In this document: piece by piece, positions 1-64,000 of the stretch | Numbering within the stretch: the stretch's first letter is position 1 | How the letters are laid out: each line of letters opens with the position of its first letter | Source of the DNA: a virus | DNA length: 64,000 nt | Virus record (IMG/VR): IMGVR_UViG_3300042452_000984 | Coordinates: 18,632-82,631 of that record | Strand: one strand, 5' to 3' | Program-made: the position numbers and the translations under genes | The notes under the pieces: generated by a model | The model's input: only the letters and a program-made list of their open reading frames with translations | Told to the model about the DNA's origin: nothing | Database searches by the model: none

Positions 1-1026
1 TCCCCCCTTGCCCCCGATGACTTCAGCCAGTTTGAACCGACCGATATTATCGCGTTCCTGGATTGGTTTGAGCGACAGTACGAGGACGCGATCGCGCTTG
101 GCATTGTCGATGGCTATGTGGAGGGGGTAACCGAACCCTATTTGGTGAATATCTCCACCGGCCAACCGATACCGGAGTGGGTAGCGACCGTCCTCAAGGT
201 ACGAGAGGTGGCCCAGTGGGCGTACCAACAACAGGAACCGATTGCCGCCCGCCTGCGCCGCAACTTGGCCGCCATCATCCCGGATGACCAGGTGGCAGGC
301 TACGCCGCCCGGTTCAGGGTGACACCGCAGGACATTGCTAACGTCCCCCCGGCGGTGAGGGAAAGCTTTAACCAGGGCGCTCGCTTTTCATTGGACTGGG
401 TGAAACGCCTATCCGATGACGCCCGGGGCATGATGCGCGATGTGCTGGCGGTGGAGTCGCTAAAGAACCGTAACCCCGCCGGGGCCGTACCCATCCTTGA
501 AAACCTATTGCGCCGCGATCTAATCGCCCAGGAGCTAGGCGCTGACCCTAGCGCTGTCACCCCGGCCATGGTGCAGGAGTGGTTGATTAATACCGAGTCA
601 CGGTTGTTAAATGCGATCGCGTCCCGGGCGCAGACCATCTCCCGCACCGAATCTATGCGGATGATGAACCTAGGCATCCTGGCCACGCTAGAGGCAAGCG
701 AACAACGGTTGGCCTACGTCATGCCCCACGCGGGCTCCTGCGAGCATTGCCGCCGGTTGATTGACGGTCGCGTTTTTACAATAGAGGTGCTAAAGCGCAA
801 CCTATTTGCTAATTTTGGCGTTCGCCCTGATGCTTGGGTAGCCAGCCTACCTCAGCACCCTAACTGTCGCCATTCGGCTGGCAAGATACCGGTTAAATTC
901 AGGCGCAAGCTTGTCAACCTGGACATCCCACCAGAGGGGCTGGTGCTGCAATACTACGGCTTGCCTGGCGGTAAAACATCCATGGATGCCTTGGAACTGC
1001 CAGAGGTGGAATGGCTAGAGCCCTAG
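1..1026 (+). CDS. Phage head morphogenesis protein (Mu F / SPP1 gp7-like), 5' partial
   Basis: The frame is open from base 1, so the true start lies upstream; GTG at 118 is only the first internal start-like codon. The C-terminal third has a CEHC pair (about 739-750) followed some 35 residues later by an HPNCRH motif, the Cys/His pattern of Mu F-like minor head proteins. Family knowledge: these sit inside the procapsid near the portal and are needed for head assembly or DNA ejection. Order fits, because portal and another head gene end the window and protease, scaffold and capsid follow from 6080. The start is probably the partial gene at 63969-64000, if the genome is circular. Role firm, exact function inferred. 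Confidence 0.85.
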   Translation, partial: SPLAPDDFSQFEPTDIIAFLDWFERQYEDAIALGIVDGYVEGVTEPYLVNISTGQPIPEWVATVLKVREVAQWAYQQQEPIAARLRRNLAAIIPDDQVAGYAARFRVTPQDIANVPPAVRESFNQGARFSLDWVKRLSDDARGMMRDVLAVESLKNRNPAGAVPILENLLRRDLIAQELGADPSAVTPAMVQEWLINTESRLLNAIASRAQTISRTESMRMMNLGILATLEASEQRLAYVMPHAGSCEHCRRLIDGRVFTIEVLKRNLFANFGVRPDAWVASLPQHPNCRHSAGKIPVKFRRKLVNLDIPPEGLVLQYYGLPGGKTSMDALELPEVEWLEP

Positions 1027-1265
1027 CTAAGTCCCAGGATCGTCAGCCTGTCTTGATCGTAATCCTCTAATACTAGAACGCACTCCGCTCCATTGCAGAT
1101 GAAGTTGAGCGTGATCTGGGTATCTACATGACTCTTTAGCCATCGGGCTGCCACCGCCCCGCAGGCGCCATCCACGCCCTTAAAACGCAAGCGATCGCCA
1201 TCGCTGACAATGTACAGCGCATTTTCTCCGGGAACATACCGAAAACTTTTGAGCGTCATGTGCAT
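1023..1265 (-). CDS. Hypothetical protein, 80 aa
   Basis: Short leftward gene convergent with the head gene, overlapping its end by 4 nt. Starts are possible at 1265 or at the in-frame ATG at 1259 (Met-His-Met start); a GGAG/AAGGGG purine stretch lies upstream. The protein is a mix of short beta-like segments and ends with a D-rich stretch before a leucine tail. I do not recognise a family. It stands alone on its strand and shares the 1266-1403 intergenic space with the divergent secreted-peptide gene, so it could be controlled by the same operator-like elements. Confidence 0.6.
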   Translation of the reverse strand: MHMTLKSFRYVPGENALYIVSDGDRLRFKGVDGACGAVAARWLKSHVDTQITLNFICNGAECVLVLEDYDQDRLTILGLS

Positions 1266-1298
1266 GGCTAGCCCCTTCTCCGTGAAATCACTAGATTA

Positions 1299-1339
1299 TT
1301 GCATATTTGCTTGACCATTGCTTATTTGCAATATACTAT
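1299..1339 (+). promoter_or_regulatory. Sigma70-type promoter with operator-like inverted repeat in the spacer
   Basis: TTGACC (1311-1316), a 17-nt spacer and TACTAT (1334-1339) form a good vegetative promoter facing the gene at 1404. The spacer is almost wholly filled by ATTGCTTATTTGCAAT (1317-1332), whose ends are an inverted repeat (ATTGC/GCAAT); a related TTGCATATTTGC sits just upstream at 1299-1310. The same motif recurs near other promoters in this genome. A repressor bound in the spacer would block the promoter; that is inference. Confidence 0.6.
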
Positions 1340-1367
1340 TTGAAATGTGAGCCACGGGGTTCACGAC

Positions 1368-1391
1368 ACTCAAAAGACCACTCAAAAGACC
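1368..1391 (+). repeat. Tandem 12-mer ACTCAAAAGACC x2 in a 5' leader
   Basis: Two perfect head-to-tail copies (1368-1379 and 1380-1391) lie between the promoter and the ribosome binding site of the secreted-peptide gene. Exact copies occur on the minus strand at 40745-40756, touching another gene start, and at 56556-56567 in a terminator arm; an 11/12 copy is at 60471-60482 upstream of a small leftward gene. Confidence 0.7.
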
Positions 1392-1403
1392 ACGGAGAAG
1401 ACT

Positions 1404-1712
1404 ATGAAAAGCTTTATTGTTGCCACCCTGATCGCTACCCTGCTCCCCACCGCTGCCATGGCCACCACCGGGATGCCCGGGCGAGGCGGGGATGGGCACT
1501 GCCCCATCAAGGAGTTGGCCACAGACCCCGACTGCGCCCGCGAGGGCGCCCAATGGCGGGGCACTGGCCGGGAGCAAGCCAAGTCTAAGCGGGACGAATT
1601 CCCCCAGTGCCGAGCTAGCGGTGGCGGTCAGCAGACCGTCTACACCTGCAAGGGTAACCCCCGCAATGAGTTCCCTGGCGATCGCCCCCGGCAACCCCGC
1701 CACCTTGGCTAA
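1404..1712 (+). CDS. Small secreted protein with signal peptide, 102 aa
   Basis: ATG at 1404 is chosen over an in-frame start at 1347 because GGAG lies 8 nt upstream and the protein then begins with a standard signal peptide: Met-Lys, a hydrophobic core, then a cleavage-like AMA at residues 18-20. The mature part is short, hydrophilic and Cys-containing (Gly-rich start, one Cys near each end of the basic middle). No family recognised. It has its own promoter and leader repeats, so it is probably an independently expressed moron gene exported to the periplasm. Candidate roles are lysogenic conversion or superinfection exclusion, but nothing in the sequence decides this. Confidence 0.65.
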   Translation: MKSFIVATLIATLLPTAAMATTGMPGRGGDGHCPIKELATDPDCAREGAQWRGTGREQAKSKRDEFPQCRASGGGQQTVYTCKGNPRNEFPGDRPRQPRHLG

Positions 1713-1727
1713 TTGACTGACCCTTTG

Positions 1728-1752
1728 GGGCTGGCTTCGGCTGGCCCCCATT
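1728..1752 (+). terminator. Possible hairpin terminator
   Basis: A GC-rich stem (GGGGCTGGC against GCTGGCCCC, two wobble pairs) around a TTCG turn follows the secreted-peptide gene. The T-tract after it is weak (ATTTCGTTT), so termination is plausible rather than certain. Confidence 0.45.
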
Positions 1753-1779
1753 TCGTTTATTTAGGAGAACCAGGCAACT

Positions 1780-2550
1780 ATGGCAGACATTGATCCAAAT
1801 TTGGCGATCGCACTCGCGTTAGAGGAGATCGCGGCATCCTTGAAGGCGATTGCGCTATCGGCAATACCCAAAAGTACTCAGCCCCTAGGCTTCCAGGCGG
1901 ACGCCGGGCGGCCAGAGTTTATCTTTGCCAACCTTGTCAAAGGGAATGGCGATGGCTGGTATCGGCTACTGGAAAATAACCAACAGGAAACCATGCCCCC
2001 TGCGTTCTGGGGTTTGGTGAAGGATTTGCGGTTTGTCCAGCGGGAACGGCGAGGCGAAGACGTTACCAAACTCGACTTGGTGATGGAGGGTGAAGACGGC
2101 AAGACTTATATTTTCGAGTCTGGCGCCCAGTCATTTTTTAGCCGCTCCCTACTGACCGCCTTAAGCCTATGCCCTGTAGCTGACTTACAGCAACCCATTC
2201 GATTGTTTAGCTACATTTCAGAGCTACAGACCGGCGACAAAACTCTAAACGTCAGCATCACCTCGCAATCCGGCAAGCTCCAGGCTAGCTGGAAGGCGGA
2301 TGACGACTGGCGGGCGATCGCTACCGAGGCAAAAACCAGGGTTTACAAAGCCTTGGGCAAAGAAGCGCCAGCACCGGAACCCACCACCCAACCAGCGGCA
2401 CCGCCACCAACCCGCAATAGTCCCCCGGCAGGTAATCCACCTGGCGGAGCCCGCGATCGCATTGCCCAACGTGCCAACGCTAAGCCCGTCGCCGCTAAAG
2501 TGACAGACTCGCGGGCGGCAACTGATTGGGATGAAGAGATACCGTTCTAG
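1780..2550 (+). CDS. Putative ssDNA-binding protein with SSB-type acidic tail, 256 aa
   Basis: The last eight residues, DWDEEIPF, match the acidic tip of bacterial SSB proteins, which ends in D-D-D-I-P-F and recruits replication and repair partners. It is preceded by a Pro/Ala/Arg-rich linker (about residues 195-240), as in SSB. The N-terminal 190 residues do not show a canonical SSB sequence but alternate short beta-like strands. AGGAG sits upstream of ATG 1780. It heads a tightly spaced series (1780-5562) that includes a sliding clamp, which fits a DNA-replication role. Function is inferred from the tail and context; the core could be another nucleic-acid-binding fold. Confidence 0.65.
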   Translation: MADIDPNLAIALALEEIAASLKAIALSAIPKSTQPLGFQADAGRPEFIFANLVKGNGDGWYRLLENNQQETMPPAFWGLVKDLRFVQRERRGEDVTKLDLVMEGEDGKTYIFESGAQSFFSRSLLTALSLCPVADLQQPIRLFSYISELQTGDKTLNVSITSQSGKLQASWKADDDWRAIATEAKTRVYKALGKEAPAPEPTTQPAAPPPTRNSPPAGNPPGGARDRIAQRANAKPVAAKVTDSRAATDWDEEIPF

Positions 2551-2558
2551 GAGTAGTT

Positions 2559-2756
2559 ATGAACCAACCTATTCAGCTATCGACTGAGGCAGAGTTTGCG
2601 ATCGCCCAATTTCAGCGATCGCTAGAAAGCCTGGAGTTTACCCGGGAAAACTTCAACGAACTCAAGACCATCGCCCTTGGCTTAAAGCGTCTGGAGGCGG
2701 CCCAACGGGCGTTTCTGGTAGCTCAGGTAAAAGAGTCCTGGGGGAGGCCATTATGA
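2559..2756 (+). CDS. Hypothetical small helical protein, 65 aa
   Basis: ATG follows AGGAG by a few bases and the gene ends in a 4-nt overlap with the next one, so it is clearly part of the operon. The protein is predicted mostly helical, rich in Glu, Leu and Ala, with no Cys and no membrane segment. No family recognised. Position between an SSB-like protein and a Cys-rich small protein suggests a DNA-metabolism accessory role, which is only inference. Confidence 0.7.
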   Translation: MNQPIQLSTEAEFAIAQFQRSLESLEFTRENFNELKTIALGLKRLEAAQRAFLVAQVKESWGRPL

Positions 2757-2986
2757 CCAACCTCAACCGCCTAGTTGACTTAATGCGACAAGCCCGACAG
2801 CGGGCAGTATCGGAGCGATCGCTAGTCATGCCCACTAGCTACTCATCGCGCCGTGGCGTTTCCCATGCTTTTCTCTGTTTGAACTGCAAGTTCTACAACC
2901 CTACCACCCAAGCTTACTTGCGGTGTGCGGTTCACCCTGAAGGGCCGAAGAGCGATACCTTCTGCACTGACAAGGAGGAGCGATGA
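2753..2986 (+). CDS. Small Cys-rich, probably zinc-binding protein, 77 aa
   Basis: ATG overlaps the previous stop (ATGA) and the end overlaps the next start by 4 nt. The second half holds CLNC, then a Cys 14 residues on followed by a His, and a final FC near the C-terminus, a spacing that suits one zinc site. The N-terminus is basic and helical. I do not recognise a named family. Such small zinc-ribbon proteins are common in phage early operons. Confidence 0.7.
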   Translation: MTNLNRLVDLMRQARQRAVSERSLVMPTSYSSRRGVSHAFLCLNCKFYNPTTQAYLRCAVHPEGPKSDTFCTDKEER

Positions 2987-3525
2987 GGAGACTGTTATTG
3001 CTCGACCACACCGCCCTGGTGCAGCACCGGAATGGCCCCGGTGTCTACATCAACAACCGGGACAATATGACATTGGTTCCAGGCATTCTAGGCGCCCTGG
3101 AGCCCTACGTTGACAGGAACTACAACGTCGCCATCTGTAGCAACCAGGGCGGCGTCGAGAAAGGCCACCTAGCGTTCGGTGCTTGCCAAAACCTATTCGG
3201 TGAAATGTTCAAGCTGTCCAACTATTGGGTTCAGGCCATTTGGTTTTGCCCCCTAGCCCGGGGCAGCACCGGCAGTTATGCCATTCAAATGACGATGCCC
3301 TACGAACCCAAGACCTATACCAAATGCCAAAAGTATGCCACCACCGGCTACCGGATGCCCCAGGCGGGCATGATTTTGGCCGCCATGGACTGGTTTGGGG
3401 TAACGCCTGAGCAGACCACCATGGTGGGCTTACAGCCGGAGGCTTACTATGCCGCCGCTGATGCAGGCGTCAAAAAGTTTGTCCACAGTTCGTACTTTGT
3501 TGAAAAAGCGGGAGTATTGCAATGA
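2983..3525 (+). CDS. HAD-superfamily-like protein with degenerate active site, 180 aa
   Basis: The layout is that of HAD-IIIA phosphatases of the PNK-3'-phosphatase/histidinol-phosphatase type: motif I at residues 8-10, an SNQGG loop (motif II) at about 53-57, MPQAGM (motif III region) at 125-130 and an AAADAG segment near 157-162. Motif I reads DHT rather than DxD, and the motif IV region reads GLQPEAYY where active enzymes have GDxxxD, so both metal-binding aspartates there are missing. It may be a non-catalytic or altered-chemistry relative. Both ends overlap neighbours by 4 nt, tying it to the clamp gene. Confidence 0.65.
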   Translation: MRRLLLLDHTALVQHRNGPGVYINNRDNMTLVPGILGALEPYVDRNYNVAICSNQGGVEKGHLAFGACQNLFGEMFKLSNYWVQAIWFCPLARGSTGSYAIQMTMPYEPKTYTKCQKYATTGYRMPQAGMILAAMDWFGVTPEQTTMVGLQPEAYYAAADAGVKKFVHSSYFVEKAGVLQ

Positions 3526-4640
3526 AATTTACAGTAGATGCGGGTGATCTGGCAGAGGCGATCGCGCTGTGCGATCGCGCTATCCCTAAGCGCCCTAGCC
3601 GCCCTATCCTGGGCCACATGCTAATGCAGCTAGACAATGGCAGCCTTACCCTAAAAGGGTTTGACGAGGCGCTAGGGATTAGCTTCTCGTTGCCAGTGGA
3701 TATGGAGCAATCCGGTGATTGTTGCATATCCCCAACCTACCTAAAGCCCATCCTGGAGCGCCTATCCGGGCAGGTGGCCTTAGACCTGCAATACCCTGTC
3801 CTGGTGCTAACCACCCTGGGCGCCGAGTACCGGATTAACACCCTCCTGGCTGAGGACTACCCCAACTTGCCCGAGGTGGACGGTACCCCGGTGGAGTTGT
3901 CTATCTCGTCAGAGGAACTACGAGCCGCGATCGCGGCTACGGTGTTCTGCGCCAGTACTGACGAAAGCAAGCAGGTACTTACCGGCGTTCACTTCTCCGT
4001 TACCCCCGGCGAAGGGGGGGAGGCAGGGGTGATGGAGTTAGCGGCCACCGATGGCCATCGGATGATCGCCTACCCGCTACCCGGTAGCGTTGTCATCCCC
4101 GATGACTATCGCCCCGTCACCCTGCCCGGGAAGAGCCTGCGGGAACTGCTAACCGTCCTGAAGGGCGAGGGTGCCGTCAAGCTGACGTTTGATGACGTGT
4201 CTGTGCGTGCCCTATGCGGGGACACCGAGCTCTATAGCCGGGTTATCGAGGGGCAATACCCCAACTACCGGCAGCTATTCCCCAAGGTGTTCTCTAAGGT
4301 GGCGACCTGCGATCGCAAGCCATTCTTAGCCGCCCTCGATCGCACCTTGGTGGTGGCCGGTGAAAACAAGGACATCGTTAAGCTGGAGTTTGACACCACT
4401 GGGCTGGTGATGAGTGCAGAGGCAAAAGAAGCGGCCAAAGCTCAGGAACATGTCGAGGGCGTAACCTGTAGCGAACCCATCACCCTAGCGGGGAACGGTA
4501 AGTACATCAAGGAGGCGCTAACCAATGCGATCGTGGGTGAAACCTTCACTATGGAAATGAATAAGCCAGAAAGCCCAGTGGTTTTTACAGATGGGTCCCC
4601 GGCGACCTATTTAATGATGCCCATTCAGATTAGGGGTTAA
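3522..4640 (+). CDS. dnaN: DNA polymerase III beta sliding clamp
   Basis: Full-length (372 aa) beta clamp. It shows the three-domain layout, the family hallmark ATDGHR at residues 175-180 and the expected C-terminal end YLMMPIQIRG, close to the YLMPxR ending that lines the partner-binding pocket. The clamp encircles DNA and tethers polymerase and other enzymes. ATG 3522 overlaps the previous stop by 4 nt. No polymerase is encoded in the window, so this clamp must work with host enzymes or with phage proteins that have clamp-binding peptides (see 6080, 23795 and 25333). It is close enough to bacterial DnaN to be certain of the fold, and divergent enough to be a phage copy. Confidence 0.92.
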   Translation: MKFTVDAGDLAEAIALCDRAIPKRPSRPILGHMLMQLDNGSLTLKGFDEALGISFSLPVDMEQSGDCCISPTYLKPILERLSGQVALDLQYPVLVLTTLGAEYRINTLLAEDYPNLPEVDGTPVELSISSEELRAAIAATVFCASTDESKQVLTGVHFSVTPGEGGEAGVMELAATDGHRMIAYPLPGSVVIPDDYRPVTLPGKSLRELLTVLKGEGAVKLTFDDVSVRALCGDTELYSRVIEGQYPNYRQLFPKVFSKVATCDRKPFLAALDRTLVVAGENKDIVKLEFDTTGLVMSAEAKEAAKAQEHVEGVTCSEPITLAGNGKYIKEALTNAIVGETFTMEMNKPESPVVFTDGSPATYLMMPIQIRG

Positions 4641-4642
4641 CC

Positions 4643-4822
4643 ATGGACCTACAGCCCGGTTACGCGATCGCCTATCGTCCATCCACGGAAGAGCCCTGGC
4701 AGCAAGCGTCTGTCTTTGCGGTCATTGGCGACAAGGTGATGGTTAAGTTGCCCCTGGGCGGCAACACGTCCAGAATCGTCACGGTGGACATTGACAGTGG
4801 TTTGATAGGGCCACCGTTCTGA
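4643..4822 (+). CDS. Hypothetical small protein, 59 aa
   Basis: ATG 4643 is two bases after the clamp stop and the TGA overlaps the next ATG (TGATG), so it is translationally coupled on both sides. The protein begins Met-Asp-Leu-Gln-Pro-Gly and has a beta-rich pattern with alternating Val/Ile, like small SH3/OB-type barrels. No family recognised. Confidence 0.6.
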   Translation: MDLQPGYAIAYRPSTEEPWQQASVFAVIGDKVMVKLPLGGNTSRIVTVDIDSGLIGPPF

Positions 4823-5562
4823 TGCAGGAGTTTTACATAGGCTGGCATCAGCCCGTCAACGGCCTGTCTGGCTGCGGGGATTTTCCCCGGTGCATGGTGT
4901 CAGTCAATCGACTTCTAAGGCGTCGCTCTCCCTTCCCGGTTCAGTCCTGGATATTGGATAGCGGCGCTTTTACTCGCATTGCTGGCGGACAAGGGCACCT
5001 GCCATTAGAAGACTATGCCAAAGAGATCCGGCGATGGGCAAAAAACGGCAACCTTGTGGCAGCTGTGGCACAGGACTATATGTGTGAACCATTTATCCTT
5101 GGCAAGACCGGGCTAACAATCCAAGACCACCAACGGCTAACCATAGAGAACTACGATCGCCTGCTTGCCCTAAATACCGGCGTCTATATCATGCCAGTAT
5201 TACAGGGCTACTCTCCCGCTGACTACGTTAGACACCTGCACGATTACGGCGATCGCTTGCACCATGGACAATGGGTAGGGGTGGGTTCTGTCTGCAAGCG
5301 AAACAGCAACCCTGGGGCAATTGAAGCCGTCTTGATGGCGATTAAGGCGGCCCGCCCCGATCTGAGGTTGCACGGGTTTGGCGTTAAGAAGACCGCCCTA
5401 GAATCTTCAATTGTGTGGGACTTACTTTACTCAGCAGACAGCCAAGCCCATAGCTTTGCAGCACGGATGGAGAACCGAAACGCCAATTGCCCAAAGGTTG
5501 CGCTTAATTACGCCAAAGGCATCGGCAGCCCCTTGCAGGCATCCATATTTTCAGCGTTCTGA
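4822..5562 (+). CDS. DpdA-like transglycosylase for 7-deazaguanine DNA modification
   Basis: Similar in plan to phage DpdA, DNA relatives of tRNA-guanine transglycosylase that swap guanine in DNA for a 7-deazaguanine base. Visible: DSGAF at 46-50, an Asp at 85 in AQDY, QG at 128-129, VGVGSV at 162-167, HGFGV at 184-188 and a late SADSQAHSFAAR segment (Asp 206, Arg 215), matching the order of TGT active-site and binding loops. No preQ0 synthesis genes are seen, so the precursor would come from the host queuosine pathway. Last gene of the 1780-5562 operon. The family call is from memory of motif order, not a search. Confidence 0.72.
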   Translation: MQEFYIGWHQPVNGLSGCGDFPRCMVSVNRLLRRRSPFPVQSWILDSGAFTRIAGGQGHLPLEDYAKEIRRWAKNGNLVAAVAQDYMCEPFILGKTGLTIQDHQRLTIENYDRLLALNTGVYIMPVLQGYSPADYVRHLHDYGDRLHHGQWVGVGSVCKRNSNPGAIEAVLMAIKAARPDLRLHGFGVKKTALESSIVWDLLYSADSQAHSFAARMENRNANCPKVALNYAKGIGSPLQASIFSAF

Positions 5563-5572
5563 TGCCGCACCC

Positions 5573-5616
5573 AAAACAAAACACCCCGGCCAAATGACGA
5601 CCGGGGTGTTTTGTTG
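5573..5616 (+). terminator. Strong rho-independent terminator
   Basis: Stem AACAAAACACCCCGG (5575-5589) against CCGGGGTGTTTTGTT (5601-5615) with an 11-nt loop and T-rich descending arm closes the 1780-5562 operon. Because the arm is A-rich on the other side it can also end the leftward gene at 5628. Confidence 0.85.
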
Positions 5617-5627
5617 CTTGGATGACG

Positions 5628-5897
5628 CTATTCAACCTCAGCCTTCCTAAGAGCTTGCCAAATGTCTTGAAAATCAGTCTCTTCCTCAAGGTTAATAGGC
5701 TCGCACTCTTCTAACGCGGCTAAAGCTTGGGCGGCATAATACTCGCCAGAGGCGTAATCGTCAAAGATTTTGATAACAGTAGGGCTTACGTTTTCGGCCA
5801 TTAACCCAGAATAGGGATTAACGTTTGTGTCAGCATTTAACCGAGAAAAAGCTTGATTGATTTGAGTGGCATAGTCAGCAGCAGTAGCAGTAGTCAT
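5628..5897 (-). CDS. Hypothetical acidic protein, 89 aa
   Basis: Start chosen at 5897 because GGAG lies upstream at normal spacing; a start at 5930 would fall in the -10 box. The product is acidic, largely helical, with a Glu-rich C-terminal third (EECEPINLEEE). It is monocistronic, with a near-consensus promoter and a shared terminator. No family recognised. A lone, strongly promoted, leftward gene between two rightward operons is typical of a moron or a lysogeny-expressed gene. Confidence 0.7.
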   Translation of the reverse strand: MTTATAADYATQINQAFSRLNADTNVNPYSGLMAENVSPTVIKIFDDYASGEYYAAQALAALEECEPINLEEETDFQDIWQALRKAEVE

Positions 5898-5929
5898 AAT
5901 TGGTAACTCCAAGTGGTTCAACAATTTCA

Positions 5930-5958
5930 ATAGTAAAAGACCTTTATCGTATTGTCAA
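5930..5958 (-). promoter_or_regulatory. Near-consensus sigma70 promoter for the 5628-5897 gene
   Basis: On the minus strand TTGACA (5953-5958), exactly 17 nt, then TACTAT (5930-5935), followed by a 32-nt leader to ATG 5897. A TTTATCG/CGATAAA inverted pair overlaps the -35 region and could be an operator. Confidence 0.75.
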
Positions 5959-6018
5959 CACTTTTCGATAAATTAGTTAAACCGTCGCGATCGCGTGTCA
6001 ACCCAACCATTTCTCGAA

Positions 6019-6045
6019 CCTACGCTAAGATAGGCATAGCGTAGG
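6019..6045 (+). promoter_or_regulatory. Inverted repeat with promoter-like CTAAGATAGGC element
   Basis: CCTACGCTA (6019-6027) and TAGCGTAGG (6037-6045) are perfect 9-bp arms around AGATAGGCA. The left arm and loop contain GCTAAGATAGGC (6024-6035), one of several related elements found upstream of rightward genes (32538, 41596, 60813). It lies 45-56 nt before the protease gene and may be its promoter or operator. A following T-rich tract could also make it a terminator. Confidence 0.5.
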
Positions 6046-6079
6046 CATAATTTATTTTTTCCTAGTCCGTATCTCCTCC

Positions 6080-9000
6080 ATGGTTCTTCCTCTGGAGGCT
6101 ATCCTGTCCAAGTCAGCCGATATGGTTGTGGGCGGGGTAGCCTCCAATTTTTTTAGAGATCTTGACGGCGATGCCATTTGCCCGGACGCGATTCAACGCG
6201 CTATTCCTGGCTTCATGGCAACCCGTGGCCCGGACGGGCTAAAGGGTGGCCCCATTCGCCTGCACCATGGTTTTTGGGAGCGATTTCTAAAGCAGTCCAT
6301 CTCTGCCCTTAATATTCCCTACGACCAGCAAGTGGGGCTACTTGCCGCGATCGCGCTCCCCCTGGGCCGGGTGACTGAGATGAGCGTTGATAGCGATGGC
6401 ACTACGCGTTGGCGGGGTGTTCTATCTGGCGCTAACCCCATCGCCCGGGTGGTGTGGAATATGCTCAAAGAGGGCATGGTTCACCTTGGCGTTAGCGTTG
6501 GCGGCAAGATCAACGGTGTACGCCCCGGTAGAGATGCGATCGGGCGGACCTGTAACCTAATTACCGACGTGCGGCTCGATGAGCTCAGCATCACTGACAA
6601 CCCAGCCAATCGATTAATTGAGTCCGAGACCCCCGACAATGGCGCGTACATTACCGCGCTTGCTAAATCTGTGGGTAATACCATGCTCGCTCAGAAACAA
6701 CAGCCTTACATCTACCTGAATGGCATCGCCTATACCGCTCACCCTAGCGAGGAACATGGCATTGTCCTACGCAAGGCAGGACGGCGGCGGGCACCCTCCC
6801 CGGGCCAGCTAGGCTTGTTTGGTGGGCACAATGAGGGCGATACCAAGGTAGAGGACGGTGTTACCTATCGGCTAAATAGCAATAGCCGGTGGGAGCGGAT
6901 GGATAAACCCAAGGCCAGCGGTAAGCCGTCTGGCGGGAAGAAGAAGGCGGAAAAGCCTGCGATCGTCCCGGTGGTGGAGGCGGAGAAACGAGCAGAGACA
7001 CCAGCAAAGGCAAAAGCGGCTAAGCCGAAGGCAAGACGACAAAAGGAGCCAAAACCATATCTAGAAGATCAAAGCCCTTCATTATTGGCGGCAGAGCTAG
7101 ACAAAATTAAGAATTTTCTGGCATTGGCTGATGCTGGACTTGTAAGCATAACTCCCAGAAAGCGCAAGCAAACCGAGGCTTACCTGAAGCAGGTCAAAGA
7201 CGCACTTTTTGAAATAACCAAGCCTGACGACGACGCGCCAAGCATGTCTGACAACGATCTCCTGCAGGAGCTAGGCGTAGCAGGCATGTCTGACGACGAC
7301 CTTATGCGAGAGCTAGGCGTTGAACCCGCCGCCCAGAACCCCGAACCCACCGTTGGCGAAATGCTGGAACAGCAGCAAGCGGAGATAGCTGAGTCGAAAC
7401 CAGTTATCTCAGGCAGGCAATTTGTCGAAGAGTTTATTTCCGCCTGGAATGACACCCATGGTTCAGAGTGGAACCGCGATGCTGCGGGGTACACAAAGGC
7501 CAAAATATGGGACAAAAAAGACGGGGAGATCCGGGTTTACTTTGGCTCCGTTAAGCAGCCATTGGTTTTCAGAAAGCAAGATAATGGCGAATACGTCGCC
7601 GCTGTAACCCCTGGTAAGTATGGACTTGACGAACAAATCGCCCCTATCCTTGACGATCTAAATTCACGGTTTTCTACCAAGCCTGAAAGCACTAAGGCTG
7701 ACCAAGGCTCTGCCGGAACCCAGCAACGAGTATTGATGCAAGAAGACGAAGACGGCGTTGTTGCACCTGCAGGACAACACGAACGTGGCGTCCATATCGT
7801 GCGGGAATGGTACGAGTCAGAACCATCTCCCAAGCCCACCGTTGGCGAAATGCTGGAACAGCAGCAAGCCGCGATCGCGGATGAGCCTATGCCTGAGAGT
7901 GAGGCGATGGAGGGGGCGGAGGATGGTGCGGCACCCACATGGGAAGACGTGCCTCAACTTTTTGAAAGCGGTGACTACGAAAAAATCCCTCAAGCCCTAG
8001 GAGTAGATCCTAGATATGGGCTGTCCCCGAGTCAGGCGTCTAGGTTTCTAAACATCCTTGGAATAAAAGAAGCTAAAGCCAAAAAGATTCTTGGGCAGGG
8101 CTACCTAGAGCAAGAGCGAAAAGAATACCCAAGCATTCAACCCGATCCCGATCCTAAACGCTACTACGATCTTGATAAGCTCGTTGACGCCATTAACGAG
8201 GCAAAGGCGTTTAAGGGAGTCAAGGCGCTGCAAAAACCTAAGGCAGAGCGCCCTAAGCGCGAACTAAAAGAAGAAGAGCTTACGCTAACGGATAATGACT
8301 GGAAGAGGCTAGCCAAGCTAAAAGGCGCCATGCCTTTCTCACCAAATTTTCTAGGTGATGGAGTTGGTGCGGAAACCTACTATTGGGTGCCAAATCATGC
8401 AATAAAAGACGCCGAATACCTAAAAAGAAAGTTAGGTTTTTATATAAAGCGCGATTTTAGCTGGAACAGAATAGAAGGCGCCAACTTTGTTATGCGGGAA
8501 GACGTCATTGATAATGTACTTGGCTACATTATTAAACCTAAATCCGAGCCCGCCGCCCAGGACCCCGAACCCACTCTCACCAAATCTCTCACCCCCTCAC
8601 TCCCCATGACTATCGATAACTTCCTCCGCAAAGCCCTGGGTAATCCTGGGCGTGAGTTTGGTTCTGGCTCATGGCGGGATACGGGCATCCCGGCGATGGG
8701 CCGTAAAGTTGACGCCAAAAGCCCGCAGCCCAAGGGCGGCAAAAAGGTACAAATGGATGAGTCCGGTAGTGCCCATGCCGGTAAGGGTATCGGTGGCAAA
8801 CAACCCAAGGCCCATCGCCCCTACTCTTCCGGCGGCATGCCCCCCACCGATGTATTTGGTATCACCATCACCCAACTAACCCGCAACTTGGCCAAAGCCT
8901 GCTACATGGACAAAGATGCCTGGGGTAGCCCGGAGACCGTTTCTTTCTTGACCGACAGCGCCAGGGCGATCGCGGGCATGACTGACACCCCGACCGACCC

Positions 9001-9244
9001 GATGGTGAACTTTGTCCGGTTTTTGCAATACTGCACCCGTTTCGCCCAAGAATTGCCGTTTATGAACGACTACCAGGCGGCGGGGACGGTGAAGGCGATG
9101 AATGCCGACCTAACCAAAGCGCTGGACGAATTCGTAGAGAAGATGCCTGAGGAGCTAAAGGGAAAACCTTTGCGCCCTGCCGGTTCACCCGGCGTTGTGG
9201 GCATCGACGTTCAGTTTCCCCAACAGTACGTTATTTACTCCTAG
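6080..9244 (+). CDS. Prohead protease with long multi-module C-terminal extension, 1054 aa
   Basis: Residues 1-200 look like a capsid maturation protease of the HK97/XkdF type: GVASNFFRDLDGD, a conserved LHH, GVSVGGK at about 139-145, and the closing LDELSITDNPAN. These enzymes cleave scaffold and capsid during maturation. The usual length is 200-300 aa; here about 850 more residues follow. They include a GIVLRKAGRR...SPGQLGLF segment (about 225-247; QLGLF at 243-247), a Lys/Ala-rich linker, two copies of PTVGEMLEQQQA, a compact middle domain and a 200-aa C-terminal domain after a Ser/Gly-rich linker. The extension may be scaffold or an ejected internal protein. No clear Shine-Dalgarno precedes ATG 6080. 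Confidence 0.75.
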   Translation: MVLPLEAILSKSADMVVGGVASNFFRDLDGDAICPDAIQRAIPGFMATRGPDGLKGGPIRLHHGFWERFLKQSISALNIPYDQQVGLLAAIALPLGRVTEMSVDSDGTTRWRGVLSGANPIARVVWNMLKEGMVHLGVSVGGKINGVRPGRDAIGRTCNLITDVRLDELSITDNPANRLIESETPDNGAYITALAKSVGNTMLAQKQQPYIYLNGIAYTAHPSEEHGIVLRKAGRRRAPSPGQLGLFGGHNEGDTKVEDGVTYRLNSNSRWERMDKPKASGKPSGGKKKAEKPAIVPVVEAEKRAETPAKAKAAKPKARRQKEPKPYLEDQSPSLLAAELDKIKNFLALADAGLVSITPRKRKQTEAYLKQVKDALFEITKPDDDAPSMSDNDLLQELGVAGMSDDDLMRELGVEPAAQNPEPTVGEMLEQQQAEIAESKPVISGRQFVEEFISAWNDTHGSEWNRDAAGYTKAKIWDKKDGEIRVYFGSVKQPLVFRKQDNGEYVAAVTPGKYGLDEQIAPILDDLNSRFSTKPESTKADQGSAGTQQRVLMQEDEDGVVAPAGQHERGVHIVREWYESEPSPKPTVGEMLEQQQAAIADEPMPESEAMEGAEDGAAPTWEDVPQLFESGDYEKIPQALGVDPRYGLSPSQASRFLNILGIKEAKAKKILGQGYLEQERKEYPSIQPDPDPKRYYDLDKLVDAINEAKAFKGVKALQKPKAERPKRELKEEELTLTDNDWKRLAKLKGAMPFSPNFLGDGVGAETYYWVPNHAIKDAEYLKRKLGFYIKRDFSWNRIEGANFVMREDVIDNVLGYIIKPKSEPAAQDPEPTLTKSLTPSLPMTIDNFLRKALGNPGREFGSGSWRDTGIPAMGRKVDAKSPQPKGGKKVQMDESGSAHAGKGIGGKQPKAHRPYSSGGMPPTDVFGITITQLTRNLAKACYMDKDAWGSPETVSFLTDSARAIAGMTDTPTDPMVNFVRFLQYCTRFAQELPFMNDYQAAGTVKAMNADLTKALDEFVEKMPEELKGKPLRPAGSPGVVGIDVQFPQQYVIYS
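7349..7872 (+). repeat. Direct repeat inside the protease gene
   Basis: A block of about 35 bp encoding PTVGEMLEQQQA occurs at about 7349-7381 and again at about 7838-7870. The preceding Pro/Glu-rich linker (PAAQ..PEPT) also recurs near 8549. Repeated linkers around distinct domains suggest growth by module duplication or recombination. Confidence 0.7.
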
Positions 9245-9259
9245 CTAGGTAACTAGAAA

Positions 9260-10084
9260 ATGGACCCACAAACCCTACAAGCCTTGATGGGAGTATTCCA
9301 ACAAGGCTTACAAATTCTGCAATCTGCCCAGGCGGGTGCCGGCGCGCCCCCTACCGCTGGTGCCCCCGCCGCCAATGGTGCCCCCGCCGCCAATGGTGCG
9401 CCACCCATGGCCGCCGGTGCCCCTCCCGCCATGGACCCCGACGACGAGGACATGGAAGAGGATGACGAGGACATGGATGCCCCCGATGCCATGGATGCTG
9501 ATGATGACGAAGACGACATGGACGACAGCGGCATGGGTGGTTCCTCCCTGCACGATCGCGTCAGTCAGCTAGAAAACCACACCGGCCTTAAGAAAAGCGC
9601 CCGGGGTGGCTCCTTACTTGATGCCGTCGCTGCCCTCGAAGAAACTATCCTTGGCACCGAATACGAAGGTCCCCTAGTAGATCGCGTCAACCAATTAGAG
9701 AAAGCGGCAGGTATCAGCCAACGCGCCCAGGACCAAGCACCGGACGAAATCCCGCTAGAAAACTTGATCAAAAGCGCGATCGAATCCGGCATCCAACAAG
9801 CCATGGCAACCCGTGACCCGGAGGCCAACGAAGACCCGGACGCTATCCCCGACCTACGCCAGATGCGCAAAGCAGCCAAGGGCCAGCGTTATGGCAGTCG
9901 TAAGGGCGTCGCTGGCGCGATCGTCAGTGATGAGGACCTGGTAAAGAGTGCTGCCAGCCTTGGCTGGGACGGCGATGACCTGGACCGCCCCGTGTCCTTC
10001 GGTGATGCGCTGTTGCTGCAATACCATTCACAACAAGCGGGTGAGCCACTGCCATTTTCAGCCGATGAGGCTGACGACGATTAA
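9260..10084 (+). CDS. Capsid scaffold-like acidic protein, 274 aa
   Basis: Located directly between protease and major capsid protein, where scaffold genes lie. It has a helical N-terminus, an Ala/Pro/Gly-rich linker (residues 25-60), a very acidic Asp/Glu/Met tract (60-95), then predicted helical or coiled segments with two similar DRV.QLE motifs, and a basic KGQRYGSRKG patch near 210. Highly charged helical proteins of this kind drive procapsid assembly and are then cleaved. No sequence-level family hit is claimed; the call rests on position and composition. Confidence 0.65.
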   Translation: MDPQTLQALMGVFQQGLQILQSAQAGAGAPPTAGAPAANGAPAANGAPPMAAGAPPAMDPDDEDMEEDDEDMDAPDAMDADDDEDDMDDSGMGGSSLHDRVSQLENHTGLKKSARGGSLLDAVAALEETILGTEYEGPLVDRVNQLEKAAGISQRAQDQAPDEIPLENLIKSAIESGIQQAMATRDPEANEDPDAIPDLRQMRKAAKGQRYGSRKGVAGAIVSDEDLVKSAASLGWDGDDLDRPVSFGDALLLQYHSQQAGEPLPFSADEADDD

Positions 10085-10112
10085 TTTAGCTACGACATAA
10101 GGACCCCAAACC

Positions 10113-11102
10113 ATGACAAACGCTGCGCTTACCCGTCGGGCGCTACTGAAATCGCTAGGCATTAGCGATGGCGGTGGTGCCGAGGTTACCCTCCAAACCA
10201 CGATCGCCTCCGAGGTGATCCCCCTGATCCGGCAACAATGCTTCATGCGGCAGATCGCTGACCGCAGCAAGAGCCTGATCAATATGACCAAGCCCAAGAT
10301 CCGCATCCCCAAGCTGGTACGCGCCCAAGGTGCCTACAGCGTCAAAGCGGGCCAACCGGCGCCGGAATTTAAGGCACGACTCGACAGCATCGACCTAGTG
10401 CCCGAGAAGCTGATGACCTGGCTACCCGTGGACCAGGAAGTATTCGAGGACAGCACTATTCGAGATATTGAAGGGATGCTCAAAGAGGAAATGGCACGGG
10501 AATTTGCCCAGGCGGAAGAACTTGCCTTCCTGCTAGGGGATACCACCGTCGACCATGGCCCCGGCGACCCTAAGAATGTTTTTAATGGGTTATTCGCCCA
10601 AGCTGGAGCAACGCCCTACACCTACGACGCCTCCCTTGACACCAGCGCTAACGCTGTTGAGGCCGGTACTGTCACCAGCAACCTGGTACGCGCCATGCGC
10701 TACCTAGGCATCTACGGACGCAATAAGCGCGACGTAGTGGTGATGGTGGGCCTAGCCTGGGAGGAAGCCCTCCTGCGTAACCGTAGCTTCCAAACCATGA
10801 GCAGCTACGCCTATGGCTCTGGCGCTGGTATCTTCACCGGTGAGATCGGACGCCTAGCCGGTGCCCCGGTCATTGCTACCACCTTCCTGGATGCGCAACC
10901 CGGTGAAACCTACGGAAAAGCCCTGGTAATGAACCAATCAGCCTTTGCTATTGGGGACTGGCAGCGATTTAACATCAGGGTATACAACGAGATCCTGAGC
11001 CAGACAGACCAAACTGCAATCAGGGCAAGGGAACGTTTAGCCTTTACCGTTCGCTACCCTGAAGCTATTGTTGAAATTCTCAACGTTCCGTCTCAACCGT
11101 AG
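10113..11102 (+). CDS. Major capsid protein (HK97 fold)
   Basis: 329 aa, the usual size for an HK97-type shell protein without long delta domain. The N-terminal helix is followed by the E-loop-like region IRIPKLVRAQGAYSV..GQ, then the spine-helix region (DIEGMLKEEMAREFAQAEE) and a P-domain ending in RVYNE and ARERLAFTVRYPEA, typical of the ...F.R.D....p.A... C-terminus of this family. ATG 10113 is 11 nt after a GGA-containing leader. It assembles the icosahedral head with the scaffold upstream. Confidence 0.88.
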   Translation: MTNAALTRRALLKSLGISDGGGAEVTLQTTIASEVIPLIRQQCFMRQIADRSKSLINMTKPKIRIPKLVRAQGAYSVKAGQPAPEFKARLDSIDLVPEKLMTWLPVDQEVFEDSTIRDIEGMLKEEMAREFAQAEELAFLLGDTTVDHGPGDPKNVFNGLFAQAGATPYTYDASLDTSANAVEAGTVTSNLVRAMRYLGIYGRNKRDVVVMVGLAWEEALLRNRSFQTMSSYAYGSGAGIFTGEIGRLAGAPVIATTFLDAQPGETYGKALVMNQSAFAIGDWQRFNIRVYNEILSQTDQTAIRARERLAFTVRYPEAIVEILNVPSQP

Positions 11103-11104
11103 TC

Positions 11105-11608
11105 ATGAAACAGTTAACCCTACATAGCGATCGCTTCCCTGGGCTAGGCGCACCGGTTCCACAGGTGCCGGGCGGCAAGCCTGGGGAGAAGGGTTCATTC
11201 ACCTTTGCGGTGGATGTGCCCTACGAGGTAAGCGATGACACCGCCGCCGCGATCGCTGCCTTGCTTGAGTCCTTCGAGCCGCGCATCCAACGCCATTTCC
11301 GCCTATCGCTGGTGGACCTGAGTACGGATGCGGTAGCGATCGCCGCCCCGGTTGAGCCGGAGGCAACACCAGAACCGGTGGCAGAACCCTTTGTCCTATC
11401 TACCGATGACCTGGAGTTAATCCAGGTGGAGGTAGAAAAGTTGAAGGGACTAACGATCGCCCAATCGACGCCCATCGTTGAAAATACGGCTCTCAATGAA
11501 ACCTTGCCGGTTGAACTGCGCCGCGCCTACCTACAGGCGGTAATCGACGCGGATACAAGCAAGGGTGTTGAAAAAAAGGCACAGGAACTCCTTAGCATCC
11601 TTAGCTAA
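11105..11608 (+). CDS. Hypothetical virion-region protein, 167 aa
   Basis: Starts three bases after the capsid stop and ends overlapping the next ATG (TAATG). The N-terminal half is beta-like, then a Pro/Glu/Ala linker (about 78-93) leads to a small helical C-terminal domain with charged residues. This bipartite form suits a head decoration or completion protein, but I do not recognise a family. Confidence 0.65.
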   Translation: MKQLTLHSDRFPGLGAPVPQVPGGKPGEKGSFTFAVDVPYEVSDDTAAAIAALLESFEPRIQRHFRLSLVDLSTDAVAIAAPVEPEATPEPVAEPFVLSTDDLELIQVEVEKLKGLTIAQSTPIVENTALNETLPVELRRAYLQAVIDADTSKGVEKKAQELLSILS

Positions 11609-12945
11609 TGCCTGTCACCTATGGCACCTCGTTCGAGTATCCCTGGTTGGATAATTGGCCCATTGACATACAGTTGTGGGCCAACTCCAACCGGGGACCG
11701 GGCGATGAACTCGACCTAACACCGGCTACTATTACCGTCCTGGGGGTAAGTGTCCCCAGGGCATTGACGGTACGCTGGCGGGATGGCAACAATGCGATCG
11801 CGGTCAGTAGCACGACGGTAATTAGCATCCGCCATGCCAAACGGGGCGTGGTGCGGGTGGTGCCAGACCAAAGCATCTGGGACAAGATCAAACTTGACCA
11901 GGGCTATACGCTGGAGGTAATCGCCTATGGCACCCTTCAGCATAGTGAACCCTTCACCACCGCTACGCCGCCCAAGGCGACTAGCTACTGTGTCAACGGT
12001 GCTCTAGTCTATGCCGCCCCTAGGGAGGTGCTAGAGGTGCTAGGAAGCGTCCCTGGCGCATCGGTTCAGATTGCCGTCCCCCTGGTGGGGCTGGACTGGG
12101 AACTAAATGCCCTAGGTTACTGGGAGGCGGAACTAGCCGACGACCAGGTGTTGTATGGGCTATGGGTGGATGACCAACACGCTGCCCAGGTGGATTACAA
12201 AGACTTGGCTACCCGCTACGAACGGAGCTGGGCCAGGGTAGGCAGCACCCTTTACTACAACGGCCCGGAGAACCTAACGACAACCTACGTGGAAACCGCC
12301 TATAGCCGCTATGTACTGCGATGCCTGGAGGAAGCGACGGCTGAAGCAGAGCGCCGCACCGGTAGACGGTTTGCCAAATGGCGATACATCCGTCAGGCGT
12401 ACAATGGCCTTAGCCGTCAGCGACAGGTCCACCTGCGCGAACGTCCTTTGGTTATTGATGAATTTTTTAGGATAGATGCCCTCAGCTATAGCCGCACCCT
12501 ATTTAGGCGCTATACCGAAAAGGACTTTAACCCGCTCAATATTCGCAGCAGCGGCGCCCAATTGCTCCACGGCGACGCCGAGACCGGTGTAGTCACCATC
12601 AACCAAAATATTTGGGACTATTGGGACTGGGGCTATGCCGTTGGCGCTGATATTGGCATTGGTACGTTTGCTACCCTACCGCCCGGTATGAACAACGTAG
12701 AACTTACCTACACCGCCGGGTGGGACAAGATCCCCACCGACATTGCTGAGGCGATCGCCAACATGGCCGCCGTCCGGCAAGCAATTTTCTGGCAACAAGC
12801 GCTCACCCAGGGGATGCAGGCGCTTTCGATTGGTTGTGTGAATTTGAACTTTGGACAACTGTTCACCCAGTTTTCACCAAGCTGGCAACTATCGGCCAAC
12901 TTGATACTAGATAGCTACGCTCGACTTGACCTAGACATTTTGTAA
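11608..12945 (+). CDS. Head-tail connector (adaptor) protein with N-terminal beta domains, 445 aa
   Basis: The C-terminal half (from about 200) resembles head-tail adaptor proteins of the gp6/gp15 type: helical bundle with EEATAEAERRTGRRF, a central strand region, and the signature VELTYTAGWDKIPTDIAEAIANMA, where a run of ordered helices follows a (Y)TAG(W/Y)...P motif. The first 200 residues look like two beta-sandwich domains, unusual for the family, and may decorate the neck. ATG 11608 overlaps the previous stop. Confidence 0.65.
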   Translation: MPVTYGTSFEYPWLDNWPIDIQLWANSNRGPGDELDLTPATITVLGVSVPRALTVRWRDGNNAIAVSSTTVISIRHAKRGVVRVVPDQSIWDKIKLDQGYTLEVIAYGTLQHSEPFTTATPPKATSYCVNGALVYAAPREVLEVLGSVPGASVQIAVPLVGLDWELNALGYWEAELADDQVLYGLWVDDQHAAQVDYKDLATRYERSWARVGSTLYYNGPENLTTTYVETAYSRYVLRCLEEATAEAERRTGRRFAKWRYIRQAYNGLSRQRQVHLRERPLVIDEFFRIDALSYSRTLFRRYTEKDFNPLNIRSSGAQLLHGDAETGVVTINQNIWDYWDWGYAVGADIGIGTFATLPPGMNNVELTYTAGWDKIPTDIAEAIANMAAVRQAIFWQQALTQGMQALSIGCVNLNFGQLFTQFSPSWQLSANLILDSYARLDLDIL

Positions 12946-12955
12946 GGAAACGACC

Positions 12956-13774
12956 ATGCCTCTCAATCCCCAAACCTCCCCCTTTCCCCCCATCTCTCAG
13001 CCCGAGCAAGGCTGGGAGCATAGCCTACGCAAAAGCCTGGAATACCTACAACCCGGTGAAGGCATCCGCGCCGGGCTAGAGCTAGGCTTGCCGCTCAGTA
13101 GCGGTGCGGTAACGACCGGGCTCACCCCTACCCTTACCTCTGGCGTGATCGTCGAGGGCGACAAGATCATTGGCCCCTACGGCCCCAAGGTGACCGCTGC
13201 GGCTGCCAAAAACCTGAGCAACAAAAATATCTACTTCGGGCTCCAAGGGCTCACCTACGGCGATACCAACAACGCCGCGCCCCTAGTCAGCGATGTGCTA
13301 ATCGGTAGCCTTTCTACCGACAATGAAGCCACCGCCTCAATCCTGCACATTGGCCAGCAGTACAACTATGGCGCCTGTCGCTTTGGCGTGCGGGGTGTCG
13401 TTAACCTAGCCAAATGCGCCAAGGGTTCAGACGTTACCTTTTTCACCTGGAGCGTCCCTGCTATCGGGCTTAAGAATGTACGGCTGACCTATGCCCATGC
13501 CCGAGTCGCGATCGCGGCTACCGCTGGCAATACTACAGGCGACGACTTTCTGTTGAAGGTGAAGCAAGGCGCCGCTAGCGCTGAAACTTTGGTGACCATT
13601 GCTGCCGCTTCCTTGGTAACCGCTGGCACCGTCGTTCGAGATGTGGCTGCTAGTGCTGACGCCCTGTCCTGGTACGATGTACCTTCTCTGACCTTCCAGT
13701 ACAACCAGACCGACACCTCCACCGTGATCGCCGGTGGGGCTATCGAGGTGATGGCTATCCTGGAAATGTTCTAG
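12956..13774 (+). CDS. Hypothetical structural protein, 272 aa
   Basis: The body from about residue 50 is rich in Gly, Ala, Thr and Val with the rhythm of beta-sandwich virion proteins (for example, a jelly-roll carbohydrate or head-decoration fold). The N-terminal 45 residues are Pro-rich and look like a tether. AAGGAAACG precedes ATG 12956. It sits among neck genes; a decoration or collar role is plausible, not shown. Confidence 0.6.
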   Translation: MPLNPQTSPFPPISQPEQGWEHSLRKSLEYLQPGEGIRAGLELGLPLSSGAVTTGLTPTLTSGVIVEGDKIIGPYGPKVTAAAAKNLSNKNIYFGLQGLTYGDTNNAAPLVSDVLIGSLSTDNEATASILHIGQQYNYGACRFGVRGVVNLAKCAKGSDVTFFTWSVPAIGLKNVRLTYAHARVAIAATAGNTTGDDFLLKVKQGAASAETLVTIAAASLVTAGTVVRDVAASADALSWYDVPSLTFQYNQTDTSTVIAGGAIEVMAILEMF

Positions 13775-13776
13775 TC

Positions 13777-14286
13777 ATGCAGCCTAGCCTCGGTTTTACA
13801 GAGACACCGCAAGGCATCTTCATTCGCCAGGCGATCGCCGCGATCGCGTCCAATCCAATGGTTGGCACCACTGTCTACCATTGGAAGGCGGTGGAGGCCA
13901 AGCAGGCGACCTACAACGAGGCTGGGCAGCCTGACTATTTAGCGCCTGCAAGCGGGTTGTTTGACTCCGGCATCGACTACCGGCCCAACCCAAACAACCC
14001 ACTGAAGGGCATTTTCTGCAGGCCCAAACAAACGCCATTCCAGGACAAGGGCGGCATCTACTACCAGGGCGAGGCAAGCCTTTACCTGGCGCAAGATCCG
14101 GGTGAGGTATTTGTGGTGGTCAACGATCGCCCAAAGCGTCAGGACCGATTTCAGATAGCAGGCGGCATCTATTACGCCACCGCGCCGGTGATGCCGTGCC
14201 AGATGGGTGATACCGTTGCCGCCTTTCAAGTTTTTCTATCCCGCGAACGGTTTGGAGTAAAAGAAGATGGGTTATCGCGTTATTGA
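13777..14286 (+). CDS. Putative head-closure / neck protein, 169 aa
   Basis: Predominantly beta-like, with DRFQIAGGIYYATAPVMPCQMGD in the last third (quoted here only in part by position, residues 123-144), which resembles the beta-barrel core of head-tail stopper proteins. It overlaps the next gene by 20 nt and stands where stopper genes usually sit. Family assignment is weak. Confidence 0.5.
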   Translation: MQPSLGFTETPQGIFIRQAIAAIASNPMVGTTVYHWKAVEAKQATYNEAGQPDYLAPASGLFDSGIDYRPNPNNPLKGIFCRPKQTPFQDKGGIYYQGEASLYLAQDPGEVFVVVNDRPKRQDRFQIAGGIYYATAPVMPCQMGDTVAAFQVFLSRERFGVKEDGLSRY

Positions 14287-14473
14287 TACCACCGGCGAGA
14301 TTAAGCAAGGTTCCATCTACCTACCGGTAGCTAAGCTGGTAGCGATCGGGGAGCCGGTGGTGGGTGTGCAGGTAGTCGCCCTCCAGGAGGAGTTAAGCGC
14401 TATCTATGGCGATCGCTTCAAGGTAGAAGAAATCACCGCCCCCAAGCCCGCTAAGGAAGCCGCAGCTAAATAA
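14267..14473 (+). CDS. Hypothetical small protein, 68 aa
   Basis: ATG 14267 lies 20 nt inside the previous gene, with a GGAGTAAAAGA leader giving GGAG at good spacing, and TAATG couples it to the next gene. Beta-rich body with a Lys/Ala/Pro tail. No family recognised. Confidence 0.65.
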   Translation: MGYRVIDTTGEIKQGSIYLPVAKLVAIGEPVVGVQVVALQEELSAIYGDRFKVEEITAPKPAKEAAAK

Positions 14474-15066
14474 TGGCTTACCGCTATGCCATCAACCTGA
14501 AGTCTGGCCAGTTTGGGCTGGGCCAGGTGAAGGAGCTGATCCCTGAGATCGCCAAGGTAGCGATCCAGGATGCCTCCGACCTAATTACCACCTACGGCAA
14601 AGAGCACCTAAGCGGGGTGCCCTTCAGCAGCCGTACTGGCGGCCATGTCATTCAAAAACGCACCGGACGCGGTGCCGCTAGCGTCCAGGCGGAGTATCCC
14701 TACGGTTCTCCCTTTCGCTCTCGCATCTATGCCTCTGCGATGACCCGCTACGCGGACAACCCGGAGGAATGGAACTACCTTGCCATCCTGGAGACAGGCC
14801 GGGGTGAGGTGCGCCCTAAGTACACCCCTAGCGCTAAGGCTGGCTATGCGTCCAAAGCACGACTTACGATCCCAGGCGGCAATCATCAGCTTGTCAATGG
14901 CGAGAACGGCTTTAGGGGCATTAGTGGCCGTTATTTCTTTGCCAAGACGTTACCGCCAATGGCTGGTAAGTACTGGTTCGAGTCAGCCGTCAACCGGGCG
15001 GACCCGGAAATCCAACAGGCGATCGCGGCGGCGGTTCAAGACGTTCTAAAGGAGCATGGCTTCTGA
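14473..15066 (+). CDS. Tail completion / HK97 gp10-like neck protein, 197 aa
   Basis: A helix of about 40 residues near the N-terminus, then a segment with GVPFSSRTGGH and RGAASVQAEYPYGSPFRSRIYA, a WNYLAILETGRGE stretch, GRYFFAKTLPPMAGKYWFESAV near the end and a C-terminal helix. This is the arrangement of HK97 gp10-like (tail-component) proteins: G-x-L-x-S...EFG...P-x-x-PF...A. They join the tail end to the neck. Overlaps at both ends support the start. Confidence 0.6.
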   Translation: MAYRYAINLKSGQFGLGQVKELIPEIAKVAIQDASDLITTYGKEHLSGVPFSSRTGGHVIQKRTGRGAASVQAEYPYGSPFRSRIYASAMTRYADNPEEWNYLAILETGRGEVRPKYTPSAKAGYASKARLTIPGGNHQLVNGENGFRGISGRYFFAKTLPPMAGKYWFESAVNRADPEIQQAIAAAVQDVLKEHGF

Positions 15067-15134
15067 TGCTATGGTTTATCGCGATCGCCGCTTTCTTGAT
15101 CATTCTCCTCTTCGAGATTGCCATCAATGGATAG
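15066..15134 (+). CDS. Tiny single-span membrane peptide, 22 aa
   Basis: ATG 15066 overlaps the previous stop (TGATG) and the frame ends at TAG 15132-15134, inside the next gene. The peptide is one hydrophobic stretch, Met-Leu-Trp-Phe then Ile/Ala/Leu/Phe, with a single Glu near the end. It has the size and hydropathy of a single transmembrane helix. Could be a real leaderless-size membrane peptide or only a coupling ORF that delivers ribosomes to the next gene. Confidence 0.4.
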   Translation: MLWFIAIAAFLIILLFEIAING

Positions 15135-15873
15135 CAACCTAGCGGGAGGTGAAAGCGCCCTTTTCGGGGAACGGTTCCCCTACCCCTGTGATGGAAAAAC
15201 CGTCCTACTAGACATTGCCCGACAATTTGCCAAGGACGTTAATGAGGCGGCCATCAAGCGCCTTAAAACAGACCATGGGGATAGTCGCGCTAGCCAATGG
15301 CTACCATTGGATGTGACTAGCGCCTATCCGACCGCCCGTCAACACTGCCCGCGCATCGCTATCCTCCGGCTCGGCTCAACCAATAAACCCACCGGGGTGG
15401 ACTTGGACTGGCATGAAGAGCCCGTACAACTGCCCGGGCGTGGGTTGACGGTTCGTAAATTTTCAGGGCTACTGGTTAACGACCAACTAGAGGCGGCCAT
15501 CTGTTGTACTAATGAACGCCTACGCGATGACCTGCATATCTGGTTCCAGCAATATTGCCTAGACGCGACGCTGTGGGCACTTCCACAACTGAGGACACTC
15601 GGCTTTTATCAACTGAACTGTACTAATGCCGCCGATGACCAGGTGGAGTACCAAGGCACCCAGAGTCAGCCAGGGTTTGAGTTTTACGTGTCCCGCCTAA
15701 CCTTTGCTGCCACCTACGACCTATCGGTAGTGACTGATGTGGATCAGTTGCAGCACATTTTCAGTTGGGAAAATTTCACCGCCGGTGGCCAATGGTCTGG
15801 TGCAGCAGGCGAAGGGTTGAACCAACTTAACGACATCACTCCCCCGGATAGACTCTATGCCGATAACGCTTGA
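15127..15873 (+). CDS. Hypothetical tail/neck protein, 248 aa
   Basis: ATG 15127 is preferred to the upstream in-frame TTG 15118. The protein has a helical N-terminus, beta segments with paired Cys (ICCTNE near 125), and a Phe/Tyr-rich C-terminal part. Position just before sheath and tube genes is where tail terminator proteins sit, but no sequence signature confirms it. Its end overlaps the next small gene by 17 nt. Confidence 0.6.
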   Translation: MDSNLAGGESALFGERFPYPCDGKTVLLDIARQFAKDVNEAAIKRLKTDHGDSRASQWLPLDVTSAYPTARQHCPRIAILRLGSTNKPTGVDLDWHEEPVQLPGRGLTVRKFSGLLVNDQLEAAICCTNERLRDDLHIWFQQYCLDATLWALPQLRTLGFYQLNCTNAADDQVEYQGTQSQPGFEFYVSRLTFAATYDLSVVTDVDQLQHIFSWENFTAGGQWSGAAGEGLNQLNDITPPDRLYADNA

Positions 15874-16009
15874 ATTATTCGCTAATCAATACCTGTCAGA
15901 CCATCAACGCGCCGCCGCCCTGGCAACGCTGGCAGACTACACCGAGCCGCGATCGCTAGACGAATGGCGACGGCTATGGCAACGGGCATTACTCACTCCA
16001 GTTCAATAG
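15857..16009 (+). CDS. Hypothetical small protein, 50 aa
   Basis: ATG 15857 lies 17 nt inside the previous gene and the frame runs to TAG 16009, ten bases before the sheath gene. All-helical, Leu/Ala/Arg-rich with three Trp residues and no membrane segment. Overlap and lack of any spare DNA support it as a gene. Function unknown. Confidence 0.5.
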   Translation: MPITLELFANQYLSDHQRAAALATLADYTEPRSLDEWRRLWQRALLTPVQ

Positions 16010-16018
16010 GAAACTCCC

Positions 16019-18433
16019 ATGGCTTCTAGTGTTGTTTTCGGTCGGCCCGTCAGCCGTATTTTGCAACCCGGTGCCTACACCCAGGTGGATGCCTCCGCCC
16101 TGGAGTTGGCCCAGGAATTTGCCCCCAATGTTGTTTGTGTGCTAGGTGCAGCCCTAGGTGGCACGCCCCTGACCACCTACGCATTCAAAAATGCTAACCA
16201 AGCCCAGCAGGTATTTGGTGCTGGTTCACCCTTGGCTGATGCCATCACCCTTACCTTTCGCGGTGGCGTCAAGGGCGGTGCGCCCCTAGTGCTAGGGGTA
16301 CGGGCGGACAATTCCGCCAAAGCCTCCGGCACCCTCACCAACAATGGCACCACCCTAGTGGGTGAATTTAAGGACTTTGGCGGCTACGGCAATACCTTCA
16401 GTGTTCAGTTTTTACCCGGCTCCATCCAGGGTACCCAGGCGGTGATTGCTGGCACCCAACTCAATGGGACAGCCTATAAGCAGACCATTGACAATGTCCC
16501 CTCTGTCTCCCAGTTGCTTGAGCGCTTAAATGCTGAGTCACCGGTATCGGTGCGGGCCACCGCTGGCGGCACCAAGGCAACCCAGACCCTAACGATCGCT
16601 ACTTCCACCAGTGACGGCAAGGCAACACTGACCGGCGCTAGTGAGATTACCAATGCCGCATTCTTCTACCAATACCCGGCTAGCTTGCGGGTGAATACCA
16701 CCGACTCGCTCGCCTTCTCCTGGGATGGGACTAACCTAACCCCAACGCCTGCCACCGTGACGGTATCAGCGGCCCTGCCCGCCACTGTCAACGGCACCTA
16801 CAACGTTGTCCGCAAGGAGAACGTTTACACCCAAGCGGTTACTAACATGGCGGTCACCACCACCGCCTATGGTGCTAATATCTACCGCTTTGCCCTGCCT
16901 AGTGGCCAAACCTGGCAGCATGCCACCAACAAAGGTATTATTGGCTCTACCTTTACCATCGCCTCCGGTGACTACGCCGGCACCTATCAGATTGTTCATT
17001 ACGAATGGGATGGCACCGGCTTAGACCGGGTGCGCACGGTGCAAAAGCTAGACGCTGGCACCATTGCCGCTGGCACCGCCGCTAGTGCGTCCCTAGTGTT
17101 CCGGCAAACCCTGGTGGTAGATCCGCCCTCCCAGCCTGCCACTGAAGCGATCGAGACCCAGCTACCCGCCAATGGCATCCTGCAACGGGGTGGCCAATAC
17201 CTGAGCCTGTCGCTTACCCCCAGCGATCGCGCCGAAGGCCCCCTAACGGTGTTCTACTCCACCCTGCCTGGCGATACCATCCAGGCGGTAGGCATCGAGC
17301 TAGCCCGACTAATTAACGAGTCCAATGACTGGAGCGCCTACGCTGTTGCCAGCGCCGCCTACAATGCAGGCACCTACACCAGCACCATCACCCTGACCGC
17401 CGTGCCCCCGGGCATCAGCGCCAATGGCTGGAAGACTAATATCCTGGTTAACACCCAGACGACGGTGCTGGTGGCCGCCGGTGGTGTTGCCCTGGCCGGT
17501 GGCATTGACCCATTGCCGCCCAGCGGTTCCATTATCCTTAGCGGTGGCTTCGACTCTGTTCCTACCCTGCAACGATGGCTGGAAGCCCTCGATAAGGTGA
17601 AATATACGCCCCTGCGCTACTTGGTGCCCGCTGGCGTCACCGATGCAGGCGTCCAAGCGGCCTTTGCCGACCATTGTCGATTGATGTCTACCACCGCCCA
17701 ACGGCGGGAACGCATCTGCATCCTAGGCCACGCCCTAGGCTGGACTCAATCACAAATCCGGGCCAGGGCGGAAACCTTTAACAGCGAGCGGGTAGTATTT
17801 GTCTCCCCCGGACTGCGCATGGCGGACCTGGTGACCGGCAGCCAACGTACCTACTCCTCTGCCTATGCCACTACCGCGATCGTGGCGGGGATGCTAGCGG
17901 CTGAAGGGAATGGCGTCTCTGACCCGATTACCCATACCTTCCTAACCAATATCACCGCTGCTGAATTTGAGTACCAACCCGGTAGCACCGAGCTAGATGA
18001 TGCGATCGTCTCCGGCATTCTAACCATCGAGCGGGACCCTACCCTGGTGCGGGAGTCCCGGGGCTTCCGGGTGACCCGGGCCATTACCACCGCCCGTTCC
18101 TCTGTGGTATTTGAGCAAATCTCGATCATCAACCAGAGCGACTACGTGGCTCAGACGGTACGCGACCTGGAGGAAACCCTATTTATCGGCAAGGCGCTAG
18201 ACGGCACCACCCTGGGGCTTATCCGCGAGGCGGTGAACCTGACTCTAGATCGGCTCAGCGGCCAAGCCATTATCTATGGCTACGACCCTAGCTTTACGGT
18301 GGCGACGCTCAACCAAACCAACCGCAGCGCGATCGACGTGACCTACAAGATCTACCCGGCCCCCGCGATCGACTTTATCCTGAACTCGCAAATCCTGGCG
18401 CCGGTGCCAGATACCGCCACCGTGGCCGCGTAA
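16019..18433 (+). CDS. Contractile tail sheath protein
   Basis: 804 aa, longer than most sheath proteins. N-terminus PGAYTQVDAS and the C-terminal domain are typical: a polyprotein-like region with QRRERICILG, then ERVVFVSPG, an AIVAGMLAAEG segment, GILTIERDP, RVTRAIT and a final helical/strand segment, the part conserved in all myovirus sheaths. Domains between about 110 and 480 are Thr/Ala/Gly-rich surface insertions. Sheath contraction drives the tube through the cell envelope, which defines the phage as a myovirus. AGGAAACTCCC precedes ATG 16019. Confidence 0.88.
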   Translation: MASSVVFGRPVSRILQPGAYTQVDASALELAQEFAPNVVCVLGAALGGTPLTTYAFKNANQAQQVFGAGSPLADAITLTFRGGVKGGAPLVLGVRADNSAKASGTLTNNGTTLVGEFKDFGGYGNTFSVQFLPGSIQGTQAVIAGTQLNGTAYKQTIDNVPSVSQLLERLNAESPVSVRATAGGTKATQTLTIATSTSDGKATLTGASEITNAAFFYQYPASLRVNTTDSLAFSWDGTNLTPTPATVTVSAALPATVNGTYNVVRKENVYTQAVTNMAVTTTAYGANIYRFALPSGQTWQHATNKGIIGSTFTIASGDYAGTYQIVHYEWDGTGLDRVRTVQKLDAGTIAAGTAASASLVFRQTLVVDPPSQPATEAIETQLPANGILQRGGQYLSLSLTPSDRAEGPLTVFYSTLPGDTIQAVGIELARLINESNDWSAYAVASAAYNAGTYTSTITLTAVPPGISANGWKTNILVNTQTTVLVAAGGVALAGGIDPLPPSGSIILSGGFDSVPTLQRWLEALDKVKYTPLRYLVPAGVTDAGVQAAFADHCRLMSTTAQRRERICILGHALGWTQSQIRARAETFNSERVVFVSPGLRMADLVTGSQRTYSSAYATTAIVAGMLAAEGNGVSDPITHTFLTNITAAEFEYQPGSTELDDAIVSGILTIERDPTLVRESRGFRVTRAITTARSSVVFEQISIINQSDYVAQTVRDLEETLFIGKALDGTTLGLIREAVNLTLDRLSGQAIIYGYDPSFTVATLNQTNRSAIDVTYKIYPAPAIDFILNSQILAPVPDTATVAA

Positions 18434-18469
18434 GCCTAACCAACCTTATTCACCCCAGGAGGTGTTATT

Positions 18470-19036
18470 TTGGCCTTCCGTACCCAATACAGCAGGGTTG
18501 AAAATTCTGTCCTTGCTAGGGCTGAATACAGCCTTGACATTGCTCTAGTCATCAACGGGTTACGCCTAGGGCGAATCCAGTCGATTTCGATCTCCGCCCA
18601 AACCCAGGCAAGACCCGCTATCGAAATTGGCAGCGATCGCGCTGTCGAATTTGTCCCTGGCATCAAACAATACCAAGGGCGAATCAGCTCCATGCTGCTC
18701 AAGTATGGCGACTTGATGAAACGCTTGGCATCGGTGTCTGGTGGCATCATCGATCGCACCAGCCGAGCGGCGACCATCACCAACATGCCCGAGTTCGACA
18801 TTGTGATTGCCCGTCGGGGCAGTGCCGGGGTAGGCGTCCCTCAGCTCTATGCCCCCACCCAAGGCCCCCAGGACCTATCCGGTGGTGGCGGCATCATTGG
18901 CACGATCTTTGGTTGTGTGATCAACTCCTGGGAGTGTAATTTCACCGCCCAGGACACCTTGATCATGGAAAACGTGTCCTTCTCAGCGATTGACCAAACC
19001 CTAAGCGATGGCGGCGGGTTGATCGCGCTTCCCTAG
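18470..19036 (+). CDS. Tail tube protein, 188 aa
   Basis: Start is TTG 18470: there is no ATG nearby, and a near-perfect CCCAGGAGGTG Shine-Dalgarno sits at 18454-18464. The product has the beta-barrel rhythm of tube proteins, with a central GSDRAVEFVPGIKQYQG region and a C-terminal VINSWECNFTAQDTL..ENVSF segment like the stacking strands of gpFII/gp19-type tubes. It follows the sheath gene, as usual in myoviruses. Confidence 0.8.
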   Translation: MAFRTQYSRVENSVLARAEYSLDIALVINGLRLGRIQSISISAQTQARPAIEIGSDRAVEFVPGIKQYQGRISSMLLKYGDLMKRLASVSGGIIDRTSRAATITNMPEFDIVIARRGSAGVGVPQLYAPTQGPQDLSGGGGIIGTIFGCVINSWECNFTAQDTLIMENVSFSAIDQTLSDGGGLIALP

Positions 19037-19056
19037 TTCTTTAATGCGAGTGCAAA

Positions 19057-19494
19057 ATGACGACCGTAACAATGACCGTGACGGGGTTTGAGCGGCTAGG
19101 CACCTTAGTCGTTCGACCCCGCACCTTTAACGACTCCATGTTTTTAATTCCTGCTTGCCAGGACCGGTTCATTAACCGTGCCCTGGCGGAGGCAGGCATT
19201 GAGGGGGTAGACGCAGGCGACCAGCTACGGTATAACGCCCTGGTGGTAGCGATCGCCCAGGCGGTGATTGTAGAACCAGTCGGGTTTGTGGAGCAGTTGC
19301 TAACCTCTACCAATTCAGAGGACTTTCAATTTTTTGGCAAATTTGCTGAGGAGTATTCCGCCTGGTTGGACCAGCAGGTTGAGGATGCCCAAGCAAAAAA
19401 ATCTGGGACGGTAGCGACAGCGGACGATGGGAAAAAATCTGTTTCATCCTCCGCGATCGCTACCGACTCCTCCCAACTGACCCTCGATGGTTAG
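19057..19494 (+). CDS. Tail assembly chaperone, short (unshifted) form, 145 aa
   Basis: Located between tube and tape measure, where dsDNA phages encode paired chaperones (lambda gpG/gpGT). Helical N-terminal domain; the last 35 residues are low-complexity Ser/Lys/Asp. Codons 114-115 form A AAA AAA at 19395-19401, a classical -1 slippery heptamer in the correct phase. A second candidate, G AAA AAA, is at 19431-19437. A shift at the first site joins 115 residues of this protein to the next frame, which stays open to TAG 19667. The chaperone coats the tape measure during tail assembly. Confidence 0.8.
   Translation: MTTVTMTVTGFERLGTLVVRPRTFNDSMFLIPACQDRFINRALAEAGIEGVDAGDQLRYNALVVAIAQAVIVEPVGFVEQLLTSTNSEDFQFFGKFAEEYSAWLDQQVEDAQAKKSGTVATADDGKKSVSSSAIATDSSQLTLDG
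19395..19401 (+). promoter_or_regulatory. Programmed -1 frameshift slippery site (A AAA AAA)
   Basis: The heptamer lies in phase GCA-AAA-AAA-TCT. After a -1 slip, reading goes AAA-ATC-TGG and there is no stop until TAG at 19667, through and beyond the in-frame ATG 19497. This gives a fused product of about 203 aa. Confidence 0.75.
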
Positions 19495-19496
19495 CA

Positions 19497-19667
19497 ATGA
19501 CAGAGGCTCAGGTGATCCTAGAGTATCGGCAAGTGATTGAGCTAGAGCAAGAACGCAATGCCGACGGCAATCCAGACAATAACGAATTCCACGACGATAG
19601 CTACCAGCAAGAGCTAAGGGAACTTGGGGTAACGCCTGAGATGCTCGACCAGATGCGTGGGAAATAG
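19497..19667 (+). CDS. Tail assembly chaperone frameshift extension (gpT-like), 56 aa alone
   Basis: Highly acidic and helical, ending DQMRGK. It could start at ATG 19497, two bases after the previous stop, but the same frame is open back to the slippery site at 19401, so it is most likely expressed as the C-terminal part of a fusion with the 19057 protein. In lambda-type tails the T domain binds tail tube while the G domain coats the tape measure. Confidence 0.7.
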   Translation: MTEAQVILEYRQVIELEQERNADGNPDNNEFHDDSYQQELRELGVTPEMLDQMRGK

Positions 19668-19689
19668 CTTTAAGTTGCACCCGCAAGAT

Positions 19690-19731
19690 GCCCCCGTTGT
19701 TACCTCCCTCGTAACGACGGGGGCTTTTCTT
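19690..19731 (+). terminator. Rho-independent terminator
   Basis: GCCCCCGTTGTTAC (19690-19703) pairs with GTAACGACGGGGGC (19711-19724, one wobble) around a 7-nt loop, followed by TTTTCTTATTT. It would set tape measure expression below that of sheath and tube. Confidence 0.85.
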
Positions 19732-19741
19732 ATTTACGGCC

Positions 19742-22700
19742 ATGGCTGACCAAGAACATAAGTTAGAGTACGTCCTAAACCTAGACCCGAGTGGCTTCAT
19801 TGAAGGGGCAGAACGCGCCATCAATAAGCAACAGGACCTAGAACGCCATTTCAGCACCGGTGCGCCCTCAGCGGCGGCAGCCTCAGCGGCAGGTGGTGGG
19901 GGTTCCTTTGAGCCATTGCCGCGCCCTACCACTGACACCGGTGGGGCATTGCCACCGCCCCCGCAGCCAACCACCGACAGGGGCACCCTAGGCGACTTCC
20001 AGCAACGAGTGCAAGCGGTACAGGCGATCGCGCCCAATGCGCCGGACGTGGCCAATATGGCCGCCTCCCGCCTGCAAACCTCGATCCTCCATGCGTCGTT
20101 GAAGGACCCGGATAGCGCTAAGGACTATCAAGACCTAATCAACTCCCTGCGGGAACTACGCAATTCATTGCAGGAGGACGGCAAAAAGAAGGACGGCACT
20201 AACGACTTGCTTGGCTGGATGAAAAATCTAGCCATCATGCAAACCGCCGTCAACGTAGGCTCATCGGTAGCTGGCAATGCCATGCAGGGCAATATCGGCG
20301 CCGCCGCTGGTGGTGCGGTGGGGGCAGGCATCGGCGGACTGCTTGGCATGTTGGGCGGCCCTGCCGGGATGATGACCGGGCTAGGGGTAGGTGCTTCCAT
20401 CGGTAGCGGCATCGGCGGCATGGTGGATCGCCTTGTCCGAGGCGCTGATCAATCCCTCGCCTACGAAACCCAGATCGCGGACATTAACCAGCGCTTTGGC
20501 GTAGGCAACGTTGGCAGGCTGCGTAATTTTGAACTAGGCACCCAGAACGGGTTTAGGGTAGAAGAAACCGCCGGGCTGATTGACCAGCTACGGGAAAACC
20601 GAGCCCTGAGTAACCCGGCCATGGCTGGACCCCTGGTAAATACCATCCAGGAGCTTACCCGGGCGCTAGGGCTCAACGTAGAGGCTACCGCCAATATGGC
20701 TGGCATCTACTCTCGCACTGGCGGCGAGAAGGGTGCTGAAGGCGTTCGTGGCTACCTATCCGACGTGGTAGGTGGTGCCATCCGCGCCGGGTTCGAGTCC
20801 AACATTCAGCAGTACGCTGACATGATGGGTAGCGCCCGCATGCAGGCGGTGCAGCAGACCGGCCAGGGGATGAGCGATCGCGCCTTTGGCTTGCTCCAGG
20901 ACGTAATGGCAGGGCTAACCGGTGGCAATTCCCGCACCTCCGCCCTGTTTAGGGATAATGTCCAGATGGCTGGGGCGGGCTTGCAAAGCTTCCTGTCCTA
21001 CGGTGGCACCGCTGACCCCTATAGCACCTCAGCAGCCTACCTGAGGCTAGCAGGCGTCGATGAGGCGGCCCTAGACTCGCGGTTTAATTCACCTGAGCAG
21101 ATGATGGCCAATGCGCAGCGGGTGCTGCGGATGACCACCAACCGGGTGCAGGGCATCTCCGGGATGGGTGCCGATGAATTTAGGGCGGCGGCGGCTAGTG
21201 ATCCGAATTTCGTCCAGAACTTAATTGCTGGCAATTCAGGGCTACAGCGGCAAACCTCAACCACACTGCAGGGCATCCTAGGACGACAAGCGACCGCCCA
21301 GGACCTCCGCACCTTTGAAGAGCTCGCCAATATCAGCGCTGCCAATGGCGGACGGCTGCCAACCGGCCCGGGCGGTGATGGCGGACGGGTGGAGCAATTG
21401 CTAGCCCAGCTACAGGAAAGCCCAGGCGACCAAGCGCGGAAATTAGAGGCGGAGGCGCATAACCTGACCATCAAAGCGATGTCTAACCTCAATGAGGCGT
21501 CGCTGAAGATGAAGGAAACCCAGGTGGAGCTATTGAAGCAGCTCAATGGGTTACCCCTTGAAGAGATCGGCGAAGGACTTACGGCAGCCATAGACGGAAT
21601 ACTTAAATTCATTCGTGAGGCGGGACCACAGATCGCCAACCTAGTTAAAGAAGGCATATCCGCCTTCCATAAACTCAGGGATACGATGAATGATTTTAGG
21701 AATAGCGCGATCGGTAGGCTGATCTTTGGGGGTGACACCAATTCAAGGGAAATTGGGGAACAGGTTGGCAGCGCCATCTCTAGCCCAGTAGGGCGATCCG
21801 CAGCACTTTCTTTTGCCGCCGGATTGCCCGGACCTATTGGCTCCATAGCAACGGCGGCCAATATCGTTCGGACTATCGAGGAGAACCCTGAAGCCATAAG
21901 TGTTGAAAATGCGCAGCAAGGCGCTGAGTACATTCGGCGCCATGGACCCTTTGGCGAACCCGCTAGGCGGATAATCCCTAGGGCTTTGAGAAGTGCTACA
22001 AACTACATTGGCGGCTTGATTGATGGTGCTTTCAACGACACCCCCGGCAGCGTTACCGCTGGACCTGGCTACAACGTTTTTGAGTTCGCCCCAGGGGATG
22101 TTGTCTCCGCCCGCATGGGTGGCACCAGCGGCGGTGCATCTCTGACTGACATCTTCCAGGTGCTTCGAGAGTCCAACCTGATGGATATTCAGGCGTACCA
22201 AACCGCCAGCGAACAGCGTAAGCTGCTGCAAGACGTAACCAACGACATCCTGAAGACCGACCTATTGATTCACGTCAACTCTGAAATCAATACCCAGCGG
22301 CAATTGCCCAGCATCATTCAAATGATGCAAGCCTTTTTCCCTCAGCTTATTTCAGCGGTGGACTCCGTACGGGAAGCATTGGTGTCAACGCTTAATTCAG
22401 TGATGGGTGGAGCAGGCGGTGGTGGTGGTGGGGCCAGTGGCGCTTTTGCTTCCGGGTTGTTCACTGGCCCTAGTCAATTTATCGGCGGCAGCACATCTAA
22501 CCATATTGACAGCAAATTCAGAACAACCCTGTCCTGGGAGGAAATTGACGGTTATTTCATGCAAATGGCGCAAGCCTACACTGAGCAAGGGCGACGGATA
22601 GAATTTAGCAATGATGCTGTTTCTGGGCAGGTTTACGATCCAAGCGCTCCACAAGCTGAACGCATTCGGTTATTGCAACGCGCCGCCGCCGCTCATAGCC

Positions 22701-23695
22701 ATAGTCAACATGAAGGCTGGTACAGCTTTGACTACTTCATCCCTATGGGTAATGATGCCCGCAGCACTGCGCCCGGAAGCAGCTCCGCCGGTGCTGAAAT
22801 TTACCTGCCTACTGTGCCAGACGGGCGGGTAAATTATGGCACTACAGGGAATTATGGGAACTATGCCAATATCTACGACGAGAACGGCAACTTAATTATT
22901 AAAACCGGACATGGGGATAACCGCCGCGATCGCCCCCAAGGCAGGACGTTCCCCAGTCAGCCAGCGGCAGCGGGTGGCGGTGGTGTCAACCTCAGCACTG
23001 GCTACGAGTCCCTAGAGCAGCTAAGCGGACAGCTAACCAGCCTAGACCCCCGGTTTAATACCAGTACCCCAGACGGACGGGCCGCACTCGCGATCGCTTT
23101 GGCGATCGGCGGGACTGAGGTTTATGGGCGCGGAGCAACAGGCACCGACTTCTTTACTCGACGCGGCGGAACAGGCAACAACATGCTGGGGTTTGCTCAA
23201 TTTAACCTTGGCTTTCACCGAGCTAACACCGACACCCCAGGCGAATATACCGACTTTCTGGCGGACATCCTGACCGGCGATCGCGCCCAACCGAATGGAC
23301 GCCAAGGGCGAAACTGGAGCGCCGAACTATCCAGGGCAGTACAGAGCGGGCAAATTGGCAGCGGAGCGGAGCTGCAGCAGTGGCTAAGGCGGAGCGGGCT
23401 AGGCGGTAGTAACTGGCAGGGCATTGACGACGGCTGGAGTCGAGTGCCTGGACTACCTGATCGACTGTTTCAAATGCTTCGGAGTGGCGGCGACAACCGC
23501 CAAGCCTCCAACAACCGCACTACCAACATCACCGTCAACATCGCCAGCGCCACCGACCCCGCTCGCACTCGGCAGGAGGTAACCAACGCCATCCACGCCG
23601 CCCGGCCCTACCTGGACGAATTTGAGCAAACCCGCCAAGGTAGCCGCGATCGCAACCCGCGCAATAGCGGCAACCTATCGCCGGTGTATGGGTAA
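19742..23695 (+). CDS. Tail tape measure protein with C-terminal muramidase-like segment, 1317 aa
   Basis: Longest gene in the window, placed right after the chaperones. It has an N-terminal charged helix region, a Gly/Ala/Met-rich hydrophobic stretch at about residues 175-230 (membrane-insertion type), long helical segments to about 700, a Ser/Gly-rich region and a C-terminal domain. Residues about 1110-1200 (GGTEVYGRG.., GNNMLGFAQFNLGFH, DILTGD) resemble the fold pattern of phage muramidase or lytic transglycosylase domains, with E at 1120 a possible catalytic residue. It sets tail length and is ejected; a wall-cutting domain would help DNA entry. Confidence 0.82.
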   Translation: MADQEHKLEYVLNLDPSGFIEGAERAINKQQDLERHFSTGAPSAAAASAAGGGGSFEPLPRPTTDTGGALPPPPQPTTDRGTLGDFQQRVQAVQAIAPNAPDVANMAASRLQTSILHASLKDPDSAKDYQDLINSLRELRNSLQEDGKKKDGTNDLLGWMKNLAIMQTAVNVGSSVAGNAMQGNIGAAAGGAVGAGIGGLLGMLGGPAGMMTGLGVGASIGSGIGGMVDRLVRGADQSLAYETQIADINQRFGVGNVGRLRNFELGTQNGFRVEETAGLIDQLRENRALSNPAMAGPLVNTIQELTRALGLNVEATANMAGIYSRTGGEKGAEGVRGYLSDVVGGAIRAGFESNIQQYADMMGSARMQAVQQTGQGMSDRAFGLLQDVMAGLTGGNSRTSALFRDNVQMAGAGLQSFLSYGGTADPYSTSAAYLRLAGVDEAALDSRFNSPEQMMANAQRVLRMTTNRVQGISGMGADEFRAAAASDPNFVQNLIAGNSGLQRQTSTTLQGILGRQATAQDLRTFEELANISAANGGRLPTGPGGDGGRVEQLLAQLQESPGDQARKLEAEAHNLTIKAMSNLNEASLKMKETQVELLKQLNGLPLEEIGEGLTAAIDGILKFIREAGPQIANLVKEGISAFHKLRDTMNDFRNSAIGRLIFGGDTNSREIGEQVGSAISSPVGRSAALSFAAGLPGPIGSIATAANIVRTIEENPEAISVENAQQGAEYIRRHGPFGEPARRIIPRALRSATNYIGGLIDGAFNDTPGSVTAGPGYNVFEFAPGDVVSARMGGTSGGASLTDIFQVLRESNLMDIQAYQTASEQRKLLQDVTNDILKTDLLIHVNSEINTQRQLPSIIQMMQAFFPQLISAVDSVREALVSTLNSVMGGAGGGGGGASGAFASGLFTGPSQFIGGSTSNHIDSKFRTTLSWEEIDGYFMQMAQAYTEQGRRIEFSNDAVSGQVYDPSAPQAERIRLLQRAAAAHSHSQHEGWYSFDYFIPMGNDARSTAPGSSSAGAEIYLPTVPDGRVNYGTTGNYGNYANIYDENGNLIIKTGHGDNRRDRPQGRTFPSQPAAAGGGGVNLSTGYESLEQLSGQLTSLDPRFNTSTPDGRAALAIALAIGGTEVYGRGATGTDFFTRRGGTGNNMLGFAQFNLGFHRANTDTPGEYTDFLADILTGDRAQPNGRQGRNWSAELSRAVQSGQIGSGAELQQWLRRSGLGGSNWQGIDDGWSRVPGLPDRLFQMLRSGGDNRQASNNRTTNITVNIASATDPARTRQEVTNAIHAARPYLDEFEQTRQGSRDRNPRNSGNLSPVYG

Positions 23696-23696
23696 A

Positions 23697-23758
23697 GCAA
23701 ATTTGCAACCCTATCGCCAATCTGCGCGAACCGATAGTATCCTAGAACTAGGGTGGGC
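23697..23758 (+). promoter_or_regulatory. Putative promoter region with GCAAATTTGC palindrome
   Basis: The 99-nt gap before the methyltransferase holds the perfect palindrome GCAAATTTGC (23697-23706), like the operator elements elsewhere in the genome, and AGAACTAGGGTGGGC (ending 23758), a member of the GAAC..CTAAAATAGGC promoter-like family. It suggests the methyltransferase is expressed independently of the tail operon. Confidence 0.45.
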
Positions 23759-23794
23759 ATCGTCTAATCAATAGCCCTACAGCTTTCCAGAAAA

Positions 23795-24586
23795 ATGCAC
23801 CAGCTAGCCCTGTTCAATACCATTGACAATAAGCCAATGGCCGACGATCGCATCCGGTTCTACCGTGGCGACGCGATCGCGGTCCTGAAGCAACGGCTAG
23901 CGGCAGGCGATCGCTGGGACTATTGCCTTACCTCCCCTCCCTATTACGGCCAGATAGACTATGGCCACGAAGGGCAACACGGGCTAGAGGATAGCCTAGA
24001 CGCCTACCTGGATACGTTGCAGCAGGTTTTTAGGCTGGTATACCAGGGGTTAGCCGAGGGCGGGGTGTGCTGGATTGTGATAGGCGATACCAGCAACAAC
24101 TACAGCCCGATACGCGCCAAGGGACAACGGCGACAAGCAGGAGAATGGCTCTACCGCCGTAGCCTGGAGGACGACTACCGCGAGAAAGAACCCTTACTGG
24201 TGCCTATCCGCCTGGCGGAGCGACTACGGGCTGATGGCTGGGTAATGCGGAAGATATTGATCTGGGATAAGGGTCAAAGTAGCCAGGTGGGCAAGGGTGA
24301 CGCGCCACCGGAAACCCATGAATATGTCCTGATGCTGGGCAAAAGCGGCAAAAACGGGCGGCCGATGCTGAACGCCAAGCCACTGCGATCGTCGGTGTTG
24401 GTACATCGCCCCTGTGGCCATCCTAGCCACCCCTGCCCATTCCCTGACTCGTTAGTCCACGAACTATTGTCTAGCGCCACAGTGGCCGGGGCGACGGTGC
24501 TAGATCCTTACTTTGGCACCGGCACCACCGGACGGGTAGCGTCCCTGCTTGGCATAAAGTCTATCGGCATTGACCTAGGAGCATAA
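23795..24586 (+). CDS. DNA methyltransferase, SPPY type (probably N4-cytosine), 263 aa
   Basis: SPPYY at residues 47-51 is catalytic motif IV, and LDPYFGTGTTG near 237-247 is the SAM-binding motif I, so motifs run IV then I as in beta-class enzymes. TSPPY is usual in N4-cytosine methylases, although N6-adenine activity cannot be excluded. Residues 3-7 are QLALF, matching the bacterial sliding-clamp-binding pentapeptide; the phage makes its own clamp. It is solitary, without a restriction partner, and stands among tail genes, so protection from host restriction is the likely role. The stop is directly followed by the next ATG. Confidence 0.85.
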   Translation: MHQLALFNTIDNKPMADDRIRFYRGDAIAVLKQRLAAGDRWDYCLTSPPYYGQIDYGHEGQHGLEDSLDAYLDTLQQVFRLVYQGLAEGGVCWIVIGDTSNNYSPIRAKGQRRQAGEWLYRRSLEDDYREKEPLLVPIRLAERLRADGWVMRKILIWDKGQSSQVGKGDAPPETHEYVLMLGKSGKNGRPMLNAKPLRSSVLVHRPCGHPSHPCPFPDSLVHELLSSATVAGATVLDPYFGTGTTGRVASLLGIKSIGIDLGA

Positions 24587-25330
24587 ATGCTAGTCCTTGA
24601 AATTACTGAGAACACGGTCCTAAAGCCAGGGCCGGAGCAAGCGATCGCCTACGATAAGGCAGCGACAGTGAATATCGGCAAAAGGCGATCGTTCCCGCTG
24701 TTGGCTTATCAGTTATTGCACGGCCATGTGCATTTCACCATCGACCCAAAACGGTTTGACTTGGTGAGCCTGCACCCGAGCGGCAGAAATACTTGGTGGG
24801 TATATGCGGGACACGCCAGCGATCCATCAGGGTTTGGTTCAGGCAATGATCCCAAGGATGAACCCCCGACTCGCCGGGACGGCCATCGAATTATCCTACC
24901 AGGGTTTGAGAACGACTGCTCCAGTACTCAGCCGATCTCGTCAAAAGCGCCTAACTTCACCTGGGGTGAAGCGCTCCATGTTGCCGCCGATGGTAGCTAC
25001 CGGCACCCTGAAAATGCCTCCGTGGTGTACGGCATCATTCGGGTGGCGGAGGTGATGCAGGACATTCGGGAGCGGTTTAAGCGGCCCATCAAGATCAACT
25101 CTTGGTATCGGGACCCGGCTACTAATGCCCGCGTGGGGGGCGCTCGTTTTTCTACCCACATGAAAGGCCATGCGGTGGACTTTAATATCCCTGGGCTGTC
25201 CCTGGCGGACATTTATAACGAGTTGGATCATTGGTGGGGTGGCCAAGGTGGGCTTGCCCGGGGTAATGGGTTTATTCATATCGACTGCCGTGGCAGCCGT
25301 GCCCGGTGGGACTACCCTGGGGTTAGGTAG
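24587..25330 (+). CDS. M15-type D,D-peptidase (endolysin or tail-associated), 247 aa
   Basis: The C-terminal 110 residues carry the M15 metallopeptidase pattern: INSWYRDPATN, then STHMKGHAVDF (zinc ligands His 189 and Asp 196 by approximate count) and a final GFIHIDCRG with the third ligand. Such enzymes cut the peptide cross-links of peptidoglycan. The N-terminal 95 residues form a separate unknown domain. There is no signal peptide. Placement after tape measure and methyltransferase and before hub genes suggests a virion-associated wall hydrolase, but it could equally be the lysis enzyme. Confidence 0.8.
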   Translation: MLVLEITENTVLKPGPEQAIAYDKAATVNIGKRRSFPLLAYQLLHGHVHFTIDPKRFDLVSLHPSGRNTWWVYAGHASDPSGFGSGNDPKDEPPTRRDGHRIILPGFENDCSSTQPISSKAPNFTWGEALHVAADGSYRHPENASVVYGIIRVAEVMQDIRERFKRPIKINSWYRDPATNARVGGARFSTHMKGHAVDFNIPGLSLADIYNELDHWWGGQGGLARGNGFIHIDCRGSRARWDYPGVR

Positions 25331-25332
25331 CT

Positions 25333-26136
25333 ATGAAAATTTATACCCTTGCCGGGGTGCCCTATATCCCAGTGGTGACCGCTGGGGGCATTGTCCTAAG
25401 GAAAGCGGGACGACGGCACCAAGTGTCGCCAGGGCAGTTAGAGTTATTTGACACCCAACACCAGCAGGGCGAAACCCGCACCAACCAAGCGGGCCACCAG
25501 GAGGTGCTGCAAGAGGGGCGGTGGCACCTCGCTAACAGGACTGGACAGCCACAGCAGCAGCCAACAAAGAATCCTGCCACAATGCGATGGCACGTTACAG
25601 CGGCAGGAGATTTAATCCGGGAGAAAGGCTTTCAAGTTGGGCTTGGCGGTGGAGCGGGCGGTCCTCTGTCCGGCAAAGGCATTTCAGTTTGGAAAGACAA
25701 ACAAAAGGCAGATCAATTTCACAAGCAAATGCAAGAACTTGAAGACATAAGGTCTTCGGGTGATCCATTAAAAGCGGCAGAAGCTGCCACCAACCAGCCA
25801 ATTAGCTTAACTGACGGTATGGCAGGGCTGTGGGCTGGAAAGTTAGGACGCGCACTAGACTCCCGAGAACGTGCAATCATTCATGCTCAGTCGCTACTCA
25901 GCCCATACATACCGCCTGACTCGTTCTTTGGAGATGGGCCAAGGAGAAAATTTGAAAATCTCGCCGTCCATGTTTCCTCTGAGTCGCAAGAAAATAGCGA
26001 TGGATGGGTTAATGATGACGAAGAATTGCATAGTCCTGAAAAGGTAAAGCTGGCACAACCGCAGCAGCCAACGCTCACCATAGAAGGACTCCATGCTCTA
26101 CGCCAACAAGTTGCCCAGGAGTTAGCTAGTGGATAA
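25333..26136 (+). CDS. Hypothetical virion-region protein sharing a module with the prohead protease, 267 aa
   Basis: Residues 19-40 (GIVLRKAGRR....SPGQLELFD) match a segment of the 6080 protein, and a downstream G-RW element is also shared. QLELF at 35-39 fits the clamp-binding consensus. The rest is Gln-rich (40-85), then a mixed helical domain without recognised signature. Codon use in the middle is slightly more AT-rich than the flanks. It ends 8 nt inside the next gene. Perhaps a virion-packaged protein; function unknown. Confidence 0.6.
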   Translation: MKIYTLAGVPYIPVVTAGGIVLRKAGRRHQVSPGQLELFDTQHQQGETRTNQAGHQEVLQEGRWHLANRTGQPQQQPTKNPATMRWHVTAAGDLIREKGFQVGLGGGAGGPLSGKGISVWKDKQKADQFHKQMQELEDIRSSGDPLKAAEAATNQPISLTDGMAGLWAGKLGRALDSRERAIIHAQSLLSPYIPPDSFFGDGPRRKFENLAVHVSSESQENSDGWVNDDEELHSPEKVKLAQPQQPTLTIEGLHALRQQVAQELASG

Positions 26137-26386
26137 ATCCCACATCGATCGCGCCTGTCAGTGGTACATCGACAACCGCGACCTCATCCGCACCATGCTA
26201 CCGCTGGAGTTGCGCCACCCCAATGGCCAAAGCCTTAGCCTATACCCGGCCAATTGGGATATTACCTACTGGGTAACCCGTTGGCAGGAGAACCGGCTAG
26301 CTACCAGCGACGCGGAGCAACTTATCTGTGCCCAGTTGCGACCCTTGTTTGACGTGGTGCGCGATCGCCGGGTGAGCCATGGTTAG
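26129..26386 (+). CDS. Hypothetical small protein, 85 aa
   Basis: GTG start at 26129 overlaps the previous stop; the end overlaps the hub gene by 8 nt. Helical, Trp/Arg-rich, with no Cys. Tight coupling to the hub gene suggests a baseplate accessory or chaperone, not proven. Confidence 0.6.
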   Translation: MDKSHIDRACQWYIDNRDLIRTMLPLELRHPNGQSLSLYPANWDITYWVTRWQENRLATSDAEQLICAQLRPLFDVVRDRRVSHG

Positions 26387-28109
26387 AACCATTGGCATTT
26401 ACAATCCCGCTGGCATGGGTGTCACCTCTGGCCATGAGTCCACGGTGCGTTTTGACCTGCGGATTATGACCCGCACCGGGGAGACCGTGGTGGACTTTGG
26501 CGAGTTTAAGGACTTGCTCAGCTACAACGACACCCTGAGCGTCGAAAGCCCTGCCGGTAGCTGGAACCTAAAGATGCGATCGCGGCTTGACAATGAAACG
26601 CTCCTAAAGCGCATCCATCCAGGCATGGTGATCGAAGTCTACGCCTCTCGCAACCAGGACCCGTTGACCAACGTAGAAGCATTTGTCCCCCAGGACCCGG
26701 ACACTAACCCGGTGGTATTCCAGACCGCTGATGGCAGTGGCTCTAACTTGAGTGATGCCTACGCGCCTGCCAATGGCCAACCTAAGCCACCCCCTGAGCC
26801 CGACTGGGAAGATTACCTAGACAAGGCACCCTACCTACTGATGCGTGGCATTACTAGCGCCTACGGACGGTCCTCAGCGGTAATGGGAGGCGGTGGGGCG
26901 GAGACTACCCTAACCTTATCGGGTGAGTCCTACGGCGCCATCTACCGCAATGCCCAAGTACTTACCGACACCAACGCGCCTACGTCCCTAGGGCGATCGC
27001 TGGAGGTACGGTTCCAGACCGTTGATGTCAATACTGTCGTTCCCATCTATTACGGCATCCTGCGCCACTGGGTAGAACAATTCTGGTTTGACCCAAGCGA
27101 CGGGCAAGGTGAAACCGGCTGGGAGGCTAGAACCCGACCAATCCCGATCCCGCCGGACGTATTCGCCAGGATTGCCAACGAGGGCAGCGCCTGGAGTGCG
27201 CTTCAGTACCTAACCGTCAATGGCATCTTTCAAATGTTTGTGGACCATACCGGCGCGATCGTGTGGGAAAAGCTACCTTACTCCGGCAAGTGTCAGACGG
27301 TGCTGGATTCGGAATACCTGAAATGGAGCGATCGCCCGCTACGCAACTGGGAAGACCTACCCTTTGTCCAGTGTCCATCGTCTAGCATCATCGCCTGGGC
27401 GGACAGGCTATCCTGCGATCGCATTGCTAACTATGTTCGTTGTACCCTCCAGGGGCAGATGGGCGCCTCCGCCGGTGATACCGCCATGGATGCAGGCCAG
27501 TGCTACAACATGGGCAGCATCAAGCAGTATGGCGGGCCGCGCAAGATGGAAATCGCTATCCCTGCTAGGCTTGCCAATAGCGGTAACAAAGATATTGACA
27601 TAGAGCGAGACGGACGGGCTAGCACGTTTATGGACCTGATCGCCCTCGAAGTCATCCGCTGGTACGATCGCCCGGTGCAGCGTTGCACCCTATCGGTACG
27701 GGGTGAGCCGGGCTGGCGCATTAATACCTGTGTGGAGGTGACAGAGAACTGGCATAACCCCGAGGCGGTGCCAGGACAGTACTTAATCCTTAGCCGTAGC
27801 CATAGCATCGAGCTAGCTACTGGCAGCTGGACAACTCAACTAGAATGTATCCGCGATCGGCGCAATCGTTACCTGGGCGCCGGGCTAACCGAAGACCGGG
27901 ACCAGCTAGGCGGCGAGGGGGAGGTAAACCCAGAACGCGCCTCCGGGCCAGTATCGACCGATGAGGAGCTAGAGGACTTTATCAGCCCCATCGAGCCTGA
28001 CTTTTACTACTGGTATAACCGCAAGGGCAACAAGATGGAAGCGATCGGCGGGGCGGAAGAGTATAACGCGCTGATTCAGGAGTATTTGCCGGAAGAATGC
28101 AAGAGCTAA
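26379..28109 (+). CDS. Baseplate hub protein (gp27/gpD-like), 576 aa
   Basis: Begins with a beta-rich tail-tube-like domain (DTLSVESPAGSWNLKMRSR, typical of hub domain 1) and continues with a long middle insert and a C-terminal SRSHSIELATGSWTTQLECIRDR stretch, the end pattern of gpD/gp27 hub proteins. The hub forms the trimeric platform that carries the spike. It overlaps the spike gene by 13 nt. Confidence 0.75.
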   Translation: MVRTIGIYNPAGMGVTSGHESTVRFDLRIMTRTGETVVDFGEFKDLLSYNDTLSVESPAGSWNLKMRSRLDNETLLKRIHPGMVIEVYASRNQDPLTNVEAFVPQDPDTNPVVFQTADGSGSNLSDAYAPANGQPKPPPEPDWEDYLDKAPYLLMRGITSAYGRSSAVMGGGGAETTLTLSGESYGAIYRNAQVLTDTNAPTSLGRSLEVRFQTVDVNTVVPIYYGILRHWVEQFWFDPSDGQGETGWEARTRPIPIPPDVFARIANEGSAWSALQYLTVNGIFQMFVDHTGAIVWEKLPYSGKCQTVLDSEYLKWSDRPLRNWEDLPFVQCPSSSIIAWADRLSCDRIANYVRCTLQGQMGASAGDTAMDAGQCYNMGSIKQYGGPRKMEIAIPARLANSGNKDIDIERDGRASTFMDLIALEVIRWYDRPVQRCTLSVRGEPGWRINTCVEVTENWHNPEAVPGQYLILSRSHSIELATGSWTTQLECIRDRRNRYLGAGLTEDRDQLGGEGEVNPERASGPVSTDEELEDFISPIEPDFYYWYNRKGNKMEAIGGAEEYNALIQEYLPEECKS

Positions 28110-28747
28110 ATCGCTGGTATCGGGTGCTAACCTATGACCCGATCGCTCAGACCTGTGTGCTAGCGCCTGCTAGTCAGCATCAGTCAGGCATCATCTATGA
28201 CGTACCCATCCTAGCCTGGGGCGGCAATTGGCAGGACCAAAAGCGCGTCCCATTGCAGCTTACCCAACCGGTTGACCCGGGCGCCTGGGGCAGTAGCGAC
28301 CAGGGGCCACGCTGGGGGGTAGCCTTCCCGGTGCAGCAGGGCGACCTAGCCAAGGTGGAGTACCTAGACGGCGCCGCCGTAGTGACGGGCTTTGCCAAAG
28401 GTATTCTTGGTAGCCAAGGACCGGCGATCGCGGCTGAGGAGCAGGGCGAATCCATCGAGGACCGCTTTGACCTATTGCTACCCTCCGGCGCATGGGCGCG
28501 ATCGCTAGGCGATGGTAGCTGGGTGCTAAGTACTGGCCCGGTGGGTAACCCCGCCGCCCAAATTACCCTAGCCGCTGATGGGACGATCACCCTAAACGGC
28601 AGCGCCTTGGTGATCAATACGCCCACTATCACCGTCAATGGCCAGACCAACTTTACTGAGGCAGGGCAGGCGATCAACGGCAAGGAGATCGCGGTGGTTG
28701 GTGCTGTTGATAGCGCTGGGCACCCGCTGACGGGCTCTAATCAATAA
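28097..28747 (+). CDS. Baseplate spike protein (gpV/gp45-like), 216 aa
   Basis: The N-terminal 95 residues look like an OB-fold (WGVAFPVQQGDLAKVEYLDG), and the C-terminal half is a repeated short-strand region (TITLNGSALVINTPTITVNG) typical of the trimeric beta-helix needle of contractile-tail spikes. The end is short and Gly/His-containing. It overlaps the hub gene, its partner in the baseplate. Confidence 0.75.
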   Translation: MQELNRWYRVLTYDPIAQTCVLAPASQHQSGIIYDVPILAWGGNWQDQKRVPLQLTQPVDPGAWGSSDQGPRWGVAFPVQQGDLAKVEYLDGAAVVTGFAKGILGSQGPAIAAEEQGESIEDRFDLLLPSGAWARSLGDGSWVLSTGPVGNPAAQITLAADGTITLNGSALVINTPTITVNGQTNFTEAGQAINGKEIAVVGAVDSAGHPLTGSNQ

Positions 28748-28820
28748 AAAAGCCCAGCGTTTAGCCGGGCCACTGTCCTCTTTTCCAATCATGCTGCCCC
28801 CACTATAGCCGAGGTATTCC

Positions 28821-29219
28821 ATGCTCAAATCATTCCTGATCGGACTACTCAAGACCGTCATCAATACCGATGAATTTCGCGCTGTCATTGCCGATGGCGT
28901 CAAAAGCGCGATCGCATCTAGCCGCACCACTGCTAGCTTTGCCGACAAGGCAAACGAGATCGTTGGCGTGACCTCCGTCCGCTATGACGCGCTAGGGCTC
29001 AAGGGTAAATTGCTGAAGGGCTACCTGCTGCAATTGCTAAAAGAGCTTGCCAACGAAAGCCCTGCGATCGCGACGGGGTTACGCCATGGTGAGCCTTACC
29101 TAAAAGCAGTGCTTGACGGCATCAGCCCGGACGAGATCGCCACCGTCAGCATGTCGTTGTATAGCTTTCTGAAAATCCAGGCGATCAAGGTGGCTAAGGA
29201 GCAAGGGTTAGCTGAGTGA
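28821..29219 (+). CDS. Hypothetical helical protein, 132 aa
   Basis: Almost entirely alpha-helical and Leu/Ala/Lys-rich, no membrane span of full length though the first 15 residues are hydrophobic. It has its own 73-nt leader after the spike gene and overlaps the next gene by 4 nt. No family recognised. Probably baseplate-related by position. Confidence 0.6.
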   Translation: MLKSFLIGLLKTVINTDEFRAVIADGVKSAIASSRTTASFADKANEIVGVTSVRYDALGLKGKLLKGYLLQLLKELANESPAIATGLRHGEPYLKAVLDGISPDEIATVSMSLYSFLKIQAIKVAKEQGLAE

Positions 29220-30409
29220 GTAAGAGCGATCGCGCCCGTTATGCCAGGGCAAACCATATTTTCTTTCGGCACGTTGGCCAGGAAACCAAGGACGTTTACT
29301 TTCGCGTAAACCCCCAGGCGATCCGTGTGCAACAGCAAAGTAAGGGTTCAGTAGTTGATACCCTGGGCGGGTACTTCAGAGAAATTCTGTACTCTGAAGA
29401 CCCGCAGCGTAATGGGTTGATGCTACCGGACCTGACGATTGAATGTGACACCGGCGCGGGCTACCGCAAGGAGTTACAAAAGCTGGAATGGATATGGCGC
29501 AACCACGGCACGCCCAAGGAGGATGGCTCCCCGGCGGATACCTACTTTATGGACATGGCGGACGAGGATACGCTTTGGTTTGATGGGGCAACGCCCACTA
29601 ACCCGTGGACCGATGGCGGCATTGGTGCAGGGCTCCCCCAGGGGACTGACCCAACGCCGCCCACCAACCCCGGGCTAACCCAGGCGCAACTACAAAAGGC
29701 GGTGGACCTAAAGCGGCAGTACAAGAGCAGCATCGCCAAGACCCTCAAGGGTAGTCGCTTTGTACCCCGGTGCTATCGCATTGAAATCCTTAGCTTTGCC
29801 TGGGATGAATCGGTGCAAGACCCTTACCGCATTCGGTTTAACTTTCGGTGCAAGATCCTCAAGGATGAATTTTGGCAAGTAGATCAACCCCTGGCTGAAG
29901 GCACCGCAGTACAACCGCTCGAAGAATGGACTGATGGCGGCATCGGGCCGACCAAAGCGCCCATTGGCGACAAGGGCAAAATGGTAGAAGAGGCGCTTAA
30001 GAAAAGTACCGACTTCCCCCTGAACCCCGCCGCCCAGGTAGCATTGATCCGAACCACCCTAGGCTTGCTGCCTGGCAACGTAGGCGCGATCGTGACGCCC
30101 TTAATCAATACGGTGATGGACTCCGTTGGACTAGGGGAAACCCAGATGCTTGCCAATGCCATGGAGCAGGGCTGGAGCGCCTATGACCCCGAGTTAGGGC
30201 AACGGCTCTATTGGCGCTCTGAATTTTCAGGTGTTCAGGCCACCCAAAATATGACTGAGCAACTAAAAAATGTTTACCCGGCCCTCCCCGCCTCCGTGCA
30301 GGCGGTACTGAGTCAGACGGGGATGCAGGTGGGGCCATGGTCGCCGGCGGCGGTGGATGGGCTATCAGCAGCGGTGCAGACGCTTAGCATTTTGGGAGTC
30401 AAAATCTAA
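29216..30409 (+). CDS. Baseplate protein (tube-cap / gp53-gpX region type), 397 aa
   Basis: GTG start overlaps the preceding TGA. The N-terminal part (FRVNPQAIRVQQQSKGSVVDTLGG) is like proteins that close the tube onto the hub in simple contractile tails, often encoded just before the LysM protein. A Pro/Gly/Thr linker with WTDGGIG occurs twice (about 127 and 242). The C-terminal part is helical. Position just before LysM, gp25 and gpJ is the standard baseplate order. Confidence 0.6.
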   Translation: MSKSDRARYARANHIFFRHVGQETKDVYFRVNPQAIRVQQQSKGSVVDTLGGYFREILYSEDPQRNGLMLPDLTIECDTGAGYRKELQKLEWIWRNHGTPKEDGSPADTYFMDMADEDTLWFDGATPTNPWTDGGIGAGLPQGTDPTPPTNPGLTQAQLQKAVDLKRQYKSSIAKTLKGSRFVPRCYRIEILSFAWDESVQDPYRIRFNFRCKILKDEFWQVDQPLAEGTAVQPLEEWTDGGIGPTKAPIGDKGKMVEEALKKSTDFPLNPAAQVALIRTTLGLLPGNVGAIVTPLINTVMDSVGLGETQMLANAMEQGWSAYDPELGQRLYWRSEFSGVQATQNMTEQLKNVYPALPASVQAVLSQTGMQVGPWSPAAVDGLSAAVQTLSILGVKI

Positions 30410-30738
30410 TGCCCCTCCTTCTCCCTAGCGAATATTCCCCGGAAGCCTTGATGGCCGATATACCTTTGCAACGGGCCGCCGTAAACCAGCTAACCATGCA
30501 GGTAGTCGCCCTTGATGAAGGCATCAACCTACCCATCTCGCCCACCGTTGGCCCAACCCGCCAGGGTGTACGCCAGTACGAGGTAGGCACCTTTGAAACG
30601 CTCCCCACGATCGCGGCTAAGGTGTACGGTTCCCCCGACCGATGGACTGCGATCGCGGCGGCGAATGGGCTTAGCTATCCGTACATTGTCACCCCTGGCC
30701 AGTTGCTAACCCTACCGGAGCTACCCGTCGATGGCTGA
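30409..30738 (+). CDS. LysM-domain baseplate protein, 109 aa
   Basis: The last 55 residues form a LysM motif (YEVGTFETLPTIAAKVYGSP..W..IAAANGL...I..GQLLTLP), as in small baseplate proteins such as Mu/P2-type gpX or T4 gp53, where LysM helps dock hub and wedge. Overlaps the gp25-like gene by 8 nt. Confidence 0.8.
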   Translation: MPLLLPSEYSPEALMADIPLQRAAVNQLTMQVVALDEGINLPISPTVGPTRQGVRQYEVGTFETLPTIAAKVYGSPDRWTAIAAANGLSYPYIVTPGQLLTLPELPVDG

Positions 30739-31165
30739 TGTGATTGAGTCGATCTTTGGCAGCGACATTGCCTTTGATGCTTCGCCCGGGCTAACCGATG
30801 CGATCGCCAGTAGCACGGAGACGGACCTAGCCTACCGGGTGGGGGTACTGAGCCTGCGGGAGGAGATCGAGCGGCTATTTATGACCCCCAAAGGTAGCTT
30901 TGTCGATGATCCGACCTACGGCATCGACTGGGGGTTAATTGGCACCAACTTTGACCCACGGGTAAGCCTGGGGATGGCCCGACTAGCGGCCCTCAATGCA
31001 CTCCAACACCCTAGCTTTAGAACCCGCTTTAGGGTGCGGCAACTGGAGACCGACTATAGCTTCCAGACGCCTAATGCTATCTACGTCTACGGACTACTAG
31101 AGGTATTTGGCTTTAGCGGTGCCGCATTTCAGTTCGGACCGATCGCCCTTCAACTCATGGGATAG
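30731..31165 (+). CDS. gp25-like baseplate wedge protein (gpW family), 144 aa
   Basis: It has the family pattern: an N-terminal disordered piece, helix with LREEIERLFMTPKGSF, the conserved GSFVDDPTYGIDW and a beta-rich end. gp25/gpW forms the sheath initiator at the baseplate. Order LysM, gp25, gpJ, gpI is conserved in contractile tails. Confidence 0.85.
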   Translation: MADVIESIFGSDIAFDASPGLTDAIASSTETDLAYRVGVLSLREEIERLFMTPKGSFVDDPTYGIDWGLIGTNFDPRVSLGMARLAALNALQHPSFRTRFRVRQLETDYSFQTPNAIYVYGLLEVFGFSGAAFQFGPIALQLMG

Positions 31166-31167
31166 CT

Positions 31168-32523
31168 ATGGCTGACAATGTACGGTTTCTCACCTGGCAG
31201 GAAGTATTGGACCAGATGCTATCCTTCCTGCCACCCCAATGGCGTGCCAACTTTACCGGCAAGCTATTTAAGCGCCTCCTGGTGGCCTTCAGCCTATCGA
31301 TGGAGGGATTATATGGGTTTCTCTCCCACGTGCTGCGGATGAGCATCCTAGCCACCAGTGAAGGGCAGTGGCTCAGGCAATTGGTAGCAGGCTTTGGCAT
31401 GAGCGCCAATGCGGGCATTGCAGCGGTGGCGGCGGTGCGCTTTGAACGCTACGGGGCGACAACAACCGCGGTTACCATCCCTGTGGGGACGGCGGTACAA
31501 ACCAGTGGTGGGCTTGTCTTTACCACCAATTCATCGGCAACGCTGGCGATCGCTCAAAGCTCGACCTTGGTAATTTGCACCTGTAGCCAGCCAGGGACGG
31601 TGGGCAATGTGGTTGGGGGCAGCATCAACGCGCTGCGATCGCCGATTGTGGGTATTGACAACGTGATAAACCTGGACCCGGCGGTGGGTGGTGCCGACCC
31701 GGAGGCGGACGCGTCGATTAAGGCCAGGGTGCCCCAGCATTTAGCAATGTTGCACCGGGCCACCATACCAGCCACCGAGGCGGCAATCCTGGGCCAGCCC
31801 GCGTTATTCCCGTCGGTGGTGAGCTTTATCACTGAACGGCGATCGGACCTACCCGGCTACGTGCGAGGGGTGCTAGCCGATGCCAGCGGCGGCGACCTAT
31901 TTCGCCCAGGCACCTGGCAAACGACGGACCTACCCGGCACCTATTACGTGGTGACCAGTCAAACGCCCCAGGGGTTAATCGAGGCGGGTTGGCCCTGCAA
32001 GCGCTTTGGTGTGGTTAGCCAAACCACCGACGGCAGGGAGCAATGGAACCCGTCTGACTCAGCGGTGACCGTCTCCCAGGGTAATTACCGATGGTTCTAT
32101 GACACCAGTAACAGCCGCCTCTATGCCCGGGGAAATGGCGGCAACTTGAATAGCCTGGAGATGGTGATCTACGCGGGGGTGGTATGGCAGGCGGTGCAGG
32201 AGCTAGAAACCAAATGGGTAGCGGCAGGGGTTGGGGTTGATGTGATCGTCCCCACCACCAGCCGGGTTGCCTTTATCCTGTCCTATGCCCTAGAACCTGG
32301 CTACACCGCCAGCACCGTAGAGGCTGCCCTGGCCGCTGCGGTCAATAGCTACGTTGGCACCCTGCGGATGGGCCAAACCTTAGAGGTAGAGGCACTCTAT
32401 GGTGTCCTAGGCGGCGTCCCCGGTGCCGGTGGCATATTGCTGATCTCGCCTGCCACCAACGTGACGGTGGAGCGCGGCTACATTATCCGGGTGGCATCGG
32501 TGCAAGTTATCAGACGAGGTTAA
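31168..32523 (+). CDS. Baseplate wedge protein gpJ-like, 451 aa
   Basis: N-terminal helical wedge region, a beta domain with TTTAVTIPVGTAVQT (the sequence following the common PAG/GT motif of gpJ proteins), and GADPEADASIKARV, a close match to the conserved G.D.E.D...R.R region of the family. The C-terminal part is a ferredoxin-like strand-helix region. It builds the wedge with gp25 and gpI. Confidence 0.85.
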   Translation: MADNVRFLTWQEVLDQMLSFLPPQWRANFTGKLFKRLLVAFSLSMEGLYGFLSHVLRMSILATSEGQWLRQLVAGFGMSANAGIAAVAAVRFERYGATTTAVTIPVGTAVQTSGGLVFTTNSSATLAIAQSSTLVICTCSQPGTVGNVVGGSINALRSPIVGIDNVINLDPAVGGADPEADASIKARVPQHLAMLHRATIPATEAAILGQPALFPSVVSFITERRSDLPGYVRGVLADASGGDLFRPGTWQTTDLPGTYYVVTSQTPQGLIEAGWPCKRFGVVSQTTDGREQWNPSDSAVTVSQGNYRWFYDTSNSRLYARGNGGNLNSLEMVIYAGVVWQAVQELETKWVAAGVGVDVIVPTTSRVAFILSYALEPGYTASTVEAALAAAVNSYVGTLRMGQTLEVEALYGVLGGVPGAGGILLISPATNVTVERGYIIRVASVQVIRRG

Positions 32524-32537
32524 CCACCGCGAACCCC

Positions 32538-32549
32538 GTTAAAATAGGC
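32538..32549 (+). promoter_or_regulatory. Promoter-like element GTTAAAATAGGC
   Basis: Part of CGAACCCCGTTAAAATAGGC, similar to elements upstream of the protease, early and portal genes. It lies 56 nt before the gpI-like start and just ahead of a hairpin. Confidence 0.4.
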
Positions 32550-32575
32550 AGTAAATTGCGCTCTTTATCTCCTTC

Positions 32576-32604
32576 GGGTTCTGCCATTGGCGGAACCCAT
32601 TTTT
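32576..32604 (+). terminator. Hairpin plus T-tract immediately before a start codon
   Basis: GGGTTCTGCC (32576-32585) pairs with GGCGGAACCC (32589-32598, one wobble) around ATT, then ATTTTT, and ATG 32605 follows at once. It looks like an intrinsic terminator of the wedge operon or an attenuator for the next gene. Confidence 0.7.
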
Positions 32605-34089
32605 ATGGCAACCCCTGTTAACCCTGCCTACCAATTAGACGCCTTCCAGGAATTTGAGCGGCACCTACCGCCCACCTGGTTTCGGCAATTGCACCAGCGA
32701 CAGGGACCGCTTTACCCAGTGGTATGGGCATTGTGTGGCGCGATCGCGGGCGCCCGGGAATCTATCGACTCAGCGCGATCGATGGCGATACCGCAAACCT
32801 CAGAAGGCTTTTGGCTATCGCTACACCTGCTAGGGCTAGGGCTAACCCGCCGTAGTGCTGAGAGCGACGCTCAAGCCCGCACCCGATACCGCCTTGAATT
32901 TAGCCAGTCTCGCAATACCCGCCAAGGACTCCAGCTATCGCTGACCACCTTCAGTGGACTATCCGCCAATGAGCTACGGCTAGAGACAGCCTTTTCAGAA
33001 AGGCGCTACGGTGAATTATCCTTAGTCGTTGATACCACCGACCCGTGGTTTGATATTGATTGGTGGTGGCTAGAGGATCTATTTACTAAGCGCGTTGCCA
33101 ATGGCATCAACTACAAAGCATCTATAACCGCCCAGGGGCTAGAGACGGTCGCCCTGCCGCCCTGGGACTATTACACCCGTTTCCCTACCTCCACGGACCT
33201 ATTAGCGCCCTTTTGGCAGCGACCCGCCTTCATTAATGAGCTGCGCATCATTGACAGTGACTTGTTGCTCGAAGAGGTAGTTAGCCTTTCGCTAGGTAGC
33301 TATAGCCTACCGGCTAGCGCTGATGCCCTGGACCTACCCGCCAGTGCCGATAGCTACGACCTGCCGGTGACCATCACCGCGATCGCGCTCACCCCGACCG
33401 CTATCAGCAATAGTCCCTTCTCTCGTAATGTGCTGGGCTTCATTTGCCGCACCAATTGGAATAACCATAGCCTGCGGTTAGCGGAGCTATGGCGCAACCT
33501 AGCCTATACCCAACAGCCGGGGCAACCCTTTTTCTATGTCGGTGAGGATAACGATTGTTCTCACCTAGTGGTTGATACCATCACCCTACCGACGCCTCCC
33601 TTTGTGGGCGATACCGCTGATGACCTATTTGGTTACGGGCCATGGCGATTGGCGCTAGGCAATAGCACCGCGGTAGCAACCACTATCACAAGCCCGATCG
33701 CGACTTTACCCCTAGCTGGACAATGGTGGACCGATGGCGACGTGGAGGAGCGATCGCCGACACCAATCATCGAGGCGGGTGTCCGTTACTTGATGCTGGA
33801 ATTTTTGTTGCCTAAGACCAGCACCGGGACAACCATTCGACAGTTAGAACTACTCCTAGGCTATGACCAAACTAACTATGACGTCGTACTGGACTGGAGT
33901 TTGCCAAGTAGTGCAGATGAATGGCTAGTGTCCCTCGAAAACCAATGGTTTCTGACAGCCGGCGAGGACAATGATGCCTTGACGCCTAACCTGCCTAGCC
34001 GTAGCAGCATCCATTACCGCACTGTCAACTTGACGGTGCCACCTGATGTGAATACAGCCTTTTTATTGTTGCTGGAGTATAGCCCGTGA
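32605..34089 (+). CDS. Baseplate tail protein gpI-like, 494 aa
   Basis: ATG 32605 is preferred; the in-frame TTG 32587 lies inside the terminator-like stem. The N-terminal 150 residues (LPPTWFRQLHQ, RRSAESDAQARTRYRLEF..R.TRQG) match the helical gpI/gp7-type pattern. The remainder is beta-rich with two tandem SLP/PASAD units (about 225-250) and a C-terminal carbohydrate-module-like region, so it may reach out to fibres. It overlaps the next gene by 4 nt. Confidence 0.65.
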   Translation: MATPVNPAYQLDAFQEFERHLPPTWFRQLHQRQGPLYPVVWALCGAIAGARESIDSARSMAIPQTSEGFWLSLHLLGLGLTRRSAESDAQARTRYRLEFSQSRNTRQGLQLSLTTFSGLSANELRLETAFSERRYGELSLVVDTTDPWFDIDWWWLEDLFTKRVANGINYKASITAQGLETVALPPWDYYTRFPTSTDLLAPFWQRPAFINELRIIDSDLLLEEVVSLSLGSYSLPASADALDLPASADSYDLPVTITAIALTPTAISNSPFSRNVLGFICRTNWNNHSLRLAELWRNLAYTQQPGQPFFYVGEDNDCSHLVVDTITLPTPPFVGDTADDLFGYGPWRLALGNSTAVATTITSPIATLPLAGQWWTDGDVEERSPTPIIEAGVRYLMLEFLLPKTSTGTTIRQLELLLGYDQTNYDVVLDWSLPSSADEWLVSLENQWFLTAGEDNDALTPNLPSRSSIHYRTVNLTVPPDVNTAFLLLLEYSP

Positions 34090-36287
34090 GCCTGAATGTT
34101 TACCGTCATGCCCGGGACTTAGCGATCCTTTGGCTGGGGCAGCAGTCTGATACCGATAGCCGGGTGCCGACCGCCGAGGAATTGGCGGCGACCGAGGATA
34201 TTATCCGCAGCCATGTCAGTGCTACCCGGCGATCGCGTCCCAATGGGTTACTGAACCGTCCTACCTTCACTGGCGGCAGCCAGACGGTGACCCTATCCTC
34301 CCTATCGCCTTGGCTCCATAGCCACCCTGGGTTAGCTACTATCCCATCGACGGCGGTGGAGCTACCACCTTTAACCAGTGGCGCTGTTGTCAACCGCTAC
34401 GACTACCTTTACCTGGTGGCCATGGCGGTACAGGTGGGCGCCGCCCAGGATGCTAACGTAGCGCTTACGTTTCAATGGCGCAGCGGCAACCTATTGCAGT
34501 CAGTCACCCGTGAAAATACGGCACGACTGCGTTCTGTCTATGGCATTTGGGTATCCCAGGGGGAGATGAGTGCCGCTGCGATCGCAACGGCGATCGGCAA
34601 CAGCATTGCTGTCTCCACCTCAGCACCGCTTATCTATGGCAACAGTCGCCTTTACCTGAGTGATACCGCCCTGGCTGATGGCGTCACCTACGCTATCAAT
34701 GGCACGCCGGAGGTAATTAGCCTATTGCGAGCATGGCGGGTACAGGGCAATACCATTGACGGATGGCAATGGGGGCCAACGGAGCAACCGCTCGAGGCCG
34801 CCATTCACTTGCAGCCAACCTATCGCTATGTGGGCGACGGGTGGGACAATTGGCGCGATCGCTTGCAAGAAAGCGTCTATCGACTAATGCGCGGTGAACC
34901 CTTGCAGAACGCACCAACCCAGGCAAGAGGTGTTTATAACTTGCTCAACGGGCAAGTGGGCAGCAATACGGCAGCGCCAGGGGTGGCAACCACCTCCCCC
35001 AATGGCTCGACGATGCTGGCCAATGAGCAGCGCATTACCTTCACCAATGAGGCGATCATTCAGACCACCTACGCGATCGCGCTAACCACGACCAGTGATG
35101 GCAGCAGCCCAGCTAAGGCACAGGCGACCATTAACTTTGCTGGCAATTCACCCACCGGGGCCACCTTTGCCAGTAGCGGCCATGCCATCTTTGATGGCAC
35201 CGGCGCTAATATCAGCGCCAATGGCAGCTTTACCGGCGGTGGTGGCACCGCCGCCCTAACCTGGACGGCAACGACAGCCGGCACACCTGCAGTTGGCACA
35301 ACGCTTTACTTGGTTCCCGCCATCTCCTACCCAGCAGGTTCAGGGTTACCCATCTGTGGAGCAATTGAAAAAGTCTACCTAAATGGCACCGCCCTGAGCC
35401 CTGCCAACGTGCGGGAGGCAGACATTACCGGCTATACCAACCCGGCAGCGGCGGAAAGCTACATTGTGGTGATGAACCGCAACAATGCAGCCGTTCAGTG
35501 GATTTACCGCAAATTTACAGTTACCTCCAGCGGCTCCGGCATCGTCACCCTACCCAGTGGCGCCCGGGGTGAAATCGCCTGGATTAGTGGCACCAATGCC
35601 CCCACGACGCGCCAGGATGCGCCGGTCATCACCGGGCTAGCCAATAGCAGCGAGTATTCTATCCTGTGCTACCACGCACCGCCCGCTAGTGAGCAATGGC
35701 AATTTCAGCTATTGTCTCCCGCCTATGCTGGCACCTTAGATCGGGCTTGGCTGAATGGCGCACGGGTGACGACGGCCCCCATGGCGATCGCTCACTCGCT
35801 TGGCGGTGGCACCACCTTTAACCCCCCTAGCCGCCCATTGCCGGACGGAGAGGTGCTGGGCCATTGTGTCGCGTGGCGGTTGCCGCGCAATAGTGAAGCG
35901 TTAGCGGTGGCTGACCATACCCTTAATGCTGAAATTAACCTGGGTGGGTTATTTAGCCGCAATGCGCCCTTTGTTGTTTTCCCCGTCTCTACGCCAGAGG
36001 CAGGTTTAGCTGGGCTACGGCCCGGGCAGGTGGTAAGCGTCACCAACTTAGTTGCCACCTACCCGCGATCTATGGCGGCAACGCTAACTGCCAGAGGCAC
36101 TGCGATCGGGGTATTTAAGCCAACCCTTAGCAATAGCAAGGCGTACCAATTGGTGATCTTTTGCGGGTTAGAAAAGGACGGCGACCATCGGTTTTTGGTG
36201 CTTACCTTCAACGGTAGCGGCAACAGCCTAGCGGCAAGCACCGATAGCACTGGCTATGCCGGGATTGATGTTTTTAGGTATTACTAA
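34086..36287 (+). CDS. Large tail fibre/baseplate-fibre protein, 733 aa
   Basis: GTG start overlaps the previous TGA. First 200 residues contain helix-rich, base-plate-attachment-like sequence, with a SPWLHSHPGLATIP loop; the rest is a long series of Thr/Ala/Gly-rich beta segments typical of fibre shafts and tips. No enzymatic signature seen. Follows gpI as fibre genes usually do. Confidence 0.65.
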   Translation: MSLNVYRHARDLAILWLGQQSDTDSRVPTAEELAATEDIIRSHVSATRRSRPNGLLNRPTFTGGSQTVTLSSLSPWLHSHPGLATIPSTAVELPPLTSGAVVNRYDYLYLVAMAVQVGAAQDANVALTFQWRSGNLLQSVTRENTARLRSVYGIWVSQGEMSAAAIATAIGNSIAVSTSAPLIYGNSRLYLSDTALADGVTYAINGTPEVISLLRAWRVQGNTIDGWQWGPTEQPLEAAIHLQPTYRYVGDGWDNWRDRLQESVYRLMRGEPLQNAPTQARGVYNLLNGQVGSNTAAPGVATTSPNGSTMLANEQRITFTNEAIIQTTYAIALTTTSDGSSPAKAQATINFAGNSPTGATFASSGHAIFDGTGANISANGSFTGGGGTAALTWTATTAGTPAVGTTLYLVPAISYPAGSGLPICGAIEKVYLNGTALSPANVREADITGYTNPAAAESYIVVMNRNNAAVQWIYRKFTVTSSGSGIVTLPSGARGEIAWISGTNAPTTRQDAPVITGLANSSEYSILCYHAPPASEQWQFQLLSPAYAGTLDRAWLNGARVTTAPMAIAHSLGGGTTFNPPSRPLPDGEVLGHCVAWRLPRNSEALAVADHTLNAEINLGGLFSRNAPFVVFPVSTPEAGLAGLRPGQVVSVTNLVATYPRSMAATLTARGTAIGVFKPTLSNSKAYQLVIFCGLEKDGDHRFLVLTFNGSGNSLAASTDSTGYAGIDVFRYY

Positions 36288-36667
36288 TGGCCACATACAC
36301 TGTCGAAAATGGTTACAAAAAGCTGGTCCTGGACGATGCGTCCAAGGTGGATGTTGTCGCTCCCTTGTCGCTCGACGAAGGACAATTTGTCCGACTTATC
36401 CCAGCTCAGCTAACGGTCCTCAACAATATCAAGACCGGCGTTGATACCCTCAACGCGGCAACCGGTGCCAACGATGCCCAGCTTGTCCTTAATGCTGAAG
36501 ACCTGGCGATCGCCTACACCTACAACGACCCTGGCACCGCCAACCAACGCATTGCCACCGTCGTCTATACCAGCACCAGTGCGGGGCATACGGTGACCGA
36601 TACCTACGCCTATGCCGGTAGTGCCCCCAACTATTACCTGACCTCTATCACCCGAGTAACCACCTAA
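36287..36667 (+). CDS. Hypothetical tail-fibre-associated protein, 126 aa
   Basis: TAATG overlap with the preceding gene. The middle is beta-rich with a Tyr/Thr repeat (DTYAYAGSAPNYYLTSITRV) reminiscent of phage fibre end domains. Acidic overall. No family recognised. Confidence 0.55.
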   Translation: MATYTVENGYKKLVLDDASKVDVVAPLSLDEGQFVRLIPAQLTVLNNIKTGVDTLNAATGANDAQLVLNAEDLAIAYTYNDPGTANQRIATVVYTSTSAGHTVTDTYAYAGSAPNYYLTSITRVTT

Positions 36668-36669
36668 CC

Positions 36670-37959
36670 ATGGCTTTTAACTTTGGGGATATTCCCCTAA
36701 TCCTGCAAGAACTACGGCGTTATTTCGCTAGCAAAGCCCAGGGGACACTGGCCGATAGTGCTCTCCAACCCGGCGCGATCGGCTCTACCGTTCAAGGCTA
36801 TGATGCGGACCTCGCCGCCGTTGCCGCTATCACCACCACCGGAGGCATTAAACGCACCGGCGCTAATACTTGGACCACGTTCCCCCTCACCAATGCCGGG
36901 GAGGCGGTGACAGGGGCCGCTGATGCCGCCGCCCAACGGACCGCCCTGGGGTTAACTATTGGCTCTAATGTTCAAGCCTGGGATGCGGACCTGGATGCGA
37001 TCGCTGCCATCTCAGCCACCGGACCCATAGAACGGACTGGGGCAGGTACTTGGGCGGTCAGCGATCGGGTGAGGTTGTTTGGGGGTAATGGGCAGGGCGC
37101 CAATACAGACTTTAGTACTACTGGTAATACAACCCTTGGTGACGGGTTGTATTATTTTCGCGATTTCACCGTCAATACGGGCCACACCGTTACCATTAGC
37201 CGATTTGCTCGCATCTATTGCAGTGGCACCTTTACGGTACAAAGTGGAGCGACTATTACAGTTACTCAAGCAGCAAGGGCTCAAGGTGCTGGCCACGGCA
37301 TGAGTGGCGCAGATCAACGCATTTTAGAAATTGGCAACCTGGGAGGCGTTGGAGCTATTTACAACCCGTTTGTGTTTCCCTTTGGTTCACCGGGTGCTGG
37401 TGGTTCGTGTCGGACAGAGCCCGGCGGCGTTATTCAAAACGTTCCTCAAGGCGGCGATGGAGGTGGCGCTATTTGGGTAGAAGCCAACGGCGCTATTTCA
37501 ATAAGTGGCACTATTACAGCGATCGGCGACAATGGCAGTGCGGCAAATAGCCCTAGCGGCAATTACATTTCAACTGGTGGCGGTGGAGGCAGCGGCGGGG
37601 CTATTATGCTGACCAGTCTTGCCAGTATTACTATCGCCTCCACCGCCACCCTATCAGTCAGGGGCGGCAATGGTGCAAATGGTACGGCGGGAGGTATAGC
37701 TAACGCCCGTGGCTATGGCGGCAGTGGTGGCGGCGGTGGATGGGTATGGCTAACCGCACCTACTGTAACAACGACAGGTGCCACCATTACCCTATCCGGC
37801 GGCACCGTCGGCTCCCAAGGTAGCACCGGCGGAACTGCTACGACCACGGAAGGAATCGCCTGGGGTGGATCATTCGCAGGAGCAGGTGGGACGGGTGCCA
37901 TTGGAGCATCCGGCGGATCAGGCACCCTGGTTACTCGCACCTATAAGGCGGTGGCATAA
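36670..37959 (+). CDS. Tail fibre protein with Gly-rich receptor region, 429 aa
   Basis: Two copies of a fibre repeat, GSTVQGYDADLAAVAAI (about 37-53) and SNVQAWDADLDAIAAI (about 97-112), each followed by a G-R-T-G segment, are typical of phage collar/tail-fibre repeats. From about residue 190 the sequence becomes Gly/Ser/Ala-rich with GGGGGSGGAI-type loops, like Gly-rich tips that bind receptors. Likely the host-recognition fibre. Confidence 0.75.
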   Translation: MAFNFGDIPLILQELRRYFASKAQGTLADSALQPGAIGSTVQGYDADLAAVAAITTTGGIKRTGANTWTTFPLTNAGEAVTGAADAAAQRTALGLTIGSNVQAWDADLDAIAAISATGPIERTGAGTWAVSDRVRLFGGNGQGANTDFSTTGNTTLGDGLYYFRDFTVNTGHTVTISRFARIYCSGTFTVQSGATITVTQAARAQGAGHGMSGADQRILEIGNLGGVGAIYNPFVFPFGSPGAGGSCRTEPGGVIQNVPQGGDGGGAIWVEANGAISISGTITAIGDNGSAANSPSGNYISTGGGGGSGGAIMLTSLASITIASTATLSVRGGNGANGTAGGIANARGYGGSGGGGGWVWLTAPTVTTTGATITLSGGTVGSQGSTGGTATTTEGIAWGGSFAGAGGTGAIGASGGSGTLVTRTYKAVA

Positions 37960-38465
37960 TGTTTTTCTTCATTGACCAAGACAATCAAATTGTTGGCTAT
38001 TGCAACGACGAAAGCGTCGGCACTCCCTCCGGCTTTACCTTAGTCGAAGGGCCAGACGCTAGCCGCGACGACCTCTATTACGACGGCACCGCCATTCAGC
38101 TAAAGCCCGATCGCCCCAGCGATACCGCCTATTGGGACAACACCACCAACACCTGGCAGGAGCCACCCCCGCCTCCACCCGCGCCAGTGCTGCCCAACTG
38201 GGGCAACCTCGCCGATCGCTTGGTGGCTGACATCGACATCCTCGCCATCTTGGCCACTAACCCGTTATTCCCTGCCTTGGTGGGCCGCCTGCAAACCCTG
38301 CGCAATGGTGGCGCCATGGGTGACCCGGAACCTTTGATAGCGCTCTGGAACCACCAGTCCTATAGCTTCACTGAGGCACAGCTAGATACCCTCAACCTGA
38401 TGGCCGAAGAGGAGCATATCCCGCTAGCGATCACGCCGGAGGGGACGTTAGCGGCTACGTCTTGA
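37959..38465 (+). CDS. Fibre-associated or fibre assembly-like protein, 168 aa
   Basis: TAATG-coupled to the fibre gene. Its start (MFFFIDQDNQIVGYCNDE) and a Pro8-like linker after NTWQEPPP match the layout of tail-fibre assembly proteins: a strand-rich head, a Pro stretch at about 67-75 and a helical tail. Role inferred from position and form. It converges with the leftward cassette and overlaps its last gene by 11 nt. Confidence 0.55.
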   Translation: MFFFIDQDNQIVGYCNDESVGTPSGFTLVEGPDASRDDLYYDGTAIQLKPDRPSDTAYWDNTTNTWQEPPPPPPAPVLPNWGNLADRLVADIDILAILATNPLFPALVGRLQTLRNGGAMGDPEPLIALWNHQSYSFTEAQLDTLNLMAEEEHIPLAITPEGTLAATS

Positions 38466-38649
38466 AGTAGCGCCAAGTGCCGATCGCACCCCCCGCGATC
38501 GCGGCTAGGCCAGCGGCAAGCATAATTACATCCCCAGCGCGAATTTGCGCCAGTATCACTAAAAAGACCCCATAGCCTAGGCTGTGGGGTCTTTGCTTTG
38601 ACCATTCAAAAGCCGCCTGGATGGCGGCCAACACCCGCATTAAAGTCAT
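38455..38649 (-). CDS. Small two-span membrane protein, 64 aa
   Basis: Last gene of a leftward cassette; ATG overlaps the previous stop by 4 nt (ATGA). Two hydrophobic stretches: YGVFLVILAQI and DVIMLAAGLAAIAGGAIG. A strong hairpin (38561-38595) lies within the coding sequence. Size and topology resemble small holins, but there is no lysis enzyme beside it. Confidence 0.55.
   Translation of the reverse strand: MTLMRVLAAIQAAFEWSKQRPHSLGYGVFLVILAQIRAGDVIMLAAGLAAIAGGAIGTWRYFKT
38561..38595. terminator. Bidirectional terminator-like hairpin inside a coding frame
   Basis: AAAGACCCCATAGCC (38563-38577) and GGCTGTGGGGTCTTT (38580-38594) pair with one wobble; A5 on the left gives a T-tract for leftward transcripts. 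It separates convergent operons although the 38455-38649 frame runs through it. Confidence 0.65.
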
Positions 38650-39221
38650 TGAGCAAGCGACCTAGGAGAACTGCCTGTCATACTAGCATTATTGCTACTG
38701 GCTAGCAGGCGACCGTAGAAATGGGTGCCGTGGAAGAAGGCTTCTGGCCCCACCACGTTCAGCCAAACTGGAAAGGCGCTAATCGCCCAGAGCGATGGCA
38801 CGCCAAAAGCAAGCATCGACGTTCTCAGGTTGTACGAGTACGCCCAGAAGCCGCCATAACCCAGGGCCAGTACCACCGCTATAGTAACCACGGTCCCCAA
38901 GGACCGGCTGACCACGTTGTCCGAGCTGAGCCGCTTGATTTCGCCATAGGCCAGCGGTAGCCCCTGGGGGTGGAAGGCAATGCCACTGATCACCAAGCAC
39001 AGCAAGTCAGTCGCGATCGCACTACCGTAGCGAGCGATCATCCCCTCCATGCCCGCCCGGGCGGCCACTGGGGTAAAGTCTACCGTCGCCGCCGCCTTGG
39101 CGACTGCACCAATCCCCACTGCCGAATAGTGGATATTGGTGGCCATCAACAGGGCAGCGATCGCCAGGGCGCCGTAGTTCAGGCTACGGCTAATCATTGG
39201 GTTGCGGCCTATCGCGGTCAT
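38646..39221 (-). CDS. Multi-span membrane protein, 191 aa
   Basis: Hydrophobic segments at about 17-37, 68-84, 105-127 and 137-158 give roughly four spans; the C-terminal 30 residues are Ser/Asn-rich. 4-nt overlaps at both ends couple it to its neighbours. No transporter or channel signature is evident. Part of the leftward membrane cassette. Confidence 0.7.
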   Translation of the reverse strand: MTAIGRNPMISRSLNYGALAIAALLMATNIHYSAVGIGAVAKAAATVDFTPVAARAGMEGMIARYGSAIATDLLCLVISGIAFHPQGLPLAYGEIKRLSSDNVVSRSLGTVVTIAVVLALGYGGFWAYSYNLRTSMLAFGVPSLWAISAFPVWLNVVGPEAFFHGTHFYGRLLASSNNASMTGSSPRSLAQ

Positions 39222-39865
39222 GATTTTACGTCCTTTATCAACGAAATAATCCGGTTATACTTTTCAGTCCCTTTGGACTGACCAAACACCACAGTGACGA
39301 TCTTGTTTTGACTAACCCCTGCTGTTATCGCCCGCTCCACCCAAACAGACGCATTAACCAACGCCTTGCGATCGCGATAATTAGTAACCTGAGCAGGCGG
39401 TAAATGCACTGGAAAAAAGCATTTGTTTTGCTCCAACCATTCGTTAGGCGGTAGTGTTTCCACCTCACTACAACCGGTTGCTCCACCGGTTGTACAACCA
39501 GTTGCTACAACCGGTTGTAATGCTGGTTGCACCAAGGTTTCAGGGGCATGTGAGGGGGTAGGCTCAGGGGCGGTTGCAGGTGAGTCTATGCCTACCCAGG
39601 GGTAACGCTCGATCGCTTCTATTTCTTCTTTTGAATACTTACGATCTAACTCATCCCAAAATTGCTTAGACGCCGTTGCCCGCACTGGCGGCTTCTCCAC
39701 TTCAACCCTAGCAGTAGCCATGGCTGGACTTGCTAGCCAGGGTGAACCCTCCCCGCCTGTTCTCGCCACCAATTCCAGCTGCTCCCGCTCGTTGTCCCAT
39801 TGCGCAAGCTTAGCGGCGCCAACACCTAGAGCAAGGAAGAAAAAGAAAGCGATCGCGTTACCCAT
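39218..39865 (-). CDS. Membrane-anchored protein with helical C-terminal domain, 215 aa
   Basis: ATG 39865 has GGAGGG at good spacing; the upstream TTG 39895 is rejected. It starts with one hydrophobic span (AIAFFFFLALGVGAA), then a charged coiled segment, a Pro/Thr/Val-rich linker containing Cys residues, and a 60-residue C-terminal domain (DRKALVNASVWVERAITAGVSQNKIV...) that could be a winged-helix-like fold. DNA for the linker contains CAACCGGTTG repeats. No family recognised. Confidence 0.6.
   Translation of the reverse strand: MGNAIAFFFFLALGVGAAKLAQWDNEREQLELVARTGGEGSPWLASPAMATARVEVEKPPVRATASKQFWDELDRKYSKEEIEAIERYPWVGIDSPATAPEPTPSHAPETLVQPALQPVVATGCTTGGATGCSEVETLPPNEWLEQNKCFFPVHLPPAQVTNYRDRKALVNASVWVERAITAGVSQNKIVTVVFGQSKGTEKYNRIISLIKDVKS
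39471..39535 (-). repeat. Iteron-like CAACCGGTTG repeats inside the 39218 gene
   Basis: CAACCGGTTG (39471-39480) and ACAACCGGTTGT (39507-39518) are palindromes. Variants CACCGGTTGTACAACCAGTTG and CTGGTTGCACC fill the rest. They encode a Gln-Pro-Val-Val/Thr-Gly-Cys linker, so they may be a coding repeat, but the palindromic spacing is suggestive of a binding array. Confidence 0.5.
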
Positions 39866-39881
39866 ATGCACCCTCCAACCC

Positions 39882-40436
39882 TTAACTACCGGCAATCACC
39901 GCCACCAACACACCGAAAAACAATCCGGCAATAATCATTACCCCGCCGCCCTCGCCTGCCGTCTGGCTGACGGTGATATTAGGGTTTGACTCAACGTAGA
40001 TATGCTGTGGCTGTTGGGGCTGCTGCTGTTGGGCCATCATGGCCGCCAACAACGCATCAGAACGCTGTTGCTGTTGAGCCATTAACGCCATCATCTCAGA
40101 GACACCTGTAGGTGCCTCCTGAGGGCGTTGGGCGGCCTGGACGATAGCTAGGACATCAGCGGCGGTTAAGCCGCCTTCCTGGGCCGCAGAAGCGCCGGGA
40201 GTGCCGTGGTAATGGTTGTGGGTTTCATTGTGAACATTAACCACCATGACTGGCAGCCCTGCCTCTTTGCACAGCCGCACAAAGTCAGGCGGATCGTGAG
40301 TGATCGCATCCTGCAGGGTAGCCAAGTTATCAGGGCGACGCTGCACGGGCGGCAATGCCTCCCACGCATGGCGCGCGATCGCCGCCTTTTGTCGTGGGTC
40401 AGCAAGCGCGATCGCTCTCACATCAACGGTTTCCAT
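39882..40436 (-). CDS. Hypothetical C-terminally membrane-anchored protein, 184 aa
   Basis: ATG 40436 has GGAGG upstream. The N-terminal part is helical and soluble; a His/Asn cluster (VHNETHNHYHG near 78-88) could bind metal; a Gln/Met-rich stretch follows (MAQQQQ occurs twice). The final 22 residues form one membrane span (VMIIAGLFFGVLVAVIAG). Tail-anchored topology inferred. Overlaps the upstream gene by 14 nt. Confidence 0.6.
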   Translation of the reverse strand: METVDVRAIALADPRQKAAIARHAWEALPPVQRRPDNLATLQDAITHDPPDFVRLCKEAGLPVMVVNVHNETHNHYHGTPGASAAQEGGLTAADVLAIVQAAQRPQEAPTGVSEMMALMAQQQQRSDALLAAMMAQQQQPQQPQHIYVESNPNITVSQTAGEGGGVMIIAGLFFGVLVAVIAGS

Positions 40437-40743
40437 TCTTCGCCTCCTTCTGCTTGGTGCGAGACATGGCGACAAGTGCCGCCACCGTGAGCCCAGCGCC
40501 AGCGGCCAGAATGCCAGGATCTAACACCGGCCCTGCCATTGGCGTATCAACCGCTGTAGTGCCCTGGGGAATACCTAGCACCTCCGCCTGGCGAGGTTCT
40601 TGCCCGGCGCAGTAGGTTGCACCATCTACCTGCACGTGGCTATCGCACTCGCGTAATTTCCGTTGCTCAATGTCTATTGCGGACAGGCACTCACTGGTCG
40701 TGCCGTCCTCGTATTCAAACTCCGTGCATTGGTTATCTTCCAT
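40423..40743 (-). CDS. Hypothetical membrane-associated protein, 106 aa
   Basis: Acidic, Cys-containing N-terminal part (Cys at about 6, 19, 33 and 45), then a Pro/Thr linker and one span (GILAAGAGLTVAALVA) with a basic tail (RTKQKEAKNGNR). Positive charge after the span predicts an outside N-terminus and inside C-terminus. The 12-mer ACTCAAAAGACC ends one base before the ATG codon (40745-40756). Confidence 0.55.
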   Translation of the reverse strand: MEDNQCTEFEYEDGTTSECLSAIDIEQRKLRECDSHVQVDGATYCAGQEPRQAEVLGIPQGTTAVDTPMAGPVLDPGILAAGAGLTVAALVAMSRTKQKEAKNGNR

Positions 40744-40768
40744 CGGTCTTTTGAGTGGTGGTTAGGAA

Positions 40769-40804
40769 AGGCGATCGCATAACGAAGGCGCTACGCGATC
40801 GCCT
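40769..40804 (-). terminator. HIP1-based inverted repeat, possible leftward terminator
   Basis: AGGCGATCGC (40769-40778) pairs with GCGATCGCCT (40795-40804) around 16 nt; the leftward strand continues TTTCC. It lies between the 40812 and 40743 genes. Confidence 0.5.
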
Positions 40805-40811
40805 GGAGCAG

Positions 40812-41225
40812 TCATTCAGCCTTGCAATCCACCGATGAGGCGGAGGAAGGGCTCAAAGTTGCCTTGCTTGGCTGCCAAGACAACGCGGGCAGTGGTTCTA
40901 GGTCCAGGGCCACTGCCGCCGTGGACTTTGGGAGCGTTTCCAATTCCTCCTGAAGCAACTGCGCTGTGCGCCCCCACATCAGCTGTCCGCTCATAGCAGC
41001 GGCCAAAAACTGAGCGTTCTGATGGGCCACCCGGTCAATAGCCGCGATCGCGGCCTCCTGGATGCCTGCAGCATGGTCCCGCTGTTCTTTTAGCGCTAGC
41101 TGGAGAGGGTGAGAAACAGAAAGGCTGCTTGCCTCATTGGGTACACCCGGACCCGACTGGGTACAGTTGGGTACAGTCGCCCCCGGATTGCGGGGTTGGT
41201 TGAGCTTGTCGGTATTTAGAGCCAT
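40812..41225 (-). CDS. Hypothetical protein, 137 aa
   Basis: ATG 41225 is preceded by AGGAG. The 92-nt overlap with the upstream regulator gene is unusually large; a later start is possible but none has a better ribosome site. N-terminal 45 residues are Asn/Pro/Ser-rich, then one long helix (AL..QRDHAAGIQEAAIAAIDRVAHQN) and a Ser/Leu-rich tail. No family recognised. Confidence 0.5.
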   Translation of the reverse strand: MALNTDKLNQPRNPGATVPNCTQSGPGVPNEASSLSVSHPLQLALKEQRDHAAGIQEAAIAAIDRVAHQNAQFLAAAMSGQLMWGRTAQLLQEELETLPKSTAAVALDLEPLPALSWQPSKATLSPSSASSVDCKAE

Positions 41226-41496
41226 TAGTTTTCTCCTGACGATATTTTTCAACTTGCCTGAGGGTGTAGTCCAACGCCTCTTGGTGGGTGTAACCCCAGC
41301 TCATGCACTGCCCGTAACAAACCAGCGCTAGGGCATCCTCCTGATCCCACTGCCGCCGGCGGCCAGGCTGACCAGGTTCATAGCCCAGTTTTGCCATCCA
41401 CCGGGATAGCGTGGAAGTAGGAATACTTCCACGGCTCAAACTCTCTGCCAGCAAGGCTTTGAGTTCAGTGTAGGTGTAGGTGACGGTTACTTCCAT
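41134..41496 (-). CDS. Putative MerR/HTH-like DNA-binding regulator, 120 aa
   Basis: A helix-turn-helix-like region (ELKALLAESLSRGSIPTSTLSRWMAKLG, about residues 12-39) is followed by a wing-like QPGRRRQWDQED and a helical dimer-like segment, close to the MerR-type arrangement. First gene of the leftward cassette. Palindromes CGTGGAAnTTCCACG lie at its start (41504-41518) and within its own coding DNA (41410-41433), consistent with autoregulation. GTG 41517 is an alternative start. Confidence 0.55.
   Translation of the reverse strand: MEVTVTYTYTELKALLAESLSRGSIPTSTLSRWMAKLGYEPGQPGRRRQWDQEDALALVCYGQCMSWGYTHQEALDYTLRQVEKYRQEKTNGSKYRQAQPTPQSGGDCTQLYPVGSGCTQ
41410..41433 (-). promoter_or_regulatory. 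Perfect palindrome inside the regulator gene
   Basis: CGTGGAAGTA (41410-41419) and TACTTCCACG (41424-41433), 10-bp arms with a 4-nt centre. The same half-sites occur at the gene start, 70 bp away. Candidate operator. Confidence 0.6.
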
Positions 41497-41503
41497 GGAA
41501 CTT

Positions 41504-41518
41504 CGTGGAACTTCCACG
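41504..41518 (-). promoter_or_regulatory. Palindrome at the regulator start
   Basis: CGTGGAACTTCCACG, seven-base arms. A TTGACA hexamer (minus strand, about 41557-41562) and a weak CTACAG at 17 nt spacing give a possible promoter upstream. Confidence 0.5.
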
Positions 41519-41595
41519 CTCTAGGACTCTTGTACTGTAGTTCCGCTATATCCTCCCTGTCAACCCCCTATCTAGGGGTTAAGTAGGGAGAAAGC

Positions 41596-41607
41596 GCTAA
41601 AATGGGC
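41596..41607 (+). promoter_or_regulatory. Promoter-like element GCTAAAATGGGC
   Basis: Within AGGGAGAAAGCGCTAAAAT, which matches AGGGAGAACCGCTAAAAT before the portal gene at 60803-60820. It lies 27 nt before ATG 41634. Confidence 0.5.
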
Positions 41608-41633
41608 GCACTACCTCGATGGAGTAAAATCAG

Positions 41634-41882
41634 ATGTTCCCCATCACAGAACCGATGCCTGCTAGCAAGCGGAGACTGAAAGAAATCAAGATCAACGTCC
41701 CCGAGGATTTACTGGAAGACGCCCAGCGATTGTTTGAAGCGATCGGGGTTACTGATGGCGATGGCCACCGCGACGTATGGATGGATGGAGTCTATCGCCT
41801 TGCGGAACGGTACAACAAAATTTTAGTTAGCAGGAAATTACTTAGGGATTCTGTCAAGGCAGACGAAACTGGTGATAATTAA
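41634..41882 (+). CDS. Small ribbon-helix-helix-like protein, 82 aa
   Basis: After a short tail, KEIKINVPEDLLEDAQRLFEAIG resembles the strand plus first helix of RHH DNA-binding proteins, and WMDGVYRLAERYNKI fits the second helix. GGAG precedes ATG 41634. Divergent from the leftward membrane cassette, so it could regulate either side. Overlaps the next frame by 11 nt. Confidence 0.5.
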   Translation: MFPITEPMPASKRRLKEIKINVPEDLLEDAQRLFEAIGVTDGDGHRDVWMDGVYRLAERYNKILVSRKLLRDSVKADETGDN

Positions 41883-42258
41883 TTCAGTACTTCTACTTAC
41901 TTCCATGGCATTTTTACCACCGCCTCCATTAAGCGCGATCGCGCAACTGATAGCGGCTAACCTTGGCCCGCTTGTGCCCGCTGGCTGTGATATGCAGCTA
42001 AAGCGCCACCCCAAAGGGGGATATGTAATTTACTTTTATGTAGCTAACGCTACCATCGGCGCTCTTATTGCAAATAATCTTTTATCTGTTATTGGTATTG
42101 CTAAAAACATAATTCCCCTAACCTCTGTCGAAGTCAGGGGAGGGTTTGAGCTGAAGGTAGATGCAGCACGGCTAGAAAAGCTATACCCTGATGAGACGAA
42201 ACTGGTGGACGGAAGGATTGACCTTGCTCTTAGGGGTTGTGGTTTGCCTCCTTCCTGA
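41872..42258 (+). CDS. Hypothetical protein, 128 aa
   Basis: GTG 41872 overlaps the previous gene; ATG 41905 is an alternative that drops 11 hydrophobic residues. A Pro-rich start leads into a beta-alpha pattern (KRHPKGGYVIYFYVANATIGALIANNLL) and ends with a CGLPPS tail. Convergent with and overlapping the 42230 gene by 29 nt. Not recognised. Confidence 0.5.
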   Translation: MIINSVLLLTSMAFLPPPPLSAIAQLIAANLGPLVPAGCDMQLKRHPKGGYVIYFYVANATIGALIANNLLSVIGIAKNIIPLTSVEVRGGFELKVDAARLEKLYPDETKLVDGRIDLALRGCGLPPS

Positions 42259-42574
42259 TGGTATGTCCGTAAACGTCCATCTCGCCAAGCAGCACTTTGG
42301 TCAGGTCATCTATTGATGGACGAGCCGTGCTTTCAAAAAAGGTAAATTCCGGCACCCTCGATAATGCCACTAGCACAATCCAGGCCGGAGTTTTTGCCAA
42401 CCGTCCCCCACGGTACAGAATGTCCTTGCTTAGCGGGATGCCAGAGCGATCGCTTATCCACTGGGTAAAATCTGTCCAGGGTAAATTGTCGCGTTTTGCT
42501 CTTAAAGCATCGACTAACCGCTTAAAGTTGCGGTTGCCCTCATCCGTCACGTAGCTTCTTCGTTCATCAGCCAT
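42230..42574 (-). CDS. Putative DNA-binding regulator, 114 aa
   Basis: ATG 42574 chosen over TTG 42580. The sequence RNFKRLVDALRAKRDNLPWTDF..WISDRSGIPLSKDILYRGGRLAKTPAWIVLVALSRV suggests a helical DNA-binding unit of lambda-repressor type, with a helix-turn-helix at about 35-60 (only parts quoted). It is divergent from the 42690 gene and shares an intergenic region full of dyads, the layout of a repressor with its operators. Confidence 0.5.
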   Translation of the reverse strand: MADERRSYVTDEGNRNFKRLVDALRAKRDNLPWTDFTQWISDRSGIPLSKDILYRGGRLAKTPAWIVLVALSRVPEFTFFESTARPSIDDLTKVLLGEMDVYGHTIRKEANHNP

Positions 42575-42624
42575 TTTCAACTACCTACAAGTAACACCCG
42601 GTCTATCGCAATTCTAAACCCCAG

Positions 42625-42662
42625 TTGCAAAAATGTGAAAACTAGCACATTTGCACTACAAT
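42625..42662. promoter_or_regulatory. Divergent promoter-operator region
   Basis: TTGCAAAAATGTG (42625-42637) and GCACATTTGCAC (42645-42656) form an imperfect inverted repeat. TACAAT (42657-42662) is a rightward -10 and TTGCAA can serve as a leftward -35. These are two of the recurrent TTGC/A-T-rich elements. Confidence 0.55.
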
Positions 42663-42689
42663 GAGGCGCAGTTAGTTGTAGGTGATGAT

Positions 42690-43049
42690 ATGGCCGAGTA
42701 CAGACGGATTGCATTGCCCCGGCGCTATACCCGGGTAGTAATGGGCGCTGCCGCCCTAAAGAACATGAAGCCGATCGCTTACCAGGAGAAAATCCTGGTG
42801 GCAGCGGCAAAGAAGGTGATTGAAGCGGGGCCGGACGGTAAAGGATTTAAGGCGATCGCCCGCAAGCCCGGCGAGCCGAATTTAGCCTTAATCTTTACCA
42901 AGGAAGGCTACGATACAATCAGGGCAGCCGTTCAGATCGAGGGGTTGAACCCTCCACAATTTGCCGTGAAGCATTTATTGCCCAGGGCGTTCAAGGACAT
43001 TGAAGCTGGCTTCAGAGCCATTAAGGCTACCTACGACGGAGCAGCGTAA
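42690..43049 (+). CDS. Hypothetical early protein, 119 aa
   Basis: ATG 42690 has AGGTG upstream and is preferred to TTG 42651, which overlaps the operator. Basic, Ala/Lys-rich; RRYTRVVMGAAALKNMKPIAYQEKILVAAAKKVIE is helical. Likely soluble. Transcribed away from the putative repressor and closed by a strong terminator, so it is a single-gene unit. Function unknown. Confidence 0.65.
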   Translation: MAEYRRIALPRRYTRVVMGAAALKNMKPIAYQEKILVAAAKKVIEAGPDGKGFKAIARKPGEPNLALIFTKEGYDTIRAAVQIEGLNPPQFAVKHLLPRAFKDIEAGFRAIKATYDGAA

Positions 43050-43050
43050 T

Positions 43051-43089
43051 AAAAAAGGCGATCGCCGGTTATGCGATCGCCTTTTTGTT
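43051..43089 (+). terminator. Rho-independent terminator built on HIP1
   Basis: AAAAAGGCGATCGC (43052-43065) pairs perfectly with GCGATCGCCTTTTT (43073-43086). The stem uses two HIP1-like octamers. Confidence 0.88.
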
Positions 43090-43189
43090 GTTTATTGCCA
43101 ATAACCACCAGTAAAGGCAATAGAGGTTTAATCGATGAGAGTAACACCTACCAGAGTATTACCAACAGAATCATTGAGGTAATTTTACC

Positions 43190-43711
43190 ATGAAATATTT
43201 CAAGCACGACCTTTTATCCCGCGAGGATGATAAAATTTGGGAACTCATTGACAGCCACGGGATGCAGGGGTATGGCATCTGGTGGGTCATCCTAGAAGAG
43301 CTTTACAAGACAGAGGCTACAGACTTCCAGGTGGAAGCAACCGATATTTGGCTAAAACGCCTTAGCCGCCAGCTAGGGTTAAGCGATTGGCTGACCATGG
43401 TGCGAACCCTCGATAGGCTTGCTGAACTAAACCTGATTGATGGGCAACTGTGGCGCGATCGCGTGATCTATGCCCACGGCATCGCCAAGCTGCACAGGGA
43501 CGGAGCGTACAGGAGACACAGAGATGCTGTTTTCGAGCGCGATAGGTATTGCTGTGTTTACTGCAGCGCGACGGAGGATTTAACCCTTGACCATGTGATT
43601 CCCTACAGCAAGGGTGGTTCTGATGAGCCAGACAATTTGGCCACCTGCTGCCGCTCCTGCAACAGCAGAAAACACGCTCGCACACCACAAGAATGGCTAG
43701 GAGGTCTGTAA
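43190..43711 (+). CDS. DUF4373-like replication domain fused to an HNH endonuclease, 173 aa
   Basis: Residues 1-95 match the Lin1244/Lin1753-like (DUF4373) N-terminal domain: KYFKHD, KIWELIDSHGMQGYGIWWVILE. The C-terminal 55 residues are a complete HNH domain: CVYC (122-125), DHV (134-136), PYSKGG, DNL, and CRSCN (154-158), with zinc cysteines paired. Phage replication-initiation proteins often start with the first domain. The fusion may be an intein-less homing event that left a functional hybrid, or a nuclease tethered to the replication origin. GAGG precedes ATG 43190. Confidence 0.75.
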   Translation: MKYFKHDLLSREDDKIWELIDSHGMQGYGIWWVILEELYKTEATDFQVEATDIWLKRLSRQLGLSDWLTMVRTLDRLAELNLIDGQLWRDRVIYAHGIAKLHRDGAYRRHRDAVFERDRYCCVYCSATEDLTLDHVIPYSKGGSDEPDNLATCCRSCNSRKHARTPQEWLGGL

Positions 43712-43712
43712 C

Positions 43713-44900
43713 ATGCAATGGTTTCGTTTTTACAGTGAATTTAGATGCGACCCCAAGTTGTCATTGATGACCCCTCACCACCAGTGGGCTTTCATCATCC
43801 TCCTATGCCTTGCTTCAGACAATTCAGAACGAGGAAGGATTGACAACCTGACCGACGAAGAAATTGCCTACCAAATCAGAATGCCGGTCGAGGACTGGCA
43901 AACCTTAAAAGCTAAATTCAAAGTAAAAGGCATGATCGATTGGGATGAGACGGGAATCAAGATCACCCATTGGGCAAGACGCCAGTTTGAATCTGACAAC
44001 TCCACCGAAAGAGTGCGAAAGCACCGTGAACAAAAGCGTTTAGCTACAGCTACGACAAAAGAAACGGGAGTGAAACGTTTCAGTAACGTTAATGCAACGC
44101 CCCCAGATACAGATACAGATCCAGATTCAGATCCGGAGATCGTTAAAAATCTATTAGAAAGTTCTATACCTAAGTGTCCGGAACCGAACATCGAGCCGCT
44201 TTGTAGCGCTGACGCGCTACGCGATCGCGTTTCTGAAGAAAAACATTCAGAACCCGAACCGGCTAAACAGGAAACAGCCGATACCTTTCCCCCTCTGGAT
44301 AGCCAGGTAGAAAAACCTGGGGCTCAACCAAAACCCCGGACAAGAAAAAAATCTGGCGGCAGCGCGCGAAAAATTAGCACACCCAAAAACCATCCCGAGC
44401 AGTTTGATGCTGCATGGGATTCCTACCGCAAGTTTTGCATAGCCGTAGAGAGCACTGTCGCCCTCTCTCAGGCGCGCAAAGAGGCTGTTAGGGAGTGGGA
44501 CAAGCTAATAGAGGGCGGAGACGCCTTAGAGGCGATTCTGGACGGGCTGAACTTCTACATGGAGGTAAAGCGGGTTGAGCATCAACGCAAAGGGGAAGCG
44601 TTTGGCATTTCCCACTTTTGCCGGTTTCTGTCTAACCGCAAATGGGAGGCCGCGATCGCCTACCGCGAGCAAAAGCGATCGCAGCCCGCCCCCGCCAAAG
44701 ACATCACTGCCAACGTCCACGCGGACCTGCAGGACATCACCGTCCTGCTACGTCAATTAGGCCGCTCCGCTGTGCTGCCCCCCGAGTGGCAGGAACGCAC
44801 CGGCAAAACCTTTACCCGCCAGTTGGACGCCGTTGAAAGCGACGACTATGTCGCCTACCTCAAGGGCGAACTAGAGCGTCTTGCTGTGGCCAATCCGTAG
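43713..44900 (+). CDS. Replisome-organiser-like (phage O/DnaD-type) replication protein, 395 aa
   Basis: N-terminal about 105 residues resemble phage replisome organisers: QWFRFYSEFRCDPKLS, LTDEEIAYQIRMP, then KAKFKVKGMIDWDE and ITHWARRQFESD, the end of the winged-helix region. It is followed by a Thr/Asp/Pro repeat tract at about 130-145, a long variable linker with basic KPRTRKKSG, and a C-terminal helical domain. Family role: origin binding and loading of the host helicase. Overlap-free but one base after the preceding stop. Confidence 0.7.
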   Translation: MQWFRFYSEFRCDPKLSLMTPHHQWAFIILLCLASDNSERGRIDNLTDEEIAYQIRMPVEDWQTLKAKFKVKGMIDWDETGIKITHWARRQFESDNSTERVRKHREQKRLATATTKETGVKRFSNVNATPPDTDTDPDSDPEIVKNLLESSIPKCPEPNIEPLCSADALRDRVSEEKHSEPEPAKQETADTFPPLDSQVEKPGAQPKPRTRKKSGGSARKISTPKNHPEQFDAAWDSYRKFCIAVESTVALSQARKEAVREWDKLIEGGDALEAILDGLNFYMEVKRVEHQRKGEAFGISHFCRFLSNRKWEAAIAYREQKRSQPAPAKDITANVHADLQDITVLLRQLGRSAVLPPEWQERTGKTFTRQLDAVESDDYVAYLKGELERLAVANP

Positions 44901-44922
44901 CAAATTTAATATAACTTTGCTG

Positions 44923-44951
44923 TTGCATATTTGCTTTATGCAGCGTATGGT
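44923..44951 (+). promoter_or_regulatory. Promoter with TTGCATATTTGC element
   Basis: TTGCAT (44923-44928), 17 nt, TATGGT (44946-44951). TTGCATATTTGC overlaps the -35 region, as in the 1299-1339 promoter. An AGCAAATTT copy sits at 44900-44908. Confidence 0.5.
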
Positions 44952-44971
44952 TGTGTTAGGAGGTGATACCG

Positions 44972-45496
44972 ATGAACCATAATCCGTTGGAGCCCGAAGA
45001 GCTGCGATCGCTGATGGCGACGCTGTGCGAAGCTCAGGGCTGGCGCCCTATTAGTGATGAGCTTTTGCAGCAATTTTGGCGGGAGGTTAAGGATATTTCT
45101 GGGCATGAGGTTATCCGCATGTTCGGGAACTCTATGGCAACGCCATACCTGAAGCCTGCCATGTTGCTAGATGGGCTTAAGCAAGAGCGCCGCCGACTGC
45201 TTGAGGAGCAGGTGGCTAGTGTCCCTAGTGGGCACAAACGTTACGCGGACATGTCGCCTAAAGAGCAGGCTGCCTATATGGCGGCTCAAAAGCTGGCAAG
45301 GGACAAGCTTAAGGCTGATTTGGCTAGTTTGTACCAACAAGGCAAAATCCCTACTACTCGTGTAGGAGGGTTTAGCAGCCTTGCTGACGTATTAGTCCGC
45401 AGTGGTCCTCACCGTGGCGAAAGCCTGATGGACGAAGTTATCGCGGAGGTAGAAGCCCGCGATCGCCTGGAGGCCGCTGGTGGATCGTTTAGATGA
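44972..45496 (+). CDS. Hypothetical replication-region protein, 174 aa
   Basis: ATG 44972 follows a perfect TTAGGAGGTGATAC Shine-Dalgarno; GTG 44963 is part of that signal. Helical N-terminus (EELRSLMATLCEAQGWRPIS) and a Lys/Glu-rich middle. Being next to the replisome organiser, a helicase-loader-like role (as for SPP1 gp39-type loaders) is conceivable, but no motif supports it. The end overlaps the next gene by 17 nt. Confidence 0.6.
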   Translation: MNHNPLEPEELRSLMATLCEAQGWRPISDELLQQFWREVKDISGHEVIRMFGNSMATPYLKPAMLLDGLKQERRRLLEEQVASVPSGHKRYADMSPKEQAAYMAAQKLARDKLKADLASLYQQGKIPTTRVGGFSSLADVLVRSGPHRGESLMDEVIAEVEARDRLEAAGGSFR

Positions 45497-45746
45497 TTTT
45501 TTGGCACGTATCCAGTGCAATTTTAAGATGGCAACCCAGTTGCTAAATCAGGATGCTGCCAAAGTCGAGGGTTACATCTATCGGGTAGCTGTGCGCTCCA
45601 TTGTCCTTGAGGACGGTGTAAGCGAGGAAGAAGCTATCCAACGCCTGCAGGGTACATCCCCCATGGGTCAACTGTCGCTGATGTCCTACGAGGCATTAGA
45701 GGCACTTGACCGCAAATTTCAATCCGTTGTGGAGAGTTTTTTATGA
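45480..45746 (+). CDS. Hypothetical protein, 88 aa, with a clamp-like QLSLM peptide
   Basis: GTG start inside the previous gene and a 4-nt overlap with the next. Helical, acidic. Residues 64-68 read QLSLM, one change from the clamp-binding consensus QLSLF, in a loop-like TSPMG context. No family recognised. Confidence 0.6.
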   Translation: MDRLDDFLARIQCNFKMATQLLNQDAAKVEGYIYRVAVRSIVLEDGVSEEEAIQRLQGTSPMGQLSLMSYEALEALDRKFQSVVESFL

Positions 45747-46264
45747 TTACACTTACTCCAGATAAAGTGGCCCAAGTGGCCACCCATGCTGCTTTTAAGG
45801 GCGTACCAGGTGATTGCTTAGAGGCGATCGCTGCCCTGGCCGCCCAAGAAGTACAACAAGCCCAGCGTCCCCTAACCAAGGTGTTGGTGCGAAAAATTTT
45901 GGCTGATTATCAAGCAGGCTATGACTACAGCAGGCTTCAAAATACCTATGCCGATTACGGCTACTTTGGTTATTTCGCTCCCCTGGGGCGGAGAGTAGCC
46001 ACCTACCGATTTAAGTTTGAGTGCATCGGCTATACCCGCTTATTCCGCACCTTGGCGGAGGCGGACCAATATTTTATTGACACCGTCAGCCGTCAACCCA
46101 TGGCGGTTGGCAAGGGTTGCCCCACCTGTGTCTATAGCGGTAATGGTGACGTTGAGGGCCGGTTCTGTGCCTCTCAACGGTGTACGGTGCCCTACCGGCA
46201 GCTATGGCAGGCTCACCTGTCTTGCAATGGCTACAAGCCCTTCCAGACCGAGGTGACGGCATGA
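45743..46264 (+). CDS. Hypothetical protein with C-terminal Cys cluster, 173 aa
   Basis: ATGA overlap with the previous gene. The first 55 residues are helical; residues about 65-85 are Tyr-rich; the last third has CPTC, then C..SQRC, a likely zinc-binding cluster. Function unknown; part of the early block. Confidence 0.6.
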   Translation: MITLTPDKVAQVATHAAFKGVPGDCLEAIAALAAQEVQQAQRPLTKVLVRKILADYQAGYDYSRLQNTYADYGYFGYFAPLGRRVATYRFKFECIGYTRLFRTLAEADQYFIDTVSRQPMAVGKGCPTCVYSGNGDVEGRFCASQRCTVPYRQLWQAHLSCNGYKPFQTEVTA

Positions 46265-46485
46265 ATGAACCAGTTGTTTCTATGGTGGCAGGCGTTAAGC
46301 CGCCCGTGGCCGCCGCGATCGCGGCCTACCTCGATAGCCATCGGGAATGGGACTGCGATCGCGTCGTCAACGCAGCCCTCGCTATGTTTTTGTTGCAGGG
46401 TAGCAATTCAGGTGATCCTGAGTTGGCCCGGGTGTATTTGCAGGCTGTTTTTGGGGATGTGTTTCAGGTGGAGGAACAGCCATGA
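46261..46485 (+). CDS. DUF2811-like small cyanobacterial protein, 74 aa
   Basis: ATG 46261 overlaps the previous TGA. PPVAAAIAAYLDSHREWDCDRVVNAALAMFLLQGSNSGDPELARVYLQAVF (parts only) follows the cyanobacterial DUF2811 pattern: 8-10 hydrophobics, W-D-x-D-R-V, A-A-L-x-x-F-L-L-Q and A-R-x-Y-L-x-x-x-F. The family has no assigned function. Its presence is one sign of a cyanobacterial host. Confidence 0.6.
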   Translation: MNEPVVSMVAGVKPPVAAAIAAYLDSHREWDCDRVVNAALAMFLLQGSNSGDPELARVYLQAVFGDVFQVEEQP

Positions 46486-46649
46486 GTCCTCAGGTAAGAC
46501 AAAACCTTGAGTTAGCGATCGCGCTAACCAAGCAGGAAAAACAAGTTGCCTATCAACTTGCCGAGGCGGTGTTAAAAATGCCGGATGCACCCCCTAAAGT
46601 GCGACAACTGGCGGAGAAGTTATTGAGGCCGTTGAAAGAGGCGGCATAG
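46482..46649 (+). CDS. Hypothetical small helical protein, 55 aa
   Basis: ATG overlaps the previous TGA by 4 nt. Two predicted amphipathic helices, basic C-terminus. Not recognised. Confidence 0.6.
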   Translation: MSPQVRQNLELAIALTKQEKQVAYQLAEAVLKMPDAPPKVRQLAEKLLRPLKEAA

Positions 46650-46667
46650 ACAGGTGACTAACATTAA

Positions 46668-46693
46668 GCGCCATGGGCTCCCGTGGCGTTTTG
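46668..46693 (+). terminator. Rho-independent terminator
   Basis: CGCCATGG (46669-46676) with CCGTGGCG (46681-46688, one wobble) and TTTTG. Closes the 44972-46649 operon. Confidence 0.75.
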
Positions 46694-46745
46694 TTAATTA
46701 TTTGTGACATCCGATAGACTAAGGCTATGCACTCTCGTTAGAGAG

Positions 46746-47609
46746 ATGGACATTGACGTAAAGCGCTTATCAGATGAACTTCTCGAAATCCGGATGCGCT
46801 ACACCGGGGAGGAGACCCAGCACTTTTTGTTAGCCTCAGACATTCACCTGGATAACCCAAAGTGCGATCGCAAGCTATTCTTCTCTCATCTCGATAAAAT
46901 GAAGGCTCTCGGTGGTAGAGCCTTATTTTTTGGCGACGTGCTATGCCTGATGCAGGGCAAACGCGACAAACGCGGCAGCAAGTCCAGCATCCGCCCCGAG
47001 CACCAGGGGGCCAATTATTTTGACTTGGTATTCAAAGAGTCTGCCGATATTCTTGGCCCCTACGGCAAAGAAATTTTGATGATGGGCAATGGCAACCACG
47101 AAACTGCCATTATCAACAATCAAGAGGTGGACCCACTCGCTAACGTAGTGCAGCAGATGCGCGATCGCCATAAGGCGGTTACTGAGCACATGGGTTATCA
47201 GGGCTGGGTGCGTTTTGTGTTTTACAAGCAGCGCGGCAATGGCGTCGAAAAGGTACGACGCTGCACCCTGTTTTTTCACCATGGCGCCTGGGGCGGCATC
47301 ATCACCAAAGGCACCATGGGCGGCGGTCGCTACGCCAGTATCGCCCCAGATGCCGATATTATCGTCAATGGCCATAACCACGAACGCAGCATTGTCAGCC
47401 ACCCTTGCTATCGCTTGGCGGAGACCGGCAAGGTAAAAGTAACTCCGCGATACCATGTACAGACCGGCACCTACAAAGAAGAATTTGAGGGCGGCAACGG
47501 CTGGGCGGTGGAGCGCATTGTCATGCCGAAAAGCCTCGGCGGCGTCTGGCTGAAGCTTACCCCCGATCGCCAGTCAGGCGTTACCGTATCGCTAGAACCT
47601 GCTGTCTGA
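46746..47609 (+). CDS. Calcineurin-like metallophosphoesterase, 287 aa
   Basis: Start ATG 46746 chosen (weak AGAGAG site) over an upstream GTG. Metal-site motifs appear in order: DIHLD (32-36), GD (63-64), GNGNHE (114-119), and NGHNHE near 215, all conserved in this superfamily, which includes SbcD, Mre11 and phage phosphatases. Substrate unknown. It has its own promoter region between a terminator and the ATG and converges with the integrase, overlapping its 3' end by 18 nt. Confidence 0.75.
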   Translation: MDIDVKRLSDELLEIRMRYTGEETQHFLLASDIHLDNPKCDRKLFFSHLDKMKALGGRALFFGDVLCLMQGKRDKRGSKSSIRPEHQGANYFDLVFKESADILGPYGKEILMMGNGNHETAIINNQEVDPLANVVQQMRDRHKAVTEHMGYQGWVRFVFYKQRGNGVEKVRRCTLFFHHGAWGGIITKGTMGGGRYASIAPDADIIVNGHNHERSIVSHPCYRLAETGKVKVTPRYHVQTGTYKEEFEGGNGWAVERIVMPKSLGGVWLKLTPDRQSGVTVSLEPAV

Positions 47610-48932
47610 CGGTTGCTTATTGGCAATAAACTTTAACCGCACCTCCACCACTTCATTCCCTTGCAAGATCACCCGTTCCACCAATTCCGCGTAAATTTCC
47701 CGGCGCCTTACCACCGGCAATAGGTTCAGGTCCGCCTGCGCGATCGCCATTGTCTTTTCCCGTAGCTCTTGCTGGTTAGCGCTGGCATGGCTTTCCATGC
47801 CCGCCAAGGCTTGTAGCTCCGCTTCGATTTCAGCTATTTCTTCGGCGATCGCCGCCCGGTGGGCCAAAGGTCGAAGTGCTTCTAGTTCTCGCTCCAGCGC
47901 GATCGCCTGCGGGTTCACCGTCGAGGGCTGTAGCATATCCGCCGCGATCGCCTCAGCGGCTTCTGCCAATGCCTCCTGAATGGCCGCCTCAATGGCATCC
48001 TGGCGGCAAGAACGGGTGTAGGAGCATTCCCGGTCATGGTAGTCAGCTTTGGCCGCACAGGCAAAATAGCGATGGCCCCGGCGGATAAGCGCACGGCACC
48101 GGCAGCCACAAACACAGGACACAATAGGCGGCACCGCATGGATGCGTCCTTGATTGTTGCCGCGCAACTGACGGTTGAGGCTAATCAGGTAATCAATTCG
48201 CTTGTATTCATCTTCGGTAATTAGTGCCAGATGGGTGTTGTAGCGCCATTCATCGGTGCTGGCATAGTGCAAATGCCCTCGTAGGGCAGCACTACGCAGC
48301 CACCACCGCCAGCCCGCCCGCGACTTATAAAACCCGTGCTCTTGCTCCATGTAGACCGATAGCCCCGCCACATTGCCGTGCTGCATGTAGTGTTCCACCG
48401 CCGCTCTTGCCTTTGCCCACTCTGGCCCCGGCTCATAACGACTACCATCCGGCGATCGCTGGTAGCCAAAGGGAGGTGGGCCACACATGGGGCGCCCCTG
48501 CCGCCTCATCTGGGCATAGGCACGCTGGATACGTTCGCCTAGTTCTACTGAGTAATAGTGGGCCATCAGCGACTTAACGCCAGTGGTGAGCAGCCCTGAG
48601 GCGGTCTGTAGCGTGATCTCCTGGCCGGTGGTTAGCTCCTTCACCTGCACGCCCGCCGCCTCCAATTGGGCTAGGCTTTCCATCGAATAAACCGTATCCC
48701 GTGCCCACCGGGTCCACTCAATGACCCATACTGTTACTTGATGACGTTGACCACGGAGGTCCAATGCTCGTTCCACCATGCGCAAAAATTCAGGGCGATC
48801 GCGCCGGCGCCCTGACAAATTTTCAGCAAATAGTTCGTCAAACTCCAGTTGTTGCTGGAATTGCTGCATCTGTAATTCCAGGCTTTGCTCTTCAGTCGAT
48901 ACCCGCCCGTAGCAAAGTTGATAGTGTGCCAT
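47592..48932 (-). CDS. Large serine recombinase (phage integrase), 446 aa
   Basis: N-terminal resolvase domain with YGRVSTEEQ, catalytic Ser at residue 12, and the recombinase domain (GPPPFGY...) from about 140. A zinc-ribbon domain with CVCGC and a second Cys pair at about 278-312 precedes a coiled-coil, as in large serine integrases of phages and cyanobacterial excision elements such as XisF. It integrates phage DNA by attP x attB recombination. Direction and position after the replication block, facing it, are typical. The attP should lie close to its 5' end. Confidence 0.85.
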   Translation of the reverse strand: MAHYQLCYGRVSTEEQSLELQMQQFQQQLEFDELFAENLSGRRRDRPEFLRMVERALDLRGQRHQVTVWVIEWTRWARDTVYSMESLAQLEAAGVQVKELTTGQEITLQTASGLLTTGVKSLMAHYYSVELGERIQRAYAQMRRQGRPMCGPPPFGYQRSPDGSRYEPGPEWAKARAAVEHYMQHGNVAGLSVYMEQEHGFYKSRAGWRWWLRSAALRGHLHYASTDEWRYNTHLALITEDEYKRIDYLISLNRQLRGNNQGRIHAVPPIVSCVCGCRCRALIRRGHRYFACAAKADYHDRECSYTRSCRQDAIEAAIQEALAEAAEAIAADMLQPSTVNPQAIALERELEALRPLAHRAAIAEEIAEIEAELQALAGMESHASANQQELREKTMAIAQADLNLLPVVRRREIYAELVERVILQGNEVVEVRLKFIANKQPSDSRF

Positions 48933-49078
48933 GGCTAAACCCCTCTCCAGTTTCAGCGTACTACGCCGCTTTCAGAGGGAGGTGCCATGGTGAGAATTGC
49001 TCAGAGGTCTAGCTATGGCACAACTAGCCTAAATTAAAGTGTTATCGTAAGATATACACAAATAGAACCGGAGGCAGT
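48933..49078. other. Candidate attP region between integrase and 49079 gene
   Basis: 146 nt without a gene. Large serine integrases usually have attP just upstream of their gene, so this is the best place for it. A TTAAAGTGTTATCGTAAGATA stretch and a GGAGG site at 49071 serve the 49079 gene. No strong dyad marks the core, so placement is inferred. Confidence 0.3.
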
Positions 49079-49303
49079 ATGGTTTTGCGTCCCCAGGCTT
49101 GCTTGGACAATTTAACCCCCAAGGAGCCTTTCTATGACGAGCATAAGAAGCGGGGACAGCTTAGCTTGACGCCTACCGCGTGGGCTATCCTCAGCACCTT
49201 GGCAAAAAAAGCAGGCTTATCTCGTTCTGAATTTATAGAGCGGCTTGCTCGCGCCGAATTAAGCCTTATCGATGGCGAGGTTATTCAAAAAACTCCTTCA
49301 TAA
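49079..49303 (+). CDS. Small ribbon-helix-helix-like protein, 74 aa
   Basis: GGAGG at good spacing. A strand-like GQLSLTPTAWAIL is followed by AKKAGLSRSEFIERLAR, an RHH-type helix pattern common in cyanobacterial small DNA-binding proteins. Divergent from the integrase, hence possibly its regulator or excision factor. It converges with and overlaps the terminase gene end by 23 nt. Confidence 0.6.
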   Translation: MVLRPQACLDNLTPKEPFYDEHKKRGQLSLTPTAWAILSTLAKKAGLSRSEFIERLARAELSLIDGEVIQKTPS

Positions 49304-51167
49304 TTTCGCTTTGGGTCTTGCTGTAGTCAGACCCAAGCTCTATCGGCCCTGTAGGCTCATCTGAGCCCTCTTCTACCACCTCTGGCTCTGGTAGGCTATA
49401 GAATTCACCAGAGGCGGCTGATAGCTTACACAGTGCCCCCACAACCGACGCTACTGCATCGGCAATATCTTTATGGCTATCCACGTCACTACCTAAGGCG
49501 GTACGCGGGGCATCAATCCGTCCGGTCGATAGCCTTACCAATTTCCTTAGCTCCCCAAACAGTATCGGGTCGATGCGGTAAACCAACTGCCGGGCATAAA
49601 TCAGCGCCTTCAGTTCATCGTAATAGCCTGGGTTGCGGTCCACCGAGAAATTCTGGCTGCTAACCCCGTAGTGATAAAGCAGCTGTCGAGCCGTAGCGCT
49701 ATTGAATTGGTCAAACGTCACCCGCGCGATCGCAAACCCTAGTCGTTTACTCAGCAGTAGTACAAATTCCACCGGTGTCTGCAAGTCAATTTCCGCTTGG
49801 CGGATGTCCACAGTTGTGGACTCACCGCCCTCCCAGTTCATCCGCTGTAACTGGCCGCGCCCGGTGAAATGCGCTGCCTTCCAGCGAAAGGATAGGTCCA
49901 GTACCGGTATCAGCCGGTCTGCGCGATCGCCCACCGGTTCCAGGTGAGCCATGGCAAACCCGGCACTATCACCCGATAGCCCCAGGTCGATATGAATGTA
50001 ATACTCGCGTTCGGGCTTGCCCTTGAACCAGTTGGCTAACATCGGAAAGCCATAGCTATCCAGTACCACGTCACCAAATAGGTCGCGCTCTAGGATGGGG
50101 TCAGGGCTGCGATCGCTACCCGTCACCCCATAGCGCTTCAATAGGTCGGATGTCCCCCCACTGGCATGGCGGACGATGAGTTCAGGCGATCTAAAGTAGG
50201 CTTCAGTCGCCGCTCTGGGTTGGGCTGCTAACTTAGCCGCCGCTCCTTCTGGGTCGCGGATAAATTCAGTTTCAAAGTCTTTGTACTCCAGGTGGGGCAC
50301 TACCTCCCAAGTAGGGCGGCGCACCACAAATAGTTCAGGGAAGCGCCCCTCCTGGTGGGCTTCAATAAGCTGTTCCTGAGGGTCTGATACACTACGCGGG
50401 AAGCTGGTTAGAAAGCCCTTCCATGCCTTTCTAAAACGGGTGCGGCAGGAGGTGACAAAGGTATTGAACAATGCCTCCGCCGTGGCCCCCTGCGCCTCAG
50501 ACTCTAGCCCTGCAAACTCGCTAATTACAAAGGCCAGTAGGTTGAACCCCTCCGCGCTACTGCTAATCAGCGGTAGGTTGTGGATGCGGATATTGTGGGG
50601 TAGCTCAATATAGTCCGCCGCGTCGGTGGCTTTCTTGATATACCGGTCAACGTCTGCGATCGCAAACTCTGAACGCGCTAGGTGACTCTTTAACCAAGTA
50701 CAGGTCCGCAGCCGGTTCTTTAGCTTGGTGAAGGTTACCCGCCGCGTCTGGCGCAGGGTAGGTGAAGCTAGAGCAATATCAATGGGTTCCTGGGGGGCAA
50801 GCCCTAGAAAGTCTTGGGGGTCTCTCAGGCATAGCAGCACATGGGCAAACCACACAAGGCAGACGGAGGCCAAGGTATCTTTGCCCGCTCCCTTGCCGTA
50901 GCACAAAATGCCACAATTGTAAAGGGTCGGCGGGTTTTGGGTAAATAGTGCTTTAGCATCCGCCGCCGTTGTACCTAGAAACTGGCTTAGGTCTTGCTGT
51001 TGAATATCCCAGGGGGTAACGTCCAGGTAGGCGCGGCAGAACTCAGCTAGGGGTAAGGGGTCCTCTAGCCAAGGGGAGTCAGGCAGGGCGCGATCGCGCT
51101 CTTTTCTGCGTTCTCGTTCCCGCCGTTCTTTCTCAGCCTTCGCTTTCATCTGCAAGCTGCTAACCAT
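49281..51167 (-). CDS. Terminase large subunit, 628 aa
   Basis: Walker A GKGAGKDT (91-98) within GILCYGKGAGKDTLAS, an Arg-rich N-terminal tail, and in the second half IHIDLGLSGDSAGF with the first metal-binding Asp of the RNase-H-like nuclease. It cuts and pumps DNA into the head at the portal. Located on the opposite strand to portal and head genes and nearly 10 kb away from the portal gene, which is unusual. Overlaps the small subunit by 8 nt. Confidence 0.85.
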   Translation of the reverse strand: MVSSLQMKAKAEKERRERERRKERDRALPDSPWLEDPLPLAEFCRAYLDVTPWDIQQQDLSQFLGTTAADAKALFTQNPPTLYNCGILCYGKGAGKDTLASVCLVWFAHVLLCLRDPQDFLGLAPQEPIDIALASPTLRQTRRVTFTKLKNRLRTCTWLKSHLARSEFAIADVDRYIKKATDAADYIELPHNIRIHNLPLISSSAEGFNLLAFVISEFAGLESEAQGATAEALFNTFVTSCRTRFRKAWKGFLTSFPRSVSDPQEQLIEAHQEGRFPELFVVRRPTWEVVPHLEYKDFETEFIRDPEGAAAKLAAQPRAATEAYFRSPELIVRHASGGTSDLLKRYGVTGSDRSPDPILERDLFGDVVLDSYGFPMLANWFKGKPEREYYIHIDLGLSGDSAGFAMAHLEPVGDRADRLIPVLDLSFRWKAAHFTGRGQLQRMNWEGGESTTVDIRQAEIDLQTPVEFVLLLSKRLGFAIARVTFDQFNSATARQLLYHYGVSSQNFSVDRNPGYYDELKALIYARQLVYRIDPILFGELRKLVRLSTGRIDAPRTALGSDVDSHKDIADAVASVVGALCKLSAASGEFYSLPEPEVVEEGSDEPTGPIELGSDYSKTQSEIMKEFFE

Positions 51168-51627
51168 TGATTAGCCGGTCTAGCTCCTCGTCGCTTAGTG
51201 TGGATAGGTCGATTTCCTGGCGTTCTGTCGCTAACCCTTCAGCCAATCGCTCAGCCTCTACAGCAAACTTTAGCCACGCTAATGCTTCTTGGGGTTTAAG
51301 CGTTGCCGGGTCGGTCGCCTGCATCGCCTGGAGTGCCTTCTGTCCTGCCAACCGGGCCGCCTTGATATGGCGCGTTAGCATCTCGGCGGTATCGACTAGC
51401 TTTGATACCTGTTGGGCCACATGCTGCGCCTCAGGTACAGTTGCCGTTATTGTACTAAGGTTGTCCTTAAACCGTTTGCGCTGTGCTGGCCAATCCTCCT
51501 GACTAGCGCGATTCCTAAGGGTTTGGTACTTTGGCGCACCTTGTACGTCAGCTAGCGATCGGTAGGTTACAGTGTCATCGCCTGCAACGTACCTATGCCG
51601 CCAATAGTCCCAGTCGATTTTAGCCAT
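51160..51627 (-). CDS. Terminase small subunit, 155 aa
   Basis: ATG 51627 selected; 51633 is possible. N-terminal region DWDYWRHRYVAGDDTVTYRSLADVQGAPKYQTLRNRAS is a helix-turn-helix of the type found in small terminases (parts only). The remainder is a helical oligomerisation region, and the end reads SDEELDRLING. Directly precedes the large subunit. Binds the packaging site and stimulates cleavage. Confidence 0.8.
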   Translation of the reverse strand: MAKIDWDYWRHRYVAGDDTVTYRSLADVQGAPKYQTLRNRASQEDWPAQRKRFKDNLSTITATVPEAQHVAQQVSKLVDTAEMLTRHIKAARLAGQKALQAMQATDPATLKPQEALAWLKFAVEAERLAEGLATERQEIDLSTLSDEELDRLING

Positions 51628-51629
51628 GA

Positions 51630-52925
51630 TCAAAGGTGCCCCACTAACTTGGCAGTCTCGCCGGTAAATTTCTCATACCTGCGACAGATAACCTCAATGT
51701 AGTGAGGGCTTAGCTCAAAGCCATAGACGGTGCGATCGCCTTCCATCCCCTGCGCTGCGATCAGGGTTGAGCCGCTGCCTAAAAAGAAATCGGCAATCAG
51801 CTCGTTAGGGCGGCTGCTATTTTTAATAGCATATTGAATTAGCTCAATCGGCTTCATAGTCGGATGTAAATCTGACTTTAGTGGCTTGTCGAAATTCCAA
51901 ACTGAAAACTCCGACCTGCTGTCAATAAAATAATGTGTTGCACCAGGCTTCCATCCGTAAAGAATTGGCTCATGCTTGTAGTGATAATCGCACCGTCCTA
52001 AAACGTGATTGTTCTTTACCCAAACCAGCCCATGTTTAAGCAGCAAACCAGCATCTGCAATCGCTGTCATTAACAGCAGCAACAGTTCATCTCTTTGAGG
52101 TCCGCAGACATAATAGCTAGCGCCAGGTTTTGCAAATTTACATAAAAGCTGGAATACAGGTTTCCATATTTTGCCTGAAATTTCCTCTGGAGCTAAATGG
52201 TCGTTTTCGATTGGAGTCTGAATGCTATTGCCCCGGCCAGTCGCATTCAGACTCTTATTTTTGTCGGCATAACTGACGCCATAGGGCGGGTCAGTAAAAA
52301 TCAAATCAATTGTTTTGCCATCAAGCAGCGATCGCACATTATCCTCATCGGTGCTATCGCCACAGGCTATCCGGTGCCGCCCTAGTGCAATAATGTCCCC
52401 TACCTGAAAGCGGCAATCCATTTCGCCGCCTTCAGCTTCATCAATTAAGTCCGCTGTAGCCTCTTCATCTTCTTCTTCGCTAGGCTGCTCCCATTCGCCG
52501 CCTTCCATGCTCCATGCTGCTACCTCATCCTCAGTAAACCAATCCTCCAGCCCGATCGCATCATGGACCTCTTGCAACACCTCGGCGTCCCATTCAAGCC
52601 CTAGCTCTGACGCCCGGTTATCAGCGATCGCTAACTCCTTAGCCTTAGCATCCTTGGCTAGGTCCAGGTCAGTCCGCTGGACGACGACCAACTTAGTGCC
52701 ATCGGTAGGGACAACAATGACATCCTCCAGCCCGATCTCATAGGCTGCCTCTGTGGTCTTGTTGCCTGCTATCAGGACGCCATTCTTATCTATGAGGACA
52801 GAACGCCCAGCCCCAAGCTTCTGCAACGACTGACGCACCATGTAAGCGCCTCGCTCAGTCCCCTTGTTGGCATTGCCAGGGTCAGGCGTTAACTCTGATA
52901 GCTTGGCATTTCGTACATTAGCCAT
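51630..52925 (-). CDS. ParB-domain DNA methyltransferase (DPPY), 431 aa
   Basis: ATG 52925 starts MANVRN; residues 1-110 are a ParB/Srx-like domain (SELTPDPGNANKG, VLIDKNGVLIAGNKTTEAAYEIG). The methyltransferase domain begins after an acidic linker (about 140-165), with DPPYG at 212-216 (motif IV) and FLGSGST near 390 (motif I), in beta-class order. This ParB-MTase fusion is common next to terminases in phages. It probably methylates phage DNA, N6-A or N4-C. Cotranscribed with terminase genes. Confidence 0.82.
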   Translation of the reverse strand: MANVRNAKLSELTPDPGNANKGTERGAYMVRQSLQKLGAGRSVLIDKNGVLIAGNKTTEAAYEIGLEDVIVVPTDGTKLVVVQRTDLDLAKDAKAKELAIADNRASELGLEWDAEVLQEVHDAIGLEDWFTEDEVAAWSMEGGEWEQPSEEEDEEATADLIDEAEGGEMDCRFQVGDIIALGRHRIACGDSTDEDNVRSLLDGKTIDLIFTDPPYGVSYADKNKSLNATGRGNSIQTPIENDHLAPEEISGKIWKPVFQLLCKFAKPGASYYVCGPQRDELLLLLMTAIADAGLLLKHGLVWVKNNHVLGRCDYHYKHEPILYGWKPGATHYFIDSRSEFSVWNFDKPLKSDLHPTMKPIELIQYAIKNSSRPNELIADFFLGSGSTLIAAQGMEGDRTVYGFELSPHYIEVICRRYEKFTGETAKLVGHL

Positions 52926-52992
52926 GGTTGATATTGATACCGCTAACTTAATCCTATCGAACAGGACGAGCCGCGATCGCGCCAATACCATC

Positions 52993-53607
52993 TCACTGTC
53001 CTGCTCCCAGCTTTGTCCGCCTCACCCGATCTCGCAATGCCCAAGCGACGGTATCAACGCTATGGCGGTTGGGAGAAAGCGTGGGGGTATAGTGTTCTCC
53101 CATCCATAGCCGCTTGGCAGTATCCACCTCCCAGGTCCAATCGGTAGCGTCTTGGTAAAAGGCCATCGCTACTTGGTAGAGAATCGCGATCGCGTAGGCG
53201 TCCCGTTCGGGTTGGTTGCCCTGCCAGTCGTCATCGATGCTATAGATTTGCTCAGCGTTGTAGCGCCCATCGTCATTTATCCAATGGTCAGCAACCAGGA
53301 TAGTCAGCCGGTGGGTGGAGCGCACCTTACCCCTACCCCTAGCCGGTGCCTTCATCCCTTCAAGGTGGTCACAGGTGATATGAATATCTCGAACGCCACC
53401 CTCCTGGCGATAGGGTTCAAAAATGTAGGCATCCACATGACGCGGGCATAGGGTGCGGGGACGTTGGACACGGTGCAATAGTCCACGCCCCGCTAGCCGC
53501 CATGTCTGCAAGATGCGGTAGGGTCGTTGCTTTACCTGTCGCTCCCGCCACCAGTTGCAGCGGTTGACGTAGCCAAGCAGGTCATTGACTATCCGATCTA
53601 CCTTCAT
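52993..53607 (-). CDS. Hypothetical protein, 204 aa
   Basis: A basic N-terminal region with many Arg and a CDHLE segment; mid-region DHWINDDGRYNAEQIY. No known motif. Overlaps the coiled-coil/TM gene upstream by 26 nt, so it belongs to the operon feeding into the terminase genes. Could be a packaging accessory; not shown. Confidence 0.6.
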   Translation of the reverse strand: MKVDRIVNDLLGYVNRCNWWRERQVKQRPYRILQTWRLAGRGLLHRVQRPRTLCPRHVDAYIFEPYRQEGGVRDIHITCDHLEGMKAPARGRGKVRSTHRLTILVADHWINDDGRYNAEQIYSIDDDWQGNQPERDAYAIAILYQVAMAFYQDATDWTWEVDTAKRLWMGEHYTPTLSPNRHSVDTVAWALRDRVRRTKLGAGQ

Positions 53608-53938
53608 CGTCCGGGTCCTCCTCTGAGGATGATTCGCGGGGCATCGCGTTGGTGCCTAGCACCCCGGCGGCGCCGATGCTGATAATGCTTACCGCTAGAT
53701 CTCGCAATTGCTTCTGATGCTCCGGCGACCAGTTGAATAGCATCAAGGCACCAATGATCACCGCAGTGCTAAAGCCCAGGGTGAGCCGTTGCTGGGTCTT
53801 GAGTTTACGGGATTGCTCGCGATCGCTTTTCATCAGCTTCAGTTGCCGCTCTTGCAACTCCTGTAGCTTTTCATTAATCAACTTCAAATGCTTCTCTATT
53901 GAGTCCAAGCGACGGCACAGAATATCAAGGAACTTCAC
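53582..53938 (-). CDS. Coiled-coil membrane protein, possible holin, 118 aa
   Basis: A Leu/Lys/Glu coiled coil (about residues 5-45) is followed by two hydrophobic segments (LGFSTAVIIGALMLF and LAVSIISIGAAGVLG) and an acidic tail. This is the shape of small holins or XhlA-type proteins, but no lysozyme is adjacent. ATG 53938 overlaps the previous stop by 4 nt. Confidence 0.6.
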   Translation of the reverse strand: MKFLDILCRRLDSIEKHLKLINEKLQELQERQLKLMKSDREQSRKLKTQQRLTLGFSTAVIIGALMLFNWSPEHQKQLRDLAVSIISIGAAGVLGTNAMPRESSSEEDPDDEGRSDSQ

Positions 53939-54408
53939 GTTAAGGCTGCCTTTCGGACAAATTCCGAGGTGGGGAGGACGGTATCAACTGCAGCCCGCAT
54001 CCTGCGATCGCTAGCATATTTCCGATAGTCAAACCCGATCCACACCTCAACGATGCCGGATTCTTCTAACGGTGCGCGGCGTAGGTGGTCCAGGTCCACC
54101 ACTTGTAAGTAAGTAGGGTAAGCACAGTCTGGGAGGTTCATCGGGATAGTTAGTTCCACCAGGTCCCGCAGGCGATCGTCGATGTTAATCCGTTGCATCA
54201 GGCGCAGGCTAGCGGCTTGCCTAGTGTCTGGAAACAACCACAGCCAGCTTTCCTCTTCACCCTCCGCCGATAGCCTAGAAAAGTGACAATAGGCCGGTTC
54301 CTTTTGTTGCTGGCCCGGCAAAATTAACCCCGACTCACTCTCTGTCGCCAAGGATAGAAACTGAGCACTCCAGGCCCAGCTAAAGAGAGGGGACGGTAGT
54401 TGGTACAT
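53935..54408 (-). CDS. Hypothetical protein, 157 aa
   Basis: Trp-rich start, then an extended beta-like body and a helical C-terminus (KYASDRRMRAAVDTVL). Overlaps its neighbour by 29 nt. No family recognised. Confidence 0.55.
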   Translation of the reverse strand: MYQLPSPLFSWAWSAQFLSLATESESGLILPGQQQKEPAYCHFSRLSAEGEEESWLWLFPDTRQAASLRLMQRINIDDRLRDLVELTIPMNLPDCAYPTYLQVVDLDHLRRAPLEESGIVEVWIGFDYRKYASDRRMRAAVDTVLPTSEFVRKAALT

Positions 54409-54844
54409 AGGTTCCAGCGTTGATTAGTTGTAAGGTTTCTCGGCTTGGCAGGCTGGTCAGGCTTTCCAGCAACCGGCGATCGCGCTGTGCCCGAGCGTCT
54501 AGCCCGTCAAAATACCGAGTAAGGGCGATCGTCGTTAGTTCGTGGTAGTCCTTGGCATAGCGATACTTCACCGCGTACTCCCACCGGCCACGGGTATGGG
54601 AGTCCAAAGTAAAAGGAATGGTGCCGTCGTTATCAACCGGCTCGCACTCCAGCGTCCCGCCCGCCTCACAAGCTTCGATATAAAGGTCGGTGGTCCAGCG
54701 CACTAGGTCAGCAACGCTCGCTAGTTCCCGCCCGTCCTCTGTCGTTACCCGCGACTTTAGCCGTAGGAAGGTTGCCTCCCGCCTCACCCGGGCCGCGATC
54801 GCCTCGGGCACCAGTAAATTAATCCGCTTGTGCTTAGTTGGCAT
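54380..54844 (-). CDS. Hypothetical protein, 154 aa
   Basis: The first 60 residues have an RHH-like start (KRINLLVPEAIAARVRREATFL), so it may bind DNA. The rest is mixed, with a helical AVKYRYAKDYHELTTIALTRYFDGLDA. Overlaps the upstream gene by 11 nt. Function unknown. Confidence 0.55.
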   Translation of the reverse strand: MPTKHKRINLLVPEAIAARVRREATFLRLKSRVTTEDGRELASVADLVRWTTDLYIEACEAGGTLECEPVDNDGTIPFTLDSHTRGRWEYAVKYRYAKDYHELTTIALTRYFDGLDARAQRDRRLLESLTSLPSRETLQLINAGTYVPTTVPSL

Positions 54845-55196
54845 TGAGCAGCACCTCCATAAAGCAGCCCTCCGCCAGCATCAGCGCTGTTTGGGTATGA
54901 CTGGTGTCTGAATGCTCTAGCGCCCGCCCTAGCCGCTCCATCGTCCAGCCCAGCAGGTGAATGGCAATTAGCATCACCGCCGCGCCGCGATCGCGCACCA
55001 TCAACGACGTTATGGCTTGCTCAATATCCGCATTGGTGAACCGTTCCGCCAGCCCCATCGCCTTGAAGCCATGGCCGGTTAGCACCAGGTTGGGCACCCC
55101 GGAGACGATATGGCCAGAGGACATAATATTATCCAGGTTGCCGCTGCCCCATTGCTGGAGCAGAAAACCAAGCTGCGACGGGCTATAGGTTGCCAT
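54834..55196 (-). CDS. Hypothetical protein, 120 aa
   Basis: Mostly helical; MVRDRGAAVMLIAIHLLGWTMERLGRALEHS is the longest hydrophobic/amphipathic part but not a clean membrane span. A GTATTTGCAAT operator-like element lies in its short leader (55202-55211). It is placed upstream of the leftward operon, so it could be a late-gene activator, but I see no DNA-binding motif. Confidence 0.5.
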   Translation of the reverse strand: MATYSPSQLGFLLQQWGSGNLDNIMSSGHIVSGVPNLVLTGHGFKAMGLAERFTNADIEQAITSLMVRDRGAAVMLIAIHLLGWTMERLGRALEHSDTSHTQTALMLAEGCFMEVLLNAN

Positions 55197-55232
55197 TGTC
55201 TATTGCAAATACCCACAGCCCTATCGTATCGA

Positions 55233-55244
55233 ACTAGGATAGGC
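55233..55244 (+). promoter_or_regulatory. Promoter-like element ACTAGGATAGGC
   Basis: Within CGAACTAGGATAGGC, a member of the GAAC..CTAAAATAGGC family, here on the + strand with no rightward gene nearby. Its meaning is unclear. Confidence 0.3.
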
Positions 55245-55293
55245 GCGATCGTTTTGACAACCTGAGAGCGTGATCACAATCGAAACGTGTTGA

Positions 55294-55446
55294 CTACAGC
55301 TTCCCCGCAGCTGCCAGCCATACCAGCGCTGCCACGGCACCCACCACCACGCCGGATAAAGTAAAGCGGATCTCGTGGAGCATTACCTCATGCCGGGCTA
55401 TCTGGGTAGCGATCGCCTTCACTTGGGCCAGTTGATCCTCAGACAT
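55294..55446 (-). CDS. Small XhlA/holin-like membrane protein, 50 aa
   Basis: A 25-residue amphipathic helix (DQLAQVKAIATQIARHEVML) and one span (VVVGAVAALVWLAAAG), as in XhlA-type hemolysin/holin accessories. AGGAG precedes ATG 55446 and a perfect TATAAT box lies upstream. The first gene of the leftward operon. Confidence 0.6.
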   Translation of the reverse strand: MSEDQLAQVKAIATQIARHEVMLHEIRFTLSGVVVGAVAALVWLAAAGKL

Positions 55447-55472
55447 GGCAAGTCTCCTGAGATTTGCCGGTG

Positions 55473-55521
55473 ATTATAGCAAACAAGCAATGGAAAAGCC
55501 CTAGGGCTGAGTCTAGGGCTT
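55473..55521 (-). promoter_or_regulatory. Leftward terminator followed at once by a TATAAT promoter (copy 1)
   Basis: AAGCCCTAG/CTAGGGCTT arms (55496-55504, 55513-55521) with a leftward TTTT make a terminator. TATAAT on the minus strand (55473-55478) with TGC before it is an extended -10. A similar arrangement is at 55641-55678. Confidence 0.6.
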
Positions 55522-55640
55522 GGCGCAGTGTTAGGAGAATGGGGCTATTGTAGCGGATGCCAGCGGCGAAAGGCGGAGGAAGCGCGATCGCACTTAGCTA
55601 GGGCGCGATCGCGGGTATCAAGGTGTATCTAACGGTGTTG

Positions 55641-55678
55641 ATTATAGCGGATAAGCAACAAAAAGCCCCCGAGGGGGC
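55641..55678 (-). promoter_or_regulatory. Leftward terminator followed by TATAAT promoter (copy 2)
   Basis: GCCCCC/GGGGGC stem (55665-55678) with a leftward T5 ends the XRE gene; TATAAT (minus strand, 55641-55646) follows. Shares GATTATAGC..A.AAGCAA with copy 1, 165-170 bp away. Confidence 0.65.
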
Positions 55679-55698
55679 CAAGCATACAGCGCGTGGTT

Positions 55699-55917
55699 TT
55701 ATGGTAGCGGACTGCCTTTGGTGGGATCAACGTATTGAATTAGATCCTGGGGAGAACAGTCTAACGCTTGACATAACTTGGCTATCCGATCAAACCAATC
55801 GACGCCAGACCGATTATTTTCCCAATTCCTGACCGTAGTTTCTGTAACCCCAACAAGATCGGCTAACTCCCTCTGAGTGAGGGTTTTAGCTTTGCGCAGC
55901 TCGGCGACCCGTGACAT
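55699..55917 (-). CDS. XRE/Cro-CI type repressor, 72 aa
   Basis: ATG 55917 has GGGAG upstream. A full HTH_3 domain fills the protein: VAELRKAKTLTQRELADLVGVTETTVRNWENNRSG (parts; residues 4-38) with the helix-turn-helix at about 15-35, then RIAKLCQALDCSPQDLI, typical of lambda-Cro/CI-like regulators. It is divergent from the rightward strong promoter. It probably controls the lysis-lysogeny switch. Confidence 0.85.
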   Translation of the reverse strand: MSRVAELRKAKTLTQRELADLVGVTETTVRNWENNRSGVDWFDRIAKLCQALDCSPQDLIQYVDPTKGSPLP

Positions 55918-55981
55918 TGGTATCTCTCCCATAACGTGATTTATACCAAGACTATAGCGTAAATAGCTTTTCGTAAGATAG

Positions 55982-56011
55982 TTGACACCGTAAAGTTCTT
56001 TACGCTATTAT
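55982..56011 (+). promoter_or_regulatory. Strong rightward promoter with operator in the spacer
   Basis: TTGACA (55982-55987), 18 nt, TATTAT (56006-56011). CGTAAAGTTCTTTACG (55989-56004), arms CGTAAAG/CTTTACG, fills the spacer, and related half-sites CGTAAA/CGTAAG occur on the left (55958-55976). Fits operators of the 55699 repressor. Confidence 0.75.
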
Positions 56012-56016
56012 TGAGC

Positions 56017-56097
56017 ATGACAAAGCAAGCCCCGCCCGGGTTGCAGCCCAAGCGGGGAAGTAAAACCACTCACCAAAGAGGTCTGCTGACATGTTAA
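56017..56097 (+). CDS. Possible leader peptide, 26 aa
   Basis: ATG 56017 lies about where transcription should begin for the 55982 promoter, so the mRNA could be leaderless. The peptide is basic and Pro/Gly-rich, its frame ends at TAA overlapping ATG 56091, and the message can form a GCCCCGC/GCGGGG hairpin. Weak evidence, mainly position. Confidence 0.3.
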   Translation: MTKQAPPGLQPKRGSKTTHQRGLLTC

Positions 56098-56333
56098 CCC
56101 AAGTTGTTGAAACCCGCACTCCTGTTACCGCCACCCCTGCCCTTGTCAAATTTTTTGCCTCTTTAGTCGGGGAGGTGGACGGCGAGTTTACCTTCACTGT
56201 TGAGGTTGTCGAAATTCAGGACAGCTACATGGGGCTGGAGGACAAGCAGCGGATTGAGGCTGCTGTTGAGGAGCAATTCCCAGGGCTGGCCGTCATGGAG
56301 TTCTGGCGGTGCCGCCGCGATAGCCTGCTGTAG
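56091..56333 (+). CDS. Hypothetical early protein opposite the repressor, 80 aa
   Basis: GAGGT at good spacing before ATG 56091. Acidic, beta-rich then helical (DKQRIEAAVEEQF), with C-terminal RCRRDSLL. Its divergence from the XRE repressor under an operator-bearing promoter puts it where cro or an antirepressor normally sits, but no HTH is visible. Confidence 0.65.
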   Translation: MLTQVVETRTPVTATPALVKFFASLVGEVDGEFTFTVEVVEIQDSYMGLEDKQRIEAAVEEQFPGLAVMEFWRCRRDSLL

Positions 56334-56393
56334 TTGCGATCGCCGTCGCCCCACAGCGTTAGCGAGGGGGATTTGTCCTTACCAAATTTTGTT

Positions 56394-56525
56394 ATGCCAC
56401 GTTTCGCTGTTTATCGTTGGTTAATGCGCCGCCTAGGACGGTCCCTGGAAGCCCTGGCCCACTGGATTGATAACACTCTAGCTAGCGCCTGCTACTGGCA
56501 GGCTAGGGAGCCAGGAGAAGAGTAG
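56394..56525 (+). CDS. Hypothetical small protein, 43 aa
   Basis: ATG 56394 used; an in-frame TTG at 56334 would add 20 residues but has no ribosome site. Arg/Trp/Leu-rich, amphipathic. Followed by a strong terminator. Confidence 0.4.
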   Translation: MPRFAVYRWLMRRLGRSLEALAHWIDNTLASACYWQAREPGEE

Positions 56526-56527
56526 AA

Positions 56528-56565
56528 TCAAAAGACCTCCGTAGATCGCTACAGAGGTCTTTTGA
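56528..56565. terminator. Bidirectional rho-independent terminator
   Basis: TCAAAAGACCTC (56528-56539) and GAGGTCTTTTGA (56554-56565), perfect 12-bp arms. Ends both the rightward early genes and the leftward 56597 gene. The right arm includes the recurring 12-mer. Confidence 0.88.
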
Positions 56566-56596
56566 GTGATGCCCTGGGGAAACCTGGGGCTTTCCT

Positions 56597-58501
56597 TTAG
56601 ACGGCTAAATCGCCAAAAATGCTTGGCTGTTGATGTTCTGGCAGATTAAGCAAAGGATCGCTATCCAAAAATTGTTTTTTCTTTTTTGAATCAAACTGAA
56701 TTTCCCATATAGTCTTAAACTGTTGCTGAAGAGGGTTTTCTAGGCAAGCTTTAAGCTTTTCTATGTCTTCCCAAGATGTATCGTAAATTTCAGTCCACAG
56801 CCATTTGAAGAAAATCTCTTTTTGAATAAGACATCTAGCTCTTTCATGGCTGCAACCTATCCGACCGTTTTTATTAGATACAGTTATGCCGATGCTGTAA
56901 CACTCCCTAACCCTGCCTACACGTTGCATATCGGCAAATATGATATAAACAGCAGGATTGAAAAGCTTAACAGGCTTTCTCCCGTCCCAACAGTGCCAGT
57001 TTGGCAGGCCAGAGGGAGTAAACATAGGGGGCAACCCGAACTTTTCAACTATTTCATTGGATCTTGTCGTGCTAGGAGCAATCCCTGCAAACTCTCCATC
57101 TATTGACTGGACAGAGAACGGTTGAGCCTTTTTAAGAGCTCTTTCAAAACGATACTCCATGTTGTTGTCTGCTTGAGCAAGGCGTTGATCAATCTGATCA
57201 ATCCGATCATAAAGCGAAGTGTGAGCCAGATCGCCGGTTGGTATTGTGTCTAACTGCCTATTCCTGCCGTTGTCAGCGGCTTGCTTGACCATAGCGGGGA
57301 TGCTCTGAATTAGCCGTATAGTGGCATCACGAACGGCTCGACCCATCTCACCCTCGCTTATCCAGGACATCCGCAACACCCCGGCCATGTTGTAGATGTT
57401 GGCTTGAGAGATGTATTTAGGCAAAGAAGGCTTCCCAGAGGCTACCAACTCTGAGTTGGTAGCCTCCCGGAAGTCCCTCAGAGCGTGACTTTCAAGCTTT
57501 TGGACCTCCCCAGCCTCTATAAATTCATCCCTGTGTCTCTGGAAATTTCTATCAAGCGCTCTAGAAGAAAGCCCTAAAAACGCTGCAACCTCGTTAGTGG
57601 TCATCCATTTGGTGTCTTGCCATTGCGCCCAAAATAGGTCTTTAATGTTCAACTCGCTAAAAACCTCTTCCATGGGGCGGCTATCGCCAAAGCCCGCCAT
57701 AGCGGATTGCCTGGATTGCTTCTTGGTGTACAGGTCGATAGCGCCTGGGGGTTCAACAACCTCCGCCGCCACCTCAGCAGGGGGCTCAACAATCTCCGCC
57801 ACTATAACGGGAGGCTTAATCGACTTAGCCTCAGCGACAGCCGGGGTAGGCTCTGGCTTGCTGTGAGGGTTTACACAGTAGTAGGTCGTAAACCGATCTT
57901 TCCAAGTATGCAACCTTCCCTGGGCCAGCAAAAGATCTCTTCGAGGAACAACATATTCTTGAAAACGTTTCCTATCTGGTCCGCTAGTCCTAGCCTTCTT
58001 GTACAAAACTTTTGCTGTAACCGGATGGCTAGCACACTCCAAAATCCTTTGATCAATAATTTCCCAGATCTCTTCTTTAGTCTTTAAACTAAATGAGAAC
58101 TTTTTGGCGCGACGATTTGATCTAGTTGCTGGCTTGGCCGCAGCTTGCTTAACTTCGACAACCGGCTCAGTGTTCTCTGGTAGCAGCTTGAACAATGGCA
58201 GAACCGGTTGCTCAGGAGCTTTGTCCCAACATAAAACCTTGTAGTTGCCTTTTCCTTTGGGAGGCTGCATGTAAGGGAAAATCAATTCGATTTGTTGTTT
58301 TGTATACCAACTGCCATGGGCTCGCGCAGAAATGATGATGTCTTTGATTAGTTGCGGCGTGCTGTTCAGCTTTTCTACCGTATTCAACGCACGACGAACA
58401 AGCTCAGCGCTTGGATGTGCCCGTTCTGCTTTGGGCATCACATAAATAACCCAGGAAAGATCCTCGGGGGAATATAGACGATCTTCAGAAGAAGCGTTCA
58501 T
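56597..58501 (-). CDS. Large hypothetical protein with central HTH, 634 aa
   Basis: AT-richer than its neighbours and with few HIP1 sites, so recently acquired. Modules: helical N-terminus; two copies of a RFxxYVVPRRD-like winged segment region (about 150-210); a Pro/Glu/Val linker (225-265) with VEPP repeated; a helix-turn-helix (WMTTNEVAAFLGLSSRALDRNF, about 298-320); then a basic helical segment and a final domain rich in Trp/Lys. It could be an antirepressor-like or mobile-element regulator; no family recognised. Confidence 0.65.
   Translation of the reverse strand: MNASSEDRLYSPEDLSWVIYVMPKAERAHPSAELVRRALNTVEKLNSTPQLIKDIIISARAHGSWYTKQQIELIFPYMQPPKGKGNYKVLCWDKAPEQPVLPLFKLLPENTEPVVEVKQAAAKPATRSNRRAKKFSFSLKTKEEIWEIIDQRILECASHPVTAKVLYKKARTSGPDRKRFQEYVVPRRDLLLAQGRLHTWKDRFTTYYCVNPHSKPEPTPAVAEAKSIKPPVIVAEIVEPPAEVAAEVVEPPGAIDLYTKKQSRQSAMAGFGDSRPMEEVFSELNIKDLFWAQWQDTKWMTTNEVAAFLGLSSRALDRNFQRHRDEFIEAGEVQKLESHALRDFREATNSELVASGKPSLPKYISQANIYNMAGVLRMSWISEGEMGRAVRDATIRLIQSIPAMVKQAADNGRNRQLDTIPTGDLAHTSLYDRIDQIDQRLAQADNNMEYRFERALKKAQPFSVQSIDGEFAGIAPSTTRSNEIVEKFGLPPMFTPSGLPNWHCWDGRKPVKLFNPAVYIIFADMQRVGRVRECYSIGITVSNKNGRIGCSHERARCLIQKEIFFKWLWTEIYDTSWEDIEKLKACLENPLQQQFKTIWEIQFDSKKKKQFLDSDPLLNLPEHQQPSIFGDLAV
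57438..57466. repeat. Perfect 29-bp palindrome inside the 56597 gene
   Basis: GAGGCTACCAACTC (57438-57451), one T, then GAGTTGGTAGCCTC (57453-57466). It encodes EATNSELVAS. Candidate protein-binding or DNA-structure site. Confidence 0.8.
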
Positions 58502-58516
58502 CGCTTGTGCCCAGAC

Positions 58517-58574
58517 TGCAAATATGTCGCCCTATCAATCACAGATTGTATCTATAATAGACGCTTGTTTGCAA
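58517..58574 (-). promoter_or_regulatory. Leftward promoter with TTGC-type elements
   Basis: Minus strand TTGCAA (58569-58574), 18 nt, TACAAT (58545-58550), then a leader to ATG 58501. CATATTTGCAG (58517-58527 region) lies within the leader. Confidence 0.6.
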
Positions 58575-58619
58575 TATGATACTGAAGCAGCAATTTAGCC
58601 ACTCTATTGTAAAAGTGCT

Positions 58620-58657
58620 CCCCATGCCCTTAGCCGATCGCCCCTCCTACCGCAACG
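58620..58657 (+). repeat. Remnant duplicate of the start of the 59866 gene
   Basis: 36 of 38 bases match 59862-59899, beginning CCCCATG. Here the frame stops after 12 codons, whereas the second copy opens an 84-aa gene. The GIY-YIG gene lies between them. Confidence 0.8.
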
Positions 58658-58730
58658 GCTAAAGTTATTGACTTTTAACACTACGGTAGCTTGTTGGCAA
58701 TAGCTTGTTATACTAAAGGCGACTTTTCGC

Positions 58731-58755
58731 ATCGTGGCAAAGTCCACGATTTTTT
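58731..58755 (+). terminator. Hairpin plus T5 directly before a start codon
   Basis: ATCGTGG (58731-58737) with CCACGAT (58744-58750) and TTTTT, then ATG 58756. Attenuator or terminator ahead of the leader peptide and nuclease gene. Confidence 0.7.
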
Positions 58756-58809
58756 ATGACTGAGCCTGCTACCGTGACTGGACTTAAAGAGCTTCGGAAA
58801 CTGAAATGA
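58756..58809 (+). CDS. Possible leader peptide, 17 aa
   Basis: MTEPATVTGLKELRKLK, ending in a TGA that overlaps ATG 58806. It directly follows the hairpin, so it is a plausible attenuator peptide or translation coupler. No independent evidence of expression. Confidence 0.35.
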   Translation: MTEPATVTGLKELRKLK

Positions 58810-59861
58810 CTATTTATTTTATTGAATGTGGCAGCACTAATCAAATTAAAATAGGGTTTTCTCAAAATCCAGCGGCTAGGCGCAGCTCATTGCAAGTTGG
58901 AAGCACCGCCCCGTTGTCAATCCTTGCAACTGTGCCTGGAGATTTAAACAGGGAAGGTGAGATTCAGAACATGTTTAGTGATTTTCGGGCAAAAGGAGAA
59001 TGGTTTTTTCCGTCAGATAAAATATATGAGTTCATATACAAAAATAAACGATCTTTTGACCTGTGCGACTGGATCCCCGACGCTTCTTCATATCAAATTA
59101 AGTGGATTTCAAGCGATGGCGCTAATGTCGACTCATCTGCATCTCCCTTCCTAGTTACTGTTCACATGCCCGGACAAGGCAGTAAATTCCCAGTCATCGA
59201 AATAGACACTTATGTGGGAATCGCGTCAGCAAAAGATCGCTTAGCTTTTCAAAGGCAAGGGGGAATTTCACCGTTTAAGGCAAGGGCTCTTGATAAAATT
59301 GCCAAGGAATATGGATTTACTGTCCGCATGTTTGCGGAAAGTCAATTATATGAGAGTCGTTTTCTTAAAAAGCGAAACTTCAGTTATTGCAAAAATCCGG
59401 GTAACTTTTCTGAAATTCTAATAAATCCAGGAGAATCGGTAGGTCAAGTTATTCTTGGAGAGCTTTATCCTGATGATGAATACGCCAAAGCGGGGAAAAT
59501 TCTTTATAGATGGATGGGTACTCATTATGAATCACAGCGCAAAGAGGCTGAGATGCATCGAATTGCTCACGCGCTTAATCGCTGTGTGCGCCAAACAAAA
59601 AATGGTAGGACTAGGCCATGGGCCACTGCAGCCAAGGTGGATGAAGCTTATAGATGGTGCATGAAAAAAATAAGGAGTATTTCGCTTGAGGAAGTTTATT
59701 CTTTGATGGACCTGTCCACAGTGGTTTTGACGGATGACGATAAGCGCAACGGCCACTGTGGCCTTTTGGCTTGGAGAGGAAAGTCTGGAAAATCTGTCGA
59801 TTACCTAAGTGCCAAAAAAGCCATGACGGCTATGTACCATCAATTGCAATGTATAAGTTAA
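58806..59861 (+). CDS. T5orf172/GIY-YIG-like nuclease-domain protein, 351 aa
   Basis: The N-terminal 80 residues (YFIECGSTNQIKIGFS.NPAARRSSLQVGS..PL..LATVPGD...E..IQNMFSDFRAKGEWFFPS) match the T5orf172/MUG113 group of GIY-YIG domains: Y-F-I, K-I-G-x-S, R-x-x-x-L, E-x-x-x-x...F...GEWF. The remaining 270 residues are unfamiliar. DNA is AT-rich and lacks HIP1 sites. It is flanked by a duplicated 38-bp piece of the next gene, as if inserted by a freestanding homing-type event. Confidence 0.7.
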   Translation: MTIYFIECGSTNQIKIGFSQNPAARRSSLQVGSTAPLSILATVPGDLNREGEIQNMFSDFRAKGEWFFPSDKIYEFIYKNKRSFDLCDWIPDASSYQIKWISSDGANVDSSASPFLVTVHMPGQGSKFPVIEIDTYVGIASAKDRLAFQRQGGISPFKARALDKIAKEYGFTVRMFAESQLYESRFLKKRNFSYCKNPGNFSEILINPGESVGQVILGELYPDDEYAKAGKILYRWMGTHYESQRKEAEMHRIAHALNRCVRQTKNGRTRPWATAAKVDEAYRWCMKKIRSISLEEVYSLMDLSTVVLTDDDKRNGHCGLLAWRGKSGKSVDYLSAKKAMTAMYHQLQCIS

Positions 59862-59899
59862 CCCCATGCCCCTAGCCGATCGCACCTCCTACCGCAACG
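59862..59899 (+). repeat. Second copy of the 38-bp duplicated segment
   Basis: Functional copy: it forms the start of the 59866 gene. See 58620-58657. Confidence 0.8.
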
Positions 59900-60120
59900 C
59901 CCTACAAGCGCTCAGGGCTATCAAAGATACCACTGGCAATACGCCCCAGGTGAAAGCCATAGCGGCCTTCCTGCTAGAGGCGGCCAATGCTGAGTATCCA
60001 GGCGGCTACGTGGGCGACCCGAGCGACCCACGGGACAGGGCGGTAGTAGAGGCCCAGCGTGACTACTGGCAGCGGTTTATGGCAGGCGAGGACGTGGAGG
60101 AAAATTATTACGACCTGTAG
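59866..60120 (+). CDS. Hypothetical protein, 84 aa
   Basis: MPLADRTSYRNALQALR starts a helical, acidic protein that ends EDVEENYYDL. Its first 12 codons are repeated upstream of the GIY-YIG gene. No family recognised. Confidence 0.6.
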   Translation: MPLADRTSYRNALQALRAIKDTTGNTPQVKAIAAFLLEAANAEYPGGYVGDPSDPRDRAVVEAQRDYWQRFMAGEDVEENYYDL

Positions 60121-60124
60121 CCAA

Positions 60125-60156
60125 AACAAAACCCCCGGCGAGGGCCAGGGGTAAGG
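60125..60156 (-). terminator. Leftward terminator
   Basis: Minus strand CCCCTGGC..GCCGGGGG stem followed by TTTTGTTTTGG ends the three small leftward genes. On the + strand it follows the 59866 gene by four bases. Confidence 0.7.
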
Positions 60157-60172
60157 GTGGGTGGCGGTAGGG

Positions 60173-60322
60173 TTAGATTTTACCCTTTGCCTTTTCTGTG
60201 GCAGCCAGGGCCAGGATCGCCGCCCCAGTGGCAGCATAAAGGAACGCATTCTCTACGGTGCCGGGCACCTGGGAGGGCGGCTGCGGGTTATCAGCGGGCT
60301 GGGCCGTGCTAGTCGTTGACAT
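60173..60322 (-). CDS. Small membrane protein, 49 aa
   Basis: Pro/Gln/Thr-rich N-terminus, then one span (NAFLYAATGAAILALAA) and a Lys tail. ATG 60322 overlaps the previous gene by 14 nt. Unknown function, maybe holin-like. Confidence 0.55.
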   Translation of the reverse strand: MSTTSTAQPADNPQPPSQVPGTVENAFLYAATGAAILALAATEKAKGKI

Positions 60323-60452
60323 GGGTGGTAAGCTCCTGATTGATTTGCTCTAATGCAACCCGTGCGCGGCGCAGGGTTTCTAATGCTTGCTGAGCCTTGA
60401 GTACCGCCGCCCGTGCGGCTTGCTCATCAGCTTGTCTTTCCTCTTCAGTCAC
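60309..60452 (-). CDS. Small coiled-coil protein, 47 aa
   Basis: GTG 60452 is chosen: GGAGG lies 7 nt upstream, whereas a start at 60497 has none. Ala/Glu/Arg-rich single helix. The 12-mer motif copy is at 60471-60482 in its leader. Confidence 0.5.
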   Translation of the reverse strand: MTEEERQADEQAARAAVLKAQQALETLRRARVALEQINQELTTHVND

Positions 60453-60497
60453 AAAATTTCCTCCGCGAATGGTCTTTTGAGCTTGAACAACGAACAC

Positions 60498-60716
60498 CTA
60501 ACCCGCTTGGCGCAGATCCTCCATTAACAGAACAGTCCCTTGCACGTCCATAACGCGGATAATCCGCACCACATCCGCTTCGTCTAGTGGATCGGGTCGA
60601 TCTTGATAGTCCAATGCCCCCGCCTCTCGGCAGGCTTGGTTCCAGGCTTGCAGAACCCCTAACCCGTCCTGTATCAGCGCCCTAGCCCGACGCTCAATCT
60701 CCAATTGATCAACCAT
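60498..60716 (-). CDS. Hypothetical small helical protein, 72 aa
   Basis: AGGAG precedes ATG 60716. Acidic helical protein with DPLDEADVVRIIRVMD. Divergent from the portal gene; shares the operator-rich 60717-60841 region with it. Unknown function. Confidence 0.6.
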   Translation of the reverse strand: MVDQLEIERRARALIQDGLGVLQAWNQACREAGALDYQDRPDPLDEADVVRIIRVMDVQGTVLLMEDLRQAG

Positions 60717-60754
60717 AACTATTTCTCCTAAATAAGTACCTGCAACTATTGCCG

Positions 60755-60820
60755 TTGCATATTTACTCTACCATGGCATATTTGCAATACGCAATAACTC
60801 AGAGGGAGAACCGCTAAAAT
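60755..60820. promoter_or_regulatory. Divergent regulatory region before the portal gene
   Basis: TTGCATATTTAC (60755-60766) and GGCATATTTGCAAT (60775-60788) are two operator-like elements; AGGGAGAACCGCTAAAAT (60803-60820) matches the promoter-like element at 41586-41603. The first serves the leftward genes, the second the portal operon. Confidence 0.5.
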
Positions 60821-60841
60821 TAGCCTAGAGACTGGCTACCC

Positions 60842-62374
60842 ATGGACCTCACCCGCCTCCACCGCCACCTAGAGACCTCCCCTGACCTGGATTTGCCCCT
60901 ATCCCAGGCACGGGAGCTAGCCAAACGCGCCAATGGCCGTGGCTGGGACGATGGCATCGACAAGAAGCCTGGCCGCCGCTATCGCACCACTCCCAATATC
61001 TGGACCACCTTTGAGGGACGCGGACAACCCCGCCAGGGCTTCCTTAGCCCCGAGGTGATGCGGATGGTCTACATGCGTTCCGAAGTTGTCCGCGCCTGTG
61101 TAGATACCCTGGTGGAACTGGTCTGCGGTTGTGATTGGACGATCCGCCCCATTGACGAAGAGAAAAGCCGATGGCTACGCGATCGCAGACCAGATGACTA
61201 CAAAACCCTCAAAAAGCGCATCCGCTGGCTAGAGAGATTTTTTACCCACCCGGCCAACCATTACAACCTGGACCAGTTCCACCGGTTGATACTGCGGGAC
61301 TTACTAATCTACGACGCGGCGGCCTACGAGATCGTGACTGCTGAGGTAAATGGCCACCGCCTGCCGCTGGAGTTAGGCGCGATCGCGGGCGATACGGTGG
61401 AGATCGACTGTGACGATACGGGTATCCCGCTGGCCTACTGGCAAAGCTATAACGTCAAGACCCATGTACGGTTTGAGCCGGAGGAACTAGCCTATATCCG
61501 ACTCAACCCGGTGTCCTGGAGTCCCTACGGCATCTCTCCGATTGAGACCGCCTACGTCAGCATCGCTAGCGACCTGAACGCTAACCGGTACAATGCCAGC
61601 TTCTTTGAAAAGAACGGCATCCCCCCGGCCCTCCTGGCGGTGATGGGGCTGTCATCAGCTGAGTTTCGTAGCCTGATGTCTCAGATGAGGCAGACCAGCC
61701 AGGACAACCCGTGGAATATCCACGCTTTCCGGGCCGCCCGGGATGCTGAGGGCAAGAGCCAGCAAGTATTTGATCTAGTGCCATTGTCATCAATATCTAA
61801 CCGGGAGATGCAGTTCACTGAATTGCTGACCCATGTGGTGCGACGGATTACGATGCTGTATCGCATCTCAGCTAGCCAGATCGGCTTTACCGACGAGGTA
61901 ACTGGCGGCATTGGTTCTGGGGTAGCTGAGACCCAGGTGGACTTGATGGAGTCCAAGGGCGTGGCGCCATTGCTGCGCAGCTTGTCCTCTATCCATACTG
62001 AACAGGTGATCCACGGTGTTTGTGGGTGGGAGGATTTAGAGTTTGCCTTCACCCAATCCCAAACCCCGGCGGAGCAGCAAGAATACCAGCGCGATGCCGG
62101 TGAAGTCACCATGGGCGCGATGACGATCAATGAGCTCCGCTCTAAATGGGGTGGCCGTGATGCCGTCGAGTGGGGTGACTCACCCCTCCAGCCGCCGCCC
62201 ATGTGGGCTCAGGAGAAGCAACAATCCCAGCAAATGCTAGCCCAGGCCCAGGGCATGATGGCCCCGCCGCCGCCCGGGCAGGAAGACCCTAACCAGCAAC
62301 AACCCGGCCAACCCCCGGAGGGCAACCCTGAGCTAGAGAAAAGCGCCAGGAGGCTAGTGATCCGATGGAACTAG
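60842..62374 (+). CDS. Portal protein, 510 aa
   Basis: DUF935/HK97-type portal pattern: MRMVYMRSEVVRACVDTLVELV at about 75-96, WTIRPIDEE, GISPIETAYVSIASDLNANRYNASFFEKNGIPPALL (wing and crown helix region, parts only), and VVRRITMLYRISASQIGFTDE near 330. The C-terminal 40 residues are Gln/Pro-rich. It forms the 12-mer gate through which DNA is packaged. Starts the head operon after a promoter-like element; no clear Shine-Dalgarno. Overlaps the next gene by 10 nt. Confidence 0.85.
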   Translation: MDLTRLHRHLETSPDLDLPLSQARELAKRANGRGWDDGIDKKPGRRYRTTPNIWTTFEGRGQPRQGFLSPEVMRMVYMRSEVVRACVDTLVELVCGCDWTIRPIDEEKSRWLRDRRPDDYKTLKKRIRWLERFFTHPANHYNLDQFHRLILRDLLIYDAAAYEIVTAEVNGHRLPLELGAIAGDTVEIDCDDTGIPLAYWQSYNVKTHVRFEPEELAYIRLNPVSWSPYGISPIETAYVSIASDLNANRYNASFFEKNGIPPALLAVMGLSSAEFRSLMSQMRQTSQDNPWNIHAFRAARDAEGKSQQVFDLVPLSSISNREMQFTELLTHVVRRITMLYRISASQIGFTDEVTGGIGSGVAETQVDLMESKGVAPLLRSLSSIHTEQVIHGVCGWEDLEFAFTQSQTPAEQQEYQRDAGEVTMGAMTINELRSKWGGRDAVEWGDSPLQPPPMWAQEKQQSQQMLAQAQGMMAPPPPGQEDPNQQQPGQPPEGNPELEKSARRLVIRWN

Positions 62375-63864
62375 AATTTATCGGTGATTGGCAACCCTCT
62401 GACGCCCACGCGATCGCGCTACAGCTGCGTAAATCCTTAGGTGTTGACGCCGGCGGTGGTGCTGAAATAACGGTGCAGCAGTTGGACGATAACCCGATCC
62501 AACAAATGCTTAGCCAACGGCAAAAGCGATTGCTGGACCTGCTGCGGGAGGCGGGTAGTAAAACCTTCAGTGAAGCGCCCCTGGCCAAGGCACTATGGAC
62601 CGATGACCATACCTGCACCCCTGGTTGCCGCCATGATTGGCTGGAGGACTATAGCCTAGGCTCCTTGACCAAGGCGGTGAACCGTGGGGCACTCAAGCGC
62701 GATGCTCAGGGACGCGCCTATGTGTTTAATGCCAATAACCGCTGGCAGCGCTACAATGCCACGCCGCCCCCGCCTGGTGACTATCGTTTCCCCCTAGGCG
62801 ATGGTGACTATGGCCGGGGTGTTTATCTTCCTATCCTGGATACGCCCCAGGGCTACGCCAAGCTACGGGTGCGGCTCAACCTATCACCCGCCCAACTCAT
62901 CAGCGACGATGAGTTTTACGCCATCGAGGATAACTTCGCCATGGACCTGACCACCACCCTCGATCGCCAGGGCGTTCGGGGTGTGGTGCAAACTGAAGGC
63001 GATCTCGTCTCGTTGTTATTTCTGCGATCGCCCGCCGACATTGAAGTACTCGGGCTAATTGCTGACTCCGGCATCGTTCCCTCTGGCCCAGACTTTAGCT
63101 ATCGCCTATCCTCCTTTGTTGCCGCTGAAGACCATTGGACGCTGGACCTCGAGCTATCCCCCGGCGGTGATCCACCCTCCCCCCAGGCGCTTACCAAGGC
63201 GGCTAAGGTTACCCTATTTCCTGACACGCCCCTGGCTACCGCCACCACCAGCCGCGCTCGGGGACTGCTTAGCCGTCGCCTGCTGCGCGATGCCTGCGAT
63301 CGCTGTCGTGCGGATGGGCTACCGCTAGACAGTTGCACCATTCAACTGATTGATAGCGCCCCCGACTGGCTACCTCGCCATTGCAAAGCCTTTTGTCACC
63401 CCTCCACCGGCGTTATTTACCTGGTAGACCACGACCCCGCCGATGCCTTAATGGACCGGCTATTGATGCTCAGCCGCCAACTAGAGGACGCGGCTAGCGA
63501 TGGCATTATCACCTACGCCCAGGCGATGGATGCCCTTCAGTCCGGATTAAAGATGACTAGCCAATGGTGGTTAGAGTGTCTGCTACGGCGTTTTGTCGGA
63601 GCGTGCTTGGTGGTTAGCCGCCATGACCTATCAACCAGCGCTGACTACGGCCCCTGGCAGGACTACCTATCGCTGCAATCCGCCCGTGGCATTCAGTACT
63701 GGGGCGATCGTTCTGCGATCGTTCGGTGCATGGCCGAGGATTATCGCTGTTGCTTTGAACCAACGGGACTACCCAACGAGGTGACGATGATTTGGGATAT
63801 GGTGACGCCTGCGATCGCCAGGATGGCACAACAACGATTGATGGAGGTGTTGAGTAATGCCTAA
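62365..63864 (+). CDS. Large head-region protein of unknown function, 499 aa
   Basis: Lies between portal and Mu F-like genes, where some phages carry toxin or enzyme modules. Residues 80-92 contain a CxxxC-H pattern; 116-130 (GRAYVFNANNRWQRY) repeats a module of the 6080 protein; YGRGVYLPILDTPQGYA near 152-168 resembles a loop of ADP-ribosyltransferase folds but the remaining signature residues are not evident. The C-terminal 150 residues are helical with paired Cys (RCCFE). Possibly a virion-delivered effector. Confidence in function is low, in the gene high. Confidence 0.55.
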   Translation: MELEFIGDWQPSDAHAIALQLRKSLGVDAGGGAEITVQQLDDNPIQQMLSQRQKRLLDLLREAGSKTFSEAPLAKALWTDDHTCTPGCRHDWLEDYSLGSLTKAVNRGALKRDAQGRAYVFNANNRWQRYNATPPPPGDYRFPLGDGDYGRGVYLPILDTPQGYAKLRVRLNLSPAQLISDDEFYAIEDNFAMDLTTTLDRQGVRGVVQTEGDLVSLLFLRSPADIEVLGLIADSGIVPSGPDFSYRLSSFVAAEDHWTLDLELSPGGDPPSPQALTKAAKVTLFPDTPLATATTSRARGLLSRRLLRDACDRCRADGLPLDSCTIQLIDSAPDWLPRHCKAFCHPSTGVIYLVDHDPADALMDRLLMLSRQLEDAASDGIITYAQAMDALQSGLKMTSQWWLECLLRRFVGACLVVSRHDLSTSADYGPWQDYLSLQSARGIQYWGDRSAIVRCMAEDYRCCFEPTGLPNEVTMIWDMVTPAIARMAQQRLMEVLSNA

Positions 63865-63979
63865 CTGCTCTCCCCGCAACTATTCAACGCCTGAAACCCC
63901 TGACTATAGCGGGGTTGCGGTGAGGCACTGCTGTGGCTGGACTAGATTTGGACTAAATGAGGTAAACCATGCCCGTTAA
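63857..63979 (+). CDS. Small Cys-containing protein, 40 aa
   Basis: ATG 63857 lies inside the end of the previous gene and its TAA overlaps the next start by 11 nt. It has Cys 4, a CC pair and Trp. Coupled translation is supported by overlaps. Unknown function. Confidence 0.45.
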   Translation: MPNCSPRNYSTPETPDYSGVAVRHCCGWTRFGLNEVNHAR

Positions 63980-64000
63980 CACCGTCTTAACGGCTGAAAT
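63969..64000 (+). CDS. Start of a gene cut by the window end, probably the Mu F-like head gene
   Basis: GAGGT upstream, then ATG and ten further residues, MPVNTVLTAE. If the genome is circular with one base (or 1+3n bases) missing between the ends, the frame enters SPLAPDDF at base 1 and continues to 1026. Gene order (portal, 499-aa protein, Mu F) supports it. Confidence 0.6.
   Translation, partial: MPVNTVLTAE

Follow-up and report, generated by a model that had tools for sequence, protein, structure and literature searches.

A conserved membrane operon of a temperate cyanobacterial myovirus, headed by a putative regulator akin to those of Leptolyngbyales mobile elements

A temperate cyanobacterial myovirus carries, in its regulatory region, seven leftward genes that form a fixed unit within their phage group; the first of them, g7, is related to regulators that head membrane operons on Leptolyngbyales mobile elements. 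Our tentative reading, to which we give a probability of about 0.35, is that this cassette encodes a plasmid-type, autoregulated inner-membrane complex that was recruited into the regulatory region of the phage, most likely to serve in exclusion or maintenance, and that most plausibly excludes incoming DNA. Taken in parts, the product is probably a borrowed membrane complex, and its task may be to bar foreign DNA.

The phage and its likely host

The stretch of DNA analysed here (the window, 64,000 nucleotides) comprises bases 18632–82631 of an 82.6-kb IMG/VR virus record. A 92.5-kb relative (G005) places the two ends of that record within a few kilobases of each other, the map being circularly permuted. 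The phage genes include those for a tail sheath, baseplate, portal, terminase and serine integrase, and the phage also encodes an M15 peptidase, a beta clamp and a sigma factor with best matches in cyanobacteria. The sigma-70 factor, a DUF5131 protein and the DNA polymerase III beta clamp are found at L024:8744–9880, L024:7954–8643 and window positions 3522–4640, respectively. The cyanobacterial HIP1 octamer occurs in 127 copies in the window; HIP1-octamer hairpins are located at 43052–43086 and 40772–40803, the first being terminator-like with T runs on both strands. The host order is likely to be Leptolyngbyales, because one genome of that order has, on a contig of 4 kb (G644:C290, L150), a terminase 54% identical to that of the phage. 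This match and the similarity of the sigma factor are the whole basis for assigning a host, which counts against our reading.

The cassette runs leftward, with the tail genes on one side and the regulatory region on the other. It diverges from the regulatory genes, after which the replication genes follow, and this arrangement counts in favour of our reading. At other loci, too, a small gene resembling the divergent 82-aa gene (Table 1) is divergent to the g7 homologue or to the gene in the equivalent position, and hhalign comparison detected no sequence homology among these small genes. The ORF o116 (42230–42580) could encode the lysogeny repressor; since it is a candidate, expression of the cassette in the prophage is something that we infer, and this counts against our reading. 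At 43190–43711 and 43713–44900 a replication-initiator-like gene is represented by its N-terminal part, after which comes an HNH endonuclease domain, as is also the case in the relative G004; one continuous ORF of about 400 aa occupies this position in L003 and L009. The HNH segment resembles a homing-type insertion.

Gene content and conservation of the cassette

The cassette (41496–38455) had been described preliminarily as seven leftward genes, five of them with membrane spans, joined by 4-nt overlaps. All seven ORFs (g7 to g1) are indeed present, and their order is fully syntenic in five other related IMG/VR contigs. Minimum omega is 0.05–0.23 for g1 to g6, the overlap with g6 being the reason for omitting g7 from this list, and g1 to g6 are under purifying selection. 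Chance ORFs are ruled out by these omega values together with the synteny. When the whole viral collection was searched separately with g1, g2, g3, g4 and g7, each retrieved the same five contigs and no others. The co-occurrence of homologues, proposed earlier as a check, is thus found; because the five contigs are close relatives belonging to one phage group, it lends weak support to a common system and does not imply that the genes travel as a unit.

Gene starts were refined using conservation and ribosome-binding sites. The ATG start of g4 is backed by its conservation and an AGGAGG site, and the start of g6 lies inside g7 with a good ribosome-binding site. The 4-nt overlap (ATGA) is confined to g3/g2 and g2/g1, and the other junctions consist of overlaps of 14 nt (g5/g4) and 92 nt (g7/g6) and gaps of 68 nt (g6/g5) and 16 nt (g4/g3). 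Two genes are each far more divergent than their neighbours in one relative, namely g6 at L003:7967–8410 (60%) and g4 in G004 (L010, about 9410–9994; 62%), suggesting allele exchange inside the cassette.

Table 1. Features of the cassette and its borders (window positions; the start of each leftward gene is its higher coordinate)
Feature	Position	Strand	Description
g1	38455–38649	-	64-aa two-span hairpin protein
AAAGACCCC...GGGGTCTTT	38563–38594		Hairpin inside g1; T-rich flanks
g2	38646–39221	-	About four membrane spans: two by strict cut, others by eye
g3	39218–39865	-	N-terminal membrane span; very conserved C-terminal domain
g4	39882–40436	-	Soluble domain and C-terminal tail-anchor membrane span
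g5	40423–40743	-	Four cysteines in N-terminal part, one C-terminal membrane span, basic tail
g6	40812–41225	-	No membrane span; overlaps g7 by 92 nt; omega 0.21
g7	41134–41496	-	Putative DNA-binding regulator
CGTGGAAGTATTCCTACTTCCACG	41410–41433		Palindrome inside g7; 10-bp arms, 4-nt gap
TTCCATGGAA	41491–41500		Operator-like palindrome across the g7 ATG
CGTGGAAGTTCCACG	41504–41518		Operator-like palindrome between promoter and g7 start; invariant in six genomes
TTGACA-18-TACAGT	41534–41563	-	Sigma-70-type promoter (consensus scan); both boxes identical in all relatives
AACCCCTAGATAGGGGGTT	41562–41580		Inverted repeat overlapping the -35 region; possible second operator
82-aa gene	41634–41882	+	Divergent gene; ribbon-helix-helix-like by eye

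The membrane proteins and the hairpin within g1

Hydrophobic spans were recognized in g1, g2, g3, g4 and g5, in agreement with the five membrane genes described before. By a simple hydropathy cut, five of the seven ORFs inside the cassette are flagged, compared with 13 of the 95 outside it (Fisher p = 0.0017). The distribution of charges predicts that g5 has its N-terminus outside and its C-terminus inside, that the tail-anchored g4 keeps its soluble part inside, that g2 crosses the membrane four times and that g1 forms a two-span hairpin. AlphaFold2 models made with four close sequences gave no confident fold, the pLDDT being 40 for g2 and 35 for g3.

The g1 protein, the second span of which is rich in glycine and alanine, is 95–97% identical across the group, substitutions occurring mainly at third codon positions. 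The stretch containing the hairpin inside g1 folds at -23 to -26 kcal/mol, and the hairpin is kept in a divergent relative. Given the near-invariant protein and the retained hairpin, both the reading frame and the fold appear to be constrained. The hairpin is probably a two-way terminator common to the convergent tail and cassette operons.

Promoter and palindromes of the regulator gene

Judged by eye, g7 looks like a MerR-like winged-helix DNA-binding regulator. The sigma-70-type promoter sits directly upstream of it, and the three palindromes listed in Table 1 span the interval from this promoter to about codon 30 of g7. All three are identical in six genomes, with variation at neighbouring positions, and the pattern GTGGAA-N(0–12)-TTCCAC is absent elsewhere in the record. 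The inverted repeat at the -35 region is present as a single copy in the record; its arms are kept in the divergent relative and its loop varies. The invariance of the promoter and the three palindromes in all relatives suggests that g7 regulates itself. The preliminary description had proposed an autoregulated DNA-binding gene carrying palindromes; the palindromes are borne out, and the autoregulation is supported by this conservation. A cluster of GGAAC/GTTCC half-sites lies near the start of g7, and likewise near that of the g7 homologue in L160, L161, L162 and L163, which counts in favour of our reading; L158 and L159 lack such a cluster, which counts against it.

Family searches

Searches of Pfam, PHROG, NCBIfam and PADLOC returned nothing useful for g1 to g6, and no family in them explains any of the membrane genes, so that the earlier proposal of an undescribed system gains support. 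The absence of lysis and structural matches was likewise confirmed: no cassette protein matched a known lysis, defence or structural family, apart from a weak match of g7 to the PADLOC family mad1 (E 6e-4, limited to a 30-residue segment of the DNA-binding domain). Family searches detected no P-loop ATPase among g1 to g7, nor is there an FtsK-like translocase of the Streptomyces spd/TraB type in the cassette. There were no matches in phage DNA searches with the cassette, in phage and plasmid protein searches with g3, or in plasmid searches with g7 and its L158 homologue. Scanning genome contigs with the g3 alignment turned up no relatives, and PDB searches with g7 and g3 gave chance-level matches only. 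Profiles of g3, g2 and g4, run without a positive control, each found matches in none of 386 cyanobacterial genomes.

Related operons on cyanobacterial mobile elements

Among 65 Leptolyngbyales genomes searched, five contain homologues of g7, at six loci (L158–L163). The homologues are 33–40% identical, with hhalign E-values of 5e-9 and 9e-10, and the kinship of g7 with these mobile-element regulators, new here, is firm. L158 and L159 also contain a g6 homologue (E 2.8e-5 among 17 proteins and 0.006 among 3626 ORFs), which overlaps the g7 homologue in the same manner; none was detected in L161 or in the plasmids. We regard the kinship of g6 as moderately supported by sequence. The hhalign E-values and the one for 17 proteins come from small comparison sets and are not database-wide values. 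Comparison of g1 to g5 with the membrane proteins of the elements and plasmids gave no significant profile match, which counts against our reading.

In L158, the contig of which has a ParA-like gene upstream, the g7 and g6 homologues are followed by genes for a two-span protein, an N-anchored protein and a four-span protein, and then by an ATPase gene. In L159 small ORFs replace the two-span gene, and the N-anchored, four-span and ATPase genes are present. In L160–L163 the genes behind the g7 homologue encode, in order, a soluble protein, a protein with one span, an ATPase of a second type, a membrane-spanning M23 peptidase and a replication-like protein. These genes lie within a block of about 9 kb that is common to four Leptolyngbyales genomes and has the appearance of an integrated element not described before. 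Comparison of the two types of ATPase shows them to be related (hhalign E 3e-6), and the first has weak Pfam matches including HerA/DUF87 and the TraG P-loop. We also considered whether the C-terminal domain of g3 corresponds to the C-terminal winged helix of the ATPases; profile comparison did not support this.

Relatives of the first-type ATPase were found on 26 cyanobacterial plasmids, 20 of which are typed as mobilizable, and some Nostoc strains have a related ATPase on several plasmids each. In the two Nostoc plasmids inspected, pn5 (L174) and pCENA543c (L175), the ATPase gene ends a membrane operon that adjoins replication and partition genes and diverges from ParG and a replication-type gene. 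The stretch of Calothrix plasmid4 shown contains no replication or partition genes, and the match in Kovacikia is a fragment next to two relaxases. The heads of the Nostoc operons correspond to g7 and g6 by position only, and this too counts against our reading.

The phage cassette thus shares with the L158 and L159 operons a homologous g7 and an overlapping g6 at the head, with membrane proteins after them, and with L160–L163 a homologous g7 followed by membrane proteins, but it has no M23 peptidase such as the latter carry. The element and plasmid operons carry a P-loop ATPase whereas the cassette does not, and phage g1 to g5 have no detectable sequence relation to their membrane proteins. 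As there is no ATPase among g1 to g7, we class the cassette only as a related variant of the operons headed by g7 and g6. The secretion-like complex suggested earlier is supported indirectly, inasmuch as other cyanobacterial elements have g7, and in part g6, at the head of membrane operons that include a HerA/TraG-like ATPase.

Possible function

On the available sequences, the most economical reading is that of a membrane operon controlled by g7, with exchangeable membrane genes, that occurs on several kinds of cyanobacterial mobile DNA. In the phage, host-type RNA polymerase would transcribe leftward from 41563–41534, and the g7 protein would bind the three palindromes at the start of and inside its own gene, keeping transcription low and self-limiting. 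The g6 product would be an accessory protein. The g5, g4, g3, g2 and g1 proteins would be co-produced, partly by translational coupling (g3-g2-g1), and would assemble in the inner membrane; the hairpin within g1 would end this transcript as well as the convergent ones from the tail genes. The P-loop ATPase of the related operons could pump DNA, and the motorless phage complex would most likely be passive. As a form without a motor cannot itself pump DNA, exclusion or membrane anchoring is favoured, and the phage complex would most plausibly keep out the incoming DNA of related phages or plasmids for as long as the cell harbours the prophage.

Superinfection exclusion would suit a cassette located next to the regulatory region. 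The nearest parallel for position is ltp of the temperate phage TP-J34, a superinfection-exclusion gene in the lysogeny module, which likewise specifies a membrane-located product from within the regulatory region (PMC3952083). Ltp, however, is a single lipoprotein as against the five membrane proteins of the cassette, for which exclusion is a prediction. For g7 the nearest functional parallel is SpdA2 of the Streptomyces plasmid pIJ101, a DNA-binding protein whose target palindromes lie within its own coding sequence and which influences the stability of the plasmid (PMC4170104). The spd/tra region is a plasmid transfer and stability region with an ATPase (the FtsK-like TraB), as in the cyanobacterial relatives (PMC4170104), and by gene content g7 is comparable in being a DNA-binding protein with in-gene palindromes. 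The likeness is nevertheless drawn from function, the Streptomyces host is Gram-positive, and the phage cassette has no ATPase.

This parallel also speaks for a different explanation, that the cassette is a plasmid-type module for spread or maintenance in which the membrane proteins and g7, with its in-gene palindromes, help to keep the element or to move it between the cells of a filament, as proposed for the spd genes of Streptomyces plasmids. The related operon heads and ATPases do sit on plasmid-like DNA. The likely host order, Leptolyngbyales, includes filamentous cyanobacteria, which also speaks for such a module. We consider it rather unlikely, given that the cassette has no DNA-pumping ATPase and that the phage, having a serine integrase of its own, has no need of upkeep as a plasmid.

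The remaining two explanations are improbable. In a lysis module, g1 would serve as a small holin with two spans, and the M15 peptidase encoded at 24587 would be assisted by g3 to g5 in a spanin-like or anti-holin role. As in holin-endolysin cassettes, a small two-span protein follows directly after the tail genes, and g1 would suit the part with its 64 aa and its glycine- and alanine-rich second span; furthermore, no holin adjoins the M15 peptidase. The phage operon, however, differs from such cassettes in its five membrane genes and its own DNA-binding regulator, its promoter is of host type, and none of its proteins matches a holin, spanin or endolysin family. Lysis is less likely because g7 heads operons on elements that have no virion genes in the stretches read, and because a weak holin candidate lies elsewhere in the window, at 53582–53938 (PHROG holin E 0.0066), as does a one-span coiled protein at 55294–55446. 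The former is a coiled-coil plus two-span protein encoded in the leftward terminase operon, and the latter, also a candidate holin, has 50 aa and is encoded upstream of that operon at a distance of 97 nt. The prophage might instead carry a defence against phages, as had been suggested before, or a toxin-antitoxin system, either of them acting at the membrane. The compactness of the operon, with its regulator and membrane proteins, and the mad1 match of g7 would agree with this. Beyond this match, which covers only the DNA-binding segment, defence found no support, and PADLOC matched none of the membrane genes; moreover, the occurrence of related ATPases on several plasmids in single Nostoc strains fits a backbone function better than defence cargo.

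Beyond the preferred reading of a recruited, DNA-excluding membrane complex, we raise as a speculative and doubtful extension that an undescribed, modular membrane machine, under the control of a g7-type regulator with in-gene palindromes, is common to cyanobacterial plasmids, integrated elements and temperate phages. On plasmids, its ATPase-bearing form would serve to maintain DNA or to transport it, perhaps along filaments, and its ATPase-less phage form would block or steer DNA entry. If this link is true, a phage operon without database matches would be connected with membrane operons on Leptolyngbyales elements that are themselves uncharacterised and, less closely, with the backbones of Nostoc plasmids, and the control by cyanobacterial plasmids and prophages of DNA movement across or between membranes would become testable.
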